From: Bacteroidia bacterium
GTDB taxonomy: Bacteria > Bacteroidota > Bacteroidia > M30B66
Assembly: GCA_018401705.1 (NCBI GenBank)
Contig: JAGYKL010000003.1
Location: forward strand, 1 to 64,000
DNA length: 64,000 nt
Direction: 5' to 3'
Positions 1 to 64,000 of the stretch are shown in pieces. Numbering within the stretch: position 1 is the stretch's first letter; the number at the start of each line of letters is the position of its first letter. A model generated the notes under the pieces. The model was given only the letters and a program-made list of their open reading frames with translations, was not told the DNA's origin and searched no databases. The position numbers and the translations under genes are program-made.

Positions 1-1959
1 CTTTTTAAGTGCAGGATATAGAATGTTATTTACAAGAGAACTTTTTCCAGAGCCCGAAACTCCGCTTACAACTGTCATAACACCAAGCGGAAATTCTACA
101 TTAACACTTTGCAGGTTATTATGGCGTCCTCCTTTAATGGTGATTGATTTACTCCATTTTCTTGGTTTTTCCCTGCGGGGGATTTCTTTTCTTCCGGTAA
201 GATAGTCGGCGGTGAGGCTTTGTCCGGCATCAATAAGTTGGTTGTGAGTACCATGAAAAACAATTTCACCACCTAAAGTTCCAGCTTGTGGACCAAGGTC
301 GATGAGCAGATCTGCAGCTTTCATGATGTCTTCATCATGTTCTACGACAATCACGGTGTTTCCTAAATCACGCAAGCGTTTAAGAACAGTGATGAGTCTT
401 TCGGTATCTTTTGAGTGCAAACCAATACTAGGTTCATCGAGAACGTACAGAGAACCTTCAAGAGCAGAACCAATTGAAGTAGCCAGGTTTATACGTTGGC
501 TTTCTCCGCCTGAAAGGCTTGATGATAAACGGTTAAGAGTTAAATAACCCAAGCCAACATCGCAAAGAAACCCTAGTCTATTTTGAATTTCAATCAAGAT
601 TCGCTTGGCCACTTTGTTTTGGTATTCATTCAATTCAAGAGAGTTGAAGAAATCTTTTATAACATGAACGGGCATGAGTACCAATTCGATGATGTTTTTG
701 CCACCAATTTTAACATAACCTGCATCTTTTCTGAGGCGGGTTCCTTTACAATCGGGACAAGTTGTCTTCCCGCGATAGCGAGAGAGCATAACACGATATT
801 GAATCTTATAAGTTTGCTCTTCTACGTATGCAAAGAATGCGTTTAGACCTTCAGCGTATTTTGTGCCCTTCCAAAGCAATTCTTTGAATTCATCCTCCAA
901 GTCGTAGTAAGCACGATGCACTGGAAAGTCTACCTTAAGGGCATGTTTGATGAACATATCTTTCCACTCGCCCATTTTTTCACCTCGCCAGGGAGCTATG
1001 CATCCTTCATAAAGAGAAAGGCTTTTATCAGGAATAACCAAGTCTTCGTCTATGCCAATAACAGAGCCAAAGCCTTCACATGTTTTGCAGGCTCCAAAGG
1101 GATTATTAAAGCTAAATAAGTGAACACTTGGTTCCTCAAAAACAATCTCATCTGCTTCGAAGCGATTATTCATTGTGATGGTTTGCACGGCACCATCTTC
1201 TGCAATTATTTCAATAATGCATTCATCATGACCTTCATAAAATGCAGTTTGAATAGAATCATATATTCGGCTATTGTTATCTTCATTTTCAGGGTCGATA
1301 ACGAATCGGTCGATGAGTAATTCGAGTTTTGCTTTTTTGAGGGAGCCTTTGATTTCTTCGAAAGCTTCGATGCGATCGAGTTTTCCATCAAGCCTCATTC
1401 TTGAAAACCCAAGTTGGCGGAGAAGTGACAGATTAGCGGCTTTGTCTTTAAAGCGGTCTGATTTTAGGGGAGCCAAAAGCGAAACGCGGCTTTTGGGAGT
1501 TTGAGAGTTGATGAAAACAAGAACGTCTTCGGGAGTGGAGCGAGTAACTTCTTTGCCTGAAACGGGCGAATAGGTAATTCCGATTCTGGCGAAGAGCAAC
1601 TTCATATAATCATAGATTTCGGTTGAGGTACCAACGGTAGATCTAGGATTTGTAGAGTTTACTTTTTGTTCAATAGCAATTGCAGGAGAAATCCCTTCAA
1701 TGTAATCAACTTCAGGCTTGTTAATTCGTCCTAAAAACTGACGTGCGTAAGAACTCAGCGATTCTACATAGCGTCTTTGACCTTCGGCGTAAAGAGTGTC
1801 AAAAGCGAGTGAAGATTTTCCTGAACCGGATAATCCTGTGATAACCACCAATTTATCGCGAGGTATTTCTACATCGATATTTTTAAGGTTATGCACCCTG
1901 GCGCCCTTGATGTATATGGTCGTCTTAGGATTGTGGGTAATCGTTGAGAGTTTGGTCAT
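1..1959 (-). CDS. uvrA: UvrABC excision nuclease subunit A, partial (3' end beyond the window)
   Basis: DNA damage recognition ATPase of nucleotide excision repair; it loads UvrB on damaged DNA. The minus-strand frame is open from the ATG at 1959 to the window edge, about 653 codons of a family length near 940. First Walker A is GLSGSGKSS (residues 42-50). Zinc-module CxxC pairs appear as CKTCEGFG (about 286) and CPDCKGTRL (about 403). The ABC signature LSGGESQRI is near residue 483 and the second Walker [10 protein letters not shown], lies near 633 just before the edge. A TAATTTTG -7 element 14 nt upstream supports the start. It is divergent from the sigma factor gene. Nothing in the visible part looks broken. 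Confidence 0.97.
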
Positions 1960-1973
1960 ATGTAAGAATCTTG

Positions 1974-1981
1974 CAAAATTA
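1974..1981 (-). promoter_or_regulatory. Putative -7 element of uvrA
   Basis: Minus-strand TAATTTTG is an exact match to the Bacteroidota -7 consensus TANNTTTG and ends 14 nt before the uvrA ATG. No clear -33 TTG is seen at the usual distance. No LexA-like operator was recognised. Confidence 0.5.
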
Positions 1982-2131
1982 ACAAATACCGCTTGCTTTT
2001 TTCAGAAAGGTTTATTTACTTTGCTTTTAACAATCCGAGAACTACGCTTGTTTTTGGAGTTAATAATTTAAAACCGAGAGTTTATAGCATACACCTTTAC
2101 TTTTTAACTACAACACACACTGTTTAAAAAA

Positions 2132-2138
2132 GGGAGGT
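2132..2138 (+). promoter_or_regulatory. Strong Shine-Dalgarno site of the sigma factor gene
   Basis: GGGAGGT lies 3 nt before the ATG at 2142 and can pair with the 3' end of 16S rRNA (anti-SD CCUCC). Nearly all other starts in this window have A/T-rich leaders without such a site, as expected in Bacteroidota, so this one stands out. Confidence 0.6.
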
Positions 2139-2141
2139 CTT

Positions 2142-2726
2142 ATGCAGTTATCTCAGGTTCAGGACCAGGTACTGGTTCGCAATTACATTAATGGTCAGGA
2201 AGAAGCTTTATCTGTGCTTGTAACAAGGCATCAGCAAAAGGTTTATTCGTACATCCGCATGTTGGTAAAAGATTCTGCTTTGGCAGAGGATATTTTTCAG
2301 GATGTGTTTGTGAAAGTGATTCACACTTTAAAGTCTGGAAACTACAATGAAGAAGGTAAATTCCTTCCTTGGGTTATGCGTATAGCGCACAACCTTAGTA
2401 TTGATCATTTCCGTAAAGCAAAGCGTTTTCAGGTGGTTCAGCCACGTGATGAAATGGATGTTTTCAGAACATTGAAAATTGACGATTTGAATGTAGAAGA
2501 TCAGATGGTTAAGGATCAGATTTTAAAAGATGTGAAGAAGCTTATAAAAGAGCTACCTCCAGAGCAGCAGGAAGTGCTAATTTTAAGGCATTATGCCGAT
2601 ATGAGTTTTCAGGAGATTGCTGATTTTACAGATGTTAGTATCAATACAGCTCTAGGAAGAATGAGATATGCTTTGATTAATCTCAGAAAGATTATCAAGC
2701 AGAATGAGATTGTTCTTTCGGTTTAG
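2142..2726 (+). CDS. RNA polymerase sigma-70 factor, ECF-like
   Basis: A 194-residue alternative sigma factor. Region 2 covers about residues 20-95 (DIFQDVFVKV, then WVMRIAHNLSIDHFRK, a typical core-binding and -10-recognition stretch). Region 4 covers about 135-185 (ELPPEQQEVLILRHY, then the helix-turn-helix SFQEIADFTDVSINTALGR). No region 1.1 or 3 is present, so it belongs to the ECF group. No anti-sigma gene follows: the next gene is an epimerase 177 nt downstream. The unusual Shine-Dalgarno sequence suggests translation differs from its neighbours. Its regulon cannot be read from this window. Confidence 0.93.
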   Translation: MQLSQVQDQVLVRNYINGQEEALSVLVTRHQQKVYSYIRMLVKDSALAEDIFQDVFVKVIHTLKSGNYNEEGKFLPWVMRIAHNLSIDHFRKAKRFQVVQPRDEMDVFRTLKIDDLNVEDQMVKDQILKDVKKLIKELPPEQQEVLILRHYADMSFQEIADFTDVSINTALGRMRYALINLRKIIKQNEIVLSV

Positions 2727-2891
2727 TTTATTTGAAAGGGAAATAGAGTAAGGGAGAAAGAATGAGTTTCGTCAAAAAGGTATATATATTCATTAACTCC
2801 TTTATGCCTTGATGGAATTAATTTCAGTTAATTGGGAAGCAAGAGCAGATATCCCATCTAAAAATTTGTTTTTCCATTTAACAAGTCCTCT

Positions 2892-2899
2892 TACCTTCG
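2892..2899 (+). promoter_or_regulatory. Near-consensus -7 element 4 nt before the epimerase start
   Basis: TACCTTCG matches TANNTTTG at all but one fixed position. It ends 4 nt before the GTG at 2904, which would put the transcription start at or next to the start codon. Confidence 0.4.
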
Positions 2900-2903
2900 C
2901 GGC

Positions 2904-3872
2904 GTGAGTAAAATTCTTATAACTGGAGGCGCCGGGTTTATTGCGAGGTATTTCGTTGAGAAATTTCCGGGTGATGAGGTTTTGCTATTAGACATTAGAG
3001 AGCCTGATTATTCTTCTCAAGCAAAATATATCAAAGGAGATATCCGCAATGAGGATGATGTAAACCAGGTAATGCAGGGCGTTGACCTTGTGATTCACCT
3101 AGCTGCAATGCATCATGATTTTGGAATTGCCGACGAAGAGTATTTCGAAACTAATTCCCGCGGAGCGGAAATCATTGCAAATGCAGCTGCAAAAAATGGT
3201 GTAAAGAAGATTATCAACTTTTCATCAGTAGCCGTTTACGGCAACCAAGGGAATCCCGGTCCAACAAATGAAGAAACACCTCCGTCGCCTCAATCACCTT
3301 ATGGCAAATCTAAATTAGAAGCCGAAGGTATTTTCACCAACATGACTAAAGAAACAGGAGCTCGATTGGTTATTGTTAGATCAACAGTTGTTTTTGGAGC
3401 CTGGAACCTAGCCAATGTTCTTAATCTTATAAAGGCTATTGATAAAGGTGTTTACATGCATGTAGGCAAAGGAGATAATATTAAGTCTATTGCTTATGTT
3501 GAGAATATTGTAGAGGCTGCATTATTTGCCTTGGAGCTTGAGTCATCAGGAATATGCCTTTTCAATTATGTGGATTCACCGGCTATGACTTCTCGCGAGA
3601 TTGCGAATTTACAAGCAAGTTTGCTTGGGAAGAAGATACAAATCTCAGTGCCATATTCTTTGGCTCTTTTCCTGGCTTTGCCTTTTGACATATTCATAAA
3701 ACTAAGCGGCAAAAATCTAAGTATTTCATCCAGTAGAGTGAAGAAGTTCTGCACACAGACTTTTCATGGTGCTGAAAAAATCAGCCGTTTAGGCTTTAAA
3801 CCAAAGGTTAGTATTCAAGATGGAATGGCCAAGATGATACGCTGGTATCTGAGCTCCAAGAAAATCCATTAA
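2904..3872 (+). CDS. NAD-dependent epimerase/dehydratase (extended SDR family)
   Basis: A 322-residue nucleotide-sugar-modifying enzyme of the extended short-chain dehydrogenase family. The N-terminal Rossmann motif is ITGGAGFIARYF (residues 6-17). An acidic residue ends the second strand (LLLDIREPD), the NAD-binding HLAAMHH loop follows, and the catalytic SSVAVYG and YGKSK (YxxxK) segments are present. The start is GTG. The C-terminal third carries a hydrophobic stretch (about 248-275) that may associate with the membrane. It is followed after 21 nt by a polyprenyl-phosphate sugar transferase, which points to surface glycan synthesis. The exact sugar substrate is not evident. Confidence 0.9.
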   Translation: MSKILITGGAGFIARYFVEKFPGDEVLLLDIREPDYSSQAKYIKGDIRNEDDVNQVMQGVDLVIHLAAMHHDFGIADEEYFETNSRGAEIIANAAAKNGVKKIINFSSVAVYGNQGNPGPTNEETPPSPQSPYGKSKLEAEGIFTNMTKETGARLVIVRSTVVFGAWNLANVLNLIKAIDKGVYMHVGKGDNIKSIAYVENIVEAALFALELESSGICLFNYVDSPAMTSREIANLQASLLGKKIQISVPYSLALFLALPFDIFIKLSGKNLSISSSRVKKFCTQTFHGAEKISRLGFKPKVSIQDGMAKMIRWYLSSKKIH

Positions 3873-3893
3873 TTTCGCGCCATACAATTTTGC

Positions 3894-4922
3894 GTGGAAC
3901 CCTTTTTCGTTGCCTTCTTTGTTTGCCTTATTCTTACCCCTTCGGTAATTCGCTTTGCTACGCGTAAAAGGCTTTTCGACATCCCCGATGAAAGGAAAAT
4001 TCATAGTGAAGAAATTCCCCGCTTGGGCGGCACCGCTATTATTTCAGCATTATTTATAAGCATTTTACTTACTTCTGGCCCCGACACTTTAATTGAATTA
4101 CGCTATTTTCTGGCTGGTTTACTTATGCTCTTTTTTGTTGGCTTGTGGGACGACATGCAAACAGTGAGTCCTCTTATAAAGCTGTTGGGCGAAAGTGTGC
4201 CTGTTCTTTTAATCACTTATTTCAATAGAATTCCATTAAACGAGCTTTTTCCTCAGTATGAATGGATTATTGGTTTTGAATGGCCTGTTACTATTTTTAT
4301 GAGTTTCTGGATTGTAAATGCCTTTAATTTGATTGACGGCATCAACGGATTAGCTGGTAGCATTGGGGTTTTGGCGCTGCTGGGAATAGGATATTTCGGA
4401 AACCCCGTGATGTACCAATTGAGTTATTCTTTCGCAGGAGCCTTGTTAGCATTTCTGTTTTTTAATTTCGTTAAGCCTCGAATATTTATGGGAGATTGTG
4501 GCTCTCTTCCTATTGGATATACATTGGCTTTTGGAATGTCGCATCTTTCATTTAGCACACTTGGCGAAGGAATTATTCTCGAGCCAATCATTGTTCTTGC
4601 ACTGATGATAGTTCCGCTTTTTGACATGCTTAGGGTATTTGTGATTCGAATATTTTACGGCAAGAATCCCTTTCAGGGCGATAGAAACCACTTGCATCAT
4701 TTATTACTTGAAACAGGAATGAGTCATGTGGGAGCAACTTTGAGCCTGATTGCTTTGTCTCTCTTTTCGGCTGCTATGGTGCTTTTATTTAGTAATGTTG
4801 AAGCATCGGGTTTTATACTTTATTCGCTGACTTTCTTAGGGCTGCTTTTGCCTTCATTCATTTTTACTTTGGCTTTGTGGACACGTGTTTATCGGGTTCG
4901 TAAAACTTCAAAACCTACCTGA
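3894..4922 (+). CDS. WecA/TagO-like undecaprenyl-phosphate sugar-1-phosphate transferase (MraY family)
   Basis: A 342-residue multi-pass membrane enzyme predicted to move a HexNAc-1-phosphate from a UDP-sugar to undecaprenyl phosphate, the first step of a surface polysaccharide. Family motifs in order: RLGGTAI, LWDDMQTVSP (catalytic Asp pair), NLIDGINGLAG, FMGDCGSLPIGY and the cytoplasmic GDRNHLHH motif typical of WecA-type proteins. About ten hydrophobic segments. The start is GTG at 3894, with CAATTTTG directly upstream. The true MraY lies in the dcw cluster, so this is the glycan paralogue. It probably forms a unit with the epimerase before it and the Wzi-like gene after it. Confidence 0.93.
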   Translation: MEPFFVAFFVCLILTPSVIRFATRKRLFDIPDERKIHSEEIPRLGGTAIISALFISILLTSGPDTLIELRYFLAGLLMLFFVGLWDDMQTVSPLIKLLGESVPVLLITYFNRIPLNELFPQYEWIIGFEWPVTIFMSFWIVNAFNLIDGINGLAGSIGVLALLGIGYFGNPVMYQLSYSFAGALLAFLFFNFVKPRIFMGDCGSLPIGYTLAFGMSHLSFSTLGEGIILEPIIVLALMIVPLFDMLRVFVIRIFYGKNPFQGDRNHLHHLLLETGMSHVGATLSLIALSLFSAAMVLLFSNVEASGFILYSLTFLGLLLPSFIFTLALWTRVYRVRKTSKPT

Positions 4923-4926
4923 ATTT

Positions 4927-6549
4927 ATGAGATTACTTCTTTTACTCGTATGCTGTATTACCGGTTCTCTCTATTCGCAGGAGTACAATCTAGTTTTAGA
5001 CAGGTATGGTTATGATTTAATTGATAAAGCTATGCAGCAAGCAGGCGAAAATCAACATACAAGCTTTAAACCCTACAGAAAATCAGATGTATTAAAAACC
5101 ATTTTGCCGGATACCGCATCTGGAACGCCTGTAAAGCAACCTAAGACATGGGCAGGAAGAGCTTTGTGGACTAATAATTTACTAAGTCTTGACTCGAGTG
5201 AATTTCAATTGTATGCCGATCCTCTTTTTTCATTTGATATTGGTAAAGACAACAATACAGGCAATACCACTTATTTAAATGCAAGAGGAATCCAGCTTTT
5301 TGGAAATCTTGGGAAGAAGGTTTCGTTTTACACGTCTTTCTGGGAGAATCAGGGAAGATTCGTAAATTATATTGATAGCTTTATAGTTGATAATCAGGTA
5401 GTTCCTGGGCAAGGTCGCGTAAAACCTTTTGGAACCGGCGGATGGGATTATGCAATAGCTAACGGCTATGTTTCCTATACTCCATCAAGGTTTTTTAATT
5501 TCCAATTCGGAAATGATAAGCAGTTTATTGGCGATGGTTATCGTTCCTTATTTCTTTCAGATAATGCCTTCAATTACCCATTTTTTAAGATTACGAGTAC
5601 TTTCTGGAAATTTAGGTATACCAACCTATTTGTGAGTTATCAGAATATTGGAAATGCAGCTAACTCAAACATCGGTGGTTACCTGCAAAAGTTCGCTAGT
5701 TATCATCATTTAAGCTACAATGCAACCAAGTGGTTAAATATTGGTTTGTTCGAAACCATCGTATGGCAGGGAGGTGATTCAACCGGCGGTCGCCGAGGAT
5801 TTGACGTAAATTATCTCAATCCGATAATTTTCTACCGACCGGTAGAGTTTTCGAGAGGCTCGCCTGATAATGTGCTAATTGGACTGAACTTTAAAGCGAT
5901 GATATTGAAAAAGTATCAGTTGTATGGACAGCTGCTTCTTGATGAATTTTCACTGAAGGAAGTTACTGCAAGAAACGGCTGGGGGGCTAATAAGCAAGGA
6001 CTTCAGTTAGGATGGAAGTTTTTCGACTTTTTGGGTTTGAAGAATCTCACCTGGCAAAATGAACTCAACATTGTTAGACCCTATACTTATGGGCATTTTA
6101 CTGCCGATCAAAGTTATACGCACTATGCTCAGCCTTTAGCTCATCCTTTAGGAGCCAATTTTATTGAGAATGTCCAGTTCTTGAGATACCGTTACCGGAG
6201 ATGGGGTATTGAGGCAAAGATTTTATTAGCGCAATATGGGGCCGACAACCTTCTGTTGGATGGAACTATGAGTAATTGGGGGCAGAACCCATTTGTAGGA
6301 ACTGCAGAAATAGGAAGCGGGCCTTTGATGGTACCTAATATTTATGGCAATACGATTACTCAAGGCTTGAAAAACACCGTGATGTTTACTGATTTAACAG
6401 CTTCATATTTAATCAACACCAGAACCAATATGAGACTTGAGGCGGGGGTTTCGCGCCGAACTCAAGAAAACGCAAGAGTAAACACTAGCACCATTTGGTT
6501 GTTTTTTAGTTTTAAGACTAGTATATCGAATAGATATTACGATTTCTAG
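4927..6549 (+). CDS. Capsule assembly Wzi-family outer membrane beta-barrel protein
   Basis: About 540 residues. I choose the ATG at 4927, 4 nt after the transferase stop, because it begins a clean signal peptide (MRLLLLLVCCITGSLYSQ). An upstream in-frame start at 4885 would overlap the previous gene and bury that signal. The mature part is rich in alternating aromatic/polar strands (for example FNFQFGNDKQFIGDGYRS) and ends in strands finishing with aromatic residues, as in Wzi-type barrels. Wzi anchors capsule at the outer surface, which fits the two glycan genes upstream. The family call rests on overall character and the KQFIGDGYRS-type segment. Confidence 0.8.
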   Translation: MRLLLLLVCCITGSLYSQEYNLVLDRYGYDLIDKAMQQAGENQHTSFKPYRKSDVLKTILPDTASGTPVKQPKTWAGRALWTNNLLSLDSSEFQLYADPLFSFDIGKDNNTGNTTYLNARGIQLFGNLGKKVSFYTSFWENQGRFVNYIDSFIVDNQVVPGQGRVKPFGTGGWDYAIANGYVSYTPSRFFNFQFGNDKQFIGDGYRSLFLSDNAFNYPFFKITSTFWKFRYTNLFVSYQNIGNAANSNIGGYLQKFASYHHLSYNATKWLNIGLFETIVWQGGDSTGGRRGFDVNYLNPIIFYRPVEFSRGSPDNVLIGLNFKAMILKKYQLYGQLLLDEFSLKEVTARNGWGANKQGLQLGWKFFDFLGLKNLTWQNELNIVRPYTYGHFTADQSYTHYAQPLAHPLGANFIENVQFLRYRYRRWGIEAKILLAQYGADNLLLDGTMSNWGQNPFVGTAEIGSGPLMVPNIYGNTITQGLKNTVMFTDLTASYLINTRTNMRLEAGVSRRTQENARVNTSTIWLFFSFKTSISNRYYDF

Positions 6550-6595
6550 CATAGATTATTCAAACAATAAAGGCTGAAAATTGAGCTGCTTTGGC

Positions 6596-6603
6596 TACTT
6601 TTG
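6596..6603 (+). promoter_or_regulatory. -7 element of the oxidase-assembly operon
   Basis: TACTTTTG matches TANNTTTG exactly and lies 33 nt before the GTG of the heme O synthase gene. A three-codon reading frame ATG AGC AAG TAA sits at 6615-6626, between the expected transcription start and the GTG. Confidence 0.55.
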
Positions 6604-6636
6604 CAGCGCTAAAAATGAGCAAGTAAGAAACAAATC

Positions 6637-7533
6637 GTGTTGGCACAAGATATTACAGATAATACACCTAGAACAGGCATTGTTCTGAAATTGAAAGATT
6701 ATGGCCAGCTGCTAAAGCTGAGGCTTGCTTCTTTGGTAGTGTTTTCTGCTGTTGTAACTTATTTCATGGCTGCTGAGAATCCAAGTTGGATTCAGGCTTT
6801 ATTATTAACCCTAGGTGGTTTTTTAGTTACAGGATCTTCAAATGCTTTTAATCAGATTATTGAGAAAGAGCTTGATAAGAAGATGGACAGAACACAGCAA
6901 AGGCCTTTGCCCCAAGATAGATTAAGTGAATCAGAAGCCTTAGTTTTTTCATCATTAATAGGATTATTGGGGATTTGGATATTGTGGCATTTTATGAATC
7001 CTCTCAGTGGGATTTTGGGCATAGCGGCCTTGTTATCCTACGTAGTAGTTTATACCCCATTAAAGAGAATTACTCCATTTGCGGTATTTGTAGGAGCGTT
7101 TCCAGGTGCAATTCCTCCAATGTTAGGCTGGGTTGCCGCCACAGGCGTGATGAGTGTTGAAGCTGTTGTGGTATTTTTAATTCAGTTTATGTGGCAATTC
7201 CCTCATTTTTGGGCGCTTGCTTGGATGCTTGACGATGATTACAAAAAGGCGGGATTTCAAATGCTTCCTTCAATTACAGGGAGGTCAAAAACGTCAGCTT
7301 TTCAAGTGATGGTGTACACTGCAGGGCTTATTCCAATTGGATTACTTCCATATTTCTTTCAAATGGCAGGTCCTGTTTCGGCAGTAATTACAACTCTATG
7401 TGGAGTTTATTTTATGGTAAAAGCAATAAAGCTTCATCAAACCCTTGAAATATCCGATGCGCGTAAACTCCTTTACGCTTCGTTTGTTTACTTGCCGGTG
7501 GTGCAATTAGCGCTTCTTTTTGATAAAATTTAA
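6637..7533 (+). CDS. cyoE: Protoheme IX farnesyltransferase (heme O synthase)
   Basis: Integral membrane UbiA-family prenyltransferase that farnesylates protoheme to heme O for heme-copper oxidases. 298 residues with about eight or nine membrane segments. The first Asp-rich motif is in NAFNQIIEKELDKKMDRT followed by RPLP, the hallmark of CyoE/CtaB; the second is near DDDYKKAGFQMLP. The start is GTG at 6637. It heads a block of oxidase genes on the same strand, 2 nt before the first subunit III gene, so co-transcription is likely. Confidence 0.96.
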   Translation: MLAQDITDNTPRTGIVLKLKDYGQLLKLRLASLVVFSAVVTYFMAAENPSWIQALLLTLGGFLVTGSSNAFNQIIEKELDKKMDRTQQRPLPQDRLSESEALVFSSLIGLLGIWILWHFMNPLSGILGIAALLSYVVVYTPLKRITPFAVFVGAFPGAIPPMLGWVAATGVMSVEAVVVFLIQFMWQFPHFWALAWMLDDDYKKAGFQMLPSITGRSKTSAFQVMVYTAGLIPIGLLPYFFQMAGPVSAVITTLCGVYFMVKAIKLHQTLEISDARKLLYASFVYLPVVQLALLFDKI

Positions 7534-7535
7534 TC

Positions 7536-8123
7536 ATGGCACAATCTAGTATCAGAGGTATTGAGAATCTTGAGTTGAAGGAGAAAGTAAACCGCAATTT
7601 GCTTTATATCAGCATTTTTAGTTCGGTTATGCTTTTTGCAGGCTTAACATCGGGTTACATTGTAAGGCAAGCCGATGGCGGATGGCTTCAGTTCACAATG
7701 CCATTTATGTTTTGGATAAGTACGGGAGTAATTCTCGTTTCAAGTATCACAGTTAATTGGGCTTTAATGGCAGCTCGGAAAAATAATTTCGAGCAAGTTA
7801 AGTTGGCATTAGGACTAACACTTCTTTTGGGAATCACATTCTGTTTTACTCAGATTTCGGGCTGGGGAGATTTGACAGCAAACGGAATTTATTTTGCCGG
7901 TAAGCAAGCTAACCCATCAGGTAGTTATTTTTATATTCTGTCGGGAGTTCACTTGGCTCACATTCTTTCTGGACTAATTTATCTTTCAGTTATTTTCATA
8001 AAATCATTCAGTAATAAGTACCACAGTGGAGATTTAGCCGGCGTGAGACACGTTGGAATATTTTGGCATTTCCTTGATGGAGTGTGGGTTTACTTGTTTG
8101 TTTTTCTGTTATTTATGCAATAA
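7536..8123 (+). CDS. Cytochrome c oxidase subunit III, first copy
   Basis: 195-residue membrane protein of the heme-copper oxidase subunit III family. Five hydrophobic segments are visible. Conserved C-terminal elements are GVHLAHILSG and FWHFLDGVWVYLF, where the paired His/Asp pattern near the last helices is typical. It starts 2 nt after cyoE and is followed by a second subunit III gene. Tandem short and long subunit III genes are common in Bacteroidota. Subunits I and II are not in this window. Confidence 0.92.
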   Translation: MAQSSIRGIENLELKEKVNRNLLYISIFSSVMLFAGLTSGYIVRQADGGWLQFTMPFMFWISTGVILVSSITVNWALMAARKNNFEQVKLALGLTLLLGITFCFTQISGWGDLTANGIYFAGKQANPSGSYFYILSGVHLAHILSGLIYLSVIFIKSFSNKYHSGDLAGVRHVGIFWHFLDGVWVYLFVFLLFMQ

Positions 8124-8212
8124 ATATTTAAAATCTCGCAATTCAACAACAAAACCTATAAAACAATTAATTTTTTTGGGTAAACTTGCACCCAAATTCT
8201 GATTATCGAATC

Positions 8213-8935
8213 ATGGCACACGACGCAACACTTGAAATGCCTGCAAAGAAGCTCTGGGGAGGTGGAACTTCACCATTTGGAGCCAGTTATGGAAAACTAA
8301 TGATGTGGTTTTTCCTAATTTCAGATGCATTTACTTTCTCAACATTATTAATTGCACTTGGTTATGCACGACACGTGCATGCCGATTCTTGGCCTTTAGT
8401 TGAAGAAGTATTCTATCACTTTCCTTTTACACACGCTCACTTACCATTGCTTTATGTTGGTTTGATGACTTTTATCCTCATCATTTCGAGTGTTACTATG
8501 GTTTTGGCAGTTGATGCAGGTCATACAAATAACAAAAAAGGAGTTCTGTTTTGGTTGGGCCTTACTGTAGTAGGAGGTTTAGTCTTCTTAGGTTCCCAAG
8601 CATGGGAATGGTATACTTTTATTGTTGGAGGAGAAGGTGTTATGAAAACTGTTATTGTAGATGGCCAAGCCAAGGAGATTCTTGTGCAGGGAGCCAATCT
8701 TCAATATAATGAATATGGACACACTCAATTTGCCGACTTCTTTTTCTTCATAACCGGTTTTCATGGTTTTCACGTATTCTCCGGAGTTGTTATTAATGCC
8801 ATAATCTGGTGGCAGGCTGCTGAAGGCGTTTATGAGAAAAGAGGGCATTATGAAATGGTTGAGAAAGCTGGTCTTTACTGGCACTTTGTAGACCTTGTGT
8901 GGGTATTCGTTTTCACATTCTTTTACCTTCTGTAA
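8213..8935 (+). CDS. Cytochrome c oxidase subunit III, second copy
   Basis: About 240 residues from the ATG at 8213. An in-frame TTG at 8186 would give 9 extra residues, but it lies inside a TAAACTTG sequence resembling a -7 element (8181-8188), so the downstream ATG is preferred. Membrane segments alternate with subunit III motifs: FHGFHVFSG and YWHFVDLVWVFVF near the C terminus. The protein has an extra loop of about 40 residues (near GEGVMKTVIVDGQAKE) that the first copy lacks. It likely joins the first copy and the subunit IV-like protein in the same oxidase. Confidence 0.92.
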   Translation: MAHDATLEMPAKKLWGGGTSPFGASYGKLMMWFFLISDAFTFSTLLIALGYARHVHADSWPLVEEVFYHFPFTHAHLPLLYVGLMTFILIISSVTMVLAVDAGHTNNKKGVLFWLGLTVVGGLVFLGSQAWEWYTFIVGGEGVMKTVIVDGQAKEILVQGANLQYNEYGHTQFADFFFFITGFHGFHVFSGVVINAIIWWQAAEGVYEKRGHYEMVEKAGLYWHFVDLVWVFVFTFFYLL

Positions 8936-8957
8936 TTAATACAATTGAACTTTAGCT

Positions 8958-9344
8958 ATGGAACATTCAACAGAAATAGATCAGTCGTACGAATATAGTA
9001 AACCGCATTCCCGCACTCCTGAAGAAGGAAGAGCGGTGAGAAAGAAAATTCTCATGGTTACGGCTTTGCTGTCAGTTATCACAATTGTAGAAGTACTCAT
9101 TGGTATTTATTATTCTAAAACTCACGTTAGTCCAGGTACTTGGCAAGCCATTAAATGGTTTTATATTGTTCTTACTCTTGTAAAAGCCGGCTACATTGTT
9201 TTAGTTTTTATGCATTTAGGTGATGAGCGTAAAAACCTTCGGACCACTATTTTGTTACCTATGGTGTTAGTGATATATTTTATATTCATCTGCATTTTTG
9301 AAGGTAACAACATCCTGCAATATGTTCAGGATATTTTAAAGTGA
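8958..9344 (+). CDS. Cytochrome c oxidase subunit IV-like membrane protein
   Basis: 128 residues. A hydrophilic N terminus of about 30 residues (RTPEEGRAVRKK) is followed by three hydrophobic segments; the second includes VKAGYIVLVFMHLGDERKN, characteristic of the bacterial subunit IV (CtaF/COX4-pro) family. It lies 22 nt after the second subunit III gene, and its TGA shares one base with the ATG-like triplet preceding the next GTG start. It is probably a small stabilising subunit of the oxidase. Confidence 0.88.
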   Translation: MEHSTEIDQSYEYSKPHSRTPEEGRAVRKKILMVTALLSVITIVEVLIGIYYSKTHVSPGTWQAIKWFYIVLTLVKAGYIVLVFMHLGDERKNLRTTILLPMVLVIYFIFICIFEGNNILQYVQDILK

Positions 9345-9345
9345 T

Positions 9346-10023
9346 GTGAAGAAAACAATCTTATTATTAATGATCCTCATAGTGCCATCAGTGGCCTATC
9401 TGGTTCTTACTACAGGGAAGCATAACATTAAGAAATTAGGATATTTTGGTCCTAGAACAGCTGGCGAGTTAGCTGGAGATACCATTTATCATAGTATTCC
9501 TGAATTTGAGTTCCTTGATCAAAACGGACAAGCATTTGGCAGCAAAGATCTTAAGGATAAGATTTATGTTGCCAATTTCTTTTTTACTTCTTGCCCCAGC
9601 ATTTGCCCTGCTATGCAAACGCTGATGAAAAAGGTGCAGGATACTGATGACTTTAAGAAGCTGAATGATTTTAAATTGGTTTCATTTACGGTCGATCCTG
9701 ACAATGATACTTCTGAAAAGCTCAAAGAATTTGCTGAAAGGGTGGGAGCAGATGAAGGAAGATGGTATTTTCTTACCGGTGACAGACAAAAGATTTATGA
9801 TTTAGCATATGAAGGTTTCATGGCTAATACCATGGAAGATGAAACCGCTGATGGTGGTTTCTTGCATAGCGACATGATTCTTCTTATAGATCGTGATAAG
9901 CATGTTAGGGGTATTTATGAAGGTACCAGTCTTAAAGATGTTAAGCGACTTATAGACGAAATCAAGGTGCTTGTTGCTGAATATAATTCTGCCAGAAAAG
10001 AGAACATTAATCCGGTTAGATAA
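9346..10023 (+). CDS. SCO1/SenC/PrrC-family copper-dependent oxidase assembly protein
   Basis: 225-residue membrane-anchored thioredoxin-fold protein that delivers copper to, or reduces, the CuA site of cytochrome oxidase subunit II. One N-terminal membrane anchor (ILLLMILIVPSVAYLVL) is followed by the copper ligands: CPSIC (Cys83 and Cys87) and His174 in FLHSDM. The start is GTG at 9346, directly behind the subunit IV stop, and the stop overlaps the next ATG by one base, so translation is probably coupled through the block. All three expected metal ligands are present. Confidence 0.95.
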   Translation: MKKTILLLMILIVPSVAYLVLTTGKHNIKKLGYFGPRTAGELAGDTIYHSIPEFEFLDQNGQAFGSKDLKDKIYVANFFFTSCPSICPAMQTLMKKVQDTDDFKKLNDFKLVSFTVDPDNDTSEKLKEFAERVGADEGRWYFLTGDRQKIYDLAYEGFMANTMEDETADGGFLHSDMILLIDRDKHVRGIYEGTSLKDVKRLIDEIKVLVAEYNSARKENINPVR

Positions 10024-10568
10024 TGAGTGCTGATACTGTTAATAAGGAAAAGAAATTTCTACCTTACATTATTGCTGCCGCAATCGCGATTCCTGTTGTA
10101 GTTGCTGTCCTGGCTTTTGCTCCCCGACTTGAGTTTCTTGATGGCTTTAATGTTTACTTATTGCCATTATTTAATGCCATTATTAATGGTAGTACTTTTC
10201 TAGTATTACTCATGGCTTTGTTCGCAATTAAGAAAAAGAACATTGTTCTTCATCGCCGGCTAATGACAACAGCAATTGCACTTTCCATATTGTTCTTATT
10301 GTCGTATGTATTGTTTCATGCATCCACCGAGCAAACAAAGTTTGGCGGCGAAGGCAGCCTAAGAACAATCTATTTCATTATTCTGGTGACCCATATCTTG
10401 TTGGCAATTGTTATTGTTCCCTTGGTGCTTATTTCTTATGTAAGAGCAATTTCTGAGAAGTTTGATAAACATCGTAAGATTGCACGTGTTACATTACCAA
10501 TCTGGTTGTATGTTACACTCACAGGTGTTATTGTTTACCTGATGATTGCCCCATATTATCCGCAGTGA
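10023..10568 (+). CDS. DUF420 membrane protein, oxidase-associated
   Basis: 181-residue protein with five predicted membrane helices. Conserved-looking His residues occur in KKNIVLHRRLM, YVLFHAST, VTHILLAI and FDKHRKIAR, matching the DUF420 family found next to heme-copper oxidase genes. The ATG overlaps the SCO stop by one base. Members related to CtaM help mature oxidases in Gram-positive bacteria; a similar role here is an inference from location and the His pattern. Confidence 0.88.
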   Translation: MSADTVNKEKKFLPYIIAAAIAIPVVVAVLAFAPRLEFLDGFNVYLLPLFNAIINGSTFLVLLMALFAIKKKNIVLHRRLMTTAIALSILFLLSYVLFHASTEQTKFGGEGSLRTIYFIILVTHILLAIVIVPLVLISYVRAISEKFDKHRKIARVTLPIWLYVTLTGVIVYLMIAPYYPQ

Positions 10569-10585
10569 TTTTGTAAATTTATATT

Positions 10586-10822
10586 ATGAAAAAGTTCATC
10601 GGATTGTTATTCAGCTTCACCTTGTTATCTGCATCTCCTGTATTTAGCCAATGTGCGATGTGCAAGGCAACTGTTGAATCAAATATTGAGAATAACAAAG
10701 AAGTTGTTGGAAGAGGCTTGAACGACGGCATTTTATACCTTATGTCTATTCCGTATATCGTTTTAGGAGGAATAGGTTTTATGGTATATAAGAATTGGAA
10801 ATCTAAAGGAACTGAAAACTAG
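10586..10822 (+). CDS. Small exported CxxC membrane protein at the end of the oxidase block
   Basis: 78 residues. A signal peptide (residues 1-22) ends just before CAMC, giving Cys23 and Cys26 at the mature N terminus. A short polar stretch follows, then one hydrophobic segment (ILYLMSIPYIVLGGIGFMVY) and a lysine-rich tail. It lies 17 nt after the DUF420 gene on the same strand, so it probably belongs to the oxidase operon. The CxxC placed outside the membrane could bind copper or heme or act in thiol exchange. The function is not established; this reading rests on motif and neighbourhood. Confidence 0.8.
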   Translation: MKKFIGLLFSFTLLSASPVFSQCAMCKATVESNIENNKEVVGRGLNDGILYLMSIPYIVLGGIGFMVYKNWKSKGTEN

Positions 10823-10827
10823 GATCT

Positions 10828-11697
10828 TTAGAAGCCCCCATCATCCTTATTATCGTCAAACACACCCAAGGTATATCTAAGTCCAACACCTGCGAAAAAC
10901 TCAGTTCTGGTAAATGATGTTCCTGCTCCTGATGAGCTATTGCCTGAGAAAGCATAACGTACTTCAGTTAATACCCCTAAGTTCTTCCTCACTCTTATGT
11001 GAACTCCCGCTGGAATATACACTGACCAAAGCATTGAACTTTGCCCTTTAACAACGAAATTGTTAGGCGTAAACTCTGTTTCTGATCCTCCTTGAGGCAA
11101 CTGAGTTATTATATTCAAGTTTGAATTCACTTCCAGATTCGAACTAGTCGAAAATCCAAATTGACCTCCTAGACCTATAAAGGCATGCAGTGGTTTTTTA
11201 GGGTCTGTTGCAAATGAATATGAAGTTTCAAGCAATAGTGCCGACTGACCGGCATTCACGAAGTAATCGCGCGATTGAGAGATGCTATCTACCGAGGTAG
11301 CCTCAGAAATATTATAAGCACTTTCGTAAGTGTTGATATCTCTAAACGAAAGCCCCATTCTCCAAATTTGCTTTTCATTGTATTCTCCCTTCTTTTTATT
11401 GAATGGGTTCAAAGCAATACTTGCAACTATTGATGCTGTTCCCTGACTGCCTTCCTGACTGTCAGTTCTTCTAGTATACGCATCAATATTATCAGGCAGT
11501 TGCAGCTCTGTTGGATTTAACGAAAGCTTGTTAATGGTATTGTAATCAACTAGTTGCGGAGAGTAAGTTGTAAAATAACCGGCAAATTGAAAATCTGCAA
11601 GTTTGAACTTTTTAAATTTTTCAGTTTCTTCAGTCTGTGCTTTGGCATTGAAGCTAATAGCTAATATTGTAATAACTGGAAAGAGGTATTTTCTCAT
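10828..11697 (-). CDS. Predicted outer membrane beta-barrel protein
   Basis: 289 residues with a clear signal peptide (MRKYLFPVITILAISFNAKAQ). The body alternates short amphipathic strands and turns (LLETSYSFATDP, FIGLGGQFGFST, VLTEVRYAFSG, FFAGVGLRYTLG), suggesting an 8- to 12-strand barrel. It resembles porin-like or OmpW-like proteins of Bacteroidota, but I recognise no defined family. The gene is convergent with the CxxC gene, with 5 nt between their stop codons. Minus-strand operon partners are unclear, because an htpG terminator lies upstream. Confidence 0.75.
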   Translation of the reverse strand: MRKYLFPVITILAISFNAKAQTEETEKFKKFKLADFQFAGYFTTYSPQLVDYNTINKLSLNPTELQLPDNIDAYTRRTDSQEGSQGTASIVASIALNPFNKKKGEYNEKQIWRMGLSFRDINTYESAYNISEATSVDSISQSRDYFVNAGQSALLLETSYSFATDPKKPLHAFIGLGGQFGFSTSSNLEVNSNLNIITQLPQGGSETEFTPNNFVVKGQSSMLWSVYIPAGVHIRVRKNLGVLTEVRYAFSGNSSSGAGTSFTRTEFFAGVGLRYTLGVFDDNKDDGGF

Positions 11698-11756
11698 AAT
11701 TTTTTTCTGAAAGCCAAAGTACTAAAATAGATGGCATTCTAATAATTATAAAAAAA

Positions 11757-11791
11757 AAAAGGCATTCCGAAATTTTTTCAGAATGCCTTTT
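11757..11791 (-). terminator. Intrinsic terminator after htpG
   Basis: An 11-bp perfect stem (AAAAGGCATTC at 11757-11767 against 11781-11791) with a 13-nt loop. On the minus strand it is followed by ten T residues, a strong rho-independent terminator immediately downstream of the htpG stop. Confidence 0.9.
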
Positions 11792-11809
11792 AATAAAGTG
11801 TTTATTCCT

Positions 11810-12502
11810 TTAATCTATCAACTCAAAACTACGCTTTACAAATCTTGTAAGGGGTTCGCCTTTCAGCATATTCTGAGAAAGAAGGGCTAAATCTGCAGCT
11901 TGTTTTATTAGCGCCTCTTGCTTTTCTTCATCTGCAAGGTTTAATACCTTAGAAATTAAAGGGTGATTTGTATTAACCACAAGGTTCATACTATCAGGCA
12001 TCTCTCTCATGAACTCGTTGCCGCCGCCTACCATAGACATATCTTTCATCCTTCTCATAAATTCGGGACGAGTAACAATAACCGGAGCCTCAGTTTCGCT
12101 AAGCGATTCAAGCTGAACGTTAAAACGCTTGTCGTTTATAAATTTCTCGATCAATGGCTTGAGCTTATTTTGCTCTTCTTCGTTTAATTTCGAAGGTTGA
12201 ACATCATCCTTTGGAATCAATTTGTCAGCTGTATCAGCATCCACACGCACAAAGCGTGTTTTCTCCAACTGACTTTCAAGCATATTCACGAAGTGTGAAT
12301 CTAAGGCATTGTCAAGAAGCAATACATCATATCCTTTGTCTTTTGCCGAAGCTACGAAACTATGCTGCTCTTCCGGATTCGTGCAATAGAGATATACCAG
12401 GTTATCTTCCTTATCGGTTTGAGCTGCTTTTACATGTTCCTTGTATTCGTCCTGAGTGAAATACTTGCCATCTGTGTTCTTGAACAGGTTAATTTTCATC
12501 AC
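11810..12502 (-). CDS. htpG: HtpG C-terminal fragment
   Basis: A 230-codon open frame carrying the end of the HSP90 middle domain and the dimerisation domain (NLFKNTDGKYFTQDEYKEH through LTRFVKRSFELID). The ATG used by the open frame corresponds to an internal position of HtpG, so it is probably not a true start; the piece is the continuation of the fragment ending at 12732. Confidence 0.8.
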   Translation of the reverse strand: MMKINLFKNTDGKYFTQDEYKEHVKAAQTDKEDNLVYLYCTNPEEQHSFVASAKDKGYDVLLLDNALDSHFVNMLESQLEKTRFVRVDADTADKLIPKDDVQPSKLNEEEQNKLKPLIEKFINDKRFNVQLESLSETEAPVIVTRPEFMRRMKDMSMVGGGNEFMREMPDSMNLVVNTNHPLISKVLNLADEEKQEALIKQAADLALLSQNMLKGEPLTRFVKRSFELID

Positions 12503-12731
12503 CTATCCCGGAACTTATCTTACTCAACATTCAATTGAATGAAAATGCGGATATTCCCACTTTTTCTCGAAATCTCGATTGTTTTAAATAACCTTCGAGT
12601 TTATCGGCTACTTTAGAGATGTGACTGCTGATTTCTTCACATCGAATCGCTCTGCAATAGAACGGAAAGGTTTAGTGGATATCGGAGAGTCAATTCGCCA
12701 TGAAGCAAGTTAGGAAGTCGGGTACAATTCC

Positions 12732-13601
12732 TCAACGTATCAACGAAAACCTGATTGCTATAAAGCTGAATCTTATTCTTCTGAACTTCAAGTTCTTCTT
12801 CAACTTAGGGAAGTAAAGAATTCCCGTAAGGTTGAATGGATAATCTACATTTAAGTGAATATGAAAAAGCGGATCTTCAGAAAAAGGATACAGCTCTTTG
12901 TAGAAAGTGGTGTAATCCTCATCAGTTAAATCGGCAGGCTTTCTAGTCCATGCAGGCTCAGTTTGGTTTATCTGCTCTTCGCCAAAATAGATAGCTACCG
13001 GTAGAAACTTGCAGTACTTCGTAAGTAATGTGCGAATTCTTGCTTCCTCGAGAAACTCTTCTGAATCTTCTGCAATATGCAGGATGATATCTGTACCGCG
13101 ATCCTCGCGGGAATCTTTCTCAAGAGTGAATTCGGGGCTGCCATCACATTTCCAGCGAACAGCCTCTGAGGCATCTTCAGTTTTGAATGAACGAGTTAGA
13201 ATTTCAACTTCACGGGCAACCATGAAGGATGAATAGAATCCAAGTCCGAAATGACCAATAATAGCATTGGCATCTTTTGAATCTTTGTATTTCTCTACAA
13301 ATTCTTCAGCACCCGAAAAAGCAATTTGGTTGATGTATTTCTCAACCTCCTCACCCGTCATACCAATACCTCGGTCACTGATGGTGATGGTTTTATTTTC
13401 TTTATCAATCTTAATATCAATTCGTAAATCGCCAAGTTCGCCCTTCATTTCACCCACAGAAGCGAGGGTTTTTAGTTTCTGACTTGCATCAGTTGCGTTG
13501 GATACAAGCTCCCTAAGAAAAATTTCATGGTCTGAATACAGAAATTTCTTGATGATGGGGAAAATGTTTTCGGTGTTTACGTTAATCTTTCCGCTTTGCA
13601 T
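12732..13601 (-). CDS. htpG: HtpG N-terminal fragment
   Basis: Starts at the ATG at 13601, which begins the family-typical MQSGKINVNTENIF. An upstream in-frame ATG at 13658 adds 19 residues unlike the family. Contains the GHKL ATPase domain and the start of the middle domain, up to LTGILYFPKLKKN. A missing base near 12799 then shifts the frame into an unrelated 17-residue tail that stops at 12732. Confidence 0.85.
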   Translation of the reverse strand: MQSGKINVNTENIFPIIKKFLYSDHEIFLRELVSNATDASQKLKTLASVGEMKGELGDLRIDIKIDKENKTITISDRGIGMTGEEVEKYINQIAFSGAEEFVEKYKDSKDANAIIGHFGLGFYSSFMVAREVEILTRSFKTEDASEAVRWKCDGSPEFTLEKDSREDRGTDIILHIAEDSEEFLEEARIRTLLTKYCKFLPVAIYFGEEQINQTEPAWTRKPADLTDEDYTTFYKELYPFSEDPLFHIHLNVDYPFNLTGILYFPKLKKNLKFRRIRFSFIAIRFSLIR

Positions 13602-13781
13602 AATGTTAATTTTAATTCTCAATTGGCTTTTCAAACTTCCTGCCGCAAGGCAATTCATGACAAAATGACAAGTGTTTTATTGGATTGCAACAAAAATCGG
13701 TTAAATAAAGTCGGAGAATAAATTACTTATAGTCACAAGAGCCCTGCGGAACTCTTGCGACATCGAAACAGCGTGGCTTAA

Positions 13782-16700
13782 TTACCTTAAAATGATGAGA
13801 TTACGTGTGTAAACAGTTTCATTATTTTGAATACTTACTACGTAAATACCTTCATCTAGTGAACTTGTGTTTATGAGAAGAGAATTCGCATTTTCGTTTA
13901 AAGTCTCTGAAAAACAAAGCCTTCCGTCGGCAGAGAAAATATTTATCAAAGCATAATTTGTCTGCTCTGGTAATACCAATTGAACATGTTGAGATGCCGG
14001 GTTAGGATACAGATTAAAGGTGGTTTCTTCAAGATTGTTTGATACTTGAACTGTGCTAAGTACAACACATTCGGATGTATCTGTACATTCGCCATTTATA
14101 ATAATTACCGCAAAACTGCCGGCTGAACTTGCTTCAAAAACCTGTTGAGTTTCACCAAGAATTTCTTCGTTTGTTGAGCAGTTAATCCATTGATAAATGG
14201 CATCTTCCTGATTAGCAGTAAGCACATTCCCGTTTTCTGTAATCGACAAATCTGGGCTTTGTGAAATAGTCAGATTTAAAGTCAAAATACTGTCGCAACC
14301 TGCGGCATTGGTTAATGTTTGTGTATAAGTGCCTGGATTTGAATATGTTTGATTGTTAAGTGTAAATGTTTCACACGAGTTTTCATCCAGCGTAGCTGAA
14401 CTGGCCTCTAAAATTGTCAAGTTTAATGTGATTACACTGTCGCAACCTGCAGAATTTAAAATAGTTTGAGTGAATTGTCCTGTTTGAGTGAATGTTTGTC
14501 CATTTAGTGTGAAAGATTCGCATGATGTTTCTGTAAGTTCAGCAAAACTTGGATCACAAGGCTCACCATCGCCCAGCTTAAAAACAAAACCATCAATGTC
14601 TCCGATGCCTGCTAAGATATTTTGAGCCGGTCCCGGCTGGATGTCTAAATCACTACTGATTGATCCTGCGAGGTATAAAGCTGATTGCTCAGCTTTGATT
14701 TGATAGCAGAATGTTTGACCAAAACCATCGAATTGATAAGCTTCAACAAAGGAAGCATCATCATTGAGAGCAGCGTAATAACCTTGGCTGCTGAATGGGG
14801 AACCAACTGAACCTTCGGGGCTCCCGTTGATGTCAAAATTTATGGTATCGGCCATTGTGCCTGAGAAATATACTTTATCATCGGCAAGGTCTATATCGAA
14901 AAGAAAATCTGAACCAGTATTTCCGAATGAATGCGCCCAATCTAAGACTGGAATTCCAGTTATAGCATCTGCTTGATTGGTAAATTTCATCAAAATGATA
15001 TCTGTTTGACCCTGAGAAGTTAGAATCGTTTCACCGGCATTGGGGTCAACGTCAAATGAGTTGGTAAAATATCCTCCCAGATACAATTCATCATTGTTAT
15101 TGATTTTAATGCTTGAAAACTGGTCAGAGCCGCTTGCTCCCAGAGAAAAAGCCCATTCAAAATCGCCTGAATTGTCTAGTTTAACCAGAAATGCATCATT
15201 GCTTCCATTGCTGCTGAGTGAAAATGTTCCTGCTCCAGGGTCGGCATCAATGGTAGAAGCAAAATAGCCTCCTGCATAAACAGCATCAGATTGATCACAG
15301 TCGATAAAACTTCCATACTCACTTGATGGTCCTGAAATTTGTTTTGCCCAAATCAAGGAACCGTCAGAGCCTGAATAGCCTGCTATAAAGCAATCTCTTA
15401 CGCCTGCTGTAAAAATCAGCTCATCAGGCCCTAAATCAAAATCAACGGTAGCTCTAAAATGTCCGGTTATAAATACATCTTGATTATTATTGAGAGTAAG
15501 AGCAAACCCTACATCCTCAGCACCTCCACCAATAGCATTGGCCCAAACCAGATTGCCTGAACTATTATATTTTATTAAGAAAACATCAGTATTTCCAGCT
15601 GATGTTAAAATGGTTTCTCCATTTCCCGGGTCAACATCCATGCTACCTTCAAAGCTGCCAATTACATATATGTTGCCATCATCGTCAACTTCAATGCTTC
15701 TGGCAATATCATCGTCGGCTCCGCCGAAGGTAATAACCATTAATGGAGTGCCTGAAGGTGAATATTTGGCTACAAATGCATCAATTGCTCCGTTAGATGA
15801 ATACTCTTCAGAACCGGTGGCGAAGAATGCAGATCCTTCAAAAGAGCCACAAACATAGATATTGCCTGCATTGTCATTAGACATTCCAAGAACAGCGTCG
15901 TCTCTACCATTTCTGTCTTGCATCGCAGCCAATTGATTTAGCTGCAATGTCTGAATATCATAAGAAGCAAAAAAAGCAGTTTGAAGTCCCACAGTTTTGA
16001 TTTCTTCTGCAGCACCGGGGTCAAAATCAACGGTGTTTGCAAATAATCCGCCCACGCTTACAAAATCGCCCTGCATGAAGACGGCATTTCCAAAATCGAA
16101 CCCTGTGCCACCAAGATTGATAGCTCGTTCGTATGTTCCATCCTGGTCGTAAATAGCCAGAAATAAATCAGTGCTTTGGGCTGTAAGTTCGTCGGTTCCG
16201 GGGCCTGAGTCAAAATCTACCGTGCCATTAAATCCGCCGGTTACGGCTATTTTACCTGCATTATTTATTGCAATACCTTGTACTTCATCAGCGCCAGTGC
16301 TTCCCCATGTTTTGAACCAACGTAAATTTCCTGATGCATCATACGAAAGCAAGCAGGCATCATCGTTTCCGGCAGATGTAACTGAAGCAGTTTCCGGACC
16401 GAAATCAAAATCAACCGTTTGGTTAAAATATCCACCTACATAAATATTGTCGGCATTGTCAATTGCGATTGAATTAACCCTGTCGTCGCCATTAAATCCA
16501 TATTTCCCAGCCCATAAGTAGTTGCCGCTTGCATTGTAGCAGGCAATTAGTGCATCATAGTTATTCGCTTGGTCAATCAATGCTACGCCCGGACCCGGAT
16601 CTGCATCAATATCTCCCTGATATATCGCTCCTAAAACGATAGAATTATCAGACAAAATGCCAAGAGCCTGGCCATTATCAGGGAAATTAGAACCTGTTAA

Positions 16701-17396
16701 ATTAAAACTCCAGAGGTAGTTGCCTGTGCTTGTGTATTTTGCAAGAAAGAGATCATTAAAGGAGCCTGTAGCAGTAAGTTCGGCTGTGCCTGAAGAAGGA
16801 TCCAAATCTGCTGTATCTGAGAAGTTTCCGGTTAAAATGATGTTGCCTTCATAATCGGTAGTGATATCCTGCGCGTTATCAACAGAAGTTCCTCCCAGTT
16901 GCTTAACCCAGTTTAGCTCACCTGCGGTGGAATAGGAAGCAAAGAAGGCATCAGAATTAGAAGCACTGAAAGTAGTAAGTTCAGAAACCCCTGCACTAGG
17001 GTCAAAATCCAGGGTATTTGTGAAAAACCCACAAATGAGCAGATTGTTATTCTGGTCAAGATGAATAGCAGAGATGTTCTCGGTATTTGAGTTGGCAATT
17101 TTATTGGCCCATATTAGCTCGCTTTGAGGCGAATAGGCAGCCATCCAAAGGTCATCGGTACTATTTGCAGAAAGCAAGAAAGTTTCATCGCTTGGATCAA
17201 CATCTAATAGTCGTCTTAAAGTTCCTACAACATAGGTGTTGCCTTGGGCATCTTTAACAAGGTCATTTATTTTGCTGAGTCCGCCCCGACCATCTCCAAT
17301 GGCATTTCCCCATAAAGCAGAGGGCACTTGTGCGTGCACATTTGCGATTGATAAAAGAAATAAAATGGAAATGACAAAGCGAACTTGAAGTCTCAT
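13782..17396 (-). CDS. Secreted beta-propeller-repeat protein with T9SS type A sorting domain
   Basis: 1204 residues. Signal peptide MRLQVRFVISILFLLSIANVHAQ. Residues about 30-940 hold roughly sixteen SBBP-like repeats of about 50-60 residues of the pattern G-N-IYV-G-F...DFDPG...D-FLAKY...G-L-W. Nearly every repeat has an acidic D-x-D-P/F-G motif (DFDPSAG, DADPGPG, DVDPGNG, DFDLGPD) that could bind calcium. Two related segments (SCESFTLNGQTF and SCETFTLNNQTY) follow, then a C-terminal type A sorting domain (FNLYPNPASQ ... GIYVVSIQNNE ... RNLIILR) for export by the type IX system. Ligand unknown. Divergent from another repeat protein 245 nt away. Confidence 0.9.
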   Translation of the reverse strand: MRLQVRFVISILFLLSIANVHAQVPSALWGNAIGDGRGGLSKINDLVKDAQGNTYVVGTLRRLLDVDPSDETFLLSANSTDDLWMAAYSPQSELIWANKIANSNTENISAIHLDQNNNLLICGFFTNTLDFDPSAGVSELTTFSASNSDAFFASYSTAGELNWVKQLGGTSVDNAQDITTDYEGNIILTGNFSDTADLDPSSGTAELTATGSFNDLFLAKYTSTGNYLWSFNLTGSNFPDNGQALGILSDNSIVLGAIYQGDIDADPGPGVALIDQANNYDALIACYNASGNYLWAGKYGFNGDDRVNSIAIDNADNIYVGGYFNQTVDFDFGPETASVTSAGNDDACLLSYDASGNLRWFKTWGSTGADEVQGIAINNAGKIAVTGGFNGTVDFDSGPGTDELTAQSTDLFLAIYDQDGTYERAINLGGTGFDFGNAVFMQGDFVSVGGLFANTVDFDPGAAEEIKTVGLQTAFFASYDIQTLQLNQLAAMQDRNGRDDAVLGMSNDNAGNIYVCGSFEGSAFFATGSEEYSSNGAIDAFVAKYSPSGTPLMVITFGGADDDIARSIEVDDDGNIYVIGSFEGSMDVDPGNGETILTSAGNTDVFLIKYNSSGNLVWANAIGGGAEDVGFALTLNNNQDVFITGHFRATVDFDLGPDELIFTAGVRDCFIAGYSGSDGSLIWAKQISGPSSEYGSFIDCDQSDAVYAGGYFASTIDADPGAGTFSLSSNGSNDAFLVKLDNSGDFEWAFSLGASGSDQFSSIKINNNDELYLGGYFTNSFDVDPNAGETILTSQGQTDIILMKFTNQADAITGIPVLDWAHSFGNTGSDFLFDIDLADDKVYFSGTMADTINFDINGSPEGSVGSPFSSQGYYAALNDDASFVEAYQFDGFGQTFCYQIKAEQSALYLAGSISSDLDIQPGPAQNILAGIGDIDGFVFKLGDGEPCDPSFAELTETSCESFTLNGQTFTQTGQFTQTILNSAGCDSVITLNLTILEASSATLDENSCETFTLNNQTYSNPGTYTQTLTNAAGCDSILTLNLTISQSPDLSITENGNVLTANQEDAIYQWINCSTNEEILGETQQVFEASSAGSFAVIIINGECTDTSECVVLSTVQVSNNLEETTFNLYPNPASQHVQLVLPEQTNYALINIFSADGRLCFSETLNENANSLLINTSSLDEGIYVVSIQNNETVYTRNLIILR

Positions 17397-17634
17397 AATT
17401 TGAATATTTATATATGTGCAATCTGGCTAAAGTACAAGCCATTGCCATATTGAACAAATGGATATGGCATTTTAACTTTCACTTAACATTCCGTCATTGT
17501 GAGCGAGAGTTGCAAGTGGATACTAATTGAAATTGCATTTATTACCTTATTAAATAGGCATGACTTCACTAATATTAGTTATTGATAAACCATAATAATT
17601 GCGATTATTTTGACCCTGACTAAACATTCAAAAG

Positions 17635-17640
17635 AGGTCT
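17635..17640 (+). promoter_or_regulatory. Possible Shine-Dalgarno-like site before the frameshifted T9SS protein
   Basis: AGAGGTCT precedes the ATG at 17642. It resembles the leader of the sigma factor gene (GGAGGTCT then T-ATG) and contrasts with A/T-rich leaders elsewhere. The match to the anti-SD is weaker than at 2132-2138. Confidence 0.3.
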
Positions 17641-17641
17641 C

Positions 17642-17887
17642 ATGAGAATCAAAAATTACGTGTTGTTATTATTTTCATTCTACTCCGTTACAGCTCAAGC
17701 TCAGCTTGTAGAGTGGCAAAACTATCATGACGTTGATGCAAACCTAACTTATGTTTCTTCAACTGTAGGTGCAGATGGCTCCTTATACACGGCAACCCGT
17801 TACAGAAATTCCTATAATTTTAATGGAAATACCATTGAATTAATCAATCCGCTTTCGGTGAGCGAGGATTTTGGTTTGCAAATATGA
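17642..17887 (+). pseudogene. N-terminal fragment of a frameshifted T9SS repeat protein (signal peptide part)
   Basis: 81 codons: signal peptide MRIKNYVLLLFSFYSVTAQAQ and the first repeat blade (DGSLYTATRYRN, FNGNTIEL). The frame stops at 17887 right after SVSEDFGLQI. Reading the neighbouring frame from about 17871 gives VCKYDPLGTFLWSKR, the natural continuation of a D-F-V-C-K-Y-D propeller strand. Removing one G from TTTTGGTTTGC joins the two into one protein of about 615 residues. It is a single-base insertion or a sequencing error. Confidence 0.75.
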
Positions 17888-19490
17888 CCCTTTAGGAACA
17901 TTTTTATGGAGCAAACGTGTTGCGGTCACCGGTGGGAATAATCCCGATGTTGGGGTTATCGAATTTATGGCTGTTGATGCATCAGGCTATATTTACCTAT
18001 CTACTCAAGGTTTCGGTATTTCCGGTTTTATTCGTGTTGAAAGTGATTCAATTCCATTTACAGGTTCAGGAAACAGAATTATTCAATTGTATCCTTCAGG
18101 AAGTATAAGAAGCTCTAAACAGTTAAATAGCGGGAATATTTATAATATTACTTGCGGAGGTGAATATGTTTATGTTGCCGGATATTCCGGCTCAAACTCA
18201 GTGATTCAGAAATACGACAGCACTTTTGTTACACCCATTTACACATTAAGTGGAAATACGAATATTTTCCTGGGAGCCTCAGCGAATCAAAGAACCCAAA
18301 TGGCATGCAGTCCATCTGGTGAATATATCGCATTGCTCGCAGTTGAAGGTGGCGGGCAGCCAGTATTTGCTGGAGATACAATTTCAAGAGGTACTTCTAA
18401 CGGTTTTGATGAGTTATTAGTTTTGCTGTGTGATTCATCGGGCACTTATATTGGCTCCAGAACATTTTTAGCCAACGACAGCCTAACTTCTGTGTCGGCA
18501 AATCCTCACGCTGTTGCTGTAGATGATAATGGACAGATTTATGTTTCTACCTACATTTCGGGGACACGAATTTTCAATGGAGATACCTTAGCACCATCAG
18601 GCACAATTCCGAATTTGAGGACAGTTTTAGCTGCCTGGAATGCCGCCGGAGAGGAATTATGGGCTTCGCAATTTCATAAGACTTCAGGTAGTGGGAATTC
18701 TTTAATCGAAGGATTAGGCATTGCAAATGATGGAAGCTTAATGTTTACAGGAAGTTCAGGCGGCACGGTATTGTTTAATGAGATTGAAATATCAACAAAT
18801 GCAGGAAATCGAAGTTTTAGCGGTAAAATAAATTCAAATACAGGAGAACTTATTTGGGTGCTTGAGCCCGAAATGATTCAAAATAACTTACTTACACACA
18901 GAATTACTGCTATTGATGACCACAGGTACCTTGTTTCTGGCAGAGGTTTTCAAGACTATAGTTTTAGCTGCATGGAAGCTATAACTCCGAACCAAAGTAA
19001 AACCCAGTTTTTTATCATTATTGATGAAGATTTAGGGAATCCAATTGATGCAGATTTTTCTTTTAACGCAAGCGCTGATATGATTAGCTTTTCGTCCTTA
19101 GCTACAGGTGCGGACACCTGGAATTGGGATTTTGGCGATGGAATCACTTCTCAAGAAGAAAACCCGGTTCATGTTTATGCAGAGGAGGGTGATTACGAAG
19201 TAACTCTGATAGCATCAAACTGTCAGTATGCTGATACTTTGAGTCAAAATGTTTCAGTTATTTTTACTGGAATTCATAACCTAAATTCTTCGGGATTTGA
19301 ATTATATCCTAATCCCGCGCGTGATATTTTAACCTTACAGGGAGCTTCAGAATATAGTATTTTCGATGCTGAAGGCAGATTGATTCTGCAAAGCAGAAAT
19401 AATGAGAAGCAAATTGATGTTTCAAAACTTAAACCCGGAATTTACATCCTAAAATCAGATACCCGGGTTTCGCGCTTCGTTAAACTATAG
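17871..19490 (+). CDS. Main fragment: propeller repeats, PKD domain and T9SS type A sorting domain (frameshifted from its signal peptide)
   Basis: 539 codons in the +1 frame relative to 17642-17887; the TTG at 17871 is probably not a real start. Propeller-like strands occur through about residue 370 (GYIYLSTQGFG, EYVYVAGYSG, GQIYVSTYISG). A PKD domain follows (TWNWDFGDGITSQEENP, then HVYAEEGDYEVTLIAS, about residues 400-455). The C-terminal sorting domain begins at FELYPNPARDIL and ends GIYILKSDTRVSRFVKL. Without the upstream signal peptide this piece could not reach the periplasm. Related in design to the divergent protein at 13782-17396 and probably its paralogue. Confidence 0.85.
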   Translation: MVCKYDPLGTFLWSKRVAVTGGNNPDVGVIEFMAVDASGYIYLSTQGFGISGFIRVESDSIPFTGSGNRIIQLYPSGSIRSSKQLNSGNIYNITCGGEYVYVAGYSGSNSVIQKYDSTFVTPIYTLSGNTNIFLGASANQRTQMACSPSGEYIALLAVEGGGQPVFAGDTISRGTSNGFDELLVLLCDSSGTYIGSRTFLANDSLTSVSANPHAVAVDDNGQIYVSTYISGTRIFNGDTLAPSGTIPNLRTVLAAWNAAGEELWASQFHKTSGSGNSLIEGLGIANDGSLMFTGSSGGTVLFNEIEISTNAGNRSFSGKINSNTGELIWVLEPEMIQNNLLTHRITAIDDHRYLVSGRGFQDYSFSCMEAITPNQSKTQFFIIIDEDLGNPIDADFSFNASADMISFSSLATGADTWNWDFGDGITSQEENPVHVYAEEGDYEVTLIASNCQYADTLSQNVSVIFTGIHNLNSSGFELYPNPARDILTLQGASEYSIFDAEGRLILQSRNNEKQIDVSKLKPGIYILKSDTRVSRFVKL

Positions 19491-19510
19491 CTCCAAGACA
19501 ATCACTTAAC

Positions 19511-19518
19511 TATCTTTA
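19511..19518 (+). promoter_or_regulatory. Near-consensus -7 element 4 nt before the WD40 gene start
   Basis: TATCTTTA differs from TANNTTTG only in the last base and ends 4 nt before the ATG at 19523, predicting a leaderless or nearly leaderless mRNA. The position overlaps no upstream gene. Confidence 0.4.
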
Positions 19519-19522
19519 CCGC

Positions 19523-20431
19523 ATGAAGGTAAATGCGCGGAAGATTAATGAACTTGAAGGTCATCAGGCTGCTCTTTATTCAATTTCTGGAGGCTTTTCG
19601 GGGCAAGAGGTGTTATCGGCAGGTAGCGAGCGTTTTGTAGCTCGTTGGGATTTAAACAAGCCTGACTTGGCTGAAGTCATTGCCAAGGCTTCGGGTGTTA
19701 TCTATTCTCTTTTGCCACTACCTGAAATGGGGCTTTTGCTTCTGGGTAATGACCAGGGTGGAATACATGTGGTTGATATGACGCAAAAGCAAGAAGTTAG
19801 ATACCTTCTGGCTCATAAAGTCGGGGTATTTGACCTTTGTTTAAGCCATGATAAGAAAATACTTTACGCCTGCGGCGGAGACGGAATTCTAAGTATTTGG
19901 GATTTGAGAAGTTTTGAATGCATGCAAACTATTGCATGCGGAAGTGGAAAGCTTAGGCAAATGGCTTTATCTCCAACGGGAGATTTATTTGCAATTGCTT
20001 GTGGTGATGGAGAAATAAGATTACTCAACACAAAAACTAACACGGTATCGAAGTCCTGGAAAGCTCATGATATGTCTTGCAACTCAGTATGTTTTAGCCC
20101 TTCGGGCGATGTGTTATTGAGTGGTGGAAAAGATGCTTATCTAAACGTTTGGGATGTAAAATCTCAAGCCCGAATTCAATCGATTCCTGCACATAATTTC
20201 GCCATTTACTCTATTGTTTTTCATCCTGAAGGGAAACTTTTTGCAACGGGAAGCCGCGATAAAACGGTGAAAATCTGGAATGCCGAGAATTTTGAGTTCT
20301 TATTGAGGATTGACAAAGAGAAATTTGGCGGGCATTCGCATTCAGTAAATAAGTTGGTTTGGCTGAAGTATAAGAATTTGCTGCTTTCAGCAGGAGATGA
20401 CCGAAGGATAATTGTTTGGGAACTGAGCTGA
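19523..20431 (+). CDS. WD40 repeat protein
   Basis: 302 residues forming about seven WD40 repeats (one seven-bladed propeller). Clear repeat ends are ARWDLN, LSIWDLRS, LNVWDVKS, VKIWNAEN and IIVWELS; GH-type turns include LEGHQAALYS, LAHKVGVFD, KAHDMSCNS, PAHNFAIYS and GGHSHSVNK. There is no signal peptide, so it is probably a cytoplasmic protein-interaction scaffold. It follows the T9SS protein by 32 nt and is convergent with the OmpA-family gene, with 1 nt between stop codons. Specific partner unknown. Confidence 0.9.
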   Translation: MKVNARKINELEGHQAALYSISGGFSGQEVLSAGSERFVARWDLNKPDLAEVIAKASGVIYSLLPLPEMGLLLLGNDQGGIHVVDMTQKQEVRYLLAHKVGVFDLCLSHDKKILYACGGDGILSIWDLRSFECMQTIACGSGKLRQMALSPTGDLFAIACGDGEIRLLNTKTNTVSKSWKAHDMSCNSVCFSPSGDVLLSGGKDAYLNVWDVKSQARIQSIPAHNFAIYSIVFHPEGKLFATGSRDKTVKIWNAENFEFLLRIDKEKFGGHSHSVNKLVWLKYKNLLLSAGDDRRIIVWELS

Positions 20432-20432
20432 A

Positions 20433-22382
20433 TTATTTTGTAATTATAACGAATTCGGTTCTTCTGTTTTTAGCTCTGCCTGCTTCGCTTGTATTTTTTG
20501 CAAGTGGTTTGCTCATTCCAAAGCCTTTTGAATCAAGGCGATTAGCCTGAATACCTTGCTCAATAAGAAATTGCTTTACGTTTTTTGCCCTATCTTTCGA
20601 TAAGGTCATATTTAAAGCCGGGTCGCCAATATTATCGGTGTGCCCTTGAATGGAAACTTTAACAGCTGCATTTTCTTCCAAGAACGAGGCAAATTCTTTA
20701 ATGATGTTTTTACTTTGAGTGCTCAGTTCGGCCGAATTTGTCTCGAAATTAATGTTGTTGATGGTATAAGCTTTACCAACTTTAATTTCTTCCACTTTCA
20801 CATGGGTTTCGAGCGGTTTGGCGGTGATACTGCTATCAGCAGTTGAGAAATAATTGCTTGAAAATGCTTTGCCTTCTTGCTTAACGGTAAGTATGTGATC
20901 ATCGTTAAATGCAACAACTGCAACATACTTTCCTGTGAGAGAATCGACTTCAACAGTGGTTATTTCCTGCGTTTTGGTGTTTTTAATTTCCACTCTGGCA
21001 TCAGAAGCAACAGCGTTATTTTCATCTTTTATTTCACCTGAAAGAAACAATACTCTTTCAGGGCGAGCTTCTTTATAAAGTCCGAAATGATAAACATCCC
21101 AACCGCCATTTCCTTTCAGTTTGTCGGAAGCAAAGTATCCGGTTTTGCCATCTGTACTAACGAAAAAGCCCAAGTCGTCTTTCTCGGAGTTTATTGGATA
21201 ACCAATGTTTTTAGGTTCTTTCCATTGATTGTCGTCCTGAAGTTTTGAGAAGAAAATATCATAACCTCCAAAGCCCAATAGTCCGGTTGAAGAGAAATAA
21301 AGTGTTTTTCCATCGGAATGGAAAAACGGAGATTTTTCATTTTCGGGAGTGTTTATTCTTGGACCTAAGTTCTCAGGCTTTGACCAATTGCCTGCACCGT
21401 CTTTTGTCGATTTCCAGATATCGAGCTTGCCCATCCCGCCTTCGCGGTTACTGGCAAAATAAAGTGTTTTCCCATCAGAAGACAGCGTAGGTTGCGATTC
21501 CCATGTGTTTTTGCCGTTTATCTCGGGACCTGCGTTTTTTATTTCAGACCATTTTCCGCCTGAGAATACAGAATACCAAATATCACAATTGAGCAATTCT
21601 CCATTTTCATCTTTGCATATGGTGAAGAACATGTATTTATTATCCGCCGAAAGGCTTGCCCCACCTTCATTATTATTTGTGTTGAAAGGGCTAGGCATTG
21701 GTTCACCTTCGGTATATTTATTATCGCCAATGACATTACTGAAACAGAAACGCTCGATAGGTTTGGTTTCTACATTAATTCCGCCGGTGAACTTTTCTTT
21801 TTCGAAAGTTCTTCGTGTAAAGTAAGCACGCTTGTTATCGGGAGTAATAATAGGCAAGTATTCATCAGCAACAGAAGATATTTCGCTCAGAGGTTTTGGG
21901 CTAAAAGGAACGGGTTTTGAAAATCCTTCAACATAGAACAAAGATGCTTTTTGCTGCTCGCGAGCTTGAGATTTGTCAACATCACTGCCTTTACCGGTTT
22001 CTATGAATTTTGCAAAATGCTCATTGGCCTCTCGGTACTTTTTGTCTTCAAACTCAATGCTTCCCAAACGGAAATACATATACGCATCTAAATCGGGGCA
22101 GAGGCTAATTGCATTTAGGTAATATTCTACAGCCTGATCATTCTTTTTAGACTTATAAAGCAAATCTGCCATCACAAGATTGGCTTGAGCAAAATCTGGA
22201 TCTAAATCGAGTGCTTCTTTTAATAATGAACGGGCTTCGCTTTTGCTGCTCCGTGCAACATTTAGCGCTTTTTCGTAGGCTTTTCGGGCTTTCTTATTAC
22301 TCGAGAGTGGACAGTTCTCATCCTCCTGTGCAAAACTAGCACTTACTGAAAACAGCAGAAAGAAGAGGATTCCTAGTCTCAT
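20433..22382 (-). CDS. OmpA-family protein with TPR, propeller and carboxypeptidase-regulatory domains (PorE-like)
   Basis: 649 residues. Signal peptide MRLGILFFLLFSVSASFAQ. TPR-like helices at about 30-140 (NLVMADLLYKSKKNDQAVEYY). PD40/WD40-like propeller at about 165-430 (repeats such as GKTLYFASNREGGMGKLDIW, LYFSSTGLLGFGGYDIF and TGYFASDKLKGNGGWDVY). Carboxypeptidase regulatory-like domain at about 435-510. Peptidoglycan-binding OmpA domain at about 535-649 (IQGHTDNIGDPALN, NRRTEFVI). This four-domain order matches PorE, a periplasmic T9SS component that ties the machine to peptidoglycan, though paralogues with other roles exist. It is the last gene of the aroC-asmA-ompA run (14 nt gap). 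Confidence 0.88.
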   Translation of the reverse strand: MRLGILFFLLFSVSASFAQEDENCPLSSNKKARKAYEKALNVARSSKSEARSLLKEALDLDPDFAQANLVMADLLYKSKKNDQAVEYYLNAISLCPDLDAYMYFRLGSIEFEDKKYREANEHFAKFIETGKGSDVDKSQAREQQKASLFYVEGFSKPVPFSPKPLSEISSVADEYLPIITPDNKRAYFTRRTFEKEKFTGGINVETKPIERFCFSNVIGDNKYTEGEPMPSPFNTNNNEGGASLSADNKYMFFTICKDENGELLNCDIWYSVFSGGKWSEIKNAGPEINGKNTWESQPTLSSDGKTLYFASNREGGMGKLDIWKSTKDGAGNWSKPENLGPRINTPENEKSPFFHSDGKTLYFSSTGLLGFGGYDIFFSKLQDDNQWKEPKNIGYPINSEKDDLGFFVSTDGKTGYFASDKLKGNGGWDVYHFGLYKEARPERVLFLSGEIKDENNAVASDARVEIKNTKTQEITTVEVDSLTGKYVAVVAFNDDHILTVKQEGKAFSSNYFSTADSSITAKPLETHVKVEEIKVGKAYTINNINFETNSAELSTQSKNIIKEFASFLEENAAVKVSIQGHTDNIGDPALNMTLSKDRAKNVKQFLIEQGIQANRLDSKGFGMSKPLAKNTSEAGRAKNRRTEFVIITK

Positions 22383-22396
22383 TTAAACGCTTATTA

Positions 22397-25090
22397 TTAA
22401 AAGAGTTTCTTAAGTTTCTTCTTTGCCTCTTCTTCGGCTTTCTTCTTTGCTTTATCTGCCTCTTCTTTTGCTTTACGCTCAGCTTCGGCTTTTGCTTTAT
22501 CAGCTTCGCTTTTCAGGCGATCTTTTTCAGCATTGATTTTATCTTCAGCTTCTTTTTTGAGACGATCTTTTTCAGCATTTGCTTTGTCTTCAAGCTCCTT
22601 CTTACGTTTGTCGGCTTCTTCTTTTAAGCGTTGTTCTGCTTGATCTTTTAGATCGTTCATAGCGTTGCCTGCTGCCGATTTAATATCAGTGCTCACTTTA
22701 GGGTCGGTAAATGTACCAGTAACAAGAACTGAGACTGGAATTGTTTCACCAAGATTAGCATTAACACCTGCGGAGCTTGCTTTTGAAACCATTGAATTGA
22801 GAACTCCATTTGCCGCTCCACCAAACTCAGACCTTGGTATGTCAAGATTTATGGCGTATCTAATGCTTTGATCTAATCCGTTTGTCCCAGCAATTTCAGC
22901 AGGGAAATTTCCAATTTTAGTTTTGAATGGTTTCACAGAAACTTCTCCGTTTACAATAGAAAATTCTGCATTAACCGGCTCGAGTTTCCACTTTTCAAGC
23001 TTATTCATTTTGAGGGAGCCTGCTATCTTTTTAATCATTTCAAACCCTTCAATTTCCAAGGTTGAAGTGCTAAGTTTACCACTGCCATTAACAGTTTTCA
23101 TTATAGGATTAAAAGCTTTATCCGCCTTAAAGGCAAGATTGAAATTGCTTAAAGATGCCGTTCCAGTGGTGTTTTGAGCAATTGGGGCCAGCTTTTCAAC
23201 GGTATTAAATGCTTTTGCCGATTGTTTGATATTCATATTATTCATACCAAGATTCAGAGCAACTACAGGTCCGGTTTCATCTTTTGTATCGTACAATCCG
23301 CTCATAGTAATGATTCCGCCAAGGGTTGCCATGGAAATATCAGACATTCTGATAGCTTCATCTTGAACCTTCATACTGCCTTTTACATCAGAAAGTTCAA
23401 GATTATCGTAAATCAATTTCTTGAAATTAGCATTCAAAGTAAATCCAATGTTCTTAGGAATTCTAATATAGCCATCAACATCAGCCTCTGCAGCGCTTGC
23501 CGGAGTTTCGGTTGTTGTTTCTGTATCGGTCATGAAGGGATTCAAATCAAAATAGGAGCTGTTCAAATTTAGAACACCCTCAATTGGTTCATCCTTAAGT
23601 GCATAAGCCAGGTAATTGCTCAATTTTCCGTTGGCAGATAAGCTGCTTTTGCCTGTCATCATTGAGAATTGACTAAGATCAATAGATTGCGGACTAAAAC
23701 TCATATCGGCAGCTGTAATTCTTACTTGATCTTTCAGGTCTTTAGCTGCATAGAGGAAATCCTTTAATGAAGCAGAACCAGAAGCCTGGAACTTGTCGTA
23801 TTGCTCATTTTCAATTGCCGAAAGCCTTCCTGCGAAAGCAGCATCAGCATTTAAAACACCCTGAATTTTCATCCCTTCTTCAAGTGGCATAACATCTTTT
23901 AAACTAGCCAAATCAACGCGTCCTTTTACAGTGGCTTTCATATCAGGGTCAGACACAGGAGTTTTAACGTTTAACGTTGCATCAATTGGGAATTGACCAA
24001 GATCAACATGGAATTTTGAAACATCAACCACGGTTCGGTCGGCATCAACACCCGGACAAGTAATTGAAGTTTTTACCTGCATATTTGCGAGAGCTCGAGG
24101 AAGTGAGGGGTATTGAACATTTCCGTTTTCGATATTCAGGTTGAAAGCAAATCCCGGAATAGACTTCTCATTGTATTTGCCTTTTACGAAACCATTAAAA
24201 TCGAGCTTCCCAGATGACTTTACGTCTTTGAAATCTTCAGTGAAAGAGCCTGGAATTAACGAAATAAAGCTCTTAACTTCGTTTTTAACTGCTTCATAAG
24301 TAATATCCATATCGATATCATCACCAGGCATGGCAACAAATCCCGCGAAGCGAAGAACCAAGTCATTTACAGTAAGCTCATTCTCAAGAAACGAATATTT
24401 CGAGTTTTTTAAGTCAAGCGAAAACTGAGCATCATAATCTAGCTTCACCTTATTGAGATAGCTCACTCCTTCATAAGCTAAATCAAGCGCCTGAATATGA
24501 GTTTCAGTATCGAGGTTGGTTAAATCTGCCGTGAAATCGCCAGAGCCTTTGTGATTGAGATTTACGATTTTGGTATAAAATCCGAGTGATTTATCATCGT
24601 AAACGAGCTGAGTTTCAGAAATCTCATAACCCTGAAGTTTAGCCTTGAAGCTTGAAGGTTCTTCGGCAGCTGCACTTTCTTCTTCAGTTCCGCTCGGTTT
24701 AACAATATCCCAATTGGCAGTTCCATCGGCGAGAACCTTGAAATTCATATTGCCTTTTTCAATCCAAACCCGTCCGATTGAAATTTCGTCCTGAAAAAGG
24801 CCCATCAATCCGGTTGAAACGCCTAAAGAGCCTGCAGCAATTAGTGTATCGCCATTGAATTTGTCTTTTCCAACAATGCTCAAACCTTTGAGCTCAATAG
24901 AAAGCTTTGGGAAATGAGATAATAAGCTAATGTCTAAATCGTCAAAAGCGAGGGTGGCATTAAGATTCTTATTGGCTTCTTCTTTAACTTTAGCAATGAT
25001 TTTATCTTTAAAAACAAAAGGCAAAATAACAGCTGTTGCAATAAGCAGCAGAAGAATAATACCAGTGATTTTGAGTCCTTTTTTTAACAT
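22397..25090 (-). CDS. AsmA-family inner membrane-anchored periplasmic protein with charged helical tail
   Basis: 897 residues. One N-terminal membrane segment (ITGIILLLLIATAVILPFVF) leads into the AsmA N-terminal domain (ALAFDDLDISLLSHFPKLSIELKGLSI). Long beta-rich repeats follow, with AsmA C-terminal features near GLDQSIRYAINLDIPRSEFG. Large AsmA-like proteins are thought to form periplasmic grooves for lipid transport between membranes. Odd feature: residues 816-897 are a Lys/Glu/Ala-rich tail in 15-residue repeats, unusual for this family. It lies 18 nt after aroC and 14 nt before the OmpA-family gene, so it is probably co-transcribed. Confidence 0.88.
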   Translation of the reverse strand: MLKKGLKITGIILLLLIATAVILPFVFKDKIIAKVKEEANKNLNATLAFDDLDISLLSHFPKLSIELKGLSIVGKDKFNGDTLIAAGSLGVSTGLMGLFQDEISIGRVWIEKGNMNFKVLADGTANWDIVKPSGTEEESAAAEEPSSFKAKLQGYEISETQLVYDDKSLGFYTKIVNLNHKGSGDFTADLTNLDTETHIQALDLAYEGVSYLNKVKLDYDAQFSLDLKNSKYSFLENELTVNDLVLRFAGFVAMPGDDIDMDITYEAVKNEVKSFISLIPGSFTEDFKDVKSSGKLDFNGFVKGKYNEKSIPGFAFNLNIENGNVQYPSLPRALANMQVKTSITCPGVDADRTVVDVSKFHVDLGQFPIDATLNVKTPVSDPDMKATVKGRVDLASLKDVMPLEEGMKIQGVLNADAAFAGRLSAIENEQYDKFQASGSASLKDFLYAAKDLKDQVRITAADMSFSPQSIDLSQFSMMTGKSSLSANGKLSNYLAYALKDEPIEGVLNLNSSYFDLNPFMTDTETTTETPASAAEADVDGYIRIPKNIGFTLNANFKKLIYDNLELSDVKGSMKVQDEAIRMSDISMATLGGIITMSGLYDTKDETGPVVALNLGMNNMNIKQSAKAFNTVEKLAPIAQNTTGTASLSNFNLAFKADKAFNPIMKTVNGSGKLSTSTLEIEGFEMIKKIAGSLKMNKLEKWKLEPVNAEFSIVNGEVSVKPFKTKIGNFPAEIAGTNGLDQSIRYAINLDIPRSEFGGAANGVLNSMVSKASSAGVNANLGETIPVSVLVTGTFTDPKVSTDIKSAAGNAMNDLKDQAEQRLKEEADKRKKELEDKANAEKDRLKKEAEDKINAEKDRLKSEADKAKAEAERKAKEEADKAKKKAEEEAKKKLKKLF
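22400..22645 (-). repeat. 15-residue (45-bp) repeats coding the charged tail of the AsmA protein
   Basis: Five successive 15-residue units: the first is degenerate, the second and third are nearly identical (EDKANAEKDRLKKEA and EDKINAEKDRLKSEA), and the last two are DKAKAEAERKAKEEA and DKAKKKAEEEAKKKL. At DNA level the sequence CGATCTTTTTCAGCATT recurs with a 45-bp period (22518 and 22563 on the plus strand). Confidence 0.85.
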
Positions 25091-25108
25091 AGGTTTTTGT
25101 TTGATTGA

Positions 25109-26203
25109 TTAACCTGTTATTGTTGATTTTATTGCGTTTGCACGAAGCAAATGATCAATTAATACGAGAGCTGTCATAGCTTCAGCAATTGGAACAGCCC
25201 GCGGCACTACACAAGGGTCATGACGGCCTTCAATTTTAATAATAGCAGGTTCGCCTTCCCCGTTTATTGTTTGTTGTTCTTGCAATATAGAGGCAACTGG
25301 TTTAAAAGCAATATTAAAATAAATATTTGCTCCATTTGAGATTCCTCCTTGAATGCCGCCCGAGTGATTTGTGCGTGTTTGGATATTACCGTCTTGGTCT
25401 TTATAAAATGAATCGTTATGCTCAGAGCCTTTCATTGTTACAGAGCCGAAGCCTGAGCCTATTTCAAAACCCTTAACGGCATTGATGCTTAGCATGGCTT
25501 TCCCCAAATCGGCATGAAGTTTATCAAAAACAGGCTCGCCTATACCGGCGGGAATTCCATCTGCGATAACTGTAATGATGCCTCCGGCAGAATCGCCTTC
25601 AGTTTTCATTTTTTCAATGTAGGCAATCATTTCTGTTGCTGAAGCTTCGTTAGGGCATCGAACAATATTCTTGTCAACTTCCGCCCGATGAGGGCGATTA
25701 TCAATAAATGGCATTTTAACCGGACCAACTTGCGATACAAAGGCAGTAATTTGAATTCCGTGTTTTGACAGAATCTGCTCAGCAATGGCGCCGGCAACAA
25801 CGCGACTTACGGTTTCTCTTGCCGAGGACCTCCCTCCACCGCGATGGTCGCGGATTCCATACTTGCTTTGATAAGTAAAATCGGCATGTGATGGACGGAA
25901 AACATCCTTAAGTGATTCGTAATCAGTAGATTTGCTATTATTATTGCGGATAGCGAAAGCAATAGGAGTTCCTGTTGTAACACCTTCGAGTAAGCCTGAA
26001 AAAAACTCAACTTGATCACCCTCGGTTCGGGGTGTTGAAATACTACTTTGGCCGGGTCTTCTTCTTTGAAGCTGCATATCAATTGCTTCAAAATCGAGCT
26101 CAATTCCGGGAAGGCAGCCATCAATGATTCCTCCAAGCGCCTCGCCATGAGACTCTCCGAAAGTATGCACTCTGAATAATTTGCCAAAAGAATTTCCCGC
26201 CAT
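25109..26203 (-). CDS. aroC: Chorismate synthase
   Basis: 364 residues. It converts 5-enolpyruvylshikimate-3-phosphate to chorismate with reduced FMN, the last common step of aromatic amino acid synthesis, in the cytoplasm. Signatures: [14 protein letters not shown] near the start, [27 protein letters not shown] and [14 protein letters not shown]. The ATG at 26203 begins the family-typical [20 protein letters not shown]; a further in-frame ATG at 26218 overlaps the promoter and is rejected. An exact -7 element ends 4 nt upstream. First gene of the aroC-asmA-ompA run. Confidence 0.97.
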
Positions 26204-26207
26204 GGTG

Positions 26208-26215
26208 CAAAAGTA
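26208..26215 (-). promoter_or_regulatory. -7 element 4 nt before the aroC start
   Basis: Minus-strand TACTTTTG is an exact TANNTTTG match and ends 4 nt before the ATG at 26203, so transcription should begin at about the start codon. No good -33 TTG was found at 17-23 nt. Confidence 0.5.
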
Positions 26216-26257
26216 CATCTTGTGATTTGAAAGGCTAAGTGAATTGGAATGAAAACT

Positions 26258-26265
26258 TACTTTTG
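26258..26265 (+). promoter_or_regulatory. -7 element of dacB
   Basis: TACTTTTG, an exact TANNTTTG match. It lies inside the 5' extension of the longest dacB reading frame and 18 nt before the ATG at 26284, which argues for the shorter start. It faces the aroC promoter across about 40 bp. Confidence 0.5.
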
Positions 26266-26283
26266 ATGAATAATTTTAACGTG

Positions 26284-27693
26284 ATGAAGATTGCACCATA
26301 TGCACTAAGTCTGTTTTTGTTCATTATAGTTCATTCTGGTAAGGCCCAAAAACTTGTTGATGCGCTTGAAAATCAGGGAGCTCTGGTTTCTTACAGCTTT
26401 CGCGACAGCTCGGGAAGAGAGGTAAAAAGCTACAGAAGCAATGAGTTAATGATGCCAGCTTCTACCGATAAAGTTCTTACAACAGCTGCTGCATTAAAAG
26501 TGCTAGGCGAAGATTTTACCTATCATACACATTTGAATGCTCATGGACCAATTGAGGAAGGCATTCTTAAAGGAAGTCTGGTAGTCTTAGGAATGGGCGA
26601 TCCATCTTTAGGTAGTGGTAAGGCAGGCGCCTTAACGGCGGAAGAAACCTTGACTAAGCTAGTTGAATATGTTACCAAAGCCGGTATTAAAATCATAGAA
26701 GGAGACTTGATTGCAGATGTTAGTTTATTCAGATTTGACCACACAGCAGTGCCTCGTTATTGGCCATTTGAAGATATTGGCAATTATTACGGAGCAGGTG
26801 TGTATGGTATAAACTGGCGTTCGAATGAATTTACTGCTTCATTTACAGGCGGCTATAGAGGTTCTTTGGTAGAAGCCAAGGTGCTTAATATGACTCTGTT
26901 TGATGTAAATCTTAAATCATTTGTGAGAACCTGCGAAAGCGAAGAAGAAGTGATTTATATGTTTGGAACCCCACTAGCAAATACGATTGGTATAGATGGT
27001 TGTGTGCTAGAGGGAGTGGTTCGTAAAGAACGGGGAAGCATCCCCAATCCTCCCTGGCAAATGCTTAATGAACTCAAACTTGCTTTAAATGCTGCGGGAA
27101 TTAAATTAAATGGAGAGTTGAAGATTTCAGAATCATTTTATAAGACTAAAAATGGGTTCACCCGATTAGGGGAAATTACATCACCACCTTTGAAAGAGCT
27201 TGTTATTGAAACCAACTTGCATTCAAATAATTTATTTGCAGAGGCTTTTGCCAAGTACCTTGGGAAGCTGCACGGTAAGGGAAGTCGAGCCGAAGAAGGA
27301 GCAGAGGTAGTACTGAAATACTTAAAGGATGAATTACAGTTAAATGTTGAACATATTCAGCTTGTTGACGGCAGTGGACTTTCACCTATGAATCTTATAA
27401 GTTCTGAATTTCAATCTGAGTTTATGCACATGCTTTTATCATCAAAAGAAATTCGATTAATTCAAAAATCATTGCCAGAGTCAGGTAAATCTGGAACATT
27501 AAAAAACTTCGGAGCTGTATATGGCTTGAAAGCTAAATCTGGAGGAATGAAAGGCGTCAAAACCTATATGGGATATTTATCAAGCAAGACATATGGCTTG
27601 CTTAGCTTTTCTCTATTGGTTAATCATTTTACAGGTAGTAACGCAGACTTGAAAGCAGAAATGCTTGATTTTCTTGTCGATATGAGTAAGTGA
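26284..27693 (+). CDS. dacB: D-alanyl-D-alanine carboxypeptidase/endopeptidase (PBP4, peptidase S13)
   Basis: About 469 residues from the ATG at 26284; the longer frame starts with a GTG at 26239 upstream of the promoter element. Signal peptide MKIAPYALSLFLFIIVHSGKAQ. Penicillin-binding motifs: SxxK as STDK (Ser60), SNN at 314-316 (HSNNLFAEAFAKYLG) and KSG at 418-420, the S13 equivalent of KTG. A large insertion between SxxK and SNN is typical of PBP4. The enzyme trims or cleaves peptidoglycan peptides in the periplasm. Monocistronic by appearance; 95 nt follow before sixA. Confidence 0.95.
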   Translation: MKIAPYALSLFLFIIVHSGKAQKLVDALENQGALVSYSFRDSSGREVKSYRSNELMMPASTDKVLTTAAALKVLGEDFTYHTHLNAHGPIEEGILKGSLVVLGMGDPSLGSGKAGALTAEETLTKLVEYVTKAGIKIIEGDLIADVSLFRFDHTAVPRYWPFEDIGNYYGAGVYGINWRSNEFTASFTGGYRGSLVEAKVLNMTLFDVNLKSFVRTCESEEEVIYMFGTPLANTIGIDGCVLEGVVRKERGSIPNPPWQMLNELKLALNAAGIKLNGELKISESFYKTKNGFTRLGEITSPPLKELVIETNLHSNNLFAEAFAKYLGKLHGKGSRAEEGAEVVLKYLKDELQLNVEHIQLVDGSGLSPMNLISSEFQSEFMHMLLSSKEIRLIQKSLPESGKSGTLKNFGAVYGLKAKSGGMKGVKTYMGYLSSKTYGLLSFSLLVNHFTGSNADLKAEMLDFLVDMSK

Positions 27694-27788
27694 TGCGTTC
27701 TTTCGGCTAGCTTTCCAATGTTAAATTTTTCGAAAGCAAAATCCCCAACTTAATATTTACTTAATATTGCAGCAAATCCCGTAAATGC

Positions 27789-28289
27789 ATGAAAACACTA
27801 CTAATCGTGCGTCATGCGAAGTCCAGTTGGGATCATCCAGGAATTGATGATTTTGATCGTCCCCTCAACGAACGTGGAATTCGAAACGCACCCGAAATGG
27901 CCAGAAGGCTTGTTCTGAGAGAGCTTTTGCCTGAATTAATGCTTAGTAGTCCCGCAAAGCGGGCGATATCAACTGCGCTATTTTTTAATGAGCAGTTTGG
28001 TAATAAGTCAATTGAATTAAGAACTGAAGCCTCAATTTATGAGGCTGATAGAGAAACTTTATCGCGAATAGTTTCGAGGCAAAACCCTGATTTAGATTGC
28101 ATCATGATTATTGGACATAATCCAGGACTAAGCGATTTGGTTAATTGGCTTTGTGATACTGATGAAGTTTTATCAACATGTGCTATTGCTGAAGTTAAAG
28201 TCAAGGACTTTAAGTGGAATGGATGGAAAAGAGGATGTGGTGAATTGATAGATATTGACTATCCGAAAAAGATGATAAATGAGCAGTAA
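27789..28289 (+). CDS. sixA: SixA-type phosphohistidine phosphatase (histidine phosphatase superfamily)
   Basis: 166 residues. The catalytic RHAKSSW motif starts at Arg8 (His9 is the nucleophile); a downstream SSPAKRAIST and the second catalytic His in IIGHNPGLSDL complete the branch-1 fold. SixA-like enzymes remove phosphate from protein histidines, for example on phosphotransfer proteins. The last codons overlap the first of ppk1 by 11 nt (28279-28289), so the two are translationally coupled. Polyphosphate kinase forms a phosphohistidine intermediate, making this pairing suggestive but unproven. TAATATTG 19 nt upstream is a possible -7 element. Confidence 0.9.
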   Translation: MKTLLIVRHAKSSWDHPGIDDFDRPLNERGIRNAPEMARRLVLRELLPELMLSSPAKRAISTALFFNEQFGNKSIELRTEASIYEADRETLSRIVSRQNPDLDCIMIIGHNPGLSDLVNWLCDTDEVLSTCAIAEVKVKDFKWNGWKRGCGELIDIDYPKKMINEQ

Positions 28290-30393
28290 GAGATATTTCA
28301 ATAGAGATTTGAGTTGGCTGAGTTTTAATCATAGGGTTTTACAAGAAGCCAAAGATTTAAGAGTACCTCTTTATGAGAGGATGAAATTTCTTGCCATTTT
28401 TTCTTCCAATTTGGAGGAGTTTTACCGTATTCGTGTGGCTGAGTGGAAGCGTTTGATGGAATTAACGCGAAAAACAAAGAAAGAACTCAGAGAAGATCCA
28501 CGCGAAGTTGTAAAGAAGATAAATGTTACTGTGCAGAAGCTTCAAAATGAATTTCATACAGTTTTCTGGAAGCAAATTGTGAATGAGCTGGAAGCCAGAA
28601 ACATCCACATTGTGAATGAGAAGATGCTCAAAGCTGATCAAAAGAAATATGTAACAGCATTTTTTCAAGAGCATGTTAAGCCTTTGATAAAGCCTGTTAT
28701 GATTAATCACCCATCCAATACACCAGCGATGGATGAGAAATCAATCTATTTGGCTATTAAACTATGCGATTATGACCGTCCGGGACCAAGGGTTTTTGAA
28801 TATGCCTTAACCGAAATCCCTTCGAGGAAGATGAGTCGTTTTTTGATACTTCCTGAAAAGAATGGTCAACGTTATGTGATGTTTCTCGGGGATGTAATTC
28901 GACTTTGTATTCAAGAGTTATTTCCTGAATATGAGTTGGTTGAAGCATATAGTATTAAGCTAACCCGCGATGCCGAGATTGTTTTAGAAGATGAGTTCTC
29001 GGGTAGTTTGCTAAAGAAGATTAAGAAAGGTTTAAGTGCCAGATCTAAGGGTGAGCCTACAAGACTTCTTTATGATAAATCAATGCCGACTGACTTCTTA
29101 AATCATTTAAAGAAGATATTCAGAGTTGGCAGAATGGACTTAATGCCAGGTGAGCGATATCACAACTTTACTGATTTGATGAGCTTTCCTCAGTTTGACG
29201 AAAAAGGGATTTTGTATGAAAAAATGCCTCAGCTCAATTTACCTCAATTAGATAAAGAATCCAGCATTTTTAGAGCATTAACTAAGCGCGATTACTTACT
29301 ACATTATCCTTATCATACCTATGATTATGTGATTCGTTTTTTGAATGAAGCAGCCGACGATACTAATGTTAGGTCAATAAAGATTACTCTTTATCGGGTT
29401 GCATCCCAGTCAAAAGTGGTTGAAGCATTAATTAAAGCTGTTAAAAACGGAAAGGCAGTAACCGCATTTATGGAGCTGAAAGCCCGTTTTGATGAGGAAT
29501 CAAACATTGAGTATTCAAAAGAATTAGAGGAGGCTGGAGTTAAGGTGCTTTATAGTTTTCCCATTTTAAAAGTTCATGCTAAAATGATTTTAGTTGAGCG
29601 TAAGGAAGAGGAGAAATTACGCAGATATGTTTATTTGAGTACCGGCAATTTTCACGAGCAAACTGCCAAACTTTATTGCGATAGTTCATTGCTGACCAGG
29701 GATAAATATATTGGCAGAGAAGTAGCTTATGTGTTTGATATTCTCGCAGATACGCGTATTAAGCGAGAGTTTAAGCATTTGCTTGTTGCTCCCGACCATA
29801 TGCGTCATGACCTTTATACTTTAATAGATCAGGAGATAAAAAATTCGCTTAAAGGTAAGCCTGCTTCAATAATGCTAAAGCTTAATAGCCTTCAAGACAG
29901 AGATATGATTGAGAAGCTTTACGAAGCAAGTCAGGAAGGCGTTCAAATAAAGTTAATTATAAGGGGTATCTGTTGTCTGGTGCCGGGAGTAAAAGATCAA
30001 AGCGAGAATATCAAAGTAATAAGTATAGTTGACCGTTTTCTGGAGCATAGTAGGGTTTATGTTTTTGGAAATGATGGTAATCCAATGGTTTATCTGGCTT
30101 CTGCCGATTGGATGGAGAGAAACCTGAGTCGACGTTTTGAAGTTGCCTTCCCGATTTATGATGAAAACCTTAAAGCTGAAGTTCTTGAAATATTAAGAAT
30201 TCAATGGAAGGATAATATTAAAGCAAGAATCATTAATAAAATCCAAAATAACAGCTACCGTAAGTCTGTTGCCAAAGTTAGAACTCGTTCGCAAATTGAG
30301 ACTTTTGATTATTTATCTGAAAAGAAGAAGAATCAAGAAGCTCGAATTAAGACAAAGTTAGAATTGGCAGGTAAAGCAGAGCTTATTAAATGA
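28279..30393 (+). CDS. ppk1: Polyphosphate kinase 1
   Basis: 704 residues, full family length. Makes inorganic polyphosphate from ATP through an autophosphorylated histidine. N-terminal domain with FNRDLSWLSFNHRV; head and phospholipase D-like C-terminal domains with the catalytic His433 in LKVHAKM and a second conserved His590 in LEHSRVYVFGNDG; ARFDEESNIEYSKELE is also typical. The start overlaps sixA by 11 nt. Followed after 87 nt by the (p)ppGpp enzyme gene. The C-terminal 50 residues are basic. Confidence 0.97.
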   Translation: MSSKRYFNRDLSWLSFNHRVLQEAKDLRVPLYERMKFLAIFSSNLEEFYRIRVAEWKRLMELTRKTKKELREDPREVVKKINVTVQKLQNEFHTVFWKQIVNELEARNIHIVNEKMLKADQKKYVTAFFQEHVKPLIKPVMINHPSNTPAMDEKSIYLAIKLCDYDRPGPRVFEYALTEIPSRKMSRFLILPEKNGQRYVMFLGDVIRLCIQELFPEYELVEAYSIKLTRDAEIVLEDEFSGSLLKKIKKGLSARSKGEPTRLLYDKSMPTDFLNHLKKIFRVGRMDLMPGERYHNFTDLMSFPQFDEKGILYEKMPQLNLPQLDKESSIFRALTKRDYLLHYPYHTYDYVIRFLNEAADDTNVRSIKITLYRVASQSKVVEALIKAVKNGKAVTAFMELKARFDEESNIEYSKELEEAGVKVLYSFPILKVHAKMILVERKEEEKLRRYVYLSTGNFHEQTAKLYCDSSLLTRDKYIGREVAYVFDILADTRIKREFKHLLVAPDHMRHDLYTLIDQEIKNSLKGKPASIMLKLNSLQDRDMIEKLYEASQEGVQIKLIIRGICCLVPGVKDQSENIKVISIVDRFLEHSRVYVFGNDGNPMVYLASADWMERNLSRRFEVAFPIYDENLKAEVLEILRIQWKDNIKARIINKIQNNSYRKSVAKVRTRSQIETFDYLSEKKKNQEARIKTKLELAGKAELIK

Positions 30394-30480
30394 TTTGTTA
30401 TTTGTGTTGATCATTTTTCAATAAGTCCTCGCAAATGCTGAAATGCTTATGTATTTTTACATATCCATTCAGACATTCAT

Positions 30481-32724
30481 ATGACATTAGCCAGCATAGA
30501 CCTGGAAAAAGAGAAGAAAGAGATACTTAAAAGGTATAGTGCCATATTAAGAGCTCTTGGCGATAAGGTTGATAAAGCAGAGAAACAACTCATAAGAAAG
30601 GCGTTCGATTTAGCTCTTGATGCGCATAAAGATATGCGCCGAAAGTCGGGCGAACCCTATATATATCATCCAATTGCTGTAGCACAAATTACAGTAACAG
30701 AAATGGGTTTGGGCGCCACAGCGGTTATTTGCGCTCTGTTGCACGACACTGTTGAAGATACTGATGTTACCCTTGAGGATATTCGTTCTATGTTTGGTGA
30801 AACAGAGGCCCGAATCATCGATGGCTTAACCAAAATTGAGAATGTTTTCGACCAAAGTGTTTCAATTCAGGCAGAGAACTTCAGAAAAGTGCTTCTCACT
30901 CTGAGTGATGACGTAAGGGTTATTCTTATTAAGCTTGCCGACAGACTTCATAATATGCGGACTCTCGATAGCATGAAGCGGGATAAGCAGCTCAAGATTG
31001 CTTCCGAAACGTTGTTTCTATATGCTCCATTAGCTCATAGATTGGGTCTTTATAGTATCAAAACAGAAATGGAGGATTTGGGCTTAATGTACACAGAGCC
31101 TGATGTTTATGAGGAAATCACAACAAAGCTTAAGAACACAGAGGAAGTAAGAAAAAGATTCATTTCCAGATTCATTAATCCAATCAGAACAAGCCTTGGA
31201 GAGCAAGGTTTTACCTTTGATATCAAAGGGAGACCTAAGTCCATCTATTCTATCTTCAACAAAATCAAAGGCAAGGGAATTCCATTTGAGGAGATCTTCG
31301 ATATTTTTGCAATCCGAATCATAATCGATTCTACCCCAGAAGCGGAAAAGGCCGATTGCTGGAGGGTTTATTCAATAATCACCGACATTTATCAACCTAG
31401 CCCCGACAGATTGCGAGATTGGATTTCTACACCACGAGCTAATGGTTATGAATCGCTTCATACCACAGTGATGAGTCCGACGGGCAAATGGGTTGAGGTT
31501 CAAATTCGCTCAAAGCGAATGGATGAAATTGCGGAAAAAGGATATGCTGCGCATTGGAGGTACAAAGAAGATGATGAACAAGAAAACGGTATCGACGATT
31601 GGCTTCAGAAGATTCGCGAAATGCTCGAGATGTCAGAGTCGAATGCTCTTGAGTTCATCAACGATTTTAAACTAAATCTTTTCTCGGAGGAAATTTTTGT
31701 TTTCACCCCGAAGGGGGAATTAAAAACTCTGCCATCAGGGTCTTCAGCATTGGATTTCGCATTTGATATTCACTCAGAAGTTGGGATGTCATGCATTGGT
31801 GCCAAAGTGAATAATAAGCTTGTTCCGCTGAGTTATAAGTTAAAAAGTGGAGATCAGATTGAGATTCTAAGTTCCACCAAACAGAAGCCGAAAGAAGATT
31901 GGCTGAATTTTGTTGTTACTGCCAAAGCAAGGTCTAAAATTAAGTCATCTCTCAAGGAAGAAAAAAGAAAGGTTGCTGATGAAGGCAAGGAGATTCTTGA
32001 GAAAAAGCTTAAGGCAAGCAAGATTAACCTCGATCAGCAAATTGTAAATAACTTAGTGAAGCACTTTAAGTTGCCAAGCGCTCTCGATTTGTTCTTTAGC
32101 ATTGGAGATGGGGTTATCAAACTTGACAATATTCAAAAGATTGCTCGTGGAGAGCAAGATAGCTGGTATAAGGCATTAAGAAATCGCTTTAAGCGTTCGG
32201 GTAGCGGTGATGATAAGTCTGACCAGCCTGCTACTCTCGAGAATATAGTTAAAGAGGTTAGAGGGAAGGCCGATATGCTCGTGATTGGCGAGGATATGGA
32301 GAAGATTGATTATAAGCTGGCTACTTGTTGTAACCCGATTCCTGGGGATGAAGTTTTTGGTTTTGTTACAATAAACGATGGTATTAAAATCCATAAAACC
32401 AATTGCCCAAATGCAATTAGTTTGATGTCGAATTATGCCTATCGAATTGTGAAGGCAAGATGGATGGGGCATCAGCAAATTGCCTTTATGGCTGGCATTC
32501 GGGTAGATGGTATTGATGATGTGGGTATCGTTAATAACATAACACGAATCATTTCAAATGAGCTGAATGTGAATATGCGATCGATAAGTTTCGATAGCCA
32601 CGATGGTGTGTTTGAAGGAAATATTATGGTTTTCGTGCATGATACACATCACTTGACAGATCTAATGAAAAAGATAAAACAAGTGAAAGGCGTAACTGCA
32701 GTAACTCGTGTTGATTCTAAATGA
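30481..32724 (+). CDS. RelA/SpoT-family (p)ppGpp synthetase/hydrolase
   Basis: 747 residues, the single long RSH type. HD hydrolase domain at about 45-200 with His63 and HDTVEDTD (His88-Asp89), plus KLADRLHNMRTL. RelA/SpoT synthetase domain at about 240-370 (GRPKSIYSIFNKIKG, ANGYESLHTTVM). TGS domain at about 395-455 (FVFTPKGELKTLPSGSSALDF), a CC region near LATCCNPIPGDEVFG and an ACT domain at the C terminus. Both catalytic sites look complete, so it probably both makes and degrades the alarmone. A weak TATTTTTA -7-like site lies 21 nt upstream. Confidence 0.96.
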   Translation: MTLASIDLEKEKKEILKRYSAILRALGDKVDKAEKQLIRKAFDLALDAHKDMRRKSGEPYIYHPIAVAQITVTEMGLGATAVICALLHDTVEDTDVTLEDIRSMFGETEARIIDGLTKIENVFDQSVSIQAENFRKVLLTLSDDVRVILIKLADRLHNMRTLDSMKRDKQLKIASETLFLYAPLAHRLGLYSIKTEMEDLGLMYTEPDVYEEITTKLKNTEEVRKRFISRFINPIRTSLGEQGFTFDIKGRPKSIYSIFNKIKGKGIPFEEIFDIFAIRIIIDSTPEAEKADCWRVYSIITDIYQPSPDRLRDWISTPRANGYESLHTTVMSPTGKWVEVQIRSKRMDEIAEKGYAAHWRYKEDDEQENGIDDWLQKIREMLEMSESNALEFINDFKLNLFSEEIFVFTPKGELKTLPSGSSALDFAFDIHSEVGMSCIGAKVNNKLVPLSYKLKSGDQIEILSSTKQKPKEDWLNFVVTAKARSKIKSSLKEEKRKVADEGKEILEKKLKASKINLDQQIVNNLVKHFKLPSALDLFFSIGDGVIKLDNIQKIARGEQDSWYKALRNRFKRSGSGDDKSDQPATLENIVKEVRGKADMLVIGEDMEKIDYKLATCCNPIPGDEVFGFVTINDGIKIHKTNCPNAISLMSNYAYRIVKARWMGHQQIAFMAGIRVDGIDDVGIVNNITRIISNELNVNMRSISFDSHDGVFEGNIMVFVHDTHHLTDLMKKIKQVKGVTAVTRVDSK

Positions 32725-32775
32725 TTTAATTCACGTTTTAAAGCAGATTTTAACTTAGACATAGCGCGTTTTTTC

Positions 32776-32783
32776 TACTTTTG
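32776..32783 (+). promoter_or_regulatory. -7 element of the fur-STAS-purA operon
   Basis: TACTTTTG, exact TANNTTTG, 17 nt before the ATG at 32801. It separates the fur transcript from the rsh gene upstream. No Fur-box-like inverted repeat was obvious around it. Confidence 0.5.
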
Positions 32784-32800
32784 AATTTTTAAGGAAATTC

Positions 32801-33277
32801 ATGCCTGAACAGCAAACCAAAGAAACGGTTAAACAAATATTTTCAGATTATCTGGAACAGAACGGTCACAGGAAAACTCCTGAAAGATTTGCTATTCTTG
32901 ATGAAATTTATTCGCATGCAGGGCATTTCGACATAGAGTCACTCTATGTTTATATGAAGAATAAGAAATACAGAGTAAGTCGCGCTACTTTATACAATAC
33001 CATCGAACTTCTTCTTACTTGTAATCTTGTTGCACGTCACCAGTTCGGAAAAAATCAGGCTCAATTTGAGAAGTCATACAAATTCAAACAACATGATCAC
33101 TTAATTTGTAGCGATTGTGAGAAGGTGTTTGAATTTTGCGATCCCCGGATTCAGCAAATTCAAAGTATGACTGGAGAGCTACTCAATTTTAAAATTAAAA
33201 GTCACTCATTAACTTTCTATGGCAACTGCAACAAGTTGGCTGAAAAGGGGAAATGTGAAAATCATATCGAATCGTAA
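32801..33277 (+). CDS. Fur-family metal-responsive transcriptional regulator
   Basis: 158 residues. N-terminal winged helix ([31 protein letters not shown], then [15 protein letters not shown]) and C-terminal dimerisation domain with metal-ligand-like [18 protein letters not shown]. The CxxC in ICSDC suggests a structural zinc site; the second Cys pair at the end is degenerate ([13 protein letters not shown]). Whether it senses iron, zinc or peroxide cannot be told. The stop overlaps the STAS start by one base. Fur next to purA and rsh is a recurring Bacteroidota arrangement. Confidence 0.93.
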
Positions 33278-33648
33278 TGGCATTCTCTTTTGGAATTGAT
33301 GAATTAGAAGGGTTTCCGGTACTTGTACTGGAGGGAAGCATCATTGAGCGCCACGAGGCTGATGATCTTCTTGTGGAAGTTGATGAGCTTATTGCCGATG
33401 GCGAAACCCGCATGGTTATAGACCTAGCTGATCTTGAATATTTAAATAGCAGCGGTTTAAATGTACTACTCAATATTCTCACGAAATCTCGAAACAGTAA
33501 CGGTGAAGTTGTTATTTGCGGGGTAAATGAGAGACTTAGAAAATTATTAGTAATCACTAAATTGGATGCAGTGTTTCAGTTTTCTGAAAATTGCGAAGCG
33601 GCGGTAGATCGCCTCAAATTGAACGCTCATCCTCCAAAAACTACATGA
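33277..33648 (+). CDS. STAS-domain anti-sigma factor antagonist-like protein
   Basis: 123 residues, a single STAS domain. The core LADLEYLNSSGLNVLL contains the SSG serine pair that is phosphorylated in SpoIIAA/RsbV-type antagonists. The edges resemble the family: VLEGSIIERHEADDL and a C-terminal AVFQFSENCEAAVDRL. It is sandwiched with overlaps on both sides: 1 nt with fur and 4 nt (ATGA) with purA. No cognate anti-sigma kinase or phosphatase gene is in the window. It could regulate a sigma factor or another partner; the function is inferred from the fold only. Confidence 0.9.
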   Translation: MAFSFGIDELEGFPVLVLEGSIIERHEADDLLVEVDELIADGETRMVIDLADLEYLNSSGLNVLLNILTKSRNSNGEVVICGVNERLRKLLVITKLDAVFQFSENCEAAVDRLKLNAHPPKTT

Positions 33649-34910
33649 AACTCGATATTTTGCTTGGCCTGCAATGGGGCGATGAAGGAAAAGGTAAAAT
33701 TGTGGACGTATTAACTCCACAATATGAAGTAATCGCAAGGTTTCAAGGAGGTCCTAATGCAGGGCATTCTTTGGAATTTAATGGGATTAAGCATGTGCTA
33801 CATACAATTCCCTCTGGTATTTTTCATGAAAATACATTAAACATTGTTGGCAATGGCGTTGTAATCGATCCTGTGATTTTCAGGAAAGAGATTATAGCAC
33901 TCGACAATCTAAATGTTAATGCTCGCAAAAACTTGCGGATTTCCAGAAAGGCTCATCTCATTTTACCAACGCATCGCTTATTGGATGCAGCTTCTGAAGC
34001 AGCTAAAGGACAGGCTAAAATAGGCTCTACTTTAAAAGGAATTGGTCCGACTTACATGGATAAAACCGGCAGAAATGGTCTTCGAGTTGGAGATATCATG
34101 CAAGCTAATTTCATGGATAAATACCGTTTCTTAGCGAATAAGCATGAAGAGATGCTTGGGCATTTTAATTTTGAGTACAATCTTTCTGAACTTGAACCTG
34201 ACTTTCTCGAAGGAATTGAGTTCTTGAGATCTTTCATCCAAATTGATAGCGAATACGATGTTAATGACGCTTTAAAGCGAGGCAAGAAGGTGCTTGCCGA
34301 AGGGGCACAAGGTTCTTTGCTTGATATTGACTTTGGTAGTTATCCTTTTGTAACATCATCAAATACAATTAGTGCAGGAGCCTGCACTGGATTGGGAGTT
34401 GCGCCGGGCAGAATTGGAGAAGTTTTAGGAATATTCAAAGCTTATTGCACACGTGTAGGTAGCGGCCCGTTTCCAACAGAGCTTCATGATGAAACAGGCG
34501 AAGAAATTCGCAGAATTGGAAGGGAATTTGGCGCAACCACAGGCCGCCCGAGGCGTTGTGGTTGGATAGATTTACCCGCATTGAAGTATTCTATACTCAT
34601 CAATGGTGTTACTCAACTCATTATGACAAAAGCCGATGTGCTTTCGGGTTTTGAAACAGTTAAAGTGTGCACAGCATATAATATTAATGGAGAGCTCACA
34701 GATCGTTTTCCTTACGATTATGACGAAAGCCGAATGACTCCTGTTTATGAAGAACTTCCCGGATGGAATGAAGATTTAACAGGCATTCGCCAAGAATCTG
34801 ATTTTCCTAAAAACCTGAAAGATTATATCAGCTATCTTGAAACTAAACTTGAAGTGAGAATTTCTATTGTTTCTGTTGGTCCGGATAGAGACCAAACGAT
34901 CATCAGATAG
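33645..34910 (+). CDS. purA: Adenylosuccinate synthetase
   Basis: 421 residues from the ATG at 33645, which overlaps the STAS stop as ATGA; the longer frame from 33591 adds an unlikely 18-residue leader. It makes adenylosuccinate from IMP, aspartate and GTP, the committed step to AMP. Signatures: GLQWGDEGKGKIVD at the N terminus, PNAGH, GIGPTYMDK, EGAQGSLLDIDFGSYPFVTSSNT and TTTGRPRRCGW (observed as ATTGRPRRCGW). PurA is inhibited by ppGpp in other bacteria, so its place behind rsh is noteworthy. Confidence 0.98.
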   Translation: MKLDILLGLQWGDEGKGKIVDVLTPQYEVIARFQGGPNAGHSLEFNGIKHVLHTIPSGIFHENTLNIVGNGVVIDPVIFRKEIIALDNLNVNARKNLRISRKAHLILPTHRLLDAASEAAKGQAKIGSTLKGIGPTYMDKTGRNGLRVGDIMQANFMDKYRFLANKHEEMLGHFNFEYNLSELEPDFLEGIEFLRSFIQIDSEYDVNDALKRGKKVLAEGAQGSLLDIDFGSYPFVTSSNTISAGACTGLGVAPGRIGEVLGIFKAYCTRVGSGPFPTELHDETGEEIRRIGREFGATTGRPRRCGWIDLPALKYSILINGVTQLIMTKADVLSGFETVKVCTAYNINGELTDRFPYDYDESRMTPVYEELPGWNEDLTGIRQESDFPKNLKDYISYLETKLEVRISIVSVGPDRDQTIIR

Positions 34911-34935
34911 TGAGTTCTACGAAGTAAAGTAATTT

Positions 34936-34966
34936 GATTTTTAGCTTAATAACAGCTATTAAAATC
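34936..34966. terminator. Imperfect hairpin between convergent purA and ilvE
   Basis: GATTTTTAGCT at 34936-34946 and AGCTATTAAAATC ending at 34966 form an interrupted stem. It sits in the 105-nt space between convergent stop codons and may act as a weak bidirectional terminator. Confidence 0.35.
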
Positions 34967-35015
34967 TAAGCGTATATGCAGCTTCAAATTGAAATAGCTT
35001 TAAAGAAATTCTAAC

Positions 35016-36068
35016 TTACAACTTCTCAATCCAACCGAAACGGTCTTCAATGCGACCTTTTTTAACATCGGTTAGGTGCTTCAAAGCACGTGTGCAAAAT
35101 GAATCCGGTCCTGGATCAGGCACAGAGTAATCCTGACCTTCATGTCCAATAACAGCTATCGTTGCAATATTAGCTGCAGTTCCGGTTCCGAAAGCTTCTT
35201 CAAGCTTTCCTTCTTCAAATGCAGTAACAATCTCAGAAACTGAAACATCTCTTTCCTGAACATGCATTCCTAAGTATTTGGCTAATTCAATCACAGAATC
35301 TCTGGTTATGCCTGCTAATTTTGAAGGGCCAAGCGAAGGAGTAATTAAAACTCCGTCAATAACAAACATCAAATTCATCGTTCCCGACTCCTCAACTTTT
35401 GTATTTGTTGCAGCATCCGTCCAAATAACTTGATCATATCCTTTTTGTTTCGCCAATTGCGTTGGATATAAAGCTCCTGCATAATTACCGGCGGCTTTAG
35501 CAAAGCCGGTTCCGCTTCTGCTTGCTCTTGAGTACGTTTTTTCAATAACAACTTTAAGCTTTTCGGTGTAGTAAGCTCCTGTTGGTGAAGTGAGTATGAT
35601 AAATTTATAAGTTTCAGAAGGCTTAACACCGATTACCGGGTCTGTGGCAAAGTAAACCGGACGGACATACAATGAATTTCCATCGCCATGAGGAACCCAA
35701 TCTGCATCAAGCTCAACTAATTGTCTTAAACCTTGCATAAATATCTCCTCCTGAATTGGAGGCATGGCAATACGAATAGCAGATTGCTGCATCCGCTTGA
35801 AGTTCTCCTGGGGTCTGAAAAACAATAGTTCATTATTGTCGCCGCGATAAACTTTCATCCCTTCAAAAATTGCTTGGCCATAATGAAAAACTGCAGCAGC
35901 CGGACTTATTGAAATTGGTGCATACGGCTCTATCCTTGGGTTTACCCAAAATTGCCCATCAAAATCTGCAACAAACATATGATCAGAAAATATCTTCCCG
36001 AACGGAAGTACGTTCATGTCTATTTCTGATAATCTTGACTTTTCAACCTTGGTAACCGGAATCTTCAT
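35016..36068 (-). CDS. ilvE: Branched-chain amino acid aminotransferase
   Basis: 350 residues, fold-type IV PLP enzyme that interconverts Leu/Ile/Val and their 2-oxo acids. Features: VFHYGQAIFEGMKVYR near the N terminus, FRPQENFKRMQQSA, YVRPVYFA, the PLP lysine region around KAAGNYAGALYPTQLAKQKGYDQVIWTDA and the C-terminal EEAFGTGTAANIATI that binds the cofactor phosphate. This is the longer, eukaryote-like class of the family. It has its own minus-strand -7 element and is divergent from the OstA-like gene. Confidence 0.96.
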   Translation of the reverse strand: MKIPVTKVEKSRLSEIDMNVLPFGKIFSDHMFVADFDGQFWVNPRIEPYAPISISPAAAVFHYGQAIFEGMKVYRGDNNELLFFRPQENFKRMQQSAIRIAMPPIQEEIFMQGLRQLVELDADWVPHGDGNSLYVRPVYFATDPVIGVKPSETYKFIILTSPTGAYYTEKLKVVIEKTYSRASRSGTGFAKAAGNYAGALYPTQLAKQKGYDQVIWTDAATNTKVEESGTMNLMFVIDGVLITPSLGPSKLAGITRDSVIELAKYLGMHVQERDVSVSEIVTAFEEGKLEEAFGTGTAANIATIAVIGHEGQDYSVPDPGPDSFCTRALKHLTDVKKGRIEDRFGWIEKL

Positions 36069-36085
36069 ATTGAATAATTAAGCTG

Positions 36086-36093
36086 CAAAACTA
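36086..36093 (-). promoter_or_regulatory. -7 element of ilvE
   Basis: Minus-strand TAGTTTTG is an exact TANNTTTG match, 17 nt before the ATG at 36068. No attenuator-like Leu/Ile/Val-rich leader is visible. Confidence 0.5.
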
Positions 36094-36176
36094 AGTGAAT
36101 ATGTTTAACCTTTATTTACTCATTGATGCTTTACAATAAGCAAGCGCATAATGAGTTTCTAAAGTCTTTATTTCCA

Positions 36177-36207
36177 TTGGCATCCATTTTCCAAAGCAGT
36201 ACATTTG
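36177..36207 (+). promoter_or_regulatory. Complete promoter of the OstA-like gene, with leaderless spacing
   Basis: TTG at 36177-36179, 20 nt spacer, then TACATTTG at 36200-36207: an exact fit to the Bacteroidota TTG-N17-23-TANNTTTG pattern. The GTG start follows only 4 nt later, so the transcript should begin at or beside the start codon. Confidence 0.6.
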
Positions 36208-36211
36208 CCCG

Positions 36212-37789
36212 GTGAAGAAATCCGTCTTTTTAAACCTTGTTTTCATGGCGCTTATAGTTTTTATGAGCACGCAAAAGGCATATTCACAGAGCAGCAAGAA
36301 AATTAATGTGAAGTCTGCAAATTCTTTGGAGTTTGACGAGCGGACTGATGCACAACGACTTGTAGGTGATGTGCTCTTTGAGCATGAAGGAACCTTATTA
36401 TACTGCGATAGCGCTTACCTTTTTCCTGATAATCGCATGGATGCATACTCAAACGTGAGAATTATTAGTGATAGTGTTCAAGCTACTGGTAACGAACTTA
36501 ACTATGACGGAAATACACGAATCGGAATATTAAAAGGCGATGTAGTGATGACTGATCCGAACTCAAGGCTTGTGACAGATTTTCTAAATTATAACCTTGA
36601 ACTTAAAACTGCTACATACACCAGCGGTGGAAAAATAACAAGCAAGGATAATGAGCTTGTGAGCCAATTTGGGCAGTATAATTCTGCTAGTAGGATGTTC
36701 TATTTCAGAAAGGATGTTGTTCTCACCAATCCTCAATACACAACAGCATCTGATACTTTGCATTACTCAACATTATCAGAAAAGGCTTTCTTTTTTGGTC
36801 CGACTACAATTACATCCAAAACGAATAAGATATACTGCGAAAACGGGTATTACGACACTAAAACTGATTTTTCAGAATTTGGGAAAAATGCCCGGTTTGA
36901 AAGCAGAGGTCAAGTTATTCAGGCTGATACGCTTCGCTATGATAGGAAATCAGGATGGGGTGAGGGCAGAATCAATGTTCAGATTACAGATAGCACCGAA
37001 AAGGTTGTTCTGAGGGGAGAAGCTGCAGATTATTCTGAGTTGTCAGGAGAAATGCTAATTACAGGCCGAGCAGAAATGGAGCGTGAATTTGGCAAAGACA
37101 CACTTTTTCTTCACGCAGACACTTTAAAATCTTTGCTTGATACTACCATTGATAAGCGCACACTCTATGCCTATTACCATGCTCAATTTTACAAATCTGA
37201 CTTTCAAGGAAGGTGCGATTCACTAACTTTTTCTGAAGCAGATAGTCTAATGCGATTATTTAGAAGTCCAGTTATATGGAATGAAGAAAATCAACTAACT
37301 GCCGATTCAATAAGGATTCAACTAGCTAATGATGAATTAGAAACTATGTATCTTATAAAGTCGGGCTTCATAGTTTCACAAGTAGATTCAATAAATTTTG
37401 ATCAGATACGAGGGAAAAACATCACCGGATATTTTGATGACAATGAACTGAAGCGAGTTTTAGTTGAAGGGAATGGTGAAAGTATCTATTTTGCTGAGGA
37501 TGACGATGGAGCATACATAGGTATTAATAAAGCTTTAAGCAGTCGCATGATGATTTACCTCGATAGCAGTAAAATAAAAGATATCATGTTTTATGTAAAA
37601 CCTGAAGCAACCCTTTTTACTCTTCAAGAGCTTCAAGGTGAAGAAAGAAAATTGCGAGGATTGCGATGGCTTGGGGAAATTAGACCAGAGAAACGAGAGG
37701 ATATTTTTACTTGGAAAACCATTGCTCCATTGGCAGCAGAAAATCGAAGGAAGATTATGAGGCAAGATGCCGAAGAGGCGAATGAGTAG
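36212..37789 (+). CDS. OstA/LptA-like lipopolysaccharide-transport protein
   Basis: 525 residues. Signal peptide MKKSVFLNLVFMALIVFMSTQKAYS from a GTG start. Repeated OstA-type beta-jellyroll strands cover most of the chain (DAQRLVGDVLFEHEGTLLYC, NRMDAYSNVRIISDS, TRIGILKGDVVMTDP, LVTDFLNYNLELKTATYTSGG), as in the LptA/LptD N-terminal fold that shields lipid A in the periplasm. It is much longer than E. coli LptA (about 185 residues), which is usual for the Bacteroidota version. Short gap (79 nt) to the M49 peptidase gene. Confidence 0.88.
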   Translation: MKKSVFLNLVFMALIVFMSTQKAYSQSSKKINVKSANSLEFDERTDAQRLVGDVLFEHEGTLLYCDSAYLFPDNRMDAYSNVRIISDSVQATGNELNYDGNTRIGILKGDVVMTDPNSRLVTDFLNYNLELKTATYTSGGKITSKDNELVSQFGQYNSASRMFYFRKDVVLTNPQYTTASDTLHYSTLSEKAFFFGPTTITSKTNKIYCENGYYDTKTDFSEFGKNARFESRGQVIQADTLRYDRKSGWGEGRINVQITDSTEKVVLRGEAADYSELSGEMLITGRAEMEREFGKDTLFLHADTLKSLLDTTIDKRTLYAYYHAQFYKSDFQGRCDSLTFSEADSLMRLFRSPVIWNEENQLTADSIRIQLANDELETMYLIKSGFIVSQVDSINFDQIRGKNITGYFDDNELKRVLVEGNGESIYFAEDDDGAYIGINKALSSRMMIYLDSSKIKDIMFYVKPEATLFTLQELQGEERKLRGLRWLGEIRPEKREDIFTWKTIAPLAAENRRKIMRQDAEEANE

Positions 37790-37868
37790 GCTTTCTGCTT
37801 ATACCCAGGCGCTAACTCATTAACTTTATAAAATCGGTTACTTTTACATTCTTAAAACCAAAATCAAT

Positions 37869-39950
37869 ATGTTAAAAAGAATACTTGTTTGCTTATTTAT
37901 ATTTTCTGTTTTCAACCCCTTTCCGGGGGATGTAAGCGCTCAAAAATCAACTCCTGAAATTCTGGCAAAAGGGAAATCTCTTGAAGCTCCTTTCAAAGTT
38001 GTAACAGATGAATTTGCTGATATTCAGGTTTTGAGATACCGTGTTCCAGGTTTTGAAACACTTACAGCTTCTCAAAAGGAGTTGGCTTATTATCTTTACG
38101 AAGCAGCTCTATCGGGGCGTGATATTATCTGGGATCAGAAGTACAAACACAATCTTAAAATTAGGAGAACTCTTGAAGCTATTTGGAAAAATTACAAGGG
38201 TGACAAATCAGGAAACGACTACAAGGAATTTGAGATTTACACTAAGCGTGTTTGGTTTTCGAATGGTATTCACCATCATTACGCCAGCGACAAGATTATG
38301 CCTGGCTTTAGCTTTGAGGCATTTGAAAAGATGGTAACATCAACGCCGGCTTCGAAACTTCCCCTTGACAAAGGTGAAACTGTCGATCAGCTTTTGACCT
38401 TCCTTAAGCCATTAATGTTCAACCCCGATGTGGATGCTAAGACCGTTAACCTTGAAGCCGGAATCGATAATATTAAAGGTTCTGCGAATAACTTCTACGA
38501 AGGAGTTTCACAACAAGAAGTAGAAGATTTTTATAGCACAATGCGCGATGATAAAGACGAAACACCTGTTTCTTATGGCTTAAATTCTAAGCTTATGAAA
38601 AAGGATGGGAAAATTGTTGAGGTTACTTGGAAAGTAGGTGGGATGTACTCTGCAGCTATTGAGAAAATTGTTTATTGGCTTAATAAGGCTGTGAAAGTAG
38701 CTGAGAATGCTGAACAGAAGAAAGCTCTGGAATTGCTTATTGAGTTTTATAAAACCGGCGACCTGAAGAAATTCGATGAATATAATATCGCCTGGGTGGC
38801 GGATGTTAACTCGACATTGGATGTTGTTAATGGCTTCATTGAAGTTTATCAGGATGCTTTAGGCAAAAAAGGAAGTTTTGAATCAGTAGTATCTATTAAA
38901 GATTTTGAGGCTACTAAGAAGATTGAAACTATTGCCTCGAACGCACAATGGTTTGAAGATAACGCTCCACTTTTGCCAGAACATAAAAAAGACAAGGTGA
39001 AGGGAATTATCGGTAAGTCTATAAACGTAATTGTTGAAAGTGGTGATGCAGCTCCTTCAACCCCAATTGGCATTAACCTTCCGAACAGCAATTGGATTCG
39101 TCAGCAGCATGGTTCAAAATCAGTCGCCTTGGGGAATATAGTTGGAGCTTACAATACAGCATCAGGTAAAAGTCCGGTTGCAGATGAGTTTAGTTTAAAT
39201 GAAACAACCAAAGAACGAAGTGCTAAGTATGGTAATCTTTCCTCTGAGCTTCACACCGATATGCATGAGGTTATTGGTCACGCAAGTGGAAAATTAGAAC
39301 CAGGTGTTGCCACACCAGATATTACTTTGAAAAATTATCAAAATGCTCTTGAAGAGGCAAGAGCAGATTTAGTTGCACTTTATTATATTGTCGATCAAAA
39401 GCTTGTGGATATTGGTGTAATGCCAAGCATTGAAGTTGGTTATGCTGAATACGATTCCTATTTATTGAATGGATTAATGCTTCAGTTAAACAGAGTTGAT
39501 TTAGGTAAAACAATTGAAGAAGCTCATATGAGAAACCGTCAGCTAATTTCTAAATGGGTCATGGAAAAGGGTAAGGCCGATAATGTAGTTGAGATGATTA
39601 AGAGAGACGGAAAAACCTATGTACAGATTAACGATTATAATAAGCTGAGAGTTTTATTTGGCGATTTGCTCAGGGAAATTCAAAGAATTAAATCTCAGGG
39701 AGATTTTGCTGCCGGTCAGGCTTTGGTAGAAGATTATGGGGTTAAAATTGACCCTGCAATTCACAAAGAAGTGAAGGAGCGTTTCGCTAAGTTAAATGTA
39801 GCACCTTATAAAGGCTTCCTTCAACCTAAGCTAACTCCCGTAGTTGAAGGCGGTAAGTTTATCGACGTTAAAATCGAATATCCTGATTCTTTCTCACAAC
39901 AAATGATGGATTATGCAGAGCGATATTCATTTTTGCCAAATGTGAATTGA
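37869..39950 (+). CDS. Peptidase family M49 (dipeptidyl-peptidase III-like) zinc exopeptidase
   Basis: 693 residues. Zinc motif HEVIGH at residues 466-471, the M49 HEXXGH signature, and the third ligand segment EEARAD at 495-500. The N terminus MLKRILVCLFIFSVFNPFPGDVSAQ is a signal peptide, placing the enzyme in the periplasm or outside, unlike the cytosolic eukaryotic DPP III. It probably releases dipeptides from peptides in nutrient uptake. TACTTTTA 22 nt upstream is a near-consensus -7 element. A hairpin follows the stop at 39969-40010. Confidence 0.93.
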   Translation: MLKRILVCLFIFSVFNPFPGDVSAQKSTPEILAKGKSLEAPFKVVTDEFADIQVLRYRVPGFETLTASQKELAYYLYEAALSGRDIIWDQKYKHNLKIRRTLEAIWKNYKGDKSGNDYKEFEIYTKRVWFSNGIHHHYASDKIMPGFSFEAFEKMVTSTPASKLPLDKGETVDQLLTFLKPLMFNPDVDAKTVNLEAGIDNIKGSANNFYEGVSQQEVEDFYSTMRDDKDETPVSYGLNSKLMKKDGKIVEVTWKVGGMYSAAIEKIVYWLNKAVKVAENAEQKKALELLIEFYKTGDLKKFDEYNIAWVADVNSTLDVVNGFIEVYQDALGKKGSFESVVSIKDFEATKKIETIASNAQWFEDNAPLLPEHKKDKVKGIIGKSINVIVESGDAAPSTPIGINLPNSNWIRQQHGSKSVALGNIVGAYNTASGKSPVADEFSLNETTKERSAKYGNLSSELHTDMHEVIGHASGKLEPGVATPDITLKNYQNALEEARADLVALYYIVDQKLVDIGVMPSIEVGYAEYDSYLLNGLMLQLNRVDLGKTIEEAHMRNRQLISKWVMEKGKADNVVEMIKRDGKTYVQINDYNKLRVLFGDLLREIQRIKSQGDFAAGQALVEDYGVKIDPAIHKEVKERFAKLNVAPYKGFLQPKLTPVVEGGKFIDVKIEYPDSFSQQMMDYAERYSFLPNVN

Positions 39951-39968
39951 AAGTAAATTTGAATGAGG

Positions 39969-40010
39969 AATTGTCAATTCCTAGCTAATCGGGCTAAGGA
40001 ATTGGCAATT
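39969..40010 (+). terminator. Hairpin after the M49 peptidase gene
   Basis: AATTGTCAATTCCTAGC pairs with GCTAAGGAATTGGCAATT across a 7-nt loop, with one bulge and one G-U pair. It starts 18 nt after the stop. A real T tract is missing (GTATTTATAG follows), so it is a possible terminator or mRNA 3'-end stabiliser. Confidence 0.5.
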
Positions 40011-40111
40011 GTATTTATAGCATATTTCGGAGTAAGATTTTTCTGCTTTTAAATTTCTGTCGAGTATTGGTTTCGGAGACTCAAAGTAAGAGCTGAGGTT
40101 AAGAATTGCGA

Positions 40112-40130
40112 TAGTTTGAATTTCAAACTA
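40112..40130. repeat. 8-bp perfect inverted repeat
   Basis: TAGTTTGA, ATT loop, TCAAACTA. Each arm resembles a -7 element lacking one base on its strand, so the site could also be a symmetric operator-like sequence. Confidence 0.4.
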
Positions 40131-40205
40131 AACTGCTACAGAAATCAGTTGTTTTATCGTAACTGCTTTTTGGTAAGTACATTGTAGAAATGCTTGTGCT
40201 TGTGC

Positions 40206-40241
40206 AAATTTCTTGGAGGGCTTAAGCCCTCCAAGAAATTT
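40206..40241. repeat. 36-bp perfect palindrome
   Basis: Two 18-nt arms (40206-40223 and 40224-40241) are exact reverse complements with no spacer; the core is GGGCTTAAGCCC. As RNA it would fold into a very stable hairpin of about 16 bp with a TTAA-type loop. T-rich sequence flanks both sides, so it could terminate transcription in either direction, or be a member of a repetitive extragenic palindrome family. Confidence 0.85.
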
Positions 40242-40272
40242 TAGATTAATTTAAGACTTTGCCATAACTTAA

Positions 40273-40308
40273 AAGTGTTTTAAACATTTATATCCGTTTA
40301 AAACACTT
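40273..40308. repeat. 13-bp perfect inverted repeat with 10-nt loop
   Basis: AAGTGTTTTAAAC at 40273-40285 and its exact reverse complement at 40296-40308. It lies 31 nt right of the 36-bp palindrome and is A/T rich. Confidence 0.7.
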
Positions 40309-40429
40309 AACCTCAATTTAGCTCCTTTTGAAAAATACCCATCAATCTCAATCAGCCTCGCTATTTTACTTTAGCATCTAACATTTTTTCATTCCCCTTT
40401 TGGACGTATTTAAAGCGAGGCATTTTTCA

Positions 40430-40437
40430 TACGTTTG
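40430..40437 (+). promoter_or_regulatory. -7 element of ftcD
   Basis: TACGTTTG, an exact TANNTTTG match, 19 nt before the ATG at 40457. It falls inside the 5' extension of the longest reading frame (from 40400) and therefore supports the shorter start. Confidence 0.5.
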
Positions 40438-40456
40438 CAATTCCAAATTCAATAAA

Positions 40457-42151
40457 ATGCAGCAACTCATTGAATGTGTCCCTAATTTTTCAGAAGGGTG
40501 CGATATGAATATCATCCGTCAGATTACCAATGAAATTGAGTCGGTTGACGGAGTCTTATTACTTAATGTAGACCCCGGAAAAGCTACAAACAGAACCGTG
40601 GTCACTTTCGTTGGGCCTCCAGCAGCTGCCATTGAAGCAGCTTTTCTTGCTATTAAAAAAGCATCAGAGCTCATTGATATGAGCAAACACAAAGGAGAGC
40701 ACCCAAGAATGGGAGCTACAGATGTTTGCCCCCTAATTCCAATTGCAGGAATTACCATGGAAGAAACTGCCGAATATTCAAGAAAGCTAGCTAGAAGGGT
40801 GGGAGAGCAGCTCGATATTCCGGTATACCTTTATGAGGCGGCTGCTATCATTGAAGGTCGAAATAATCTAAGTGAAATCAGAGCTGGTGAATATGAAGGT
40901 TTTTTTAAGAAGATTCATCAGCCTCAGTGGAAGCCAGATTTTGGTCCCGTTGAAATGAATGTTAAAGCAGGTGCCACAGTTATTGGTGCTCGCGATTTTC
41001 TAATTGCATACAACGTAAACCTGAATACAACTTCGGTTAGAAGAGCTAATTCTATTGCTTTCGATGTAAGAGAAAGAGGGCGCGTCAAAAGAGAAGGCGA
41101 CCCAATTACTGGCAAAATAGTAAAAGATGAAAATGGGAATCAGGTTTATACTCCAGGCACTTTAAAATCAGTAAAAGCAATTGGATGGTTTATTGAAGAG
41201 TATGGTGTTGCTCAAATTTCTATGAACCTTACAAATATTAATGTAACGCCTGTACATATTGCATTTGATGAGGTTTGTAAGCGAGCAGAAGCTCGTGGAA
41301 TAAGGGTTACTGGTTCAGAGTTGGTGGGATTACTTCCTCTTCAGTGTCTGTTAGATGCTGGAAAGTATTTTCTAGAAAAGCAGCAGCGGTCAACAGGAGT
41401 GTCTGAGGCTGAGTTGATTAAGATTGCTGTTAAGTCGATGGGCTTAGATGAACTTGGACCTTTTGAACCAGAGAAACGAGTGATTGAATATTTACTTAAG
41501 GATGAGCAATCCGAGAAGTTAGTTGGAATGTCGCTAAAAGCTTTTGCAGATGAAACAGCTTCAGAATCGCCCGCTCCGGGAGGAGGTTCTATATCTGCTT
41601 ATGTTGGAGCTTTGGGCATTGCTTTAGCTGGAATGGTTGCTAATTTAAGCAGCCACAAACGTGGCTGGGATAATAGATGGAAAGAGTTCTCTGATGTAGC
41701 TGAACGTGCCGAATCTTACAAGAAGCGTTTGATGTTTTTGGTCGATGAAGACACTCGAGCTTTCAATCGGATCATGGATGCATTCGGACTCCCAAAAGGC
41801 AATGATGAAGAGAAAATGGCAAGAAAGAATGCAATTTCAGAAGCAACTCGCTTGGCCATTGAAACTCCACTTGAAGTAATGAAGCTCAGCCTTGAGTCAA
41901 TGCAAGTAATTGCAGATATGGCGGAGAAAGGAAATCCTAACTCAGTTTCAGATGCAGGTGTTGGAGCTCTTTGCGCTCGAACTGCTGTGCTCGGAGCTGG
42001 ATTAAATGTGAAAATTAATTGTGCAGGATACGAAAATTCTGACTTTGTAAACAAGTCGCTTACCAAAGCTGATTCTATGATTGCAGATGCTAATCGGATT
42101 GAGAAAGAAATCATGGCAATAGTAGAATCTAAGATAACTGCAACTGCATAA
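40457..42151 (+). CDS. ftcD: Bifunctional glutamate formimidoyltransferase / formimidoyltetrahydrofolate cyclodeaminase
   Basis: 564 residues from the ATG at 40457 (MQQLIECVPNFSEG). The N-terminal transferase half (about 1-300) has VPNFSEG, DPGKATNRTVVTF, KHKGEHPRMGATDVCPLIP and GLLPLQCL near its end. The C-terminal cyclodeaminase half (about 355-560) has SESPAPGGGSISAYVGALG and NPNSVSDAGVGALCA. It moves the formimino group of formiminoglutamate to tetrahydrofolate and then releases ammonia, in histidine breakdown. The two activities are fused as in animals. No hut genes are adjacent here. Confidence 0.96.
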   Translation: MQQLIECVPNFSEGCDMNIIRQITNEIESVDGVLLLNVDPGKATNRTVVTFVGPPAAAIEAAFLAIKKASELIDMSKHKGEHPRMGATDVCPLIPIAGITMEETAEYSRKLARRVGEQLDIPVYLYEAAAIIEGRNNLSEIRAGEYEGFFKKIHQPQWKPDFGPVEMNVKAGATVIGARDFLIAYNVNLNTTSVRRANSIAFDVRERGRVKREGDPITGKIVKDENGNQVYTPGTLKSVKAIGWFIEEYGVAQISMNLTNINVTPVHIAFDEVCKRAEARGIRVTGSELVGLLPLQCLLDAGKYFLEKQQRSTGVSEAELIKIAVKSMGLDELGPFEPEKRVIEYLLKDEQSEKLVGMSLKAFADETASESPAPGGGSISAYVGALGIALAGMVANLSSHKRGWDNRWKEFSDVAERAESYKKRLMFLVDEDTRAFNRIMDAFGLPKGNDEEKMARKNAISEATRLAIETPLEVMKLSLESMQVIADMAEKGNPNSVSDAGVGALCARTAVLGAGLNVKINCAGYENSDFVNKSLTKADSMIADANRIEKEIMAIVESKITATA

Positions 42152-42162
42152 ACCTTTTATTG

Positions 42163-42198
42163 AAGCCCGTGTTTCATGTTTCTATGAAATACGGGCTT
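42163..42198 (+). terminator. 15-bp hairpin between ftcD and the esterase gene, overlapping its start codon
   Basis: AAGCCCGTGTTTCAT (42163-42177), 6-nt loop, ATGAAATACGGGCTT (42184-42198); one position is a G-U pair. Followed by ATTGTTTTAC. The right arm begins exactly with the esterase ATG. It can serve as the ftcD terminator and, in a read-through transcript, would hide the start codon. Confidence 0.6.
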
Positions 42199-43431
42199 AT
42201 TGTTTTACTGCTTTCGCTTGTTGGTTTTGCCACTGCTCAGAGTTGTTGTGGTAATCATTTAGAAGAAGAATTTCCTTCGGTTTTTACACGTGACTCTGTT
42301 TACGCACTTGCTCAGGAAACCTATTCAGGTACTCTGGTCAATCTGTCTTTAAGAATCTACGATACTCAAGAAAATACATGCACTAAGAGGCCATTGCTTA
42401 TTTTAGTTCATGGTGGCGCCTTTGGCGGCGGATCTTACACGCAAATGTCAGAATTGACAAATCGTTTCGCCAAACGAGGCTATCTGGTCATTTCTGCTGG
42501 ATATCGAATTGGATTTGCATCTGCCGGAGCTCTTTGCCCTGCAGATACTTCTGAACTAATTCGAGCATGGTACAGAGGTATGCAGGACATTCGCTCTTCC
42601 ATCCGCTGGGCGAAAGCACGGCATAATTCTTTAAGGATAGATACTAATCTCGTTTTTCTTTCTGGGTGGAGCGCTGGAGCATACATTTCTTCAGGTATTG
42701 CTTTTCTCAATCTTCCCCAAGAAAAACCTGTTCAAACTTATGCAATTGAGGATATTGCTTCCAATGGAAATCTCTTTCAACGACCAGATTTAGGTCCGCC
42801 CGAAGGGCTCAGTAATTTAAATGGCTCTAGCGATGATATCGCTGGATTTGCATCCTTTTCAGGAGCTTTTCTCTTTCCTGAGAACATCCCTCAAGGCAAT
42901 AAGCCAGCATCGCTTTTCTTTAACAATCGGCAGGATGATTATAGTGTGCCTTTCGAAACATGTGTGCAAGATCTATGGGAATATAATTGCCCTCAGGGCT
43001 ATCCCACAGTTTGCGGAATTGAAGCAATGACTTCAACCCTCGAAGATTTAGGTATTACATATGATTACAGGGTTTATGATACAGTTCCTTGTGGACATAA
43101 TATGCATATACCTTGTTTCCCGATGTTTGAAGATGAGGTTTCTTTGATGGCTACTTTTTTCAATAATGTGATGGAATGTAACTCAGCAACTTCTGTCGGT
43201 TTTAATGAATCTCTTCAGGCAACCAAGAATCTCATTCTGGATGAACCTAAATCAGAAATTTCCTGGAAATATGGAGATTCAGAGGTTTTGGTATATAATA
43301 GCCAAGGTCGTTTGGTGCAGCAAGTTTTCCCATTATCAGGCAAGCTTTTACTCGATTTACCTTCGGCAGGATTATATTTTCTTAAATCGAAAAAAGGTAG
43401 TAGCCAAGTGCAAAGAGTTCTGCTTAAATAG
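42184..43431 (+). CDS. Secreted alpha/beta-hydrolase (carboxylesterase-like) with T9SS type A tail
   Basis: About 415 residues from the ATG at 42184, giving a signal peptide (MKYGLIVLLLSLVGFATAQ); a TTG at 42160 is also in frame. Oxyanion motif HGGAFGGG (His76), nucleophile elbow GWSAG (Ser163) and a late CGHNMH with the probable catalytic His. The C-terminal 70 residues (ILDEPKSEISW ... VLVYNSQGRLVQQ ... GLYFLKSKKGSSQ ... RVLLK) form a T9SS sorting domain. The mature part begins SCCGNH and is Cys-rich, suggesting disulfides. Substrate unknown. Convergent with the large adhesin; 1 nt separates the stop codons. Confidence 0.88.
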   Translation: MKYGLIVLLLSLVGFATAQSCCGNHLEEEFPSVFTRDSVYALAQETYSGTLVNLSLRIYDTQENTCTKRPLLILVHGGAFGGGSYTQMSELTNRFAKRGYLVISAGYRIGFASAGALCPADTSELIRAWYRGMQDIRSSIRWAKARHNSLRIDTNLVFLSGWSAGAYISSGIAFLNLPQEKPVQTYAIEDIASNGNLFQRPDLGPPEGLSNLNGSSDDIAGFASFSGAFLFPENIPQGNKPASLFFNNRQDDYSVPFETCVQDLWEYNCPQGYPTVCGIEAMTSTLEDLGITYDYRVYDTVPCGHNMHIPCFPMFEDEVSLMATFFNNVMECNSATSVGFNESLQATKNLILDEPKSEISWKYGDSEVLVYNSQGRLVQQVFPLSGKLLLDLPSAGLYFLKSKKGSSQVQRVLLK

Positions 43432-43432
43432 C

Positions 43433-46400
43433 TTATTCAATCAAAGTAACTCTTCCTATCAACTGATCACTTTTTCTTAAAATATTGGTGTAGGTTACTC
43501 GCCAAACATAAACATCTTCTTGAGCAGGGTTTCCTTTGTAGGTGCCATCCCAGCCATTATTAGGGTCTGAAGAGGTATATAATAATTCGCCCCATCTGTC
43601 GAAGATTTCTAGTAAGAACTGATTCACGTAGGTTAACTTTATTTGAAAAACGTCATTTGTTCCATCGCCATTTGGCGTGAAGGCATTTGGTGCGTAAATG
43701 GTAGGGTAAGGGTCAACATCAAGATTTTTGCAAGTAAAATCCTCGCAGCCAAAAATGGTGCTTACTTTTAAACATGCACTGTAGCTGCCAGTGTCACTAA
43801 ATTCGTGTTCAGGGTTTTCAACTAGTGAAAAGAAACCGTCTCCGAAGGTCCAGTAAAATGAATCTGCCAAATCGCTCTCATTGATAAATCTAAACACTGG
43901 GTCCATAACGTCAACTTCGTCGGGTGTATACCTAAACCTAGCCTGAGGCAATGGATGCACTTCTACTGCTCCTTCGGCAGAAATAATTGCCTCACAACCA
44001 TAAACGTCTTCAATTAAAACGCTCACATCTTGTGATCCGGCTTCTGTAAAACAATGTTTTGGAACACTTTCTTGGGAATTATTATATCCTTCAAATGTCC
44101 ATTGATAATTCCCTATGGATGCAGTACTGCTGGGATCAAATGTGAAATTCACACATACGGGTGAGCAACCTTCGGTTTCATCAGGTATTATTGTTCCCGA
44201 GGGACTGAGTCTCATTAAAATCGATGTACTATCAACATCTTGACATCCTAGTACGTCTGTTCCTAAAGCAACATAAGTGGTTGAGCTATCTGGCGTATCA
44301 ATCAAAATCTCACCTGAATGTGAGAATGCTGGCCATGTAATATCCAAGTGTCCGGTGCCCCCTTCTACTCCTGCTTGGAGAATTATTTCTTTACCTTCAC
44401 AAACATAATCAGGTGCGTTAATAAATAGATGAATTTCTTCAGGTTGACTTAGATACATTGAAGAATTTGCGGTGCAACCATTTGAATCCACAACCGTTGC
44501 TGTGTAATTGCCGAATGGAAGAGAGTCAGCTAAAATGCCGTTTGCTCCATTACTCCAGCTTATTGCGAAAGGCGCCGTTCCTGTTGGGATTTCAGCCATG
44601 ATTGCTCCATTAGAGTATCCATAGCAGGTTATGGATTGAGTCATTTGAGTAGTAATACTCACATCTGGAATTGCAAGAGTTTGTATTAATGAATCAATTG
44701 AGCATCCATTGATATCTGTAACTGCTACAGTAAAACTTCCTGGAGGCAGGTCTGTGTAAAGTGTGTCTGAAGTTGGATATGCTCCATTGAATGAATACAT
44801 AAATGGTGCGGTTCCTCCCTCTATTCCAGTAATTGCGATTACAGAATTGTTCAATGAACAAGTCGCATCAATAGTTTCGGCAGTTAATGCACTCGGTCCA
44901 GGATATCGAATAATTAAATGTAGTGAATCAAGCATGCAATTATTGGCATCCTTCACTTGAATCATGTAATTACCTTCCGAAAGGTTGCTAAAACTTTCGG
45001 GAAAAGCACTTACAGGGTTAAAAACTGTATCGTTAAAGGCAAGAGATAATGGGGCTGTTCCACCTATAATAGTTTGTATGGCAATCTCACCATTATTTTC
45101 AGCACAAACCGCGTCTACAATTTCTGTGGTCATTAGACTAGGGAAACTTGGAGTAGCTAAAGTTGTAGAACGGCTATCTTGGCATTGTTGACTATCGCGA
45201 ATGAAAACCTCATAAACGCCATCATTTAAAGAAGAATACAGCATATTTGAACTCCATGCACTCGAATCTAATCTAAATGAATAAGGAGCAGTTCCGCCAA
45301 AGGCTGAGTCAACTTCAATTATACCATTAGCAAATCCACATATTGGATTTTGCTCATCAATTGAGAATTGTAGTATTGCTGGTTCTGTAATAACTAATGT
45401 GTCTCTATGTTCACATGAGTTAGCATCGATAGCTGTAACAATATAAGTTCCTGAAAGTAAAGATGTTATTAAAGAATCATTTTGCCCGCTAGACCAAGAG
45501 AAAGTGAAAGGTGCATCACCTTGAATAATTTCAGCATGAGCCTGACCATTGTTGAAACCAAAACAACTGGGATTAGCATCTGCGATTGCTACAACCACAA
45601 TAGAAGGAATTGATAAAACTGCAATATTAGTATCAAGAACACACTGATTTGAATCTCTTACCGAAATATTGAAATTACCTGGAGTGAGATTGTTGTAGGT
45701 GCTCAGATTAGAATAATTTCCGCCGTTTAGGCTAAACTCATATGGCGAAATACCTTCAGTTACATTATCAATTGAAATACTTCCATTTGATAAATTACAA
45801 GTACCGTCAACTACAGTTAGCTCAATAGCAGTAGGTCCAGCAAATTGAAGGATTTCTGTAGTTGTGTCAACTGAGCATCCGTTGGAATCTGTTATTGATA
45901 TTTGATAATTATCTTCAGGTAGAGAATCAAAAGTAGCCGGAAGTTCCATTGTTTGAGGAGTGTTTCCGTTAAATGATATAGAATAAGGCTCTACACCTCC
46001 AACTATACCATTTATTTGAACAGTTCCGTTACTTTGAGAGCAAGTTGCATCAATTGTTTGAAAATCCACTAAAGTGGGATATGAAATTGAGGTAAGTGAG
46101 ATAACTGTTGAGTCTGAGCACAAGTTTGCATCAGAAACAATTACTGTATACGAACCAGGGTTTAGTCCGTTGAAAATTGAATTTATACTACCCACTGCAC
46201 CATTTAAGCTGAATAAATAGGCAGGCGTGCCTCCGCTTACTTGAGTTATCTCAAGGCTAGCGTTAGCAAGGTTACAAGTAGCTGCAATCGTTTCTACTTG
46301 AAATGAAAGCTCTGCAGGTTGAGTAATTACAAAGTTTGTATCATGCATGCAACCAAACCTATCTGTAACTTCAAGCGAATAATTTCCAACCGATAGACTA

Positions 46401-48343
46401 GTTATTTCGGGTGATGTACTTCCTTGATTCCATAAATAATCAAAAGGGCCCCAGCCTATGGCATTAGCTTCAATACTTCCGTCTTGAGATTCATAGCAAC
46501 TTAAATTGCTTGATAAAGAGCTGAATATAACATCTGGCACTATTGTTATCATTGCCGTATCTGTTGCAATGTATCCATCGGCATCGGTTACAGTTACAGT
46601 GATTAGCTGATTTTGGTTGCTGCACACGGTAATAGAAGGGTCGCTGCTACCTGTTGACCAATTATATGTGTAAGGGGCAACGCCATAATTCATAGAAACG
46701 GGGAAATCGAGACATTCTCCAGGGCAGATAGTATCGCCGGTAATAGTAACTCTAAACACACAAGGAGGAACCACAATGTTTTGTGTGATTGTGTCGCTGC
46801 AGCCAAATCCACTTACAAGACTTAGGGTAACAGGGTAGGAGCCTGGGCCAGGGAAATTTGCATTTACAACCGCCTGATTGGCAGTTCCTGGAACACCAGA
46901 AGGAGCAAGATTCCAAAAGTAAGTCGCACCTGGCTCATTATTATCGGCCTGAAGTTGAACTGGCAAATCACATGCAGGAGCTTGATAAGTAAATGATGCA
47001 ACAGGTATTGGAGCAACGGTTATTGGCACTTGAAAAGTTGAAGTGCAACCGTTAAAAGCAGTTAAGTTAAGCGTGTATACAGTCGAAGCAGCTGGTGCAA
47101 CGGTGATAGATTGTGAATTGATGTTGCCAGGCTGCCAGTTATAGGTAGCATATCCATCAGGAGCAGTTAGAGTTACAGATTCTCCTGGGCAAATAGTATC
47201 AGCAAGAGCTGCGAGTGTTGAAGGAGCGCATTGTGCATCAATATAGGCATAACCATAATGTCCACCTTGACTGCAATCTCCAGCTGTAAATTCAACTGTT
47301 ACAGGTTGGCCGAGGTAATTGGATAAGTCAACATTAACCGTACTCCATGGTTTGTAGCGGACATTCCCTGTACAGCTAAAAAAACCAGGTAAGCTCGCTG
47401 CTGCAGAAACCACAAAGTCTGAACAAGGCACTACATCGCCATTTTGGTCTCTTAGCAATGCTCTAAAGAATGGTTGCTCTCTTGAAGTATGCCCTGGGTC
47501 TTCAAACACCACCGCATATCTATATGTAAAGCTAGAGTTTGACGGACTCACCATAAAGGTTTGCCGCAGTTGTTCTGCATCGGCTCCAGTATTGCTGTTT
47601 CCTAGTCGAACTGATGAAGGCCCCCCAAGCGGATCAACTCTTGGGAAACCAGCACATGGATCATTTCCACCAGTCATAATGGTGTGGCGGCCGTTAACTA
47701 CTCCAATACCTGTAATGCTATATGTTGGTGTTATTGCCCCAACAGGACCAGTAACTGAATTCCCGGTAGTTGCAATCCAACCGTTTAGGTTACCATCATT
47801 AAAATCCATATTGGTGCAAGCGGGTTGAACAGGCTCAGTAATCAAGCTACCTTCAAGGTCAAACTGAAAGCAATTCGCATAGTAGTTTGAAACAGTATAT
47901 GCATCAATTCCAATGAAATACTGAACTCCGGCTTGCACTGGATACACAATAGTAATTCCTGCATTATTCCATGAAGAACCTTGAGATGTTATCAGGCAAG
48001 CGTTAGGCGTGCCAGGGCAGCCTTCATAAAGTGACATGGTAGGATATGCGGTGCCAGATGCTTGAACGTCATCTAGAAGGATGTTTATGAATCCACTTGT
48101 ACTGGGAGTAAATGAATATAGCCAGTCTTGCCCACCATAAGCATTTCCCCAAGAAGCAGGCAAACATCCGTTAGCTCCTGTATAGTCGTTGCCATCGCCA
48201 CAAGTGCTTTGATTATTAAGATTGAAAGGTATGTTTAAGGGTGCTGAGGAAGCATCAGGACATGTGTTTCCCCCTTGTGCAATAACCTGCAAGCATAGAA
48301 TAGTACACAATAGTACAAAGAGAAACCATGTTTTTCCAGTCAT
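43433..48343 (-). CDS. Giant secreted adhesin with SprB-like repeats, PKD domains and T9SS type B (gliding-associated) tail
   Basis: 1636 residues. Signal peptide 1-22. A pre-peptidase-like jellyroll region at about 25-165 is followed by a MAM/jellyroll-like domain at about 175-372, an Ig-like region and a PKD-like domain to about 530. Residues 616-1305 hold nine SprB-like units of 74-82 residues, each opening with a Cys (C616, C690, C768, C849, C927, C1002, C1080, C1162, C1240). Two PKD-type domains follow at about 1385-1545 (YWTFGDGFFSLVENPEHEF). The C-terminal 90 residues (APNAFTPNGDGTNDVF, FDRWGELLY, DVYVWRVTY) are the type B sorting domain. Probable cell-surface adhesin; whether it serves gliding is not shown. 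Confidence 0.93.
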   Translation of the reverse strand: MTGKTWFLFVLLCTILCLQVIAQGGNTCPDASSAPLNIPFNLNNQSTCGDGNDYTGANGCLPASWGNAYGGQDWLYSFTPSTSGFINILLDDVQASGTAYPTMSLYEGCPGTPNACLITSQGSSWNNAGITIVYPVQAGVQYFIGIDAYTVSNYYANCFQFDLEGSLITEPVQPACTNMDFNDGNLNGWIATTGNSVTGPVGAITPTYSITGIGVVNGRHTIMTGGNDPCAGFPRVDPLGGPSSVRLGNSNTGADAEQLRQTFMVSPSNSSFTYRYAVVFEDPGHTSREQPFFRALLRDQNGDVVPCSDFVVSAAASLPGFFSCTGNVRYKPWSTVNVDLSNYLGQPVTVEFTAGDCSQGGHYGYAYIDAQCAPSTLAALADTICPGESVTLTAPDGYATYNWQPGNINSQSITVAPAASTVYTLNLTAFNGCTSTFQVPITVAPIPVASFTYQAPACDLPVQLQADNNEPGATYFWNLAPSGVPGTANQAVVNANFPGPGSYPVTLSLVSGFGCSDTITQNIVVPPCVFRVTITGDTICPGECLDFPVSMNYGVAPYTYNWSTGSSDPSITVCSNQNQLITVTVTDADGYIATDTAMITIVPDVIFSSLSSNLSCYESQDGSIEANAIGWGPFDYLWNQGSTSPEITSLSVGNYSLEVTDRFGCMHDTNFVITQPAELSFQVETIAATCNLANASLEITQVSGGTPAYLFSLNGAVGSINSIFNGLNPGSYTVIVSDANLCSDSTVISLTSISYPTLVDFQTIDATCSQSNGTVQINGIVGGVEPYSISFNGNTPQTMELPATFDSLPEDNYQISITDSNGCSVDTTTEILQFAGPTAIELTVVDGTCNLSNGSISIDNVTEGISPYEFSLNGGNYSNLSTYNNLTPGNFNISVRDSNQCVLDTNIAVLSIPSIVVVAIADANPSCFGFNNGQAHAEIIQGDAPFTFSWSSGQNDSLITSLLSGTYIVTAIDANSCEHRDTLVITEPAILQFSIDEQNPICGFANGIIEVDSAFGGTAPYSFRLDSSAWSSNMLYSSLNDGVYEVFIRDSQQCQDSRSTTLATPSFPSLMTTEIVDAVCAENNGEIAIQTIIGGTAPLSLAFNDTVFNPVSAFPESFSNLSEGNYMIQVKDANNCMLDSLHLIIRYPGPSALTAETIDATCSLNNSVIAITGIEGGTAPFMYSFNGAYPTSDTLYTDLPPGSFTVAVTDINGCSIDSLIQTLAIPDVSITTQMTQSITCYGYSNGAIMAEIPTGTAPFAISWSNGANGILADSLPFGNYTATVVDSNGCTANSSMYLSQPEEIHLFINAPDYVCEGKEIILQAGVEGGTGHLDITWPAFSHSGEILIDTPDSSTTYVALGTDVLGCQDVDSTSILMRLSPSGTIIPDETEGCSPVCVNFTFDPSSTASIGNYQWTFEGYNNSQESVPKHCFTEAGSQDVSVLIEDVYGCEAIISAEGAVEVHPLPQARFRYTPDEVDVMDPVFRFINESDLADSFYWTFGDGFFSLVENPEHEFSDTGSYSACLKVSTIFGCEDFTCKNLDVDPYPTIYAPNAFTPNGDGTNDVFQIKLTYVNQFLLEIFDRWGELLYTSSDPNNGWDGTYKGNPAQEDVYVWRVTYTNILRKSDQLIGRVTLIE
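44431..46498 (-). repeat. Nested SprB-like repeat array with a 312-residue super-repeat
   Basis: Nine Cys-started units arranged as A-B-B'-B'' twice plus a third A. Equivalent cysteines are 311-313 residues apart (C616/C927/C1240; C690/C1002; C768/C1080; C849/C1162). Linkers recur in the same order: QPAEL, YPTL, AGPTA, IPSI, then EPAIL, FPSL, PGPSA, IPDV, then QPEEI. Confidence 0.85.
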
Positions 48344-48716
48344 AAAATCTTATGGACTTGGTGAAGTAGTTTTTTATCATTTTCAGAACATGGTCAGGAT
48401 GGTTCAGCATGAAATTAAAACGTGGCAATTTATAATAGGGTTACTCAAAAGACCTATATCTGTAAGGTTGCAGGAGATTTATGTTTATTGCTGTTGAACA
48501 AAGCGCTTGTTTAATGGCATTTAAGCGCAGCGATGTAAAGAATTGGTCTAAATTTTAATGTAAGTGCGATAAGGAATTTTTTAAATAGGTGTAATACACA
48601 TTTATATCTTACAGATAATTAGGCAAATAGCTGATTCTCTTGTTCACATCTTATGTTGATATACTGTTAATAAGCGTTTTCATTTCCTATCTTGTAACTG
48701 AATTCTTATCGTACCA
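48344..48716. other. 373-nt intergenic region between the adhesin and the patatin-like gene
   Basis: Upstream region of two divergent genes. No reading frame worth calling and no strong hairpin were seen; a near-palindrome around AAAGCGCTT (about 48500) is the only symmetric element. No exact TANNTTTG was found on either strand close to the starts. Confidence 0.5.
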
Positions 48717-50972
48717 ATGTCTTTATATACAAGCCTTAAGTACTTTTTTCCTGTTAGACTCTTCATAGTTCACTTGAAGTTCAACATGGTGTTAGTAAGT
48801 TTTTGGGTTGTGCTTTTTGGTTTTGTCCTCAAATGGTGGGGAAACAACTTCGGAGTTCCATTGCTTTTCTTGGATCCTGAATACTTGGGCAAAGTTGATT
48901 TCTTTTCGTATCTGGTCCTTGGTGCCTGCTGCGGGGCATTTATTATGGCATTTCAGATAGCCAGCTACATTGTAAATTCTCATCGATTTCCTTTTTTGGC
49001 CTCGGTAAGCCGACCTTTTGTAAAGTATACAGTAAATAATTTCGCGATTCCTTTTACGTTCATTTGCACTTATATCATTTCAGCATTTGGGTTTCAGGAT
49101 CATTTTGAGACTTCTACCAAAACCGATATACTTCTCAATATTTCAGGTTTTGTACTCGGTGCTCTGTTCTTCTATATATTAAGCCTTACTTACTTTTTTA
49201 CTGTAAGTAAAGACATCTTCAGGCTTTTTGGAATTGACATCCTCCAGAAGTCAGACAAAAAGAAAACTCGCAGAGTTCAGCTAAAGGGTAACATTTGGAA
49301 ACGCGTTTCGGAGAAGGATAAGCTTGATGATGTTGAGCATGTAGAAACCTATATTTCTGGAGTGAGTGTTGTGAGAGCTCGTGATACTGCTCATTACGAT
49401 AAAGACTTGATAAGAAGTGTTTTTAAGCAAAATCATAAAGTAGCAGCCATTTTTGAATTAGGTGTTGTTATAGCTATGATTCTTTTGGGATTGTTTAGAG
49501 ATATTCCGCTATTCATGATTCCAGCAGCAGGCAGTATTTTCCTTAGTATGACAATGTTTTTAATGCTTGCAAGTGCATTTCATACATGGCTTAAAGGGTG
49601 GTCGGTGCCTGTACTTATTTTATTGGCTTTAGGTTTAAATTACTTGTCGGGTTACGAATTCTTTGGTAAACGTAATCGCGCATACGGTTTGATGTATGAT
49701 TCAGGTAATGCAGTCATTCCTGATTCAATGCTTTATGATAAGCAGAAGCGGATTCAAAATGAGAAAGACAACAAAAATGGTTTGGAATCACTTGAGAACT
49801 GGAAAAGAAGGGCTCATTCTGTAAAAGGTAAAAAGCCAACTCTCATATTTTTAAACGTAAGTGGCGGAGGTTTGAAATCAGCCCTTTGGACTGTTCATGC
49901 TTTGCAGGAGGCCGATAAAGCCTGCGGCGGAAACTTGTTCAAGAACACAAAGCTAATTACAGGCTCATCAGGAGGCATGATTGGAGCAGCCTATTATCGC
50001 GAGTTGTTTCTGGAAGCCCTGACTGACACAAGTCTCGATATATACAGCAAGCAGTATTGCGATAATGTTGCAAAAGATCTGCTCAATCCTGTCGGTTTTG
50101 CATTAGCAGTGAATGATGTTTTCTTTCGTTTTCAGAAAGTTAGTATTTCGGGTCAAAGCTATTGGAGAGACAGAGCTTTTGAGTTTGAAAAAACATTGCA
50201 TGAAAACACCTTCGGTGTGATGGATAAAGCAGTAAGCTCCTATACAGAGAATGAGTTTAAAAGCTCCATCCCAACTATGGTGTTTTCTCCTACTGTTATT
50301 AATGATGGAAGACGATTGTTAATTTCTGCACAGCCGATTTCATATTTGACTTTCACCCCTTCAAAAACCGGAACAATACTAAAGAGTATGCCTGAAGACA
50401 TTGAATTCTCCAGGTTCTTTAAGGAACAAGGAGCTGATAGCCTACGTTTATCAACCGCTATCAGAATGAGTGCAACTTTTCCTTACATACTACCTTCTGT
50501 TTCTTTGCCTAGTGAGCCGATTTTAGAAGTTATGGATGCTGGCTTTAGAGATAATTACGGCATTAAAACTTCTTTGAGGTATTTATACCATTTTCGTAAA
50601 TGGATTGCCCAAAACACAGAAAGAGTTGTGTTTCTTCAGATAAGAGAGAATCATAAATCATATGATTTAAAAACACCTAATAAGAAGACCATTTTTGAAC
50701 TTATTTCTTCCCCTTTAGGAAATGTATATGAGAATATGTTTCGCATTCAAGATTATCAACATGATGAATTAATCATGTACAGCGATGCCTGGTTTAAAGG
50801 GAGGGTTGAATATATAGAATTGGATTTAAATCCTCCATCAAATCCAAGTGATGAAATCATTTCGATGAATTTTCATCTCACCTCACTGGAAAAGAAAAAG
50901 GTTATGGACGCTATTAATGCTCCAGAGAATAAAGCTGCAATTGCCCGTCTGAGAAACATTTTAAGCCGATAG
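48717..50972 (+). CDS. Membrane-anchored patatin-like phospholipase
   Basis: 751 residues. The N-terminal 310 residues hold about seven hydrophobic segments in two groups (about 25-165 and 245-310) separated by a charged loop (about 175-240). The C-terminal half is patatin-like: oxyanion GGG at 383-385 with Lys387, nucleophile elbow GSSGG at 416-420 (Ser418) and the partner Asp607 in MDAGFRDNYG. Patatins are Ser/Asp lipid acyl hydrolases. Fusion to a multi-pass membrane region suggests action on membrane lipids from the inner face. It stands alone, between a divergent adhesin and a bidirectional terminator. Confidence 0.82.
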   Translation: MSLYTSLKYFFPVRLFIVHLKFNMVLVSFWVVLFGFVLKWWGNNFGVPLLFLDPEYLGKVDFFSYLVLGACCGAFIMAFQIASYIVNSHRFPFLASVSRPFVKYTVNNFAIPFTFICTYIISAFGFQDHFETSTKTDILLNISGFVLGALFFYILSLTYFFTVSKDIFRLFGIDILQKSDKKKTRRVQLKGNIWKRVSEKDKLDDVEHVETYISGVSVVRARDTAHYDKDLIRSVFKQNHKVAAIFELGVVIAMILLGLFRDIPLFMIPAAGSIFLSMTMFLMLASAFHTWLKGWSVPVLILLALGLNYLSGYEFFGKRNRAYGLMYDSGNAVIPDSMLYDKQKRIQNEKDNKNGLESLENWKRRAHSVKGKKPTLIFLNVSGGGLKSALWTVHALQEADKACGGNLFKNTKLITGSSGGMIGAAYYRELFLEALTDTSLDIYSKQYCDNVAKDLLNPVGFALAVNDVFFRFQKVSISGQSYWRDRAFEFEKTLHENTFGVMDKAVSSYTENEFKSSIPTMVFSPTVINDGRRLLISAQPISYLTFTPSKTGTILKSMPEDIEFSRFFKEQGADSLRLSTAIRMSATFPYILPSVSLPSEPILEVMDAGFRDNYGIKTSLRYLYHFRKWIAQNTERVVFLQIRENHKSYDLKTPNKKTIFELISSPLGNVYENMFRIQDYQHDELIMYSDAWFKGRVEYIELDLNPPSNPSDEIISMNFHLTSLEKKKVMDAINAPENKAAIARLRNILSR

Positions 50973-50989
50973 GCTTAAGCAGAAAATAG

Positions 50990-51014
50990 AAAACCTCCGC
51001 AAAGCGGAGGTTTT
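50990..51014. terminator. Bidirectional intrinsic terminator
   Basis: A perfect 11-bp stem (AAAACCTCCGC, loop AAA, GCGGAGGTTTT) lies between the convergent patatin-like gene and the end of the dcw/yqeY transcript. The A run on one side and T run on the other let it work on both strands. Confidence 0.92.
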
Positions 51015-51041
51015 CAAACATAATACAACAACCAAATTTTA

Positions 51042-51488
51042 TTATGTAAGCTTTTGTTTTACTAAATCTGCTATTAGTTTGCCTTCAGCTCTTCCTGCAA
51101 TTCGCTTAGAAACTTCGGCAATAGTCTTTCCCATATCCTTTACAGAAATTGCGCCAATTTCTGTAATAACATCAGAAATGATTTTCTCAACTTCATCCTG
51201 CAACATTTGAGCAGGCAAATAAGCCTCAATGATACCAGCCTGAAACTCTTCTACTTCAGCTAAGTCTTTTCGGTCTTGCCCCATATAAATAGCAGCCGAT
51301 TCTTTTCTTTGCTTTACTAGTTTTTGTAAGAGTTTTATTTCTGAAGCTTCGTCTAAATCAACTCCTACTTTTTCAGTTTTTGCTAGAAGCACTGCCGACT
51401 TTACAGCCCGCAATGCTTCTAGTTTATCTTTCTCTCTAGCAAGCATGGCTTGCTTGATATCTCCATTTATTCTAGCTTCTAAATCCAT
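51042..51488 (-). CDS. GatB/YqeY domain protein
   Basis: 148 residues, all helical, matching the YqeY family related to the tail of the amidotransferase GatB (LEARINGDIKQAMLAREKDKLEALRAVKSA, AGIIEAYLPAQML, DMGKTIAEVSKRIAGRAEGKLIADLVKQ). Likely binds tRNA or acts with amidotransferases; the precise role is unknown. It follows ftsZ by 19 nt and ends before a strong terminator, so it is probably the last gene of the dcw transcript, an arrangement often seen in Bacteroidota. Confidence 0.93.
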   Translation of the reverse strand: MDLEARINGDIKQAMLAREKDKLEALRAVKSAVLLAKTEKVGVDLDEASEIKLLQKLVKQRKESAAIYMGQDRKDLAEVEEFQAGIIEAYLPAQMLQDEVEKIISDVITEIGAISVKDMGKTIAEVSKRIAGRAEGKLIADLVKQKLT

Positions 51489-51507
51489 TTGATTTGTTTT
51501 AATTCAA

Positions 51508-52983
51508 TTAATCCACACTGTCATGTAAAAATGAATTGTTCGGACGAATTTCAAGTTTGTTTTCCTCAGGATTCTCACTTAAGGTATATCTTGAAACCTC
51601 AGAGTTTGTCGAGTAATCAACTTTGTCCAAAACAATATTGCGTCTTCTAAATGCCGGAACATTTTCAAGATCACTCACTGGTGAAGGAGTTTTGATTGAA
51701 GTATGCAGACGCTTCAACTTTTCCATTCTCTCCTTGGATCTGCGCATGTTTTCTTCTTCATCAGAAATGGTCTCTTCCTGAGTTTGTTCAGTTTCAGATT
51801 TAGTACTCAGTTTGAAGTCTAACTCAGGCCGACTGCTAGCATCGCCTAAAAAAACAACTTCATCTCTATCTGGCTCAGGTAACTTTTTGTAAACCTTATC
51901 ACCTTGATTTACAGGAATGCTCTGTGAAGAAGCTTCAACAACCTGAGGTCGGTTTGCTGCTGTTTCTTCCATTTTAACAACTACACGCTCCTCAATATCT
52001 TGTCCTGTAGAAAATCCAGTAGCAATTAAGGTTACACATAGTTTATTGTCTAAAGACTCATCTATATTAGTACCGAAAATAACGTTAGCTGTGCTACCGG
52101 CCTCTTCTTGAACATAATCTATGATGTCTCCAATTTCGTCCATCATAACTCCTTCAGGGCCAGCACTGATATTAATAAGTATATGCTTAGCTCCAACAAT
52201 TCTGTTGTCATTTAAAAGTGGAGAGGCCAAAGCTCCTTCAACAGCCTTCATTGCTCTGCCTTCACCTTCAGCAGTTGCAGCACCCATAATGGCAGCCCCT
52301 CCGTTATTCATAACTGTATGAACATCGGCAAAGTCAACGTTTACATACCCAGTAACTGTTATTATTTCAGCAATTCCTCTAGCTGCAGTGGTTAACACAT
52401 TATCAGCTTCAGCAAAAGCAGCTGTTAATGACAGATTACCATAAATCTCACGTAGTTTATCATTGGAGATAATCAGAATTGTATCAACCGATTTTCTTAA
52501 TTCTTCTAAACCTTCAGCAGCTTGCTGCTTTCTCTTTTTACCTTCAAATGTGAATGGAATTGTTACAATACCTACAGTTAGGATGCCCATTTCTTTAGCA
52601 GCCATTGCAATTACTGGAGCAGCCCCGGTTCCGGTTCCTCCGCCCATTCCAGCAGTTACAAATACCATTTTAGTCTCGCTACCTAGAATCTGCTTAAGAT
52701 CTTCAATGTTCTCAATTGCAGCGTTCTTACCTACTTCAGGAATTGATCCAGCTCCGCGGCCTTCAGTTAGTGTTGAGCCCAATTGAATTTTTGAAGGCAC
52801 CGGACTTGCATCCAAAGCTTGTTGATCAGTATTGCAGATCATAAAATCTACACCTCTTATTCCTTGGCGAAACATATGGTTTACAGCATTACTGCCTCCT
52901 CCTCCTACGCCTATGACTTTAATGATAGATGACTTTGAAGGGCTAATTTCAAAGGTCATGTTCACTTCTTTTTTCTCGTTCAT
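51508..52983 (-). CDS. ftsZ: Cell division protein FtsZ
   Basis: 491 residues. Tubulin-like GTPase that forms the division ring. IGVGGGGSNAVNHM at about 24-37 and the tubulin signature GGGTGTG at 114-120; the T7 loop is around NVDFADVHTVM. The tail beyond about 340 is long and acidic. A segment NVPAFRRRNI at 441-450 resembles the usual C-terminal FtsA/ZipA-binding peptide, but about 41 further residues follow, ending NNSFLHDSVD. It lies 43 nt behind ftsA and directly before yqeY. Confidence 0.98.
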   Translation of the reverse strand: MNEKKEVNMTFEISPSKSSIIKVIGVGGGGSNAVNHMFRQGIRGVDFMICNTDQQALDASPVPSKIQLGSTLTEGRGAGSIPEVGKNAAIENIEDLKQILGSETKMVFVTAGMGGGTGTGAAPVIAMAAKEMGILTVGIVTIPFTFEGKKRKQQAAEGLEELRKSVDTILIISNDKLREIYGNLSLTAAFAEADNVLTTAARGIAEIITVTGYVNVDFADVHTVMNNGGAAIMGAATAEGEGRAMKAVEGALASPLLNDNRIVGAKHILINISAGPEGVMMDEIGDIIDYVQEEAGSTANVIFGTNIDESLDNKLCVTLIATGFSTGQDIEERVVVKMEETAANRPQVVEASSQSIPVNQGDKVYKKLPEPDRDEVVFLGDASSRPELDFKLSTKSETEQTQEETISDEEENMRRSKERMEKLKRLHTSIKTPSPVSDLENVPAFRRRNIVLDKVDYSTNSEVSRYTLSENPEENKLEIRPNNSFLHDSVD

Positions 52984-53026
52984 AATTCTGATGTTTATAT
53001 GGATTGGTTGTTGTCTATTTTGTTAT

Positions 53027-54304
53027 TCATGAGTTTCTGTCGTTGTCTTCATCAAAGAAGTTTCGGGTTTTTGCAAACAATGCATCGAATATTCCGCCTG
53101 GCTTAACTGCTTTTGGTTTCTTGCCTTGTTGCTCAAGATGATCTCTAACTTTTTTGCTGTCGCTTAGCTCAAAACCTTTGATAACTAATCCCACGGCAGT
53201 GGCATACATTGGCGACGCAATTTCCTCGTTAGCTTTAGCAAGGTGTTCATTCGGATATCCGATGCGAGTATCCATTCCTGTCATGTATTCAATAAGCTGG
53301 GCAACATGCTTCAGTTTCGCACCACCTCCTGTTACTACAATGCCAGCAATTAACTTTTTCTCATATCCTGAGTTTTTAATCTCATAGTATATGTGCTCGA
53401 TGATATCTTCCATTCTAGCCTGAATGATGTTAGCGAGGTTCTTCAAGCTAATTTCCTTAGGCTCTCTTCCGCGTAAACCGGGGATAGAAACTATCTCATT
53501 ATCCTTACTTTCACTTGCAAGAGCAGAACCAAAACGGAGTTTTAACATCTCAGCCTGATCTTTAATGATAGAACAACCTTCTTTAATATCTTCTGTAATA
53601 ATATCACCACCAAGTGCAATTACAGCAGTGTGACGAATGATTCCTTCCTGGAAAATAGCTATGTCAGTTGTTCCGCCACCAATATCAATCAATGCTACAC
53701 CTGCTTCTTTTTCCTCTTTACTCAAAACAGCTTCTGCCGAAGCTAAAGGCTCCAGAATTAATCCTGACGCTTCCAGATTTGCTCTGTTTACACATTTGTA
53801 AATGTTTTTTGCAGCAGCAATCTGACCTGTGATAATATGGAAATTTGCTTCCATTCTAATTCCACACATCCCAATTGGGTCTTTGATACCTTTTTCATTA
53901 TCAATAATGTATTCCTGAGGAAGTGCATGAATAATTTCCTCGCCAGGAAGCATAACCAGTTTATACATATCCTGAGTGAGTGCGTCAATGTCGGTTTGGG
54001 TAATTTCCTGCTCGTAATTAGAACGCATCAAAACACCGTGATGCTGCAAACTTTTAATATGTTGCCCGGCAATACCAACATGAACCAGTTTTATTTCAAC
54101 GCCAAAGTCCTCAGCTTCTTCAACCGCAGCGCGAATGCTTTGAACAGTTCTTTCGATATTCGAAACAACTCCTCGTTTCACACCAATAGAAGTTGATTTT
54201 CCGTGACCAAGGATTTCTATTTTACCATGTTCGTTTCGGCGACCTACCATGGCAACAATTTTGGTCGTTCCTATGTCGAGTCCTACAATGATTTCTGAGT
54301 CCAT
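53027..54304 (-). CDS. ftsA: Cell division protein FtsA
   Basis: 425 residues, actin-like ATPase that ties FtsZ to the membrane. GLDIGTTKIVAMVG at the N terminus, an SHS2-type insertion at about 85-165, phosphate loop DIGGGTTDIAIF and the adenosine-site VVTGGGAKLKH. The basic, aromatic tail (GGIFDALFAKTRNFF) probably forms the amphipathic membrane-targeting helix, though about seven charged residues follow it. It starts 1 nt after ftsQ. Confidence 0.97.
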   Translation of the reverse strand: MDSEIIVGLDIGTTKIVAMVGRRNEHGKIEILGHGKSTSIGVKRGVVSNIERTVQSIRAAVEEAEDFGVEIKLVHVGIAGQHIKSLQHHGVLMRSNYEQEITQTDIDALTQDMYKLVMLPGEEIIHALPQEYIIDNEKGIKDPIGMCGIRMEANFHIITGQIAAAKNIYKCVNRANLEASGLILEPLASAEAVLSKEEKEAGVALIDIGGGTTDIAIFQEGIIRHTAVIALGGDIITEDIKEGCSIIKDQAEMLKLRFGSALASESKDNEIVSIPGLRGREPKEISLKNLANIIQARMEDIIEHIYYEIKNSGYEKKLIAGIVVTGGGAKLKHVAQLIEYMTGMDTRIGYPNEHLAKANEEIASPMYATAVGLVIKGFELSDSKKVRDHLEQQGKKPKAVKPGGIFDALFAKTRNFFDEDNDRNS

Positions 54305-54305
54305 A

Positions 54306-55100
54306 TTAGTTTGTGTTTTGAGTGCAGATAATTTGGTTGTTGTATTTTAAATTAAGTTGAGAATAGGCGTTCCATCCAGCTTGCGACAAGCCCTGACGGT
54401 AAAATAGCTGTAAACGCGTAAACTTGTTTTCTATGTCTTCACTGTTGCCAATTAAAACTCTGCCAGGTCCGATTGCTGGGATAAACTCGATTTCCCTATC
54501 AGGTAAAACATTCAATTGCTCCATTTGACACCATATAAAGCTATCACGCCTTGCGGCGGAAGCAATTACAAATAGATCATCAAGGATGTATTTCTTTTGA
54601 AGACTATCGCTTGCTAAAACATCTTTGAGGCTAATTTTTCTTGCCGATTCAAAAATATTCCCGGATGCCACCGGTACTCTTGCTGTGTAATGATCATTTA
54701 ATGGCATGAATTCGCCATCTTCGTCAATGTAATAGCTATCTCCTAAAGCATCAATTACCCTTAAGATTGGAGTTCTTTGATTGATTTGCAGAATCAAATT
54801 GCTCTGAGGATCAAAAAATGCTTCTGCCGTCTTTATTGCCGGATGTCTAAGGAGTTCTTGCTCAATTTCCATCAGATTTATATTCGAAAGAGCTTGCTCT
54901 TTGAATCTAAATCCTTTTGAATAAAGTAAATCTAGAACTTCATTATTATTAATGAATCTGATTTCAGGATCTCCTTTAAGATCAACAATACTGCCATTGC
55001 AGGTCGTAGCTTTTCTTTGCTTATTCACAAAGCCAAATAGTGCTATGGTTAACACAAGAGTTCCGCCCCAAATTAGCGCCTGCTTTATTTTTGCTTTCAT
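54306..55100 (-). CDS. ftsQ: Cell division protein FtsQ/DivIB
   Basis: 264 residues, bitopic. A short basic cytoplasmic N terminus, one membrane helix (ALIWGGTLVLTIALFGFVN) and a periplasmic part with a POTRA-like region (about 45-110: EIRFINNNEVLDLLYSKGF, NINLMEIEQELLRHPAIKTAEAFF) and a FtsQ-type C-terminal domain. Bacteroidota FtsQ sequences are divergent; the position between murC and ftsA supports the call. The ATG overlaps the murC stop by 4 nt. Confidence 0.9.
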   Translation of the reverse strand: MKAKIKQALIWGGTLVLTIALFGFVNKQRKATTCNGSIVDLKGDPEIRFINNNEVLDLLYSKGFRFKEQALSNINLMEIEQELLRHPAIKTAEAFFDPQSNLILQINQRTPILRVIDALGDSYYIDEDGEFMPLNDHYTARVPVASGNIFESARKISLKDVLASDSLQKKYILDDLFVIASAARRDSFIWCQMEQLNVLPDREIEFIPAIGPGRVLIGNSEDIENKFTRLQLFYRQGLSQAGWNAYSQLNLKYNNQIICTQNTN

Positions 55101-56479
55101 ACTATTTGAGTATAAGTTGTTAATATTGATTTCACAGGTTCAACAACCTGATCAATATCGCCTGCTCCCATGGTGAGGAGGACTTCAGGTTTACTTCTTA
55201 TCAATGCTTGAGGAAGCTCATTTGCTTCGATTAGCTGCTTTCTCTCACAATTGATTTTCTTTAATAATTCAGCTGAGCTGATTCCCTCTATTGGCTTTTC
55301 TCTAGCTGGGTATATATTCATCAAATAAACTTCATCCAAAGCCGAAAGGCTTAATGCAAATTCATCCATGAAGTCTCTTGTCCTGCTAAAAAGGTGTGGC
55401 TGAAAAACTCCGGTTATCTTTTTTGATGGATACATCTGCTTTGCAGATTGAATGCAGGCATTCAGTTCTGCAGGATGATGAGCATAATCGTCGATATAAA
55501 TCAAATCGTTTGTGCGAATGATGTACTCAAAACGACGCTTTACTCCTTTGAAAGACGCCAATGACTCTCGAATCTGTGTTTCATTTAAACCCATATCGAG
55601 GGCGACAGAAATTGCCGCCAACGAATTTTCAATGTTATGAAAGCCAGCCAGGCCAAGTTGTAGATTCTCGAATGTTGAGGATTTTGTTTTCACCGAAAAT
55701 TCATATTGGTCGCCATTCAAATGATAGGCAGCAAGACTCACATCCGCATCGGCCGAAGTGCTGTAAGTGCTTGCTTTTTGGTAAAGCTCATCAGAAAGAC
55801 TGAGTCCTTTTTTAAGAATGAGTTTACGACTAACCTGTTTTCCAAATGCTTCAAATGATTGAATCAGTTCAGAGCCTTCTCCGTAAATATCCAGATGGTC
55901 TGCATCAACAGAGGTGATAATTCCCGTTTCGGGAAACAGTTTAAGGAAAGACCTGTCGTATTCGTCTGCTTCGGCAACCAGAACTGAATTCGGTTTGCCA
56001 GGCAAATAATTACTTGAATAGTTCACAGAAATTCCTCCCAGGAATGCAACCGGACTGTGTCCGGCCGATTCTAACATATGTGTGATAAGTGTCGAAGTAG
56101 TTGTTTTTCCGTGCGTACCTGCAACCGCAATAGTTTTATGAGAAGCAGAAATCAATCCTAGCACTTCAGCACGTTTCATCAGGCGAAAGCCTTTATCTTG
56201 AATGTAATTGAGAATAACACTATCCTTTGGTACCGCTGGAGTATAGATTACAAGCACATCCTCCGCAGGAGAATCCTGCAAAAACTCAGGTAAATCGCTT
56301 AATGAATCTTCGAAAATAATTTTTGCACCTTCAGCAATCAAAGCAGAAGTTAAGCTCGTTGATGTTTTATCATAGCCACTCACATATTTCCCTTGCATGA
56401 GGAAATACCTGCCTAAGGCGCTCATACCGATACCACCGGCGCCTAGCAAATAGATATATGTGAATGATGATACGTTCAT
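55097..56479 (-). CDS. murC: UDP-N-acetylmuramate--L-alanine ligase
   Basis: 460 residues. Adds L-alanine to UDP-MurNAc in the cytoplasm, the first peptide step of peptidoglycan. GAGGIGMSALGRYFL at the N terminus binds the UDP part; the ATP loop AGTHGKTTTSTLI, the DADHLDIYG region and DDYAHHPAE mark the Mur ligase domains. Overlaps murG by 1 nt and ftsQ by 4 nt. Confidence 0.97.
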   Translation of the reverse strand: MNVSSFTYIYLLGAGGIGMSALGRYFLMQGKYVSGYDKTSTSLTSALIAEGAKIIFEDSLSDLPEFLQDSPAEDVLVIYTPAVPKDSVILNYIQDKGFRLMKRAEVLGLISASHKTIAVAGTHGKTTTSTLITHMLESAGHSPVAFLGGISVNYSSNYLPGKPNSVLVAEADEYDRSFLKLFPETGIITSVDADHLDIYGEGSELIQSFEAFGKQVSRKLILKKGLSLSDELYQKASTYSTSADADVSLAAYHLNGDQYEFSVKTKSSTFENLQLGLAGFHNIENSLAAISVALDMGLNETQIRESLASFKGVKRRFEYIIRTNDLIYIDDYAHHPAELNACIQSAKQMYPSKKITGVFQPHLFSRTRDFMDEFALSLSALDEVYLMNIYPAREKPIEGISSAELLKKINCERKQLIEANELPQALIRSKPEVLLTMGAGDIDQVVEPVKSILTTYTQIV

Positions 56480-57582
56480 CAGTTTTGAATGAGTTTGTTT
56501 ATTTCTTCAACAATTGCTCTTGTGGCATCAGGCTTAGCAAAATCCTTAATTGCTGCTCCTAATGCCAATCGGGCTTTTTCGTCTTTAACTAATCGAAGTA
56601 CTTCAACTGGGATTTTTTCTCCAGCATCAGAATCTGCAATTAATACCGCTGCATGCTGATCTGACAAGGCTTTGGCATTCATTGTTTGATGATCTTCGGA
56701 TGCAAAAGGATATGGAACCAAAATAGAGGCTTTGCCAAGAAGCGAAAGCTCAGCAACTGCTAAAGCGCCAGCTCTTGAAACAACCAGATCAGAAGCAGCA
56801 TAAGCCACATCCATCTCCTTGATAAATGCATGGGTTTTAAAGCCCGAATTTGGAAGATTCTTAATTCCAGCCATTGCATCCGCCGCAAAGGATTGGCCCG
56901 TTTGCCATATCAATTGAATGCCAGCTTCAACAAACTGTGGAAGTGCAGCATAAATACTTTCGTTGATTGACTTAGCACCTAGACTTCCACCTACAACCAA
57001 AAGAGTAATCTTGTTTTCATCCAACCCAAAATGTTTCCTTGCTTCCGACTGCGAAACAGTCGTGTTTAGGATATCTTGTCTAACAGGATTACCCGTGATT
57101 ACTATTTTTGAAGCAGGAAAGAATTTCTCCATCCCATCATAAGCAACACATACTTTCTTAACTCTTTTACCTAAGAGCTTATTTGTAATTCCTGCAAAAG
57201 AATTTTGCTCTTGAATTAAGCAAGGGATGCCCTTTTGAGCTGCCATGTAAATCAATGCACCACTAGCGTATCCGCCAACTCCTATAGCAACGGTTGGCTT
57301 AAAATCTGAAATTATCTTGCCTGCTTTTCGCAATGCTTTTAGCACTGTAAACGGCAGACTTAGATTTGACATGCTGAATGAGCGTTTTAATCCTCTTATG
57401 TCAAGACCAACAATTTCATATCCTGCCGCAGGCACTTTCTCCATTTCCATTCGGCCTTTAGCTCCTACAAATAGAATTTCGCAGTTTGGGTATTCAGCCT
57501 TTAGTGCATTGGCAATGGCAACTGCAGGAAAAATATGCCCTCCAGTTCCTCCTCCGGAAAGTATAAATCTATGCGATTGCAT
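56479..57582 (-). CDS. murG: UDP-GlcNAc:lipid I N-acetylglucosaminyltransferase MurG
   Basis: 367 residues from the ATG at 57582, which begins MQSHRFILSGGGTGGHIFP; a longer frame starting at 57636 lies wholly in ftsW and is rejected. GT28 fold: SGGGTGGH binds the lipid-linked substrate, GVGGYASGALIYMA, and VVGGSLGAKSINE with SRAGALAVAELSLLGKASILVP binds UDP-GlcNAc. Makes lipid II at the inner membrane. It overlaps the end of ftsW by 14 nt and has an ideal Shine-Dalgarno sequence, unlike other genes of the cluster. Confidence 0.97.
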   Translation of the reverse strand: MQSHRFILSGGGTGGHIFPAVAIANALKAEYPNCEILFVGAKGRMEMEKVPAAGYEIVGLDIRGLKRSFSMSNLSLPFTVLKALRKAGKIISDFKPTVAIGVGGYASGALIYMAAQKGIPCLIQEQNSFAGITNKLLGKRVKKVCVAYDGMEKFFPASKIVITGNPVRQDILNTTVSQSEARKHFGLDENKITLLVVGGSLGAKSINESIYAALPQFVEAGIQLIWQTGQSFAADAMAGIKNLPNSGFKTHAFIKEMDVAYAASDLVVSRAGALAVAELSLLGKASILVPYPFASEDHQTMNAKALSDQHAAVLIADSDAGEKIPVEVLRLVKDEKARLALGAAIKDFAKPDATRAIVEEINKLIQN

Positions 57583-58717
57583 CTTCACCTCCTTTCTCTT
57601 TAACGCAAAATCTGCTAACGCAGAGGATAATGCCAATAGAAATGCTGGTAAACCAAATTGAAGTTCCTCCCATACTCACAAGAGGCAGTGGTTGACCGGT
57701 TACAGGGAATAAATTCACTGCTACTGCCATATTGATGAGAGCCTGAAAGACCAGCATGATTCCACATCCGATAGCCAACAATGTGGCAAACGTTTGCGGA
57801 CTGTATTTGAGCACAGCAACTATTCGGTACAGCAGAATGATATAGAGCAGAATTACAACGAATCCTCCCATAATTCCATATTCTTCAAGGATGAAAGCAA
57901 AAATGAAGTCGGAATATGCCTGAGGGAGGAAATTTCTTTGACTTGAATTACCCGGTCCGGCACCAAACAAACCGCCGTTGGCAATAGCAATCTTAGATTG
58001 TTCTGCTTGATAATTAGCTTCAGATTCGCCGCTGCTGAAGTTTTCAATTCGAGCTTTCCATGTGCCAATTCTGCCGGGAAGATCAAAGTTAATCGCAATT
58101 ACAATGAATAAAGCAAATGCAATTATACCTGATGCAACCAGAATGAAAATGTATTTGAGATTAACCCTTCCAATAAATAGTAATACAAGACAGGTAGCAA
58201 AAAGTAAGGCTGCCGTTGAGAAGTTCGCCGGCAGAATTAGGCCGCATACAACACCAATAGGAACCATAAGAGGCACAAATGCCTGCTTAAATTCCTTGAT
58301 TTGATCTTGCTTCCTCGAGAGAAGTCTTGCTAAGTACATAATTAATGCAAGCTTAGCCAAGTCGGAAGTCTGAAATGAAACATTGATAATAGGTAGCGTA
58401 AGCCAACGACTTCCTTCATTTAGACTTGTTCCGGTTACTAGTGTTACCGCTAATAGCGGGATGGCAATAAAAAGCAGAATCTGACCCAATCGGGAGAACA
58501 TCTTATAGTTAGCCAAATGGGTAACATACATTAGAAATAAACCCGATAAAACCAGAAACAAATGCTTGATGAGGTAGTGCTCTGTGTCTCCTCCTTGCTT
58601 AGCATACGCAAGCGATCCGGTTGAACTGTAAACAGCAAGAACCGAAATAAGCGAAAGCAATAGCACCACGATCCAGATGCTCTTGTCTCCTTTAGCGTAA
58701 ATAGCAGGGATTTTCAT
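57569..58717 (-). CDS. ftsW: Peptidoglycan polymerase FtsW (SEDS family)
   Basis: 382 residues with about ten membrane helices. SEDS-type features include VLAVYSSTGSLAYAK, LIMYLARLLSRKQDQI, LPAKFS-like LPANFSTAAL, FGAGPGNSSQRNFLPQAYSDFIFAFILEEYG and LPLVSMGGTS near the C terminus. It polymerises glycan strands from lipid II at the septum with FtsI. The position between murD and murG is the standard order and separates it from RodA. 15 nt behind murD. Confidence 0.96.
   Translation of the reverse strand: MKIPAIYAKGDKSIWIVVLLLSLISVLAVYSSTGSLAYAKQGGDTEHYLIKHLFLVLSGLFLMYVTHLANYKMFSRLGQILLFIAIPLLAVTLVTGTSLNEGSRWLTLPIINVSFQTSDLAKLALIMYLARLLSRKQDQIKEFKQAFVPLMVPIGVVCGLILPANFSTAALLFATCLVLLFIGRVNLKYIFILVASGIIAFALFIVIAINFDLPGRIGTWKARIENFSSGESEANYQAEQSKIAIANGGLFGAGPGNSSQRNFLPQAYSDFIFAFILEEYGIMGGFVVILLYIILLYRIVAVLKYSPQTFATLLAIGCGIMLVFQALINMAVAVNLFPVTGQPLPLVSMGGTSIWFTSISIGIILCVSRFCVKEKGGEDAIA
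57585..57594 (-). promoter_or_regulatory. Full-consensus Shine-Dalgarno site of murG inside the ftsW coding end
   Basis: Minus-strand AAGGAGGTGA matches the perfect Shine-Dalgarno sequence, and GGAGG is 5 nt from the murG ATG at 57582. It is coded within the last codons of ftsW (K-G-G-E-D). Other starts in the dcw cluster lack such a site. Confidence 0.65.
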
Positions 58718-58732
58718 ACAGGTTATTGATTA

Positions 58733-60076
58733 TTAGAGTTCGCGAACTGCTTTTTTGAATTGTCTTCCTCTGTCTTCGTAGTTCTCGAACAAGTCGAAGC
58801 TTGCGCAAGCAGGTGAAAGAAGCACTACATCTCCCTTTTTGCCCAGAAGGTAAGCCGCTTTAACAGCTTCGCCGGCACTTTGAGTGTCGATGATGTGCTC
58901 AACCATTCCATGAAATGCTTCATGAATACGGTTGTTGTCTTTTCCCATGCAAACAATGGCTTTTACTCTGCCAGCAACTAGCTCAGCTAACATTTTATAG
59001 TCGTTGCCTTTGTCAACACCACCTGCAATCCAAATCACAGGATTAGTCATGCTTTCTAATGCGTACCATGTAGAGTTTACATTGGTTGCTTTAGAATCAT
59101 TTATGAATTCGATGCCATGCACTTTAGTAACAAATTCGAGACGGTGCTCGATGTTTTCAAAGTCCATTAGGCTTTCGCGAACGATATCTTTCTTGATATC
59201 AAGGACGCGAGCTGCAATGCCTGCTGCCATAGAGTTATACTGATTGTGTTTGCCTTGTAGGGCGAGGTCGAAGATTGACATAGTAAATGGATCGTTTATG
59301 TTGAAGTGAATTGTTTCGTTTTGTATGTAGGCTCCTTGCTTTAGCTCCTTTGTTAATGAAACAGGGAAGTTATTTGCAGAAGAGGGATGGTTCTCGAGAG
59401 ATTCTTGAATAACCGGGTCGTCGAAAGAATAGATAAAAGCTCCGGAGCTATTCATGTTGTTTAGTATTCTGAACTTTGAATACACATAGTTTGAGAACTG
59501 ATAATCGTATCTATCTAAGTGGTCGGGAGTAATATTTAGCAGAATTGCTACATCTGCTTTAAAATCATACATGCCATCAAGCTGAAAGCTGCTGATTTCA
59601 AGAACATAGTAATCGTAATTATCATGAGCAATCTGACGAGCAAAGCTTTTTCCGATATTTCCAGCTAGGCCGACATTAAATCCAGCTTTTTTAAGAATAT
59701 GGTAAGTAAGCAGTGTAGTTGTTGTTTTACCATTTGTTCCGGTAATTGCTACATGCTTAGCTAAGGAGTATCTAGCGGCAAACTCTATTTCTGATATTAC
59801 AGAGATACCACGTTTCCTAGCTTCATTAACAATTGGAGCAGAATCAGGGATTCCGGGGCTTTTAATGATAAGGCCAGAACTCATAATTCGCTCAATGTCG
59901 TGTCGGCTTTCTTCAAACTCAATCTCTTCTTTTTGAAGCTCTTCTCTGAATTTATCCTTAATAGTACCTTGGTCAGAAACGAACACATCCCATCCCTTGA
60001 GCTTGCCCAAAATGGCAGCTCCAACGCCGCTTTCGCCGGCGCCCAGAATGCTTAGGATGTTTGAAGATTCGTTCAT
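58733..60076 (-). CDS. murD: UDP-N-acetylmuramoyl-L-alanine--D-glutamate ligase
   Basis: 447 residues. Adds D-glutamate to UDP-MurNAc-L-Ala. N-terminal UDP-binding ILGAGESGVGAAILGKLKG, ATP loop [24 protein letters not shown], and a C-terminal domain with INDSKATNVNSTWYALES and LLSPACASFDLFENYEDRG. The start directly abuts the mraY stop with no spacer. Confidence 0.97.
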   Translation of the reverse strand: MNESSNILSILGAGESGVGAAILGKLKGWDVFVSDQGTIKDKFREELQKEEIEFEESRHDIERIMSSGLIIKSPGIPDSAPIVNEARKRGISVISEIEFAARYSLAKHVAITGTNGKTTTTLLTYHILKKAGFNVGLAGNIGKSFARQIAHDNYDYYVLEISSFQLDGMYDFKADVAILLNITPDHLDRYDYQFSNYVYSKFRILNNMNSSGAFIYSFDDPVIQESLENHPSSANNFPVSLTKELKQGAYIQNETIHFNINDPFTMSIFDLALQGKHNQYNSMAAGIAARVLDIKKDIVRESLMDFENIEHRLEFVTKVHGIEFINDSKATNVNSTWYALESMTNPVIWIAGGVDKGNDYKMLAELVAGRVKAIVCMGKDNNRIHEAFHGMVEHIIDTQSAGEAVKAAYLLGKKGDVVLLSPACASFDLFENYEDRGRQFKKAVREL

Positions 60077-61318
60077 TTATCTGAGTTTCAGAGTTACAAT
60101 TGTGAGCACTGCTAGTGCCACACCTACAATCCAGAAGCGGGCAACTATTTTTGATTCGTGAAATCCAAGTTTTTGATAGTGATGGTGCAGAGGCGCCATC
60201 TTAAATATTCTTCGGCCTTCGCCAAATCGTTTCTTAGTGTATTTGAAATAGCTCACCTGTAACATAACGCTGAGGTTTTCGACCAGATAAACCCCGCAAA
60301 GGATTGGTATAAGCAATTCTTTTCTGAGTGCAATTGCCACAACAGCTACAATCCCACCAATGGCCAAGCTTCCAGTATCTCCCATGAAAATCTGAGCAGG
60401 GTAGGAATTATACCATAGAAAGCCAACGCAAGCACCAACAAAGGCACTCATATAAACAACCATTTCACCCGAATCTGGGATGTACATGATATTGAGGTAA
60501 TCTGCGAAAATGAGGTTACCAGAAACGTAAGCGAAAATTGCAAGAACAAATCCTATGATGCCTGTGGTTCCTGAAGCCAAACCGTCGAGACCATCGGTCA
60601 TATTAGCTCCGTTTGATACAGCAGTAATTATAAAAATAACTACAGGGATGAAAATTAACCAAGCCCATTTTTCATAGCCATCCCCCAAAAAGGCGAGTGG
60701 CTTGGCGTAATTGAACTCGTGATTTTTAACAAAAGGAATAGTTGTTATCGGAGCTTTTGCATCGACATATTTTTCAACTCGATCTTCAAACGTTTCTGTA
60801 GTTGTTGTGCTTGCTACCTTTTCAACCCCAACTATTTGTCTTCGAATAGTAACATCAGGGTGGAAGTAAAGTAATGAACCTACAATTATTCCAATGCCAA
60901 TCTGACCAATCACCTTGAATTTGCCTGCTAATCCTGCTTTGTTTTTCTTGAATACTTTGATGTAATCATCTAGAAAGCCAATCATTCCCAACCAAACGGT
61001 TGAAATAAGAAGAATGATAATGTATATGTTGTTGAGTTTTGCAAACAACAAAGTTGGGATGAGGATACAAGCAAGTATAATAAGCCCTCCCATGGTAGGA
61101 GTGCCTTGCTTATTCATTTGTCCATGCAAGCCTAAGTCACGGATTATTTCGCCAACCTGCTTAAGTTGTAGGTATGCAATAATCTTTTTTCCTAAAACCA
61201 TCGAAATGATGAGTGAAAGGATTAGTGCAAGAGAGGCACGAAAAGACAAGAACTGAAAAAGACCGGCTCCGGGGAAGTCGAAATTTGAATCGAGGTATTG
61301 AAATAGATAGTAGAACAT
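60077..61318 (-). CDS. mraY: Phospho-N-acetylmuramoyl-pentapeptide-transferase
   Basis: 413 residues, about ten membrane helices. Transfers phospho-MurNAc-pentapeptide to undecaprenyl phosphate, giving lipid I. Motifs: [50 protein letters not shown] and [10 protein letters not shown]. It is about 50 residues longer than the E. coli enzyme, owing to a polar insertion of some 45 residues around [16 protein letters not shown] between two helices, which is probably periplasmic. The start overlaps murE by 1 nt. murF is not in the cluster, as is usual in this phylum. Confidence 0.97.
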
Positions 61319-62781
61319 TAGCTTCCCTGGAGATTAAAGGTTTCTTTTATTTCCCGGAGATCATCGAAAGGATGTTTTACTCCATTAATTTCCTGGTATT
61401 TCTCATGCCCTTTTCCGGCTATAAGAATGATATCACCCGATTGTGCCAGGGCACAAGCTGTTTTTATTGCTTCTCGTCTATCAGTAATTGATAAGGTCTT
61501 TTTCACATGCACGGCTTCAACACCTGCCTGCATTTGTTTGATAATCTCCTCAGGATCTTCAGTTCTTGGATTGTCTGAAGTGAGTATGACTCTGTTGCTC
61601 ATTTCTGTTGCGATTCGTGCCATTTCAGGGCGTTTTCCCGCATCGCGATCACCGCCACAACCCACTACTGTTATTAGCTGTTCGTTGCCAGTTCTAATTT
61701 CCTTGATAGTCTCCAATACATTCTCTAGTGCATCAGGTGTATGTGCATAATCAATTATGGCAGTAATGTTTTCGGGTGATTTGATGTATTCGAATCTACC
61801 TTCAACACTTCTTAATTTGCTTAAAGCTGTAAGCACGCGAATGGAGTCTTGCCCCAAAAGCATAGCCGTTGCATAAACCGCAGTTAAATTGTAAGCATTG
61901 AACGTTCCAATAAGTGGGGTCCAAACTTCTTTATTATCAAGCCTCAGAAGCATGCCACCGAAGTCTTTTTCCATGATTTTGCATCTGAAATCGGCAGCTT
62001 GGCTTAAAGCATAGCTTTTGATTTTAGAACGCGATTTGTCTGCCATGCCCGAACCATTCGGGTCATCAATATTTACAAGGCAAAATGCATCATCACTCAG
62101 AGAAGTGAAGAACTGTTGCTTAGCATGAAAGTAATTTTCGAATGTGATATGGTAATCGAGGTGATCACGTGTGATATTGGTGAAAATACCTCCTGCAAAT
62201 TGAGCTCCTGCTATTCTTTTTTGGTCAATTGCATGCGAGCTAACTTCCATAAATGCATGTGAACAGCCAGCTTTTACCATATTATCGAGCAACTTCTGTA
62301 ATTGAACCGAATCTGGAGTTGTATGCGTAGAGGGAATAACCTCTTCTGCAATAATGTTCCTCACAGTTGAGATAAGCCCGCAGGTATAATTGAGTTGCTT
62401 ATACAATTGGTAAAGCAAGGTGGCGACAGTGGTTTTACCGTTTGTGCCAGTTACCCCAATTAATTTTAGTTTACTTGAAGGATTATCGTAGAAATTGGCT
62501 GCAGCAATACCAAGAGCAAATGCTGAATCCTTTACAACAATGTAAGTGATTTTGTCTTTTCTCGTTTCTGGAAGCACTTCACAAATAATTGCGATAGCGC
62601 CTTTGTCCTCAGCCATGGGAATGAATTCGTGACCATCGCTATGAAGTCCCTTTACTGCAACGAAAAGCGAATTCTTTTCAACCCTTCTTGAATCAGAAGA
62701 GAGCGAAAGAATAGCAAGATTGGTTGAACCATGAAGTTCAATTGACCCTGCCTTGTATAATATGTCTTTCAGCAATCTCAT
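61318..62781 (-). CDS. murE: UDP-MurNAc-tripeptide synthetase, meso-diaminopimelate type
   Basis: 487 residues. ATP loop [15 protein letters not shown] at about 110; [32 protein letters not shown]; and [12 protein letters not shown], whose DNPR motif indicates addition of meso-diaminopimelate rather than lysine. N-terminal UDP-binding domain with [21 protein letters not shown]. Overlaps the ftsI stop by 4 nt and the mraY start by 1 nt. Confidence 0.97.
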
Positions 62782-64000
62782 GTTAATTCGATAAGGATTT
62801 CCATGTTTTGATTAATTCTAGTTCCGGCTTTCACAGACTGTTTTCGCACTTGACCTCTTCCGTTCACTTTTACTCTAATGCCTTTGTTTTCAAGCAAGAA
62901 GAGAGCGTCTTTCAAGCCCATTCCCCGAACGTCAGGAACCATGTCATTTTCAGAAATTCTTGGTGATGTGCTAAGAGCTTGAGGTCCTTGCATTACCTGA
63001 ATCCATTCTTCATCAACAGGTAGGGCTAGTTTTCTGCCTGTCTTACTCATGATTACTGCCAAATCGTTGGCGTTAGCGCAGCGTTTTTGTTCAGTTTCAG
63101 AATAGTTAAAGGCAAATTTCTGCTCTGTATCCTGGATTTCCAGATTTCGGGCATAGACTTTATCCGCAACTCCTTTGAATACAGGTCCGGCCACCATATT
63201 TCCGTAGTAAACAGAATTGCTTGGGGCACTAACCACTACAATGCATGAATATTTAGGCTTATTGGCAGGGAAATATCCCACGAATGAGGCCTGATATTTT
63301 CGTTCACCGTTCTTAATATAACCACCATTGTCATAGGCAATTTGAGCAGTACCTGTTTTGCCGGCTATTTTAAAGAATGGGTTTTTTAGGTTACTGGCAG
63401 TTCCATCTTCTACAACAGATTCGAGCATGGGTTTGAGCATGTCGATTGTGTTTTGGGAGCAGATAGCCTCATTCAGAACAATTGGATCAAATTTTTGAAT
63501 CGTTTGCCCACGATGTCTTATTTCCTCAACAAACTGTGGCTTCATGAATTTTCCGTTGTTCGCCACGGCATTATAAAAAGCCAGAATTTGCAATGGAGTT
63601 AATCGGGATTCATAGCCGATTGACATCCAAGGAAGAGTTGTTCCTGACCAGGAGGTATTTTCAGGTGATTTAATCAGTGGAGGTCTTTCTCCTTTGATAT
63701 CGATTCCTAGAGATTGGTCGAGGCGGAATTTCTTTAAGCGAGAAATAAATTTCTCGGGATGATTTTCATAGGCCTGATTAACGGCTTGTGAAATGGCAGT
63801 ATTTGAAGAAAGCTTAAAGGCATCAGCTAGAGTTATTTTTCCATAGCCGCCTTCGTGTGAATCTTTCATCCAGCGATTGCCAAAACGCACTTTACCGCCA
63901 TGAGTGTCATAAATATCATCAGGTTTTGCCAATCCATCCTCGAAAAGTGCCATAAGTGATGCAAGCTTAAATGTCGAGCCTGGCTCGGTTCCATTTCCAA
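62778..64000 (-). CDS. ftsI: Division transpeptidase FtsI/PBP with PASTA domain, partial (5' end beyond the window)
   Basis: About 407 C-terminal codons; the frame stays open to the right edge. The transpeptidase motifs are all here: catalytic STFK close to the edge (EPGSTFKLASLMAL), SSN in SSNTAIS and KTG in AGKTGTAQIAYD. The last 60 residues (MVPDVRGMGLKDALFLLENKGIRVKVNGRG) form a PASTA domain. The catalytic Ser is before the first internal ATG (63953), so that ATG is not the start. As septal class B PBP it would work with FtsW. It leads the visible cluster and overlaps murE by 4 nt. Confidence 0.95.
   Translation of the reverse strand, partial: GNGTEPGSTFKLASLMALFEDGLAKPDDIYDTHGGKVRFGNRWMKDSHEGGYGKITLADAFKLSSNTAISQAVNQAYENHPEKFISRLKKFRLDQSLGIDIKGERPPLIKSPENTSWSGTTLPWMSIGYESRLTPLQILAFYNAVANNGKFMKPQFVEEIRHRGQTIQKFDPIVLNEAICSQNTIDMLKPMLESVVEDGTASNLKNPFFKIAGKTGTAQIAYDNGGYIKNGERKYQASFVGYFPANKPKYSCIVVVSAPSNSVYYGNMVAGPVFKGVADKVYARNLEIQDTEQKFAFNYSETEQKRCANANDLAVIMSKTGRKLALPVDEEWIQVMQGPQALSTSPRISENDMVPDVRGMGLKDALFLLENKGIRVKVNGRGQVRKQSVKAGTRINQNMEILIELT

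Follow-up and report, generated by a model that had tools for sequence, protein, structure and literature searches.

How the repeat array of a large Bacteroidota surface protein came to have nine units, one unit at a time or by copying several units together, is the question raised by a gene on the minus strand of the window, the whole 64,000-nucleotide stretch analysed here. A sequence-only reading had proposed that a whole block of four units (about 936 bp), and not single units, was duplicated. Taken jointly, our results very probably describe a T9SS type-B surface protein in which an old four-unit tandem copy produced a stalk of fixed length. The features of the gene are collected in Table 1, where unit types A, B, C and D are the A, B, B' and B'' of that reading.

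Table 1. Features of the array gene, with positions in the window and residues of the encoded protein
Feature	Positions	Strand	Residues	Basis or remark
Whole gene	43433..48343	minus	1636 aa	ORF; T9SS type-B cargo with Ig-bead array
Probable signal peptide	48278..48343	minus	1-22	hydrophobic N-terminus, from sequence reading
N-terminal head	46754..48280	minus	22-530	conservation across orthologs
A0, divergent A-like Ig domain ahead of array	46517..46753	minus	531-609	type profiles
Unit A1	46295..46516	minus	610-683	Cys spacing, ortholog array comparison, unit tree
Unit B1	46061..46294	minus	684-761	Cys spacing, ortholog array comparison, unit tree
Unit C1 (B')	45818..46060	minus	762-842	Cys spacing, ortholog array comparison, unit tree
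Unit D1 (B'')	45584..45817	minus	843-920	Cys spacing, ortholog array comparison, unit tree
Unit A2	45359..45583	minus	921-995	Cys spacing, ortholog array comparison, unit tree
Unit B2	45125..45358	minus	996-1073	Cys spacing, ortholog array comparison, unit tree
Unit C2	44879..45124	minus	1074-1155	Cys spacing, ortholog array comparison, unit tree
Unit D2	44645..44878	minus	1156-1233	Cys spacing, ortholog array comparison, unit tree
Unit A3, lone unit closing array	44420..44644	minus	1234-1308	Cys spacing, ortholog arrays, unit tree
PKD-type domains	43709..44419	minus	1309-1545	PKD_4
CHU_C / Bac_Flav_CTERM T9SS type-B sorting domain	43436..43708	minus	1546-1636	Pfam and TIGR04131

Pfam searches of the 1636-aa protein returned SprB (E-value 9.5e-35), PKD_4 (2.4e-19) and CHU_C (3.2e-17). 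The SprB repeat (PF13573) matched in seven stretches, at 118 bits against a cut-off of 28, and the sorting domain was recognised at residues 1551-1626 by both CHU_C (62.9 bits, cut-off 27) and the NCBIfam model TIGR04131 (63.5 bits, cut-off 35). Judged from these domains, the protein is a predicted T9SS type-B surface protein. The host genome encodes the T9SS translocon (SprA_N, E-value 1e-168) and has eight PorP_SprF matches, none of them on the contig of the window (C23). Given the genomic SprA and PorP/SprF-type proteins, export and anchoring of the protein by the T9SS are plausible. The array gene is accompanied by genes for a formiminotransferase-cyclodeaminase, an esterase, a patatin, YqeY and FtsZ.

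The array had earlier been labelled SprB-like. Like known SprB repeat arrays, among them that of the Flavobacterium johnsoniae gliding adhesin SprB, the protein has SprB units and ends in a T9SS type-B sorting domain, and the repeat-unit matches back the label to that extent. It differs from those arrays in being a protein of 1636 aa with nine units and with no PorP/SprF-type gene adjoining it in the window, and an adhesive or gliding function is not backed. Ahead of the array, unit-type profiles scored A0 as type A in all six orthologous proteins. Within the head, residues 115-153 have a weak similarity to CBM_4_9 that lies below the cut-off, while residues 172-375 gave no Pfam match above the cut-off; other proteins of the class contain the latter segment at about 40% identity. 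Elsewhere in the window, an AsmA-family ORF (22397-25090, minus strand) carries short tandem repeats of 21, 45 and 24 bp at its C-terminal end (22446-22650).

The nine units, of roughly 75-82 aa each, follow the order A1-B1-C1-D1-A2-B2-C2-D2-A3. Their initial cysteines stand at residues 616, 690, 768, 849, 927, 1002, 1080, 1162 and 1240 (window positions 46498 down to 44626), so that equivalent cysteines are separated by 311 (A1-A2), 312 (B1-B2), 312 (C1-C2), 313 (D1-D2) and 313 (A2-A3) residues, as had been read from the sequence. The second cysteine of each unit recurs after 312-313 residues, and when the protein is compared with itself without gaps the best offsets are 313 and 312, in agreement with the proposed super-repeat of 312 residues. 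Unit lengths from A1 to A3 are 74/78/81/78/75/78/82/78/75. The linker endings also recur in order, as claimed, with QP/EP..L after A, S-Y/F-P after B, GP after C and IP after D. The originally reported span of 44431-46498 fits the array, which in full occupies 44420-46516. At the DNA level, no residual tandem repeat was found between the blocks.

Within the window protein, identity is 30-36% between equivalent units and about 26% between units of unlike type. Among all 362,880 orders of the nine units, the observed one had the highest lag-4 score, with ties only from equivalent orders (p = 0.0008, the lowest value that nine units allow). The same minimum was reached in three of the five orthologs described below, and the remaining two gave 0.003 and 0.013. 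A harsher test, in which flanking PKD-like domains were added and the score was maximised over all lags, gave p = 0.075 for the window protein and a range of 0.06-0.14 for it and three orthologs; there was no lag-4 peak in two orthologs. Since this single-protein test is only suggestive, the strength of the case rests on the unit tree from six species.

A search of 40 relatives yielded five full-length orthologs, all from the same family and about 50% identical to the window protein. The formiminotransferase-cyclodeaminase gene adjoins all five, and YqeY-FtsZ lies on the other side in four, which is wherever the contig reaches. No ortholog was found in four further genomes of the family, two of which are listed as 100% complete, and presence of the gene is thus patchy. 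All six proteins have the nine-unit array, with unit lengths equal within one residue. Among 295 genomes of the class, only the family's own orthologs scored above 1100 bits in a search for other A-B-C-D carriers; the next best match, at 348 bits, does not have a full nine-unit A-B-C-D array, and no single-block ancestor was found. On other arrays, the unit-type profiles mostly called units 'A' or 'B', and three of these arrays (L104-L106) show a similar A-B-B-D-like order. From these comparisons, the A-B-C-D array as such appears to be peculiar to this group of orthologs.

In a tree built from 54 units, those of the window protein and its five syntenic orthologs, each of the types A, B, C and D formed a single clade (support 100/98, 91/90, 88/83 and 94/88, respectively). 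Grouping of neighbouring units, which the sequence-only reading had named as the outcome that would speak against it, was absent from the tree. AU tests rejected such groupings as well, both for three units (B1+C1+D1, p = 0.0003; B2+C2+D2, p = 0.001) and for pairs (C1+D1, p = 0.001; D1+A2, p = 0.0006; B1+C1, p = 0.02). The type clades and the AU tests together uphold the proposal that a whole four-unit block was duplicated. As an account of how the array was built, the proposal holds for the last expansion, while types B, C and D must have arisen before it through duplications of single units.

Alternatively, the array may have grown by single units, with a four-unit order that goes back to position-specific selection, under which units adapted convergently to adjacent units or linkers, and not to common descent. 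The type signal is indeed strongest in the linker columns: it comes from both core and linker in A and largely so in C, whereas in B and D, which are inseparable on core columns alone, most of it comes from the linker. A tree of core columns nevertheless recovered the A clade and most of C, and all columns together recovered all four types. Convergence moreover conflicts with the AU rejection of neighbour groupings and leaves the occurrence of the same order twice without a reason. Clear recent four-unit copies are also present in two other arrays (L120 and L106, described below). We therefore regard convergence as quite unlikely, and block duplication as the preferred explanation.

We next considered the age of the block duplication. 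Units at the same position in different orthologs are 39-44% identical, same-type paralogs 32-36% and unlike types 26-28%. Because same-position orthologs are closer than same-type paralogs, the duplication is older than the species split. Identity at third codon positions between paired blocks is 0.32-0.41, compared with 0.31 expected by chance, and this near saturation likewise indicates an old event. Contiguous DNA identity between blocks, the sign of a recent event, was absent, which argues against recent copying and is not at odds with an old event, as none would be expected to remain. Read from these sequences, the last expansion is the copying of a block of about 936 bp that predates the split of the three carrier genera, in line with the earlier description of the repeat as old.

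Equivalent positions could also be alike because gene conversion between the blocks has continued, in place of one old duplication. One unit fits this, as the C1 unit of the window protein falls within the C2 clade and not beside C1 of the orthologs (99/96); its placement may reflect local gene conversion in this lineage or a long-branch error. For all four types, however, orthologs at the same position resemble each other more closely than the paralogous blocks do, which excludes wholesale homogenisation, and with third codon positions near saturation conversion can have touched single units at most. Ongoing conversion as the source of the pattern is thus extremely unlikely, and an old duplication remains our reading.

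Copies of four units also occur in other SprB-type arrays. In the family of the window itself, L120 (G005:C103:24000-36000) contains a four-unit tandem copy with a period of 903 bp and an exact match of 877 nt; this copy is very recent, unless it is an assembly artefact. L106 has a four-unit repeat of 311 aa with 86% DNA identity and L104 one of 307 aa with 62%. To judge by these identities, four-unit copying is also seen at younger ages in the three arrays.

Such recurrence raises another explanation, in which SprB-type filaments favour a structural period of four units, such as a single turn of a superhelix, and duplications of four are therefore selected across the phylum. Four-unit repeats recur in L104/L105, L106, L111, L117, L118 and L120, most of which came from a query of period 4 and are a biased set. 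A survey took in 74 arrays from the class and the phylum, selected through their Pfam matches to SprB. At p < 0.01, 15 of these had a neighbour peak and 21 a multi-unit period, in a sample that is not independent (several arrays per genome or family) and favours long ORFs with strong Pfam matches. The multi-unit periods comprised two (three arrays), three (five), four (six), six (one), seven (five) and nine units (one). Although a period of four accounts for six of the 21, the survey shows it to be common and not special, and the idea that four units are special was rejected on this basis. We consider a preferred period unlikely. Less likely still is a quantised higher-order filament period fixed by filament geometry, with four beads here and seven in another group of long arrays, in which growth would proceed only by whole superhelical steps.

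Longer super-repeats were seen in several other arrays. Four arrays (L178, L191, L192 and L193, in genomes G400, G396 and G373) have a seven-unit super-repeat of about 570-600 aa in frames of about 2,800 to 5,700 residues, with z values of 7 to 12, a signal above that of any surveyed four-unit array. A Bacteroidia protein of 6525 aa (L043 8001-14555, JAUHXA010000019.1) has a six-unit super-repeat, with a lag-6 identity of 59% against a mean of 35%.

The growth of the array by block duplication can be laid out as follows. The state before the copy would have been A-B-C-D-A or similar. Tandem copying of four units (~312 aa, 936 bp), presumably by ordinary homologous recombination or slippage between repeats, then gave A-B-C-D-A-B-C-D-A before the three carrier genera diverged. 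Unequal crossing-over between two A units would be the simplest route, as it leaves exactly one extra A at the end. The mosaic of A1 and A3 in A2 expected from crossing-over inside A was in the right direction and not significant (p = 0.18), and the exact recombination boundaries have been lost. After the copy, unit number and lengths stayed unchanged, whereas the sequences of the units diverged until orthologs were about 40% identical.

This mode of growth is an ordinary one, and the duplication of domains in blocks is already well known (PMC1553488). In domain-repeat proteins, the copying of several domains at once is reported to be commoner than that of single domains, with a copied unit of one to nine domains (PMC1553488). 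Bjorklund, Ekman and Elofsson (2006) recognise multi-domain copying by a peak of similarity between domains more than one position apart (PMC1553488). The array studied here resembles the repeats of that study in that several domains were copied internally together. That work centres on eukaryotic families, whereas ours is a bacterial SprB-type array in which an old copy is fixed across genera.

AlphaFold2 (AF2) models show uniform beta-sandwich beads for A0-A2 (mean pLDDT 85.8, pTM 0.42) and beta-sandwich beads for the whole array (mean pLDDT 83.6, pTM 0.29); with an alignment of six rows and these pTM values, bead orientations are not readable. Good local confidence with low pTM is as for a flexible chain. 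The nearest solved structures were the Ig arrays of the Aureispira grappling-hook protein GhpA (PDB 9flp, 9fly and others), found by Foldseek, VIA-align and a sequence profile (E-value 3e-39). The profile that reached GhpA was built from six rows, and a single-sequence phmmer search against the PDB found nothing real. The repeats are homologous and of Ig type, but GhpA is a hook protein of 5898 residues and the window protein has 1636, of which only the repeat part was compared.

Across the orthologs, the array has three gapped columns in about 700 at an identity of 37-45%, whereas the head is 55-78% identical, with its maximum and that of the whole protein at residues 172-375 (78%), and the sorting domain is 71% identical. 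This low identity with hardly any indels, set between a conserved head and a conserved sorting domain, suggests a spacer of selected length. The array is thus most likely a fixed-length, sequence-tolerant stalk of Ig beads between the N-terminal head and the T9SS anchor. It would keep the head off the outer membrane, with selection acting on total length and unit phase rather than on surface sequence. Disulfides, bead geometry and the role as a stalk are inferred. The earlier claim of structural constraint is only partly shown, by unit lengths that are frozen within one residue in six orthologs at about 40% identity.

While the mechanism itself is already known, the analysis puts a date on one step in the growth of a surface stalk in Bacteroidota. 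It also indicates that SprB-type arrays often expand in multi-domain blocks, given the 21 of 74 with a significant multi-unit period. The six orthologs offer a clean case in which unit number and length hold constant as the sequence drifts, so that the spacer hypothesis can be tested.
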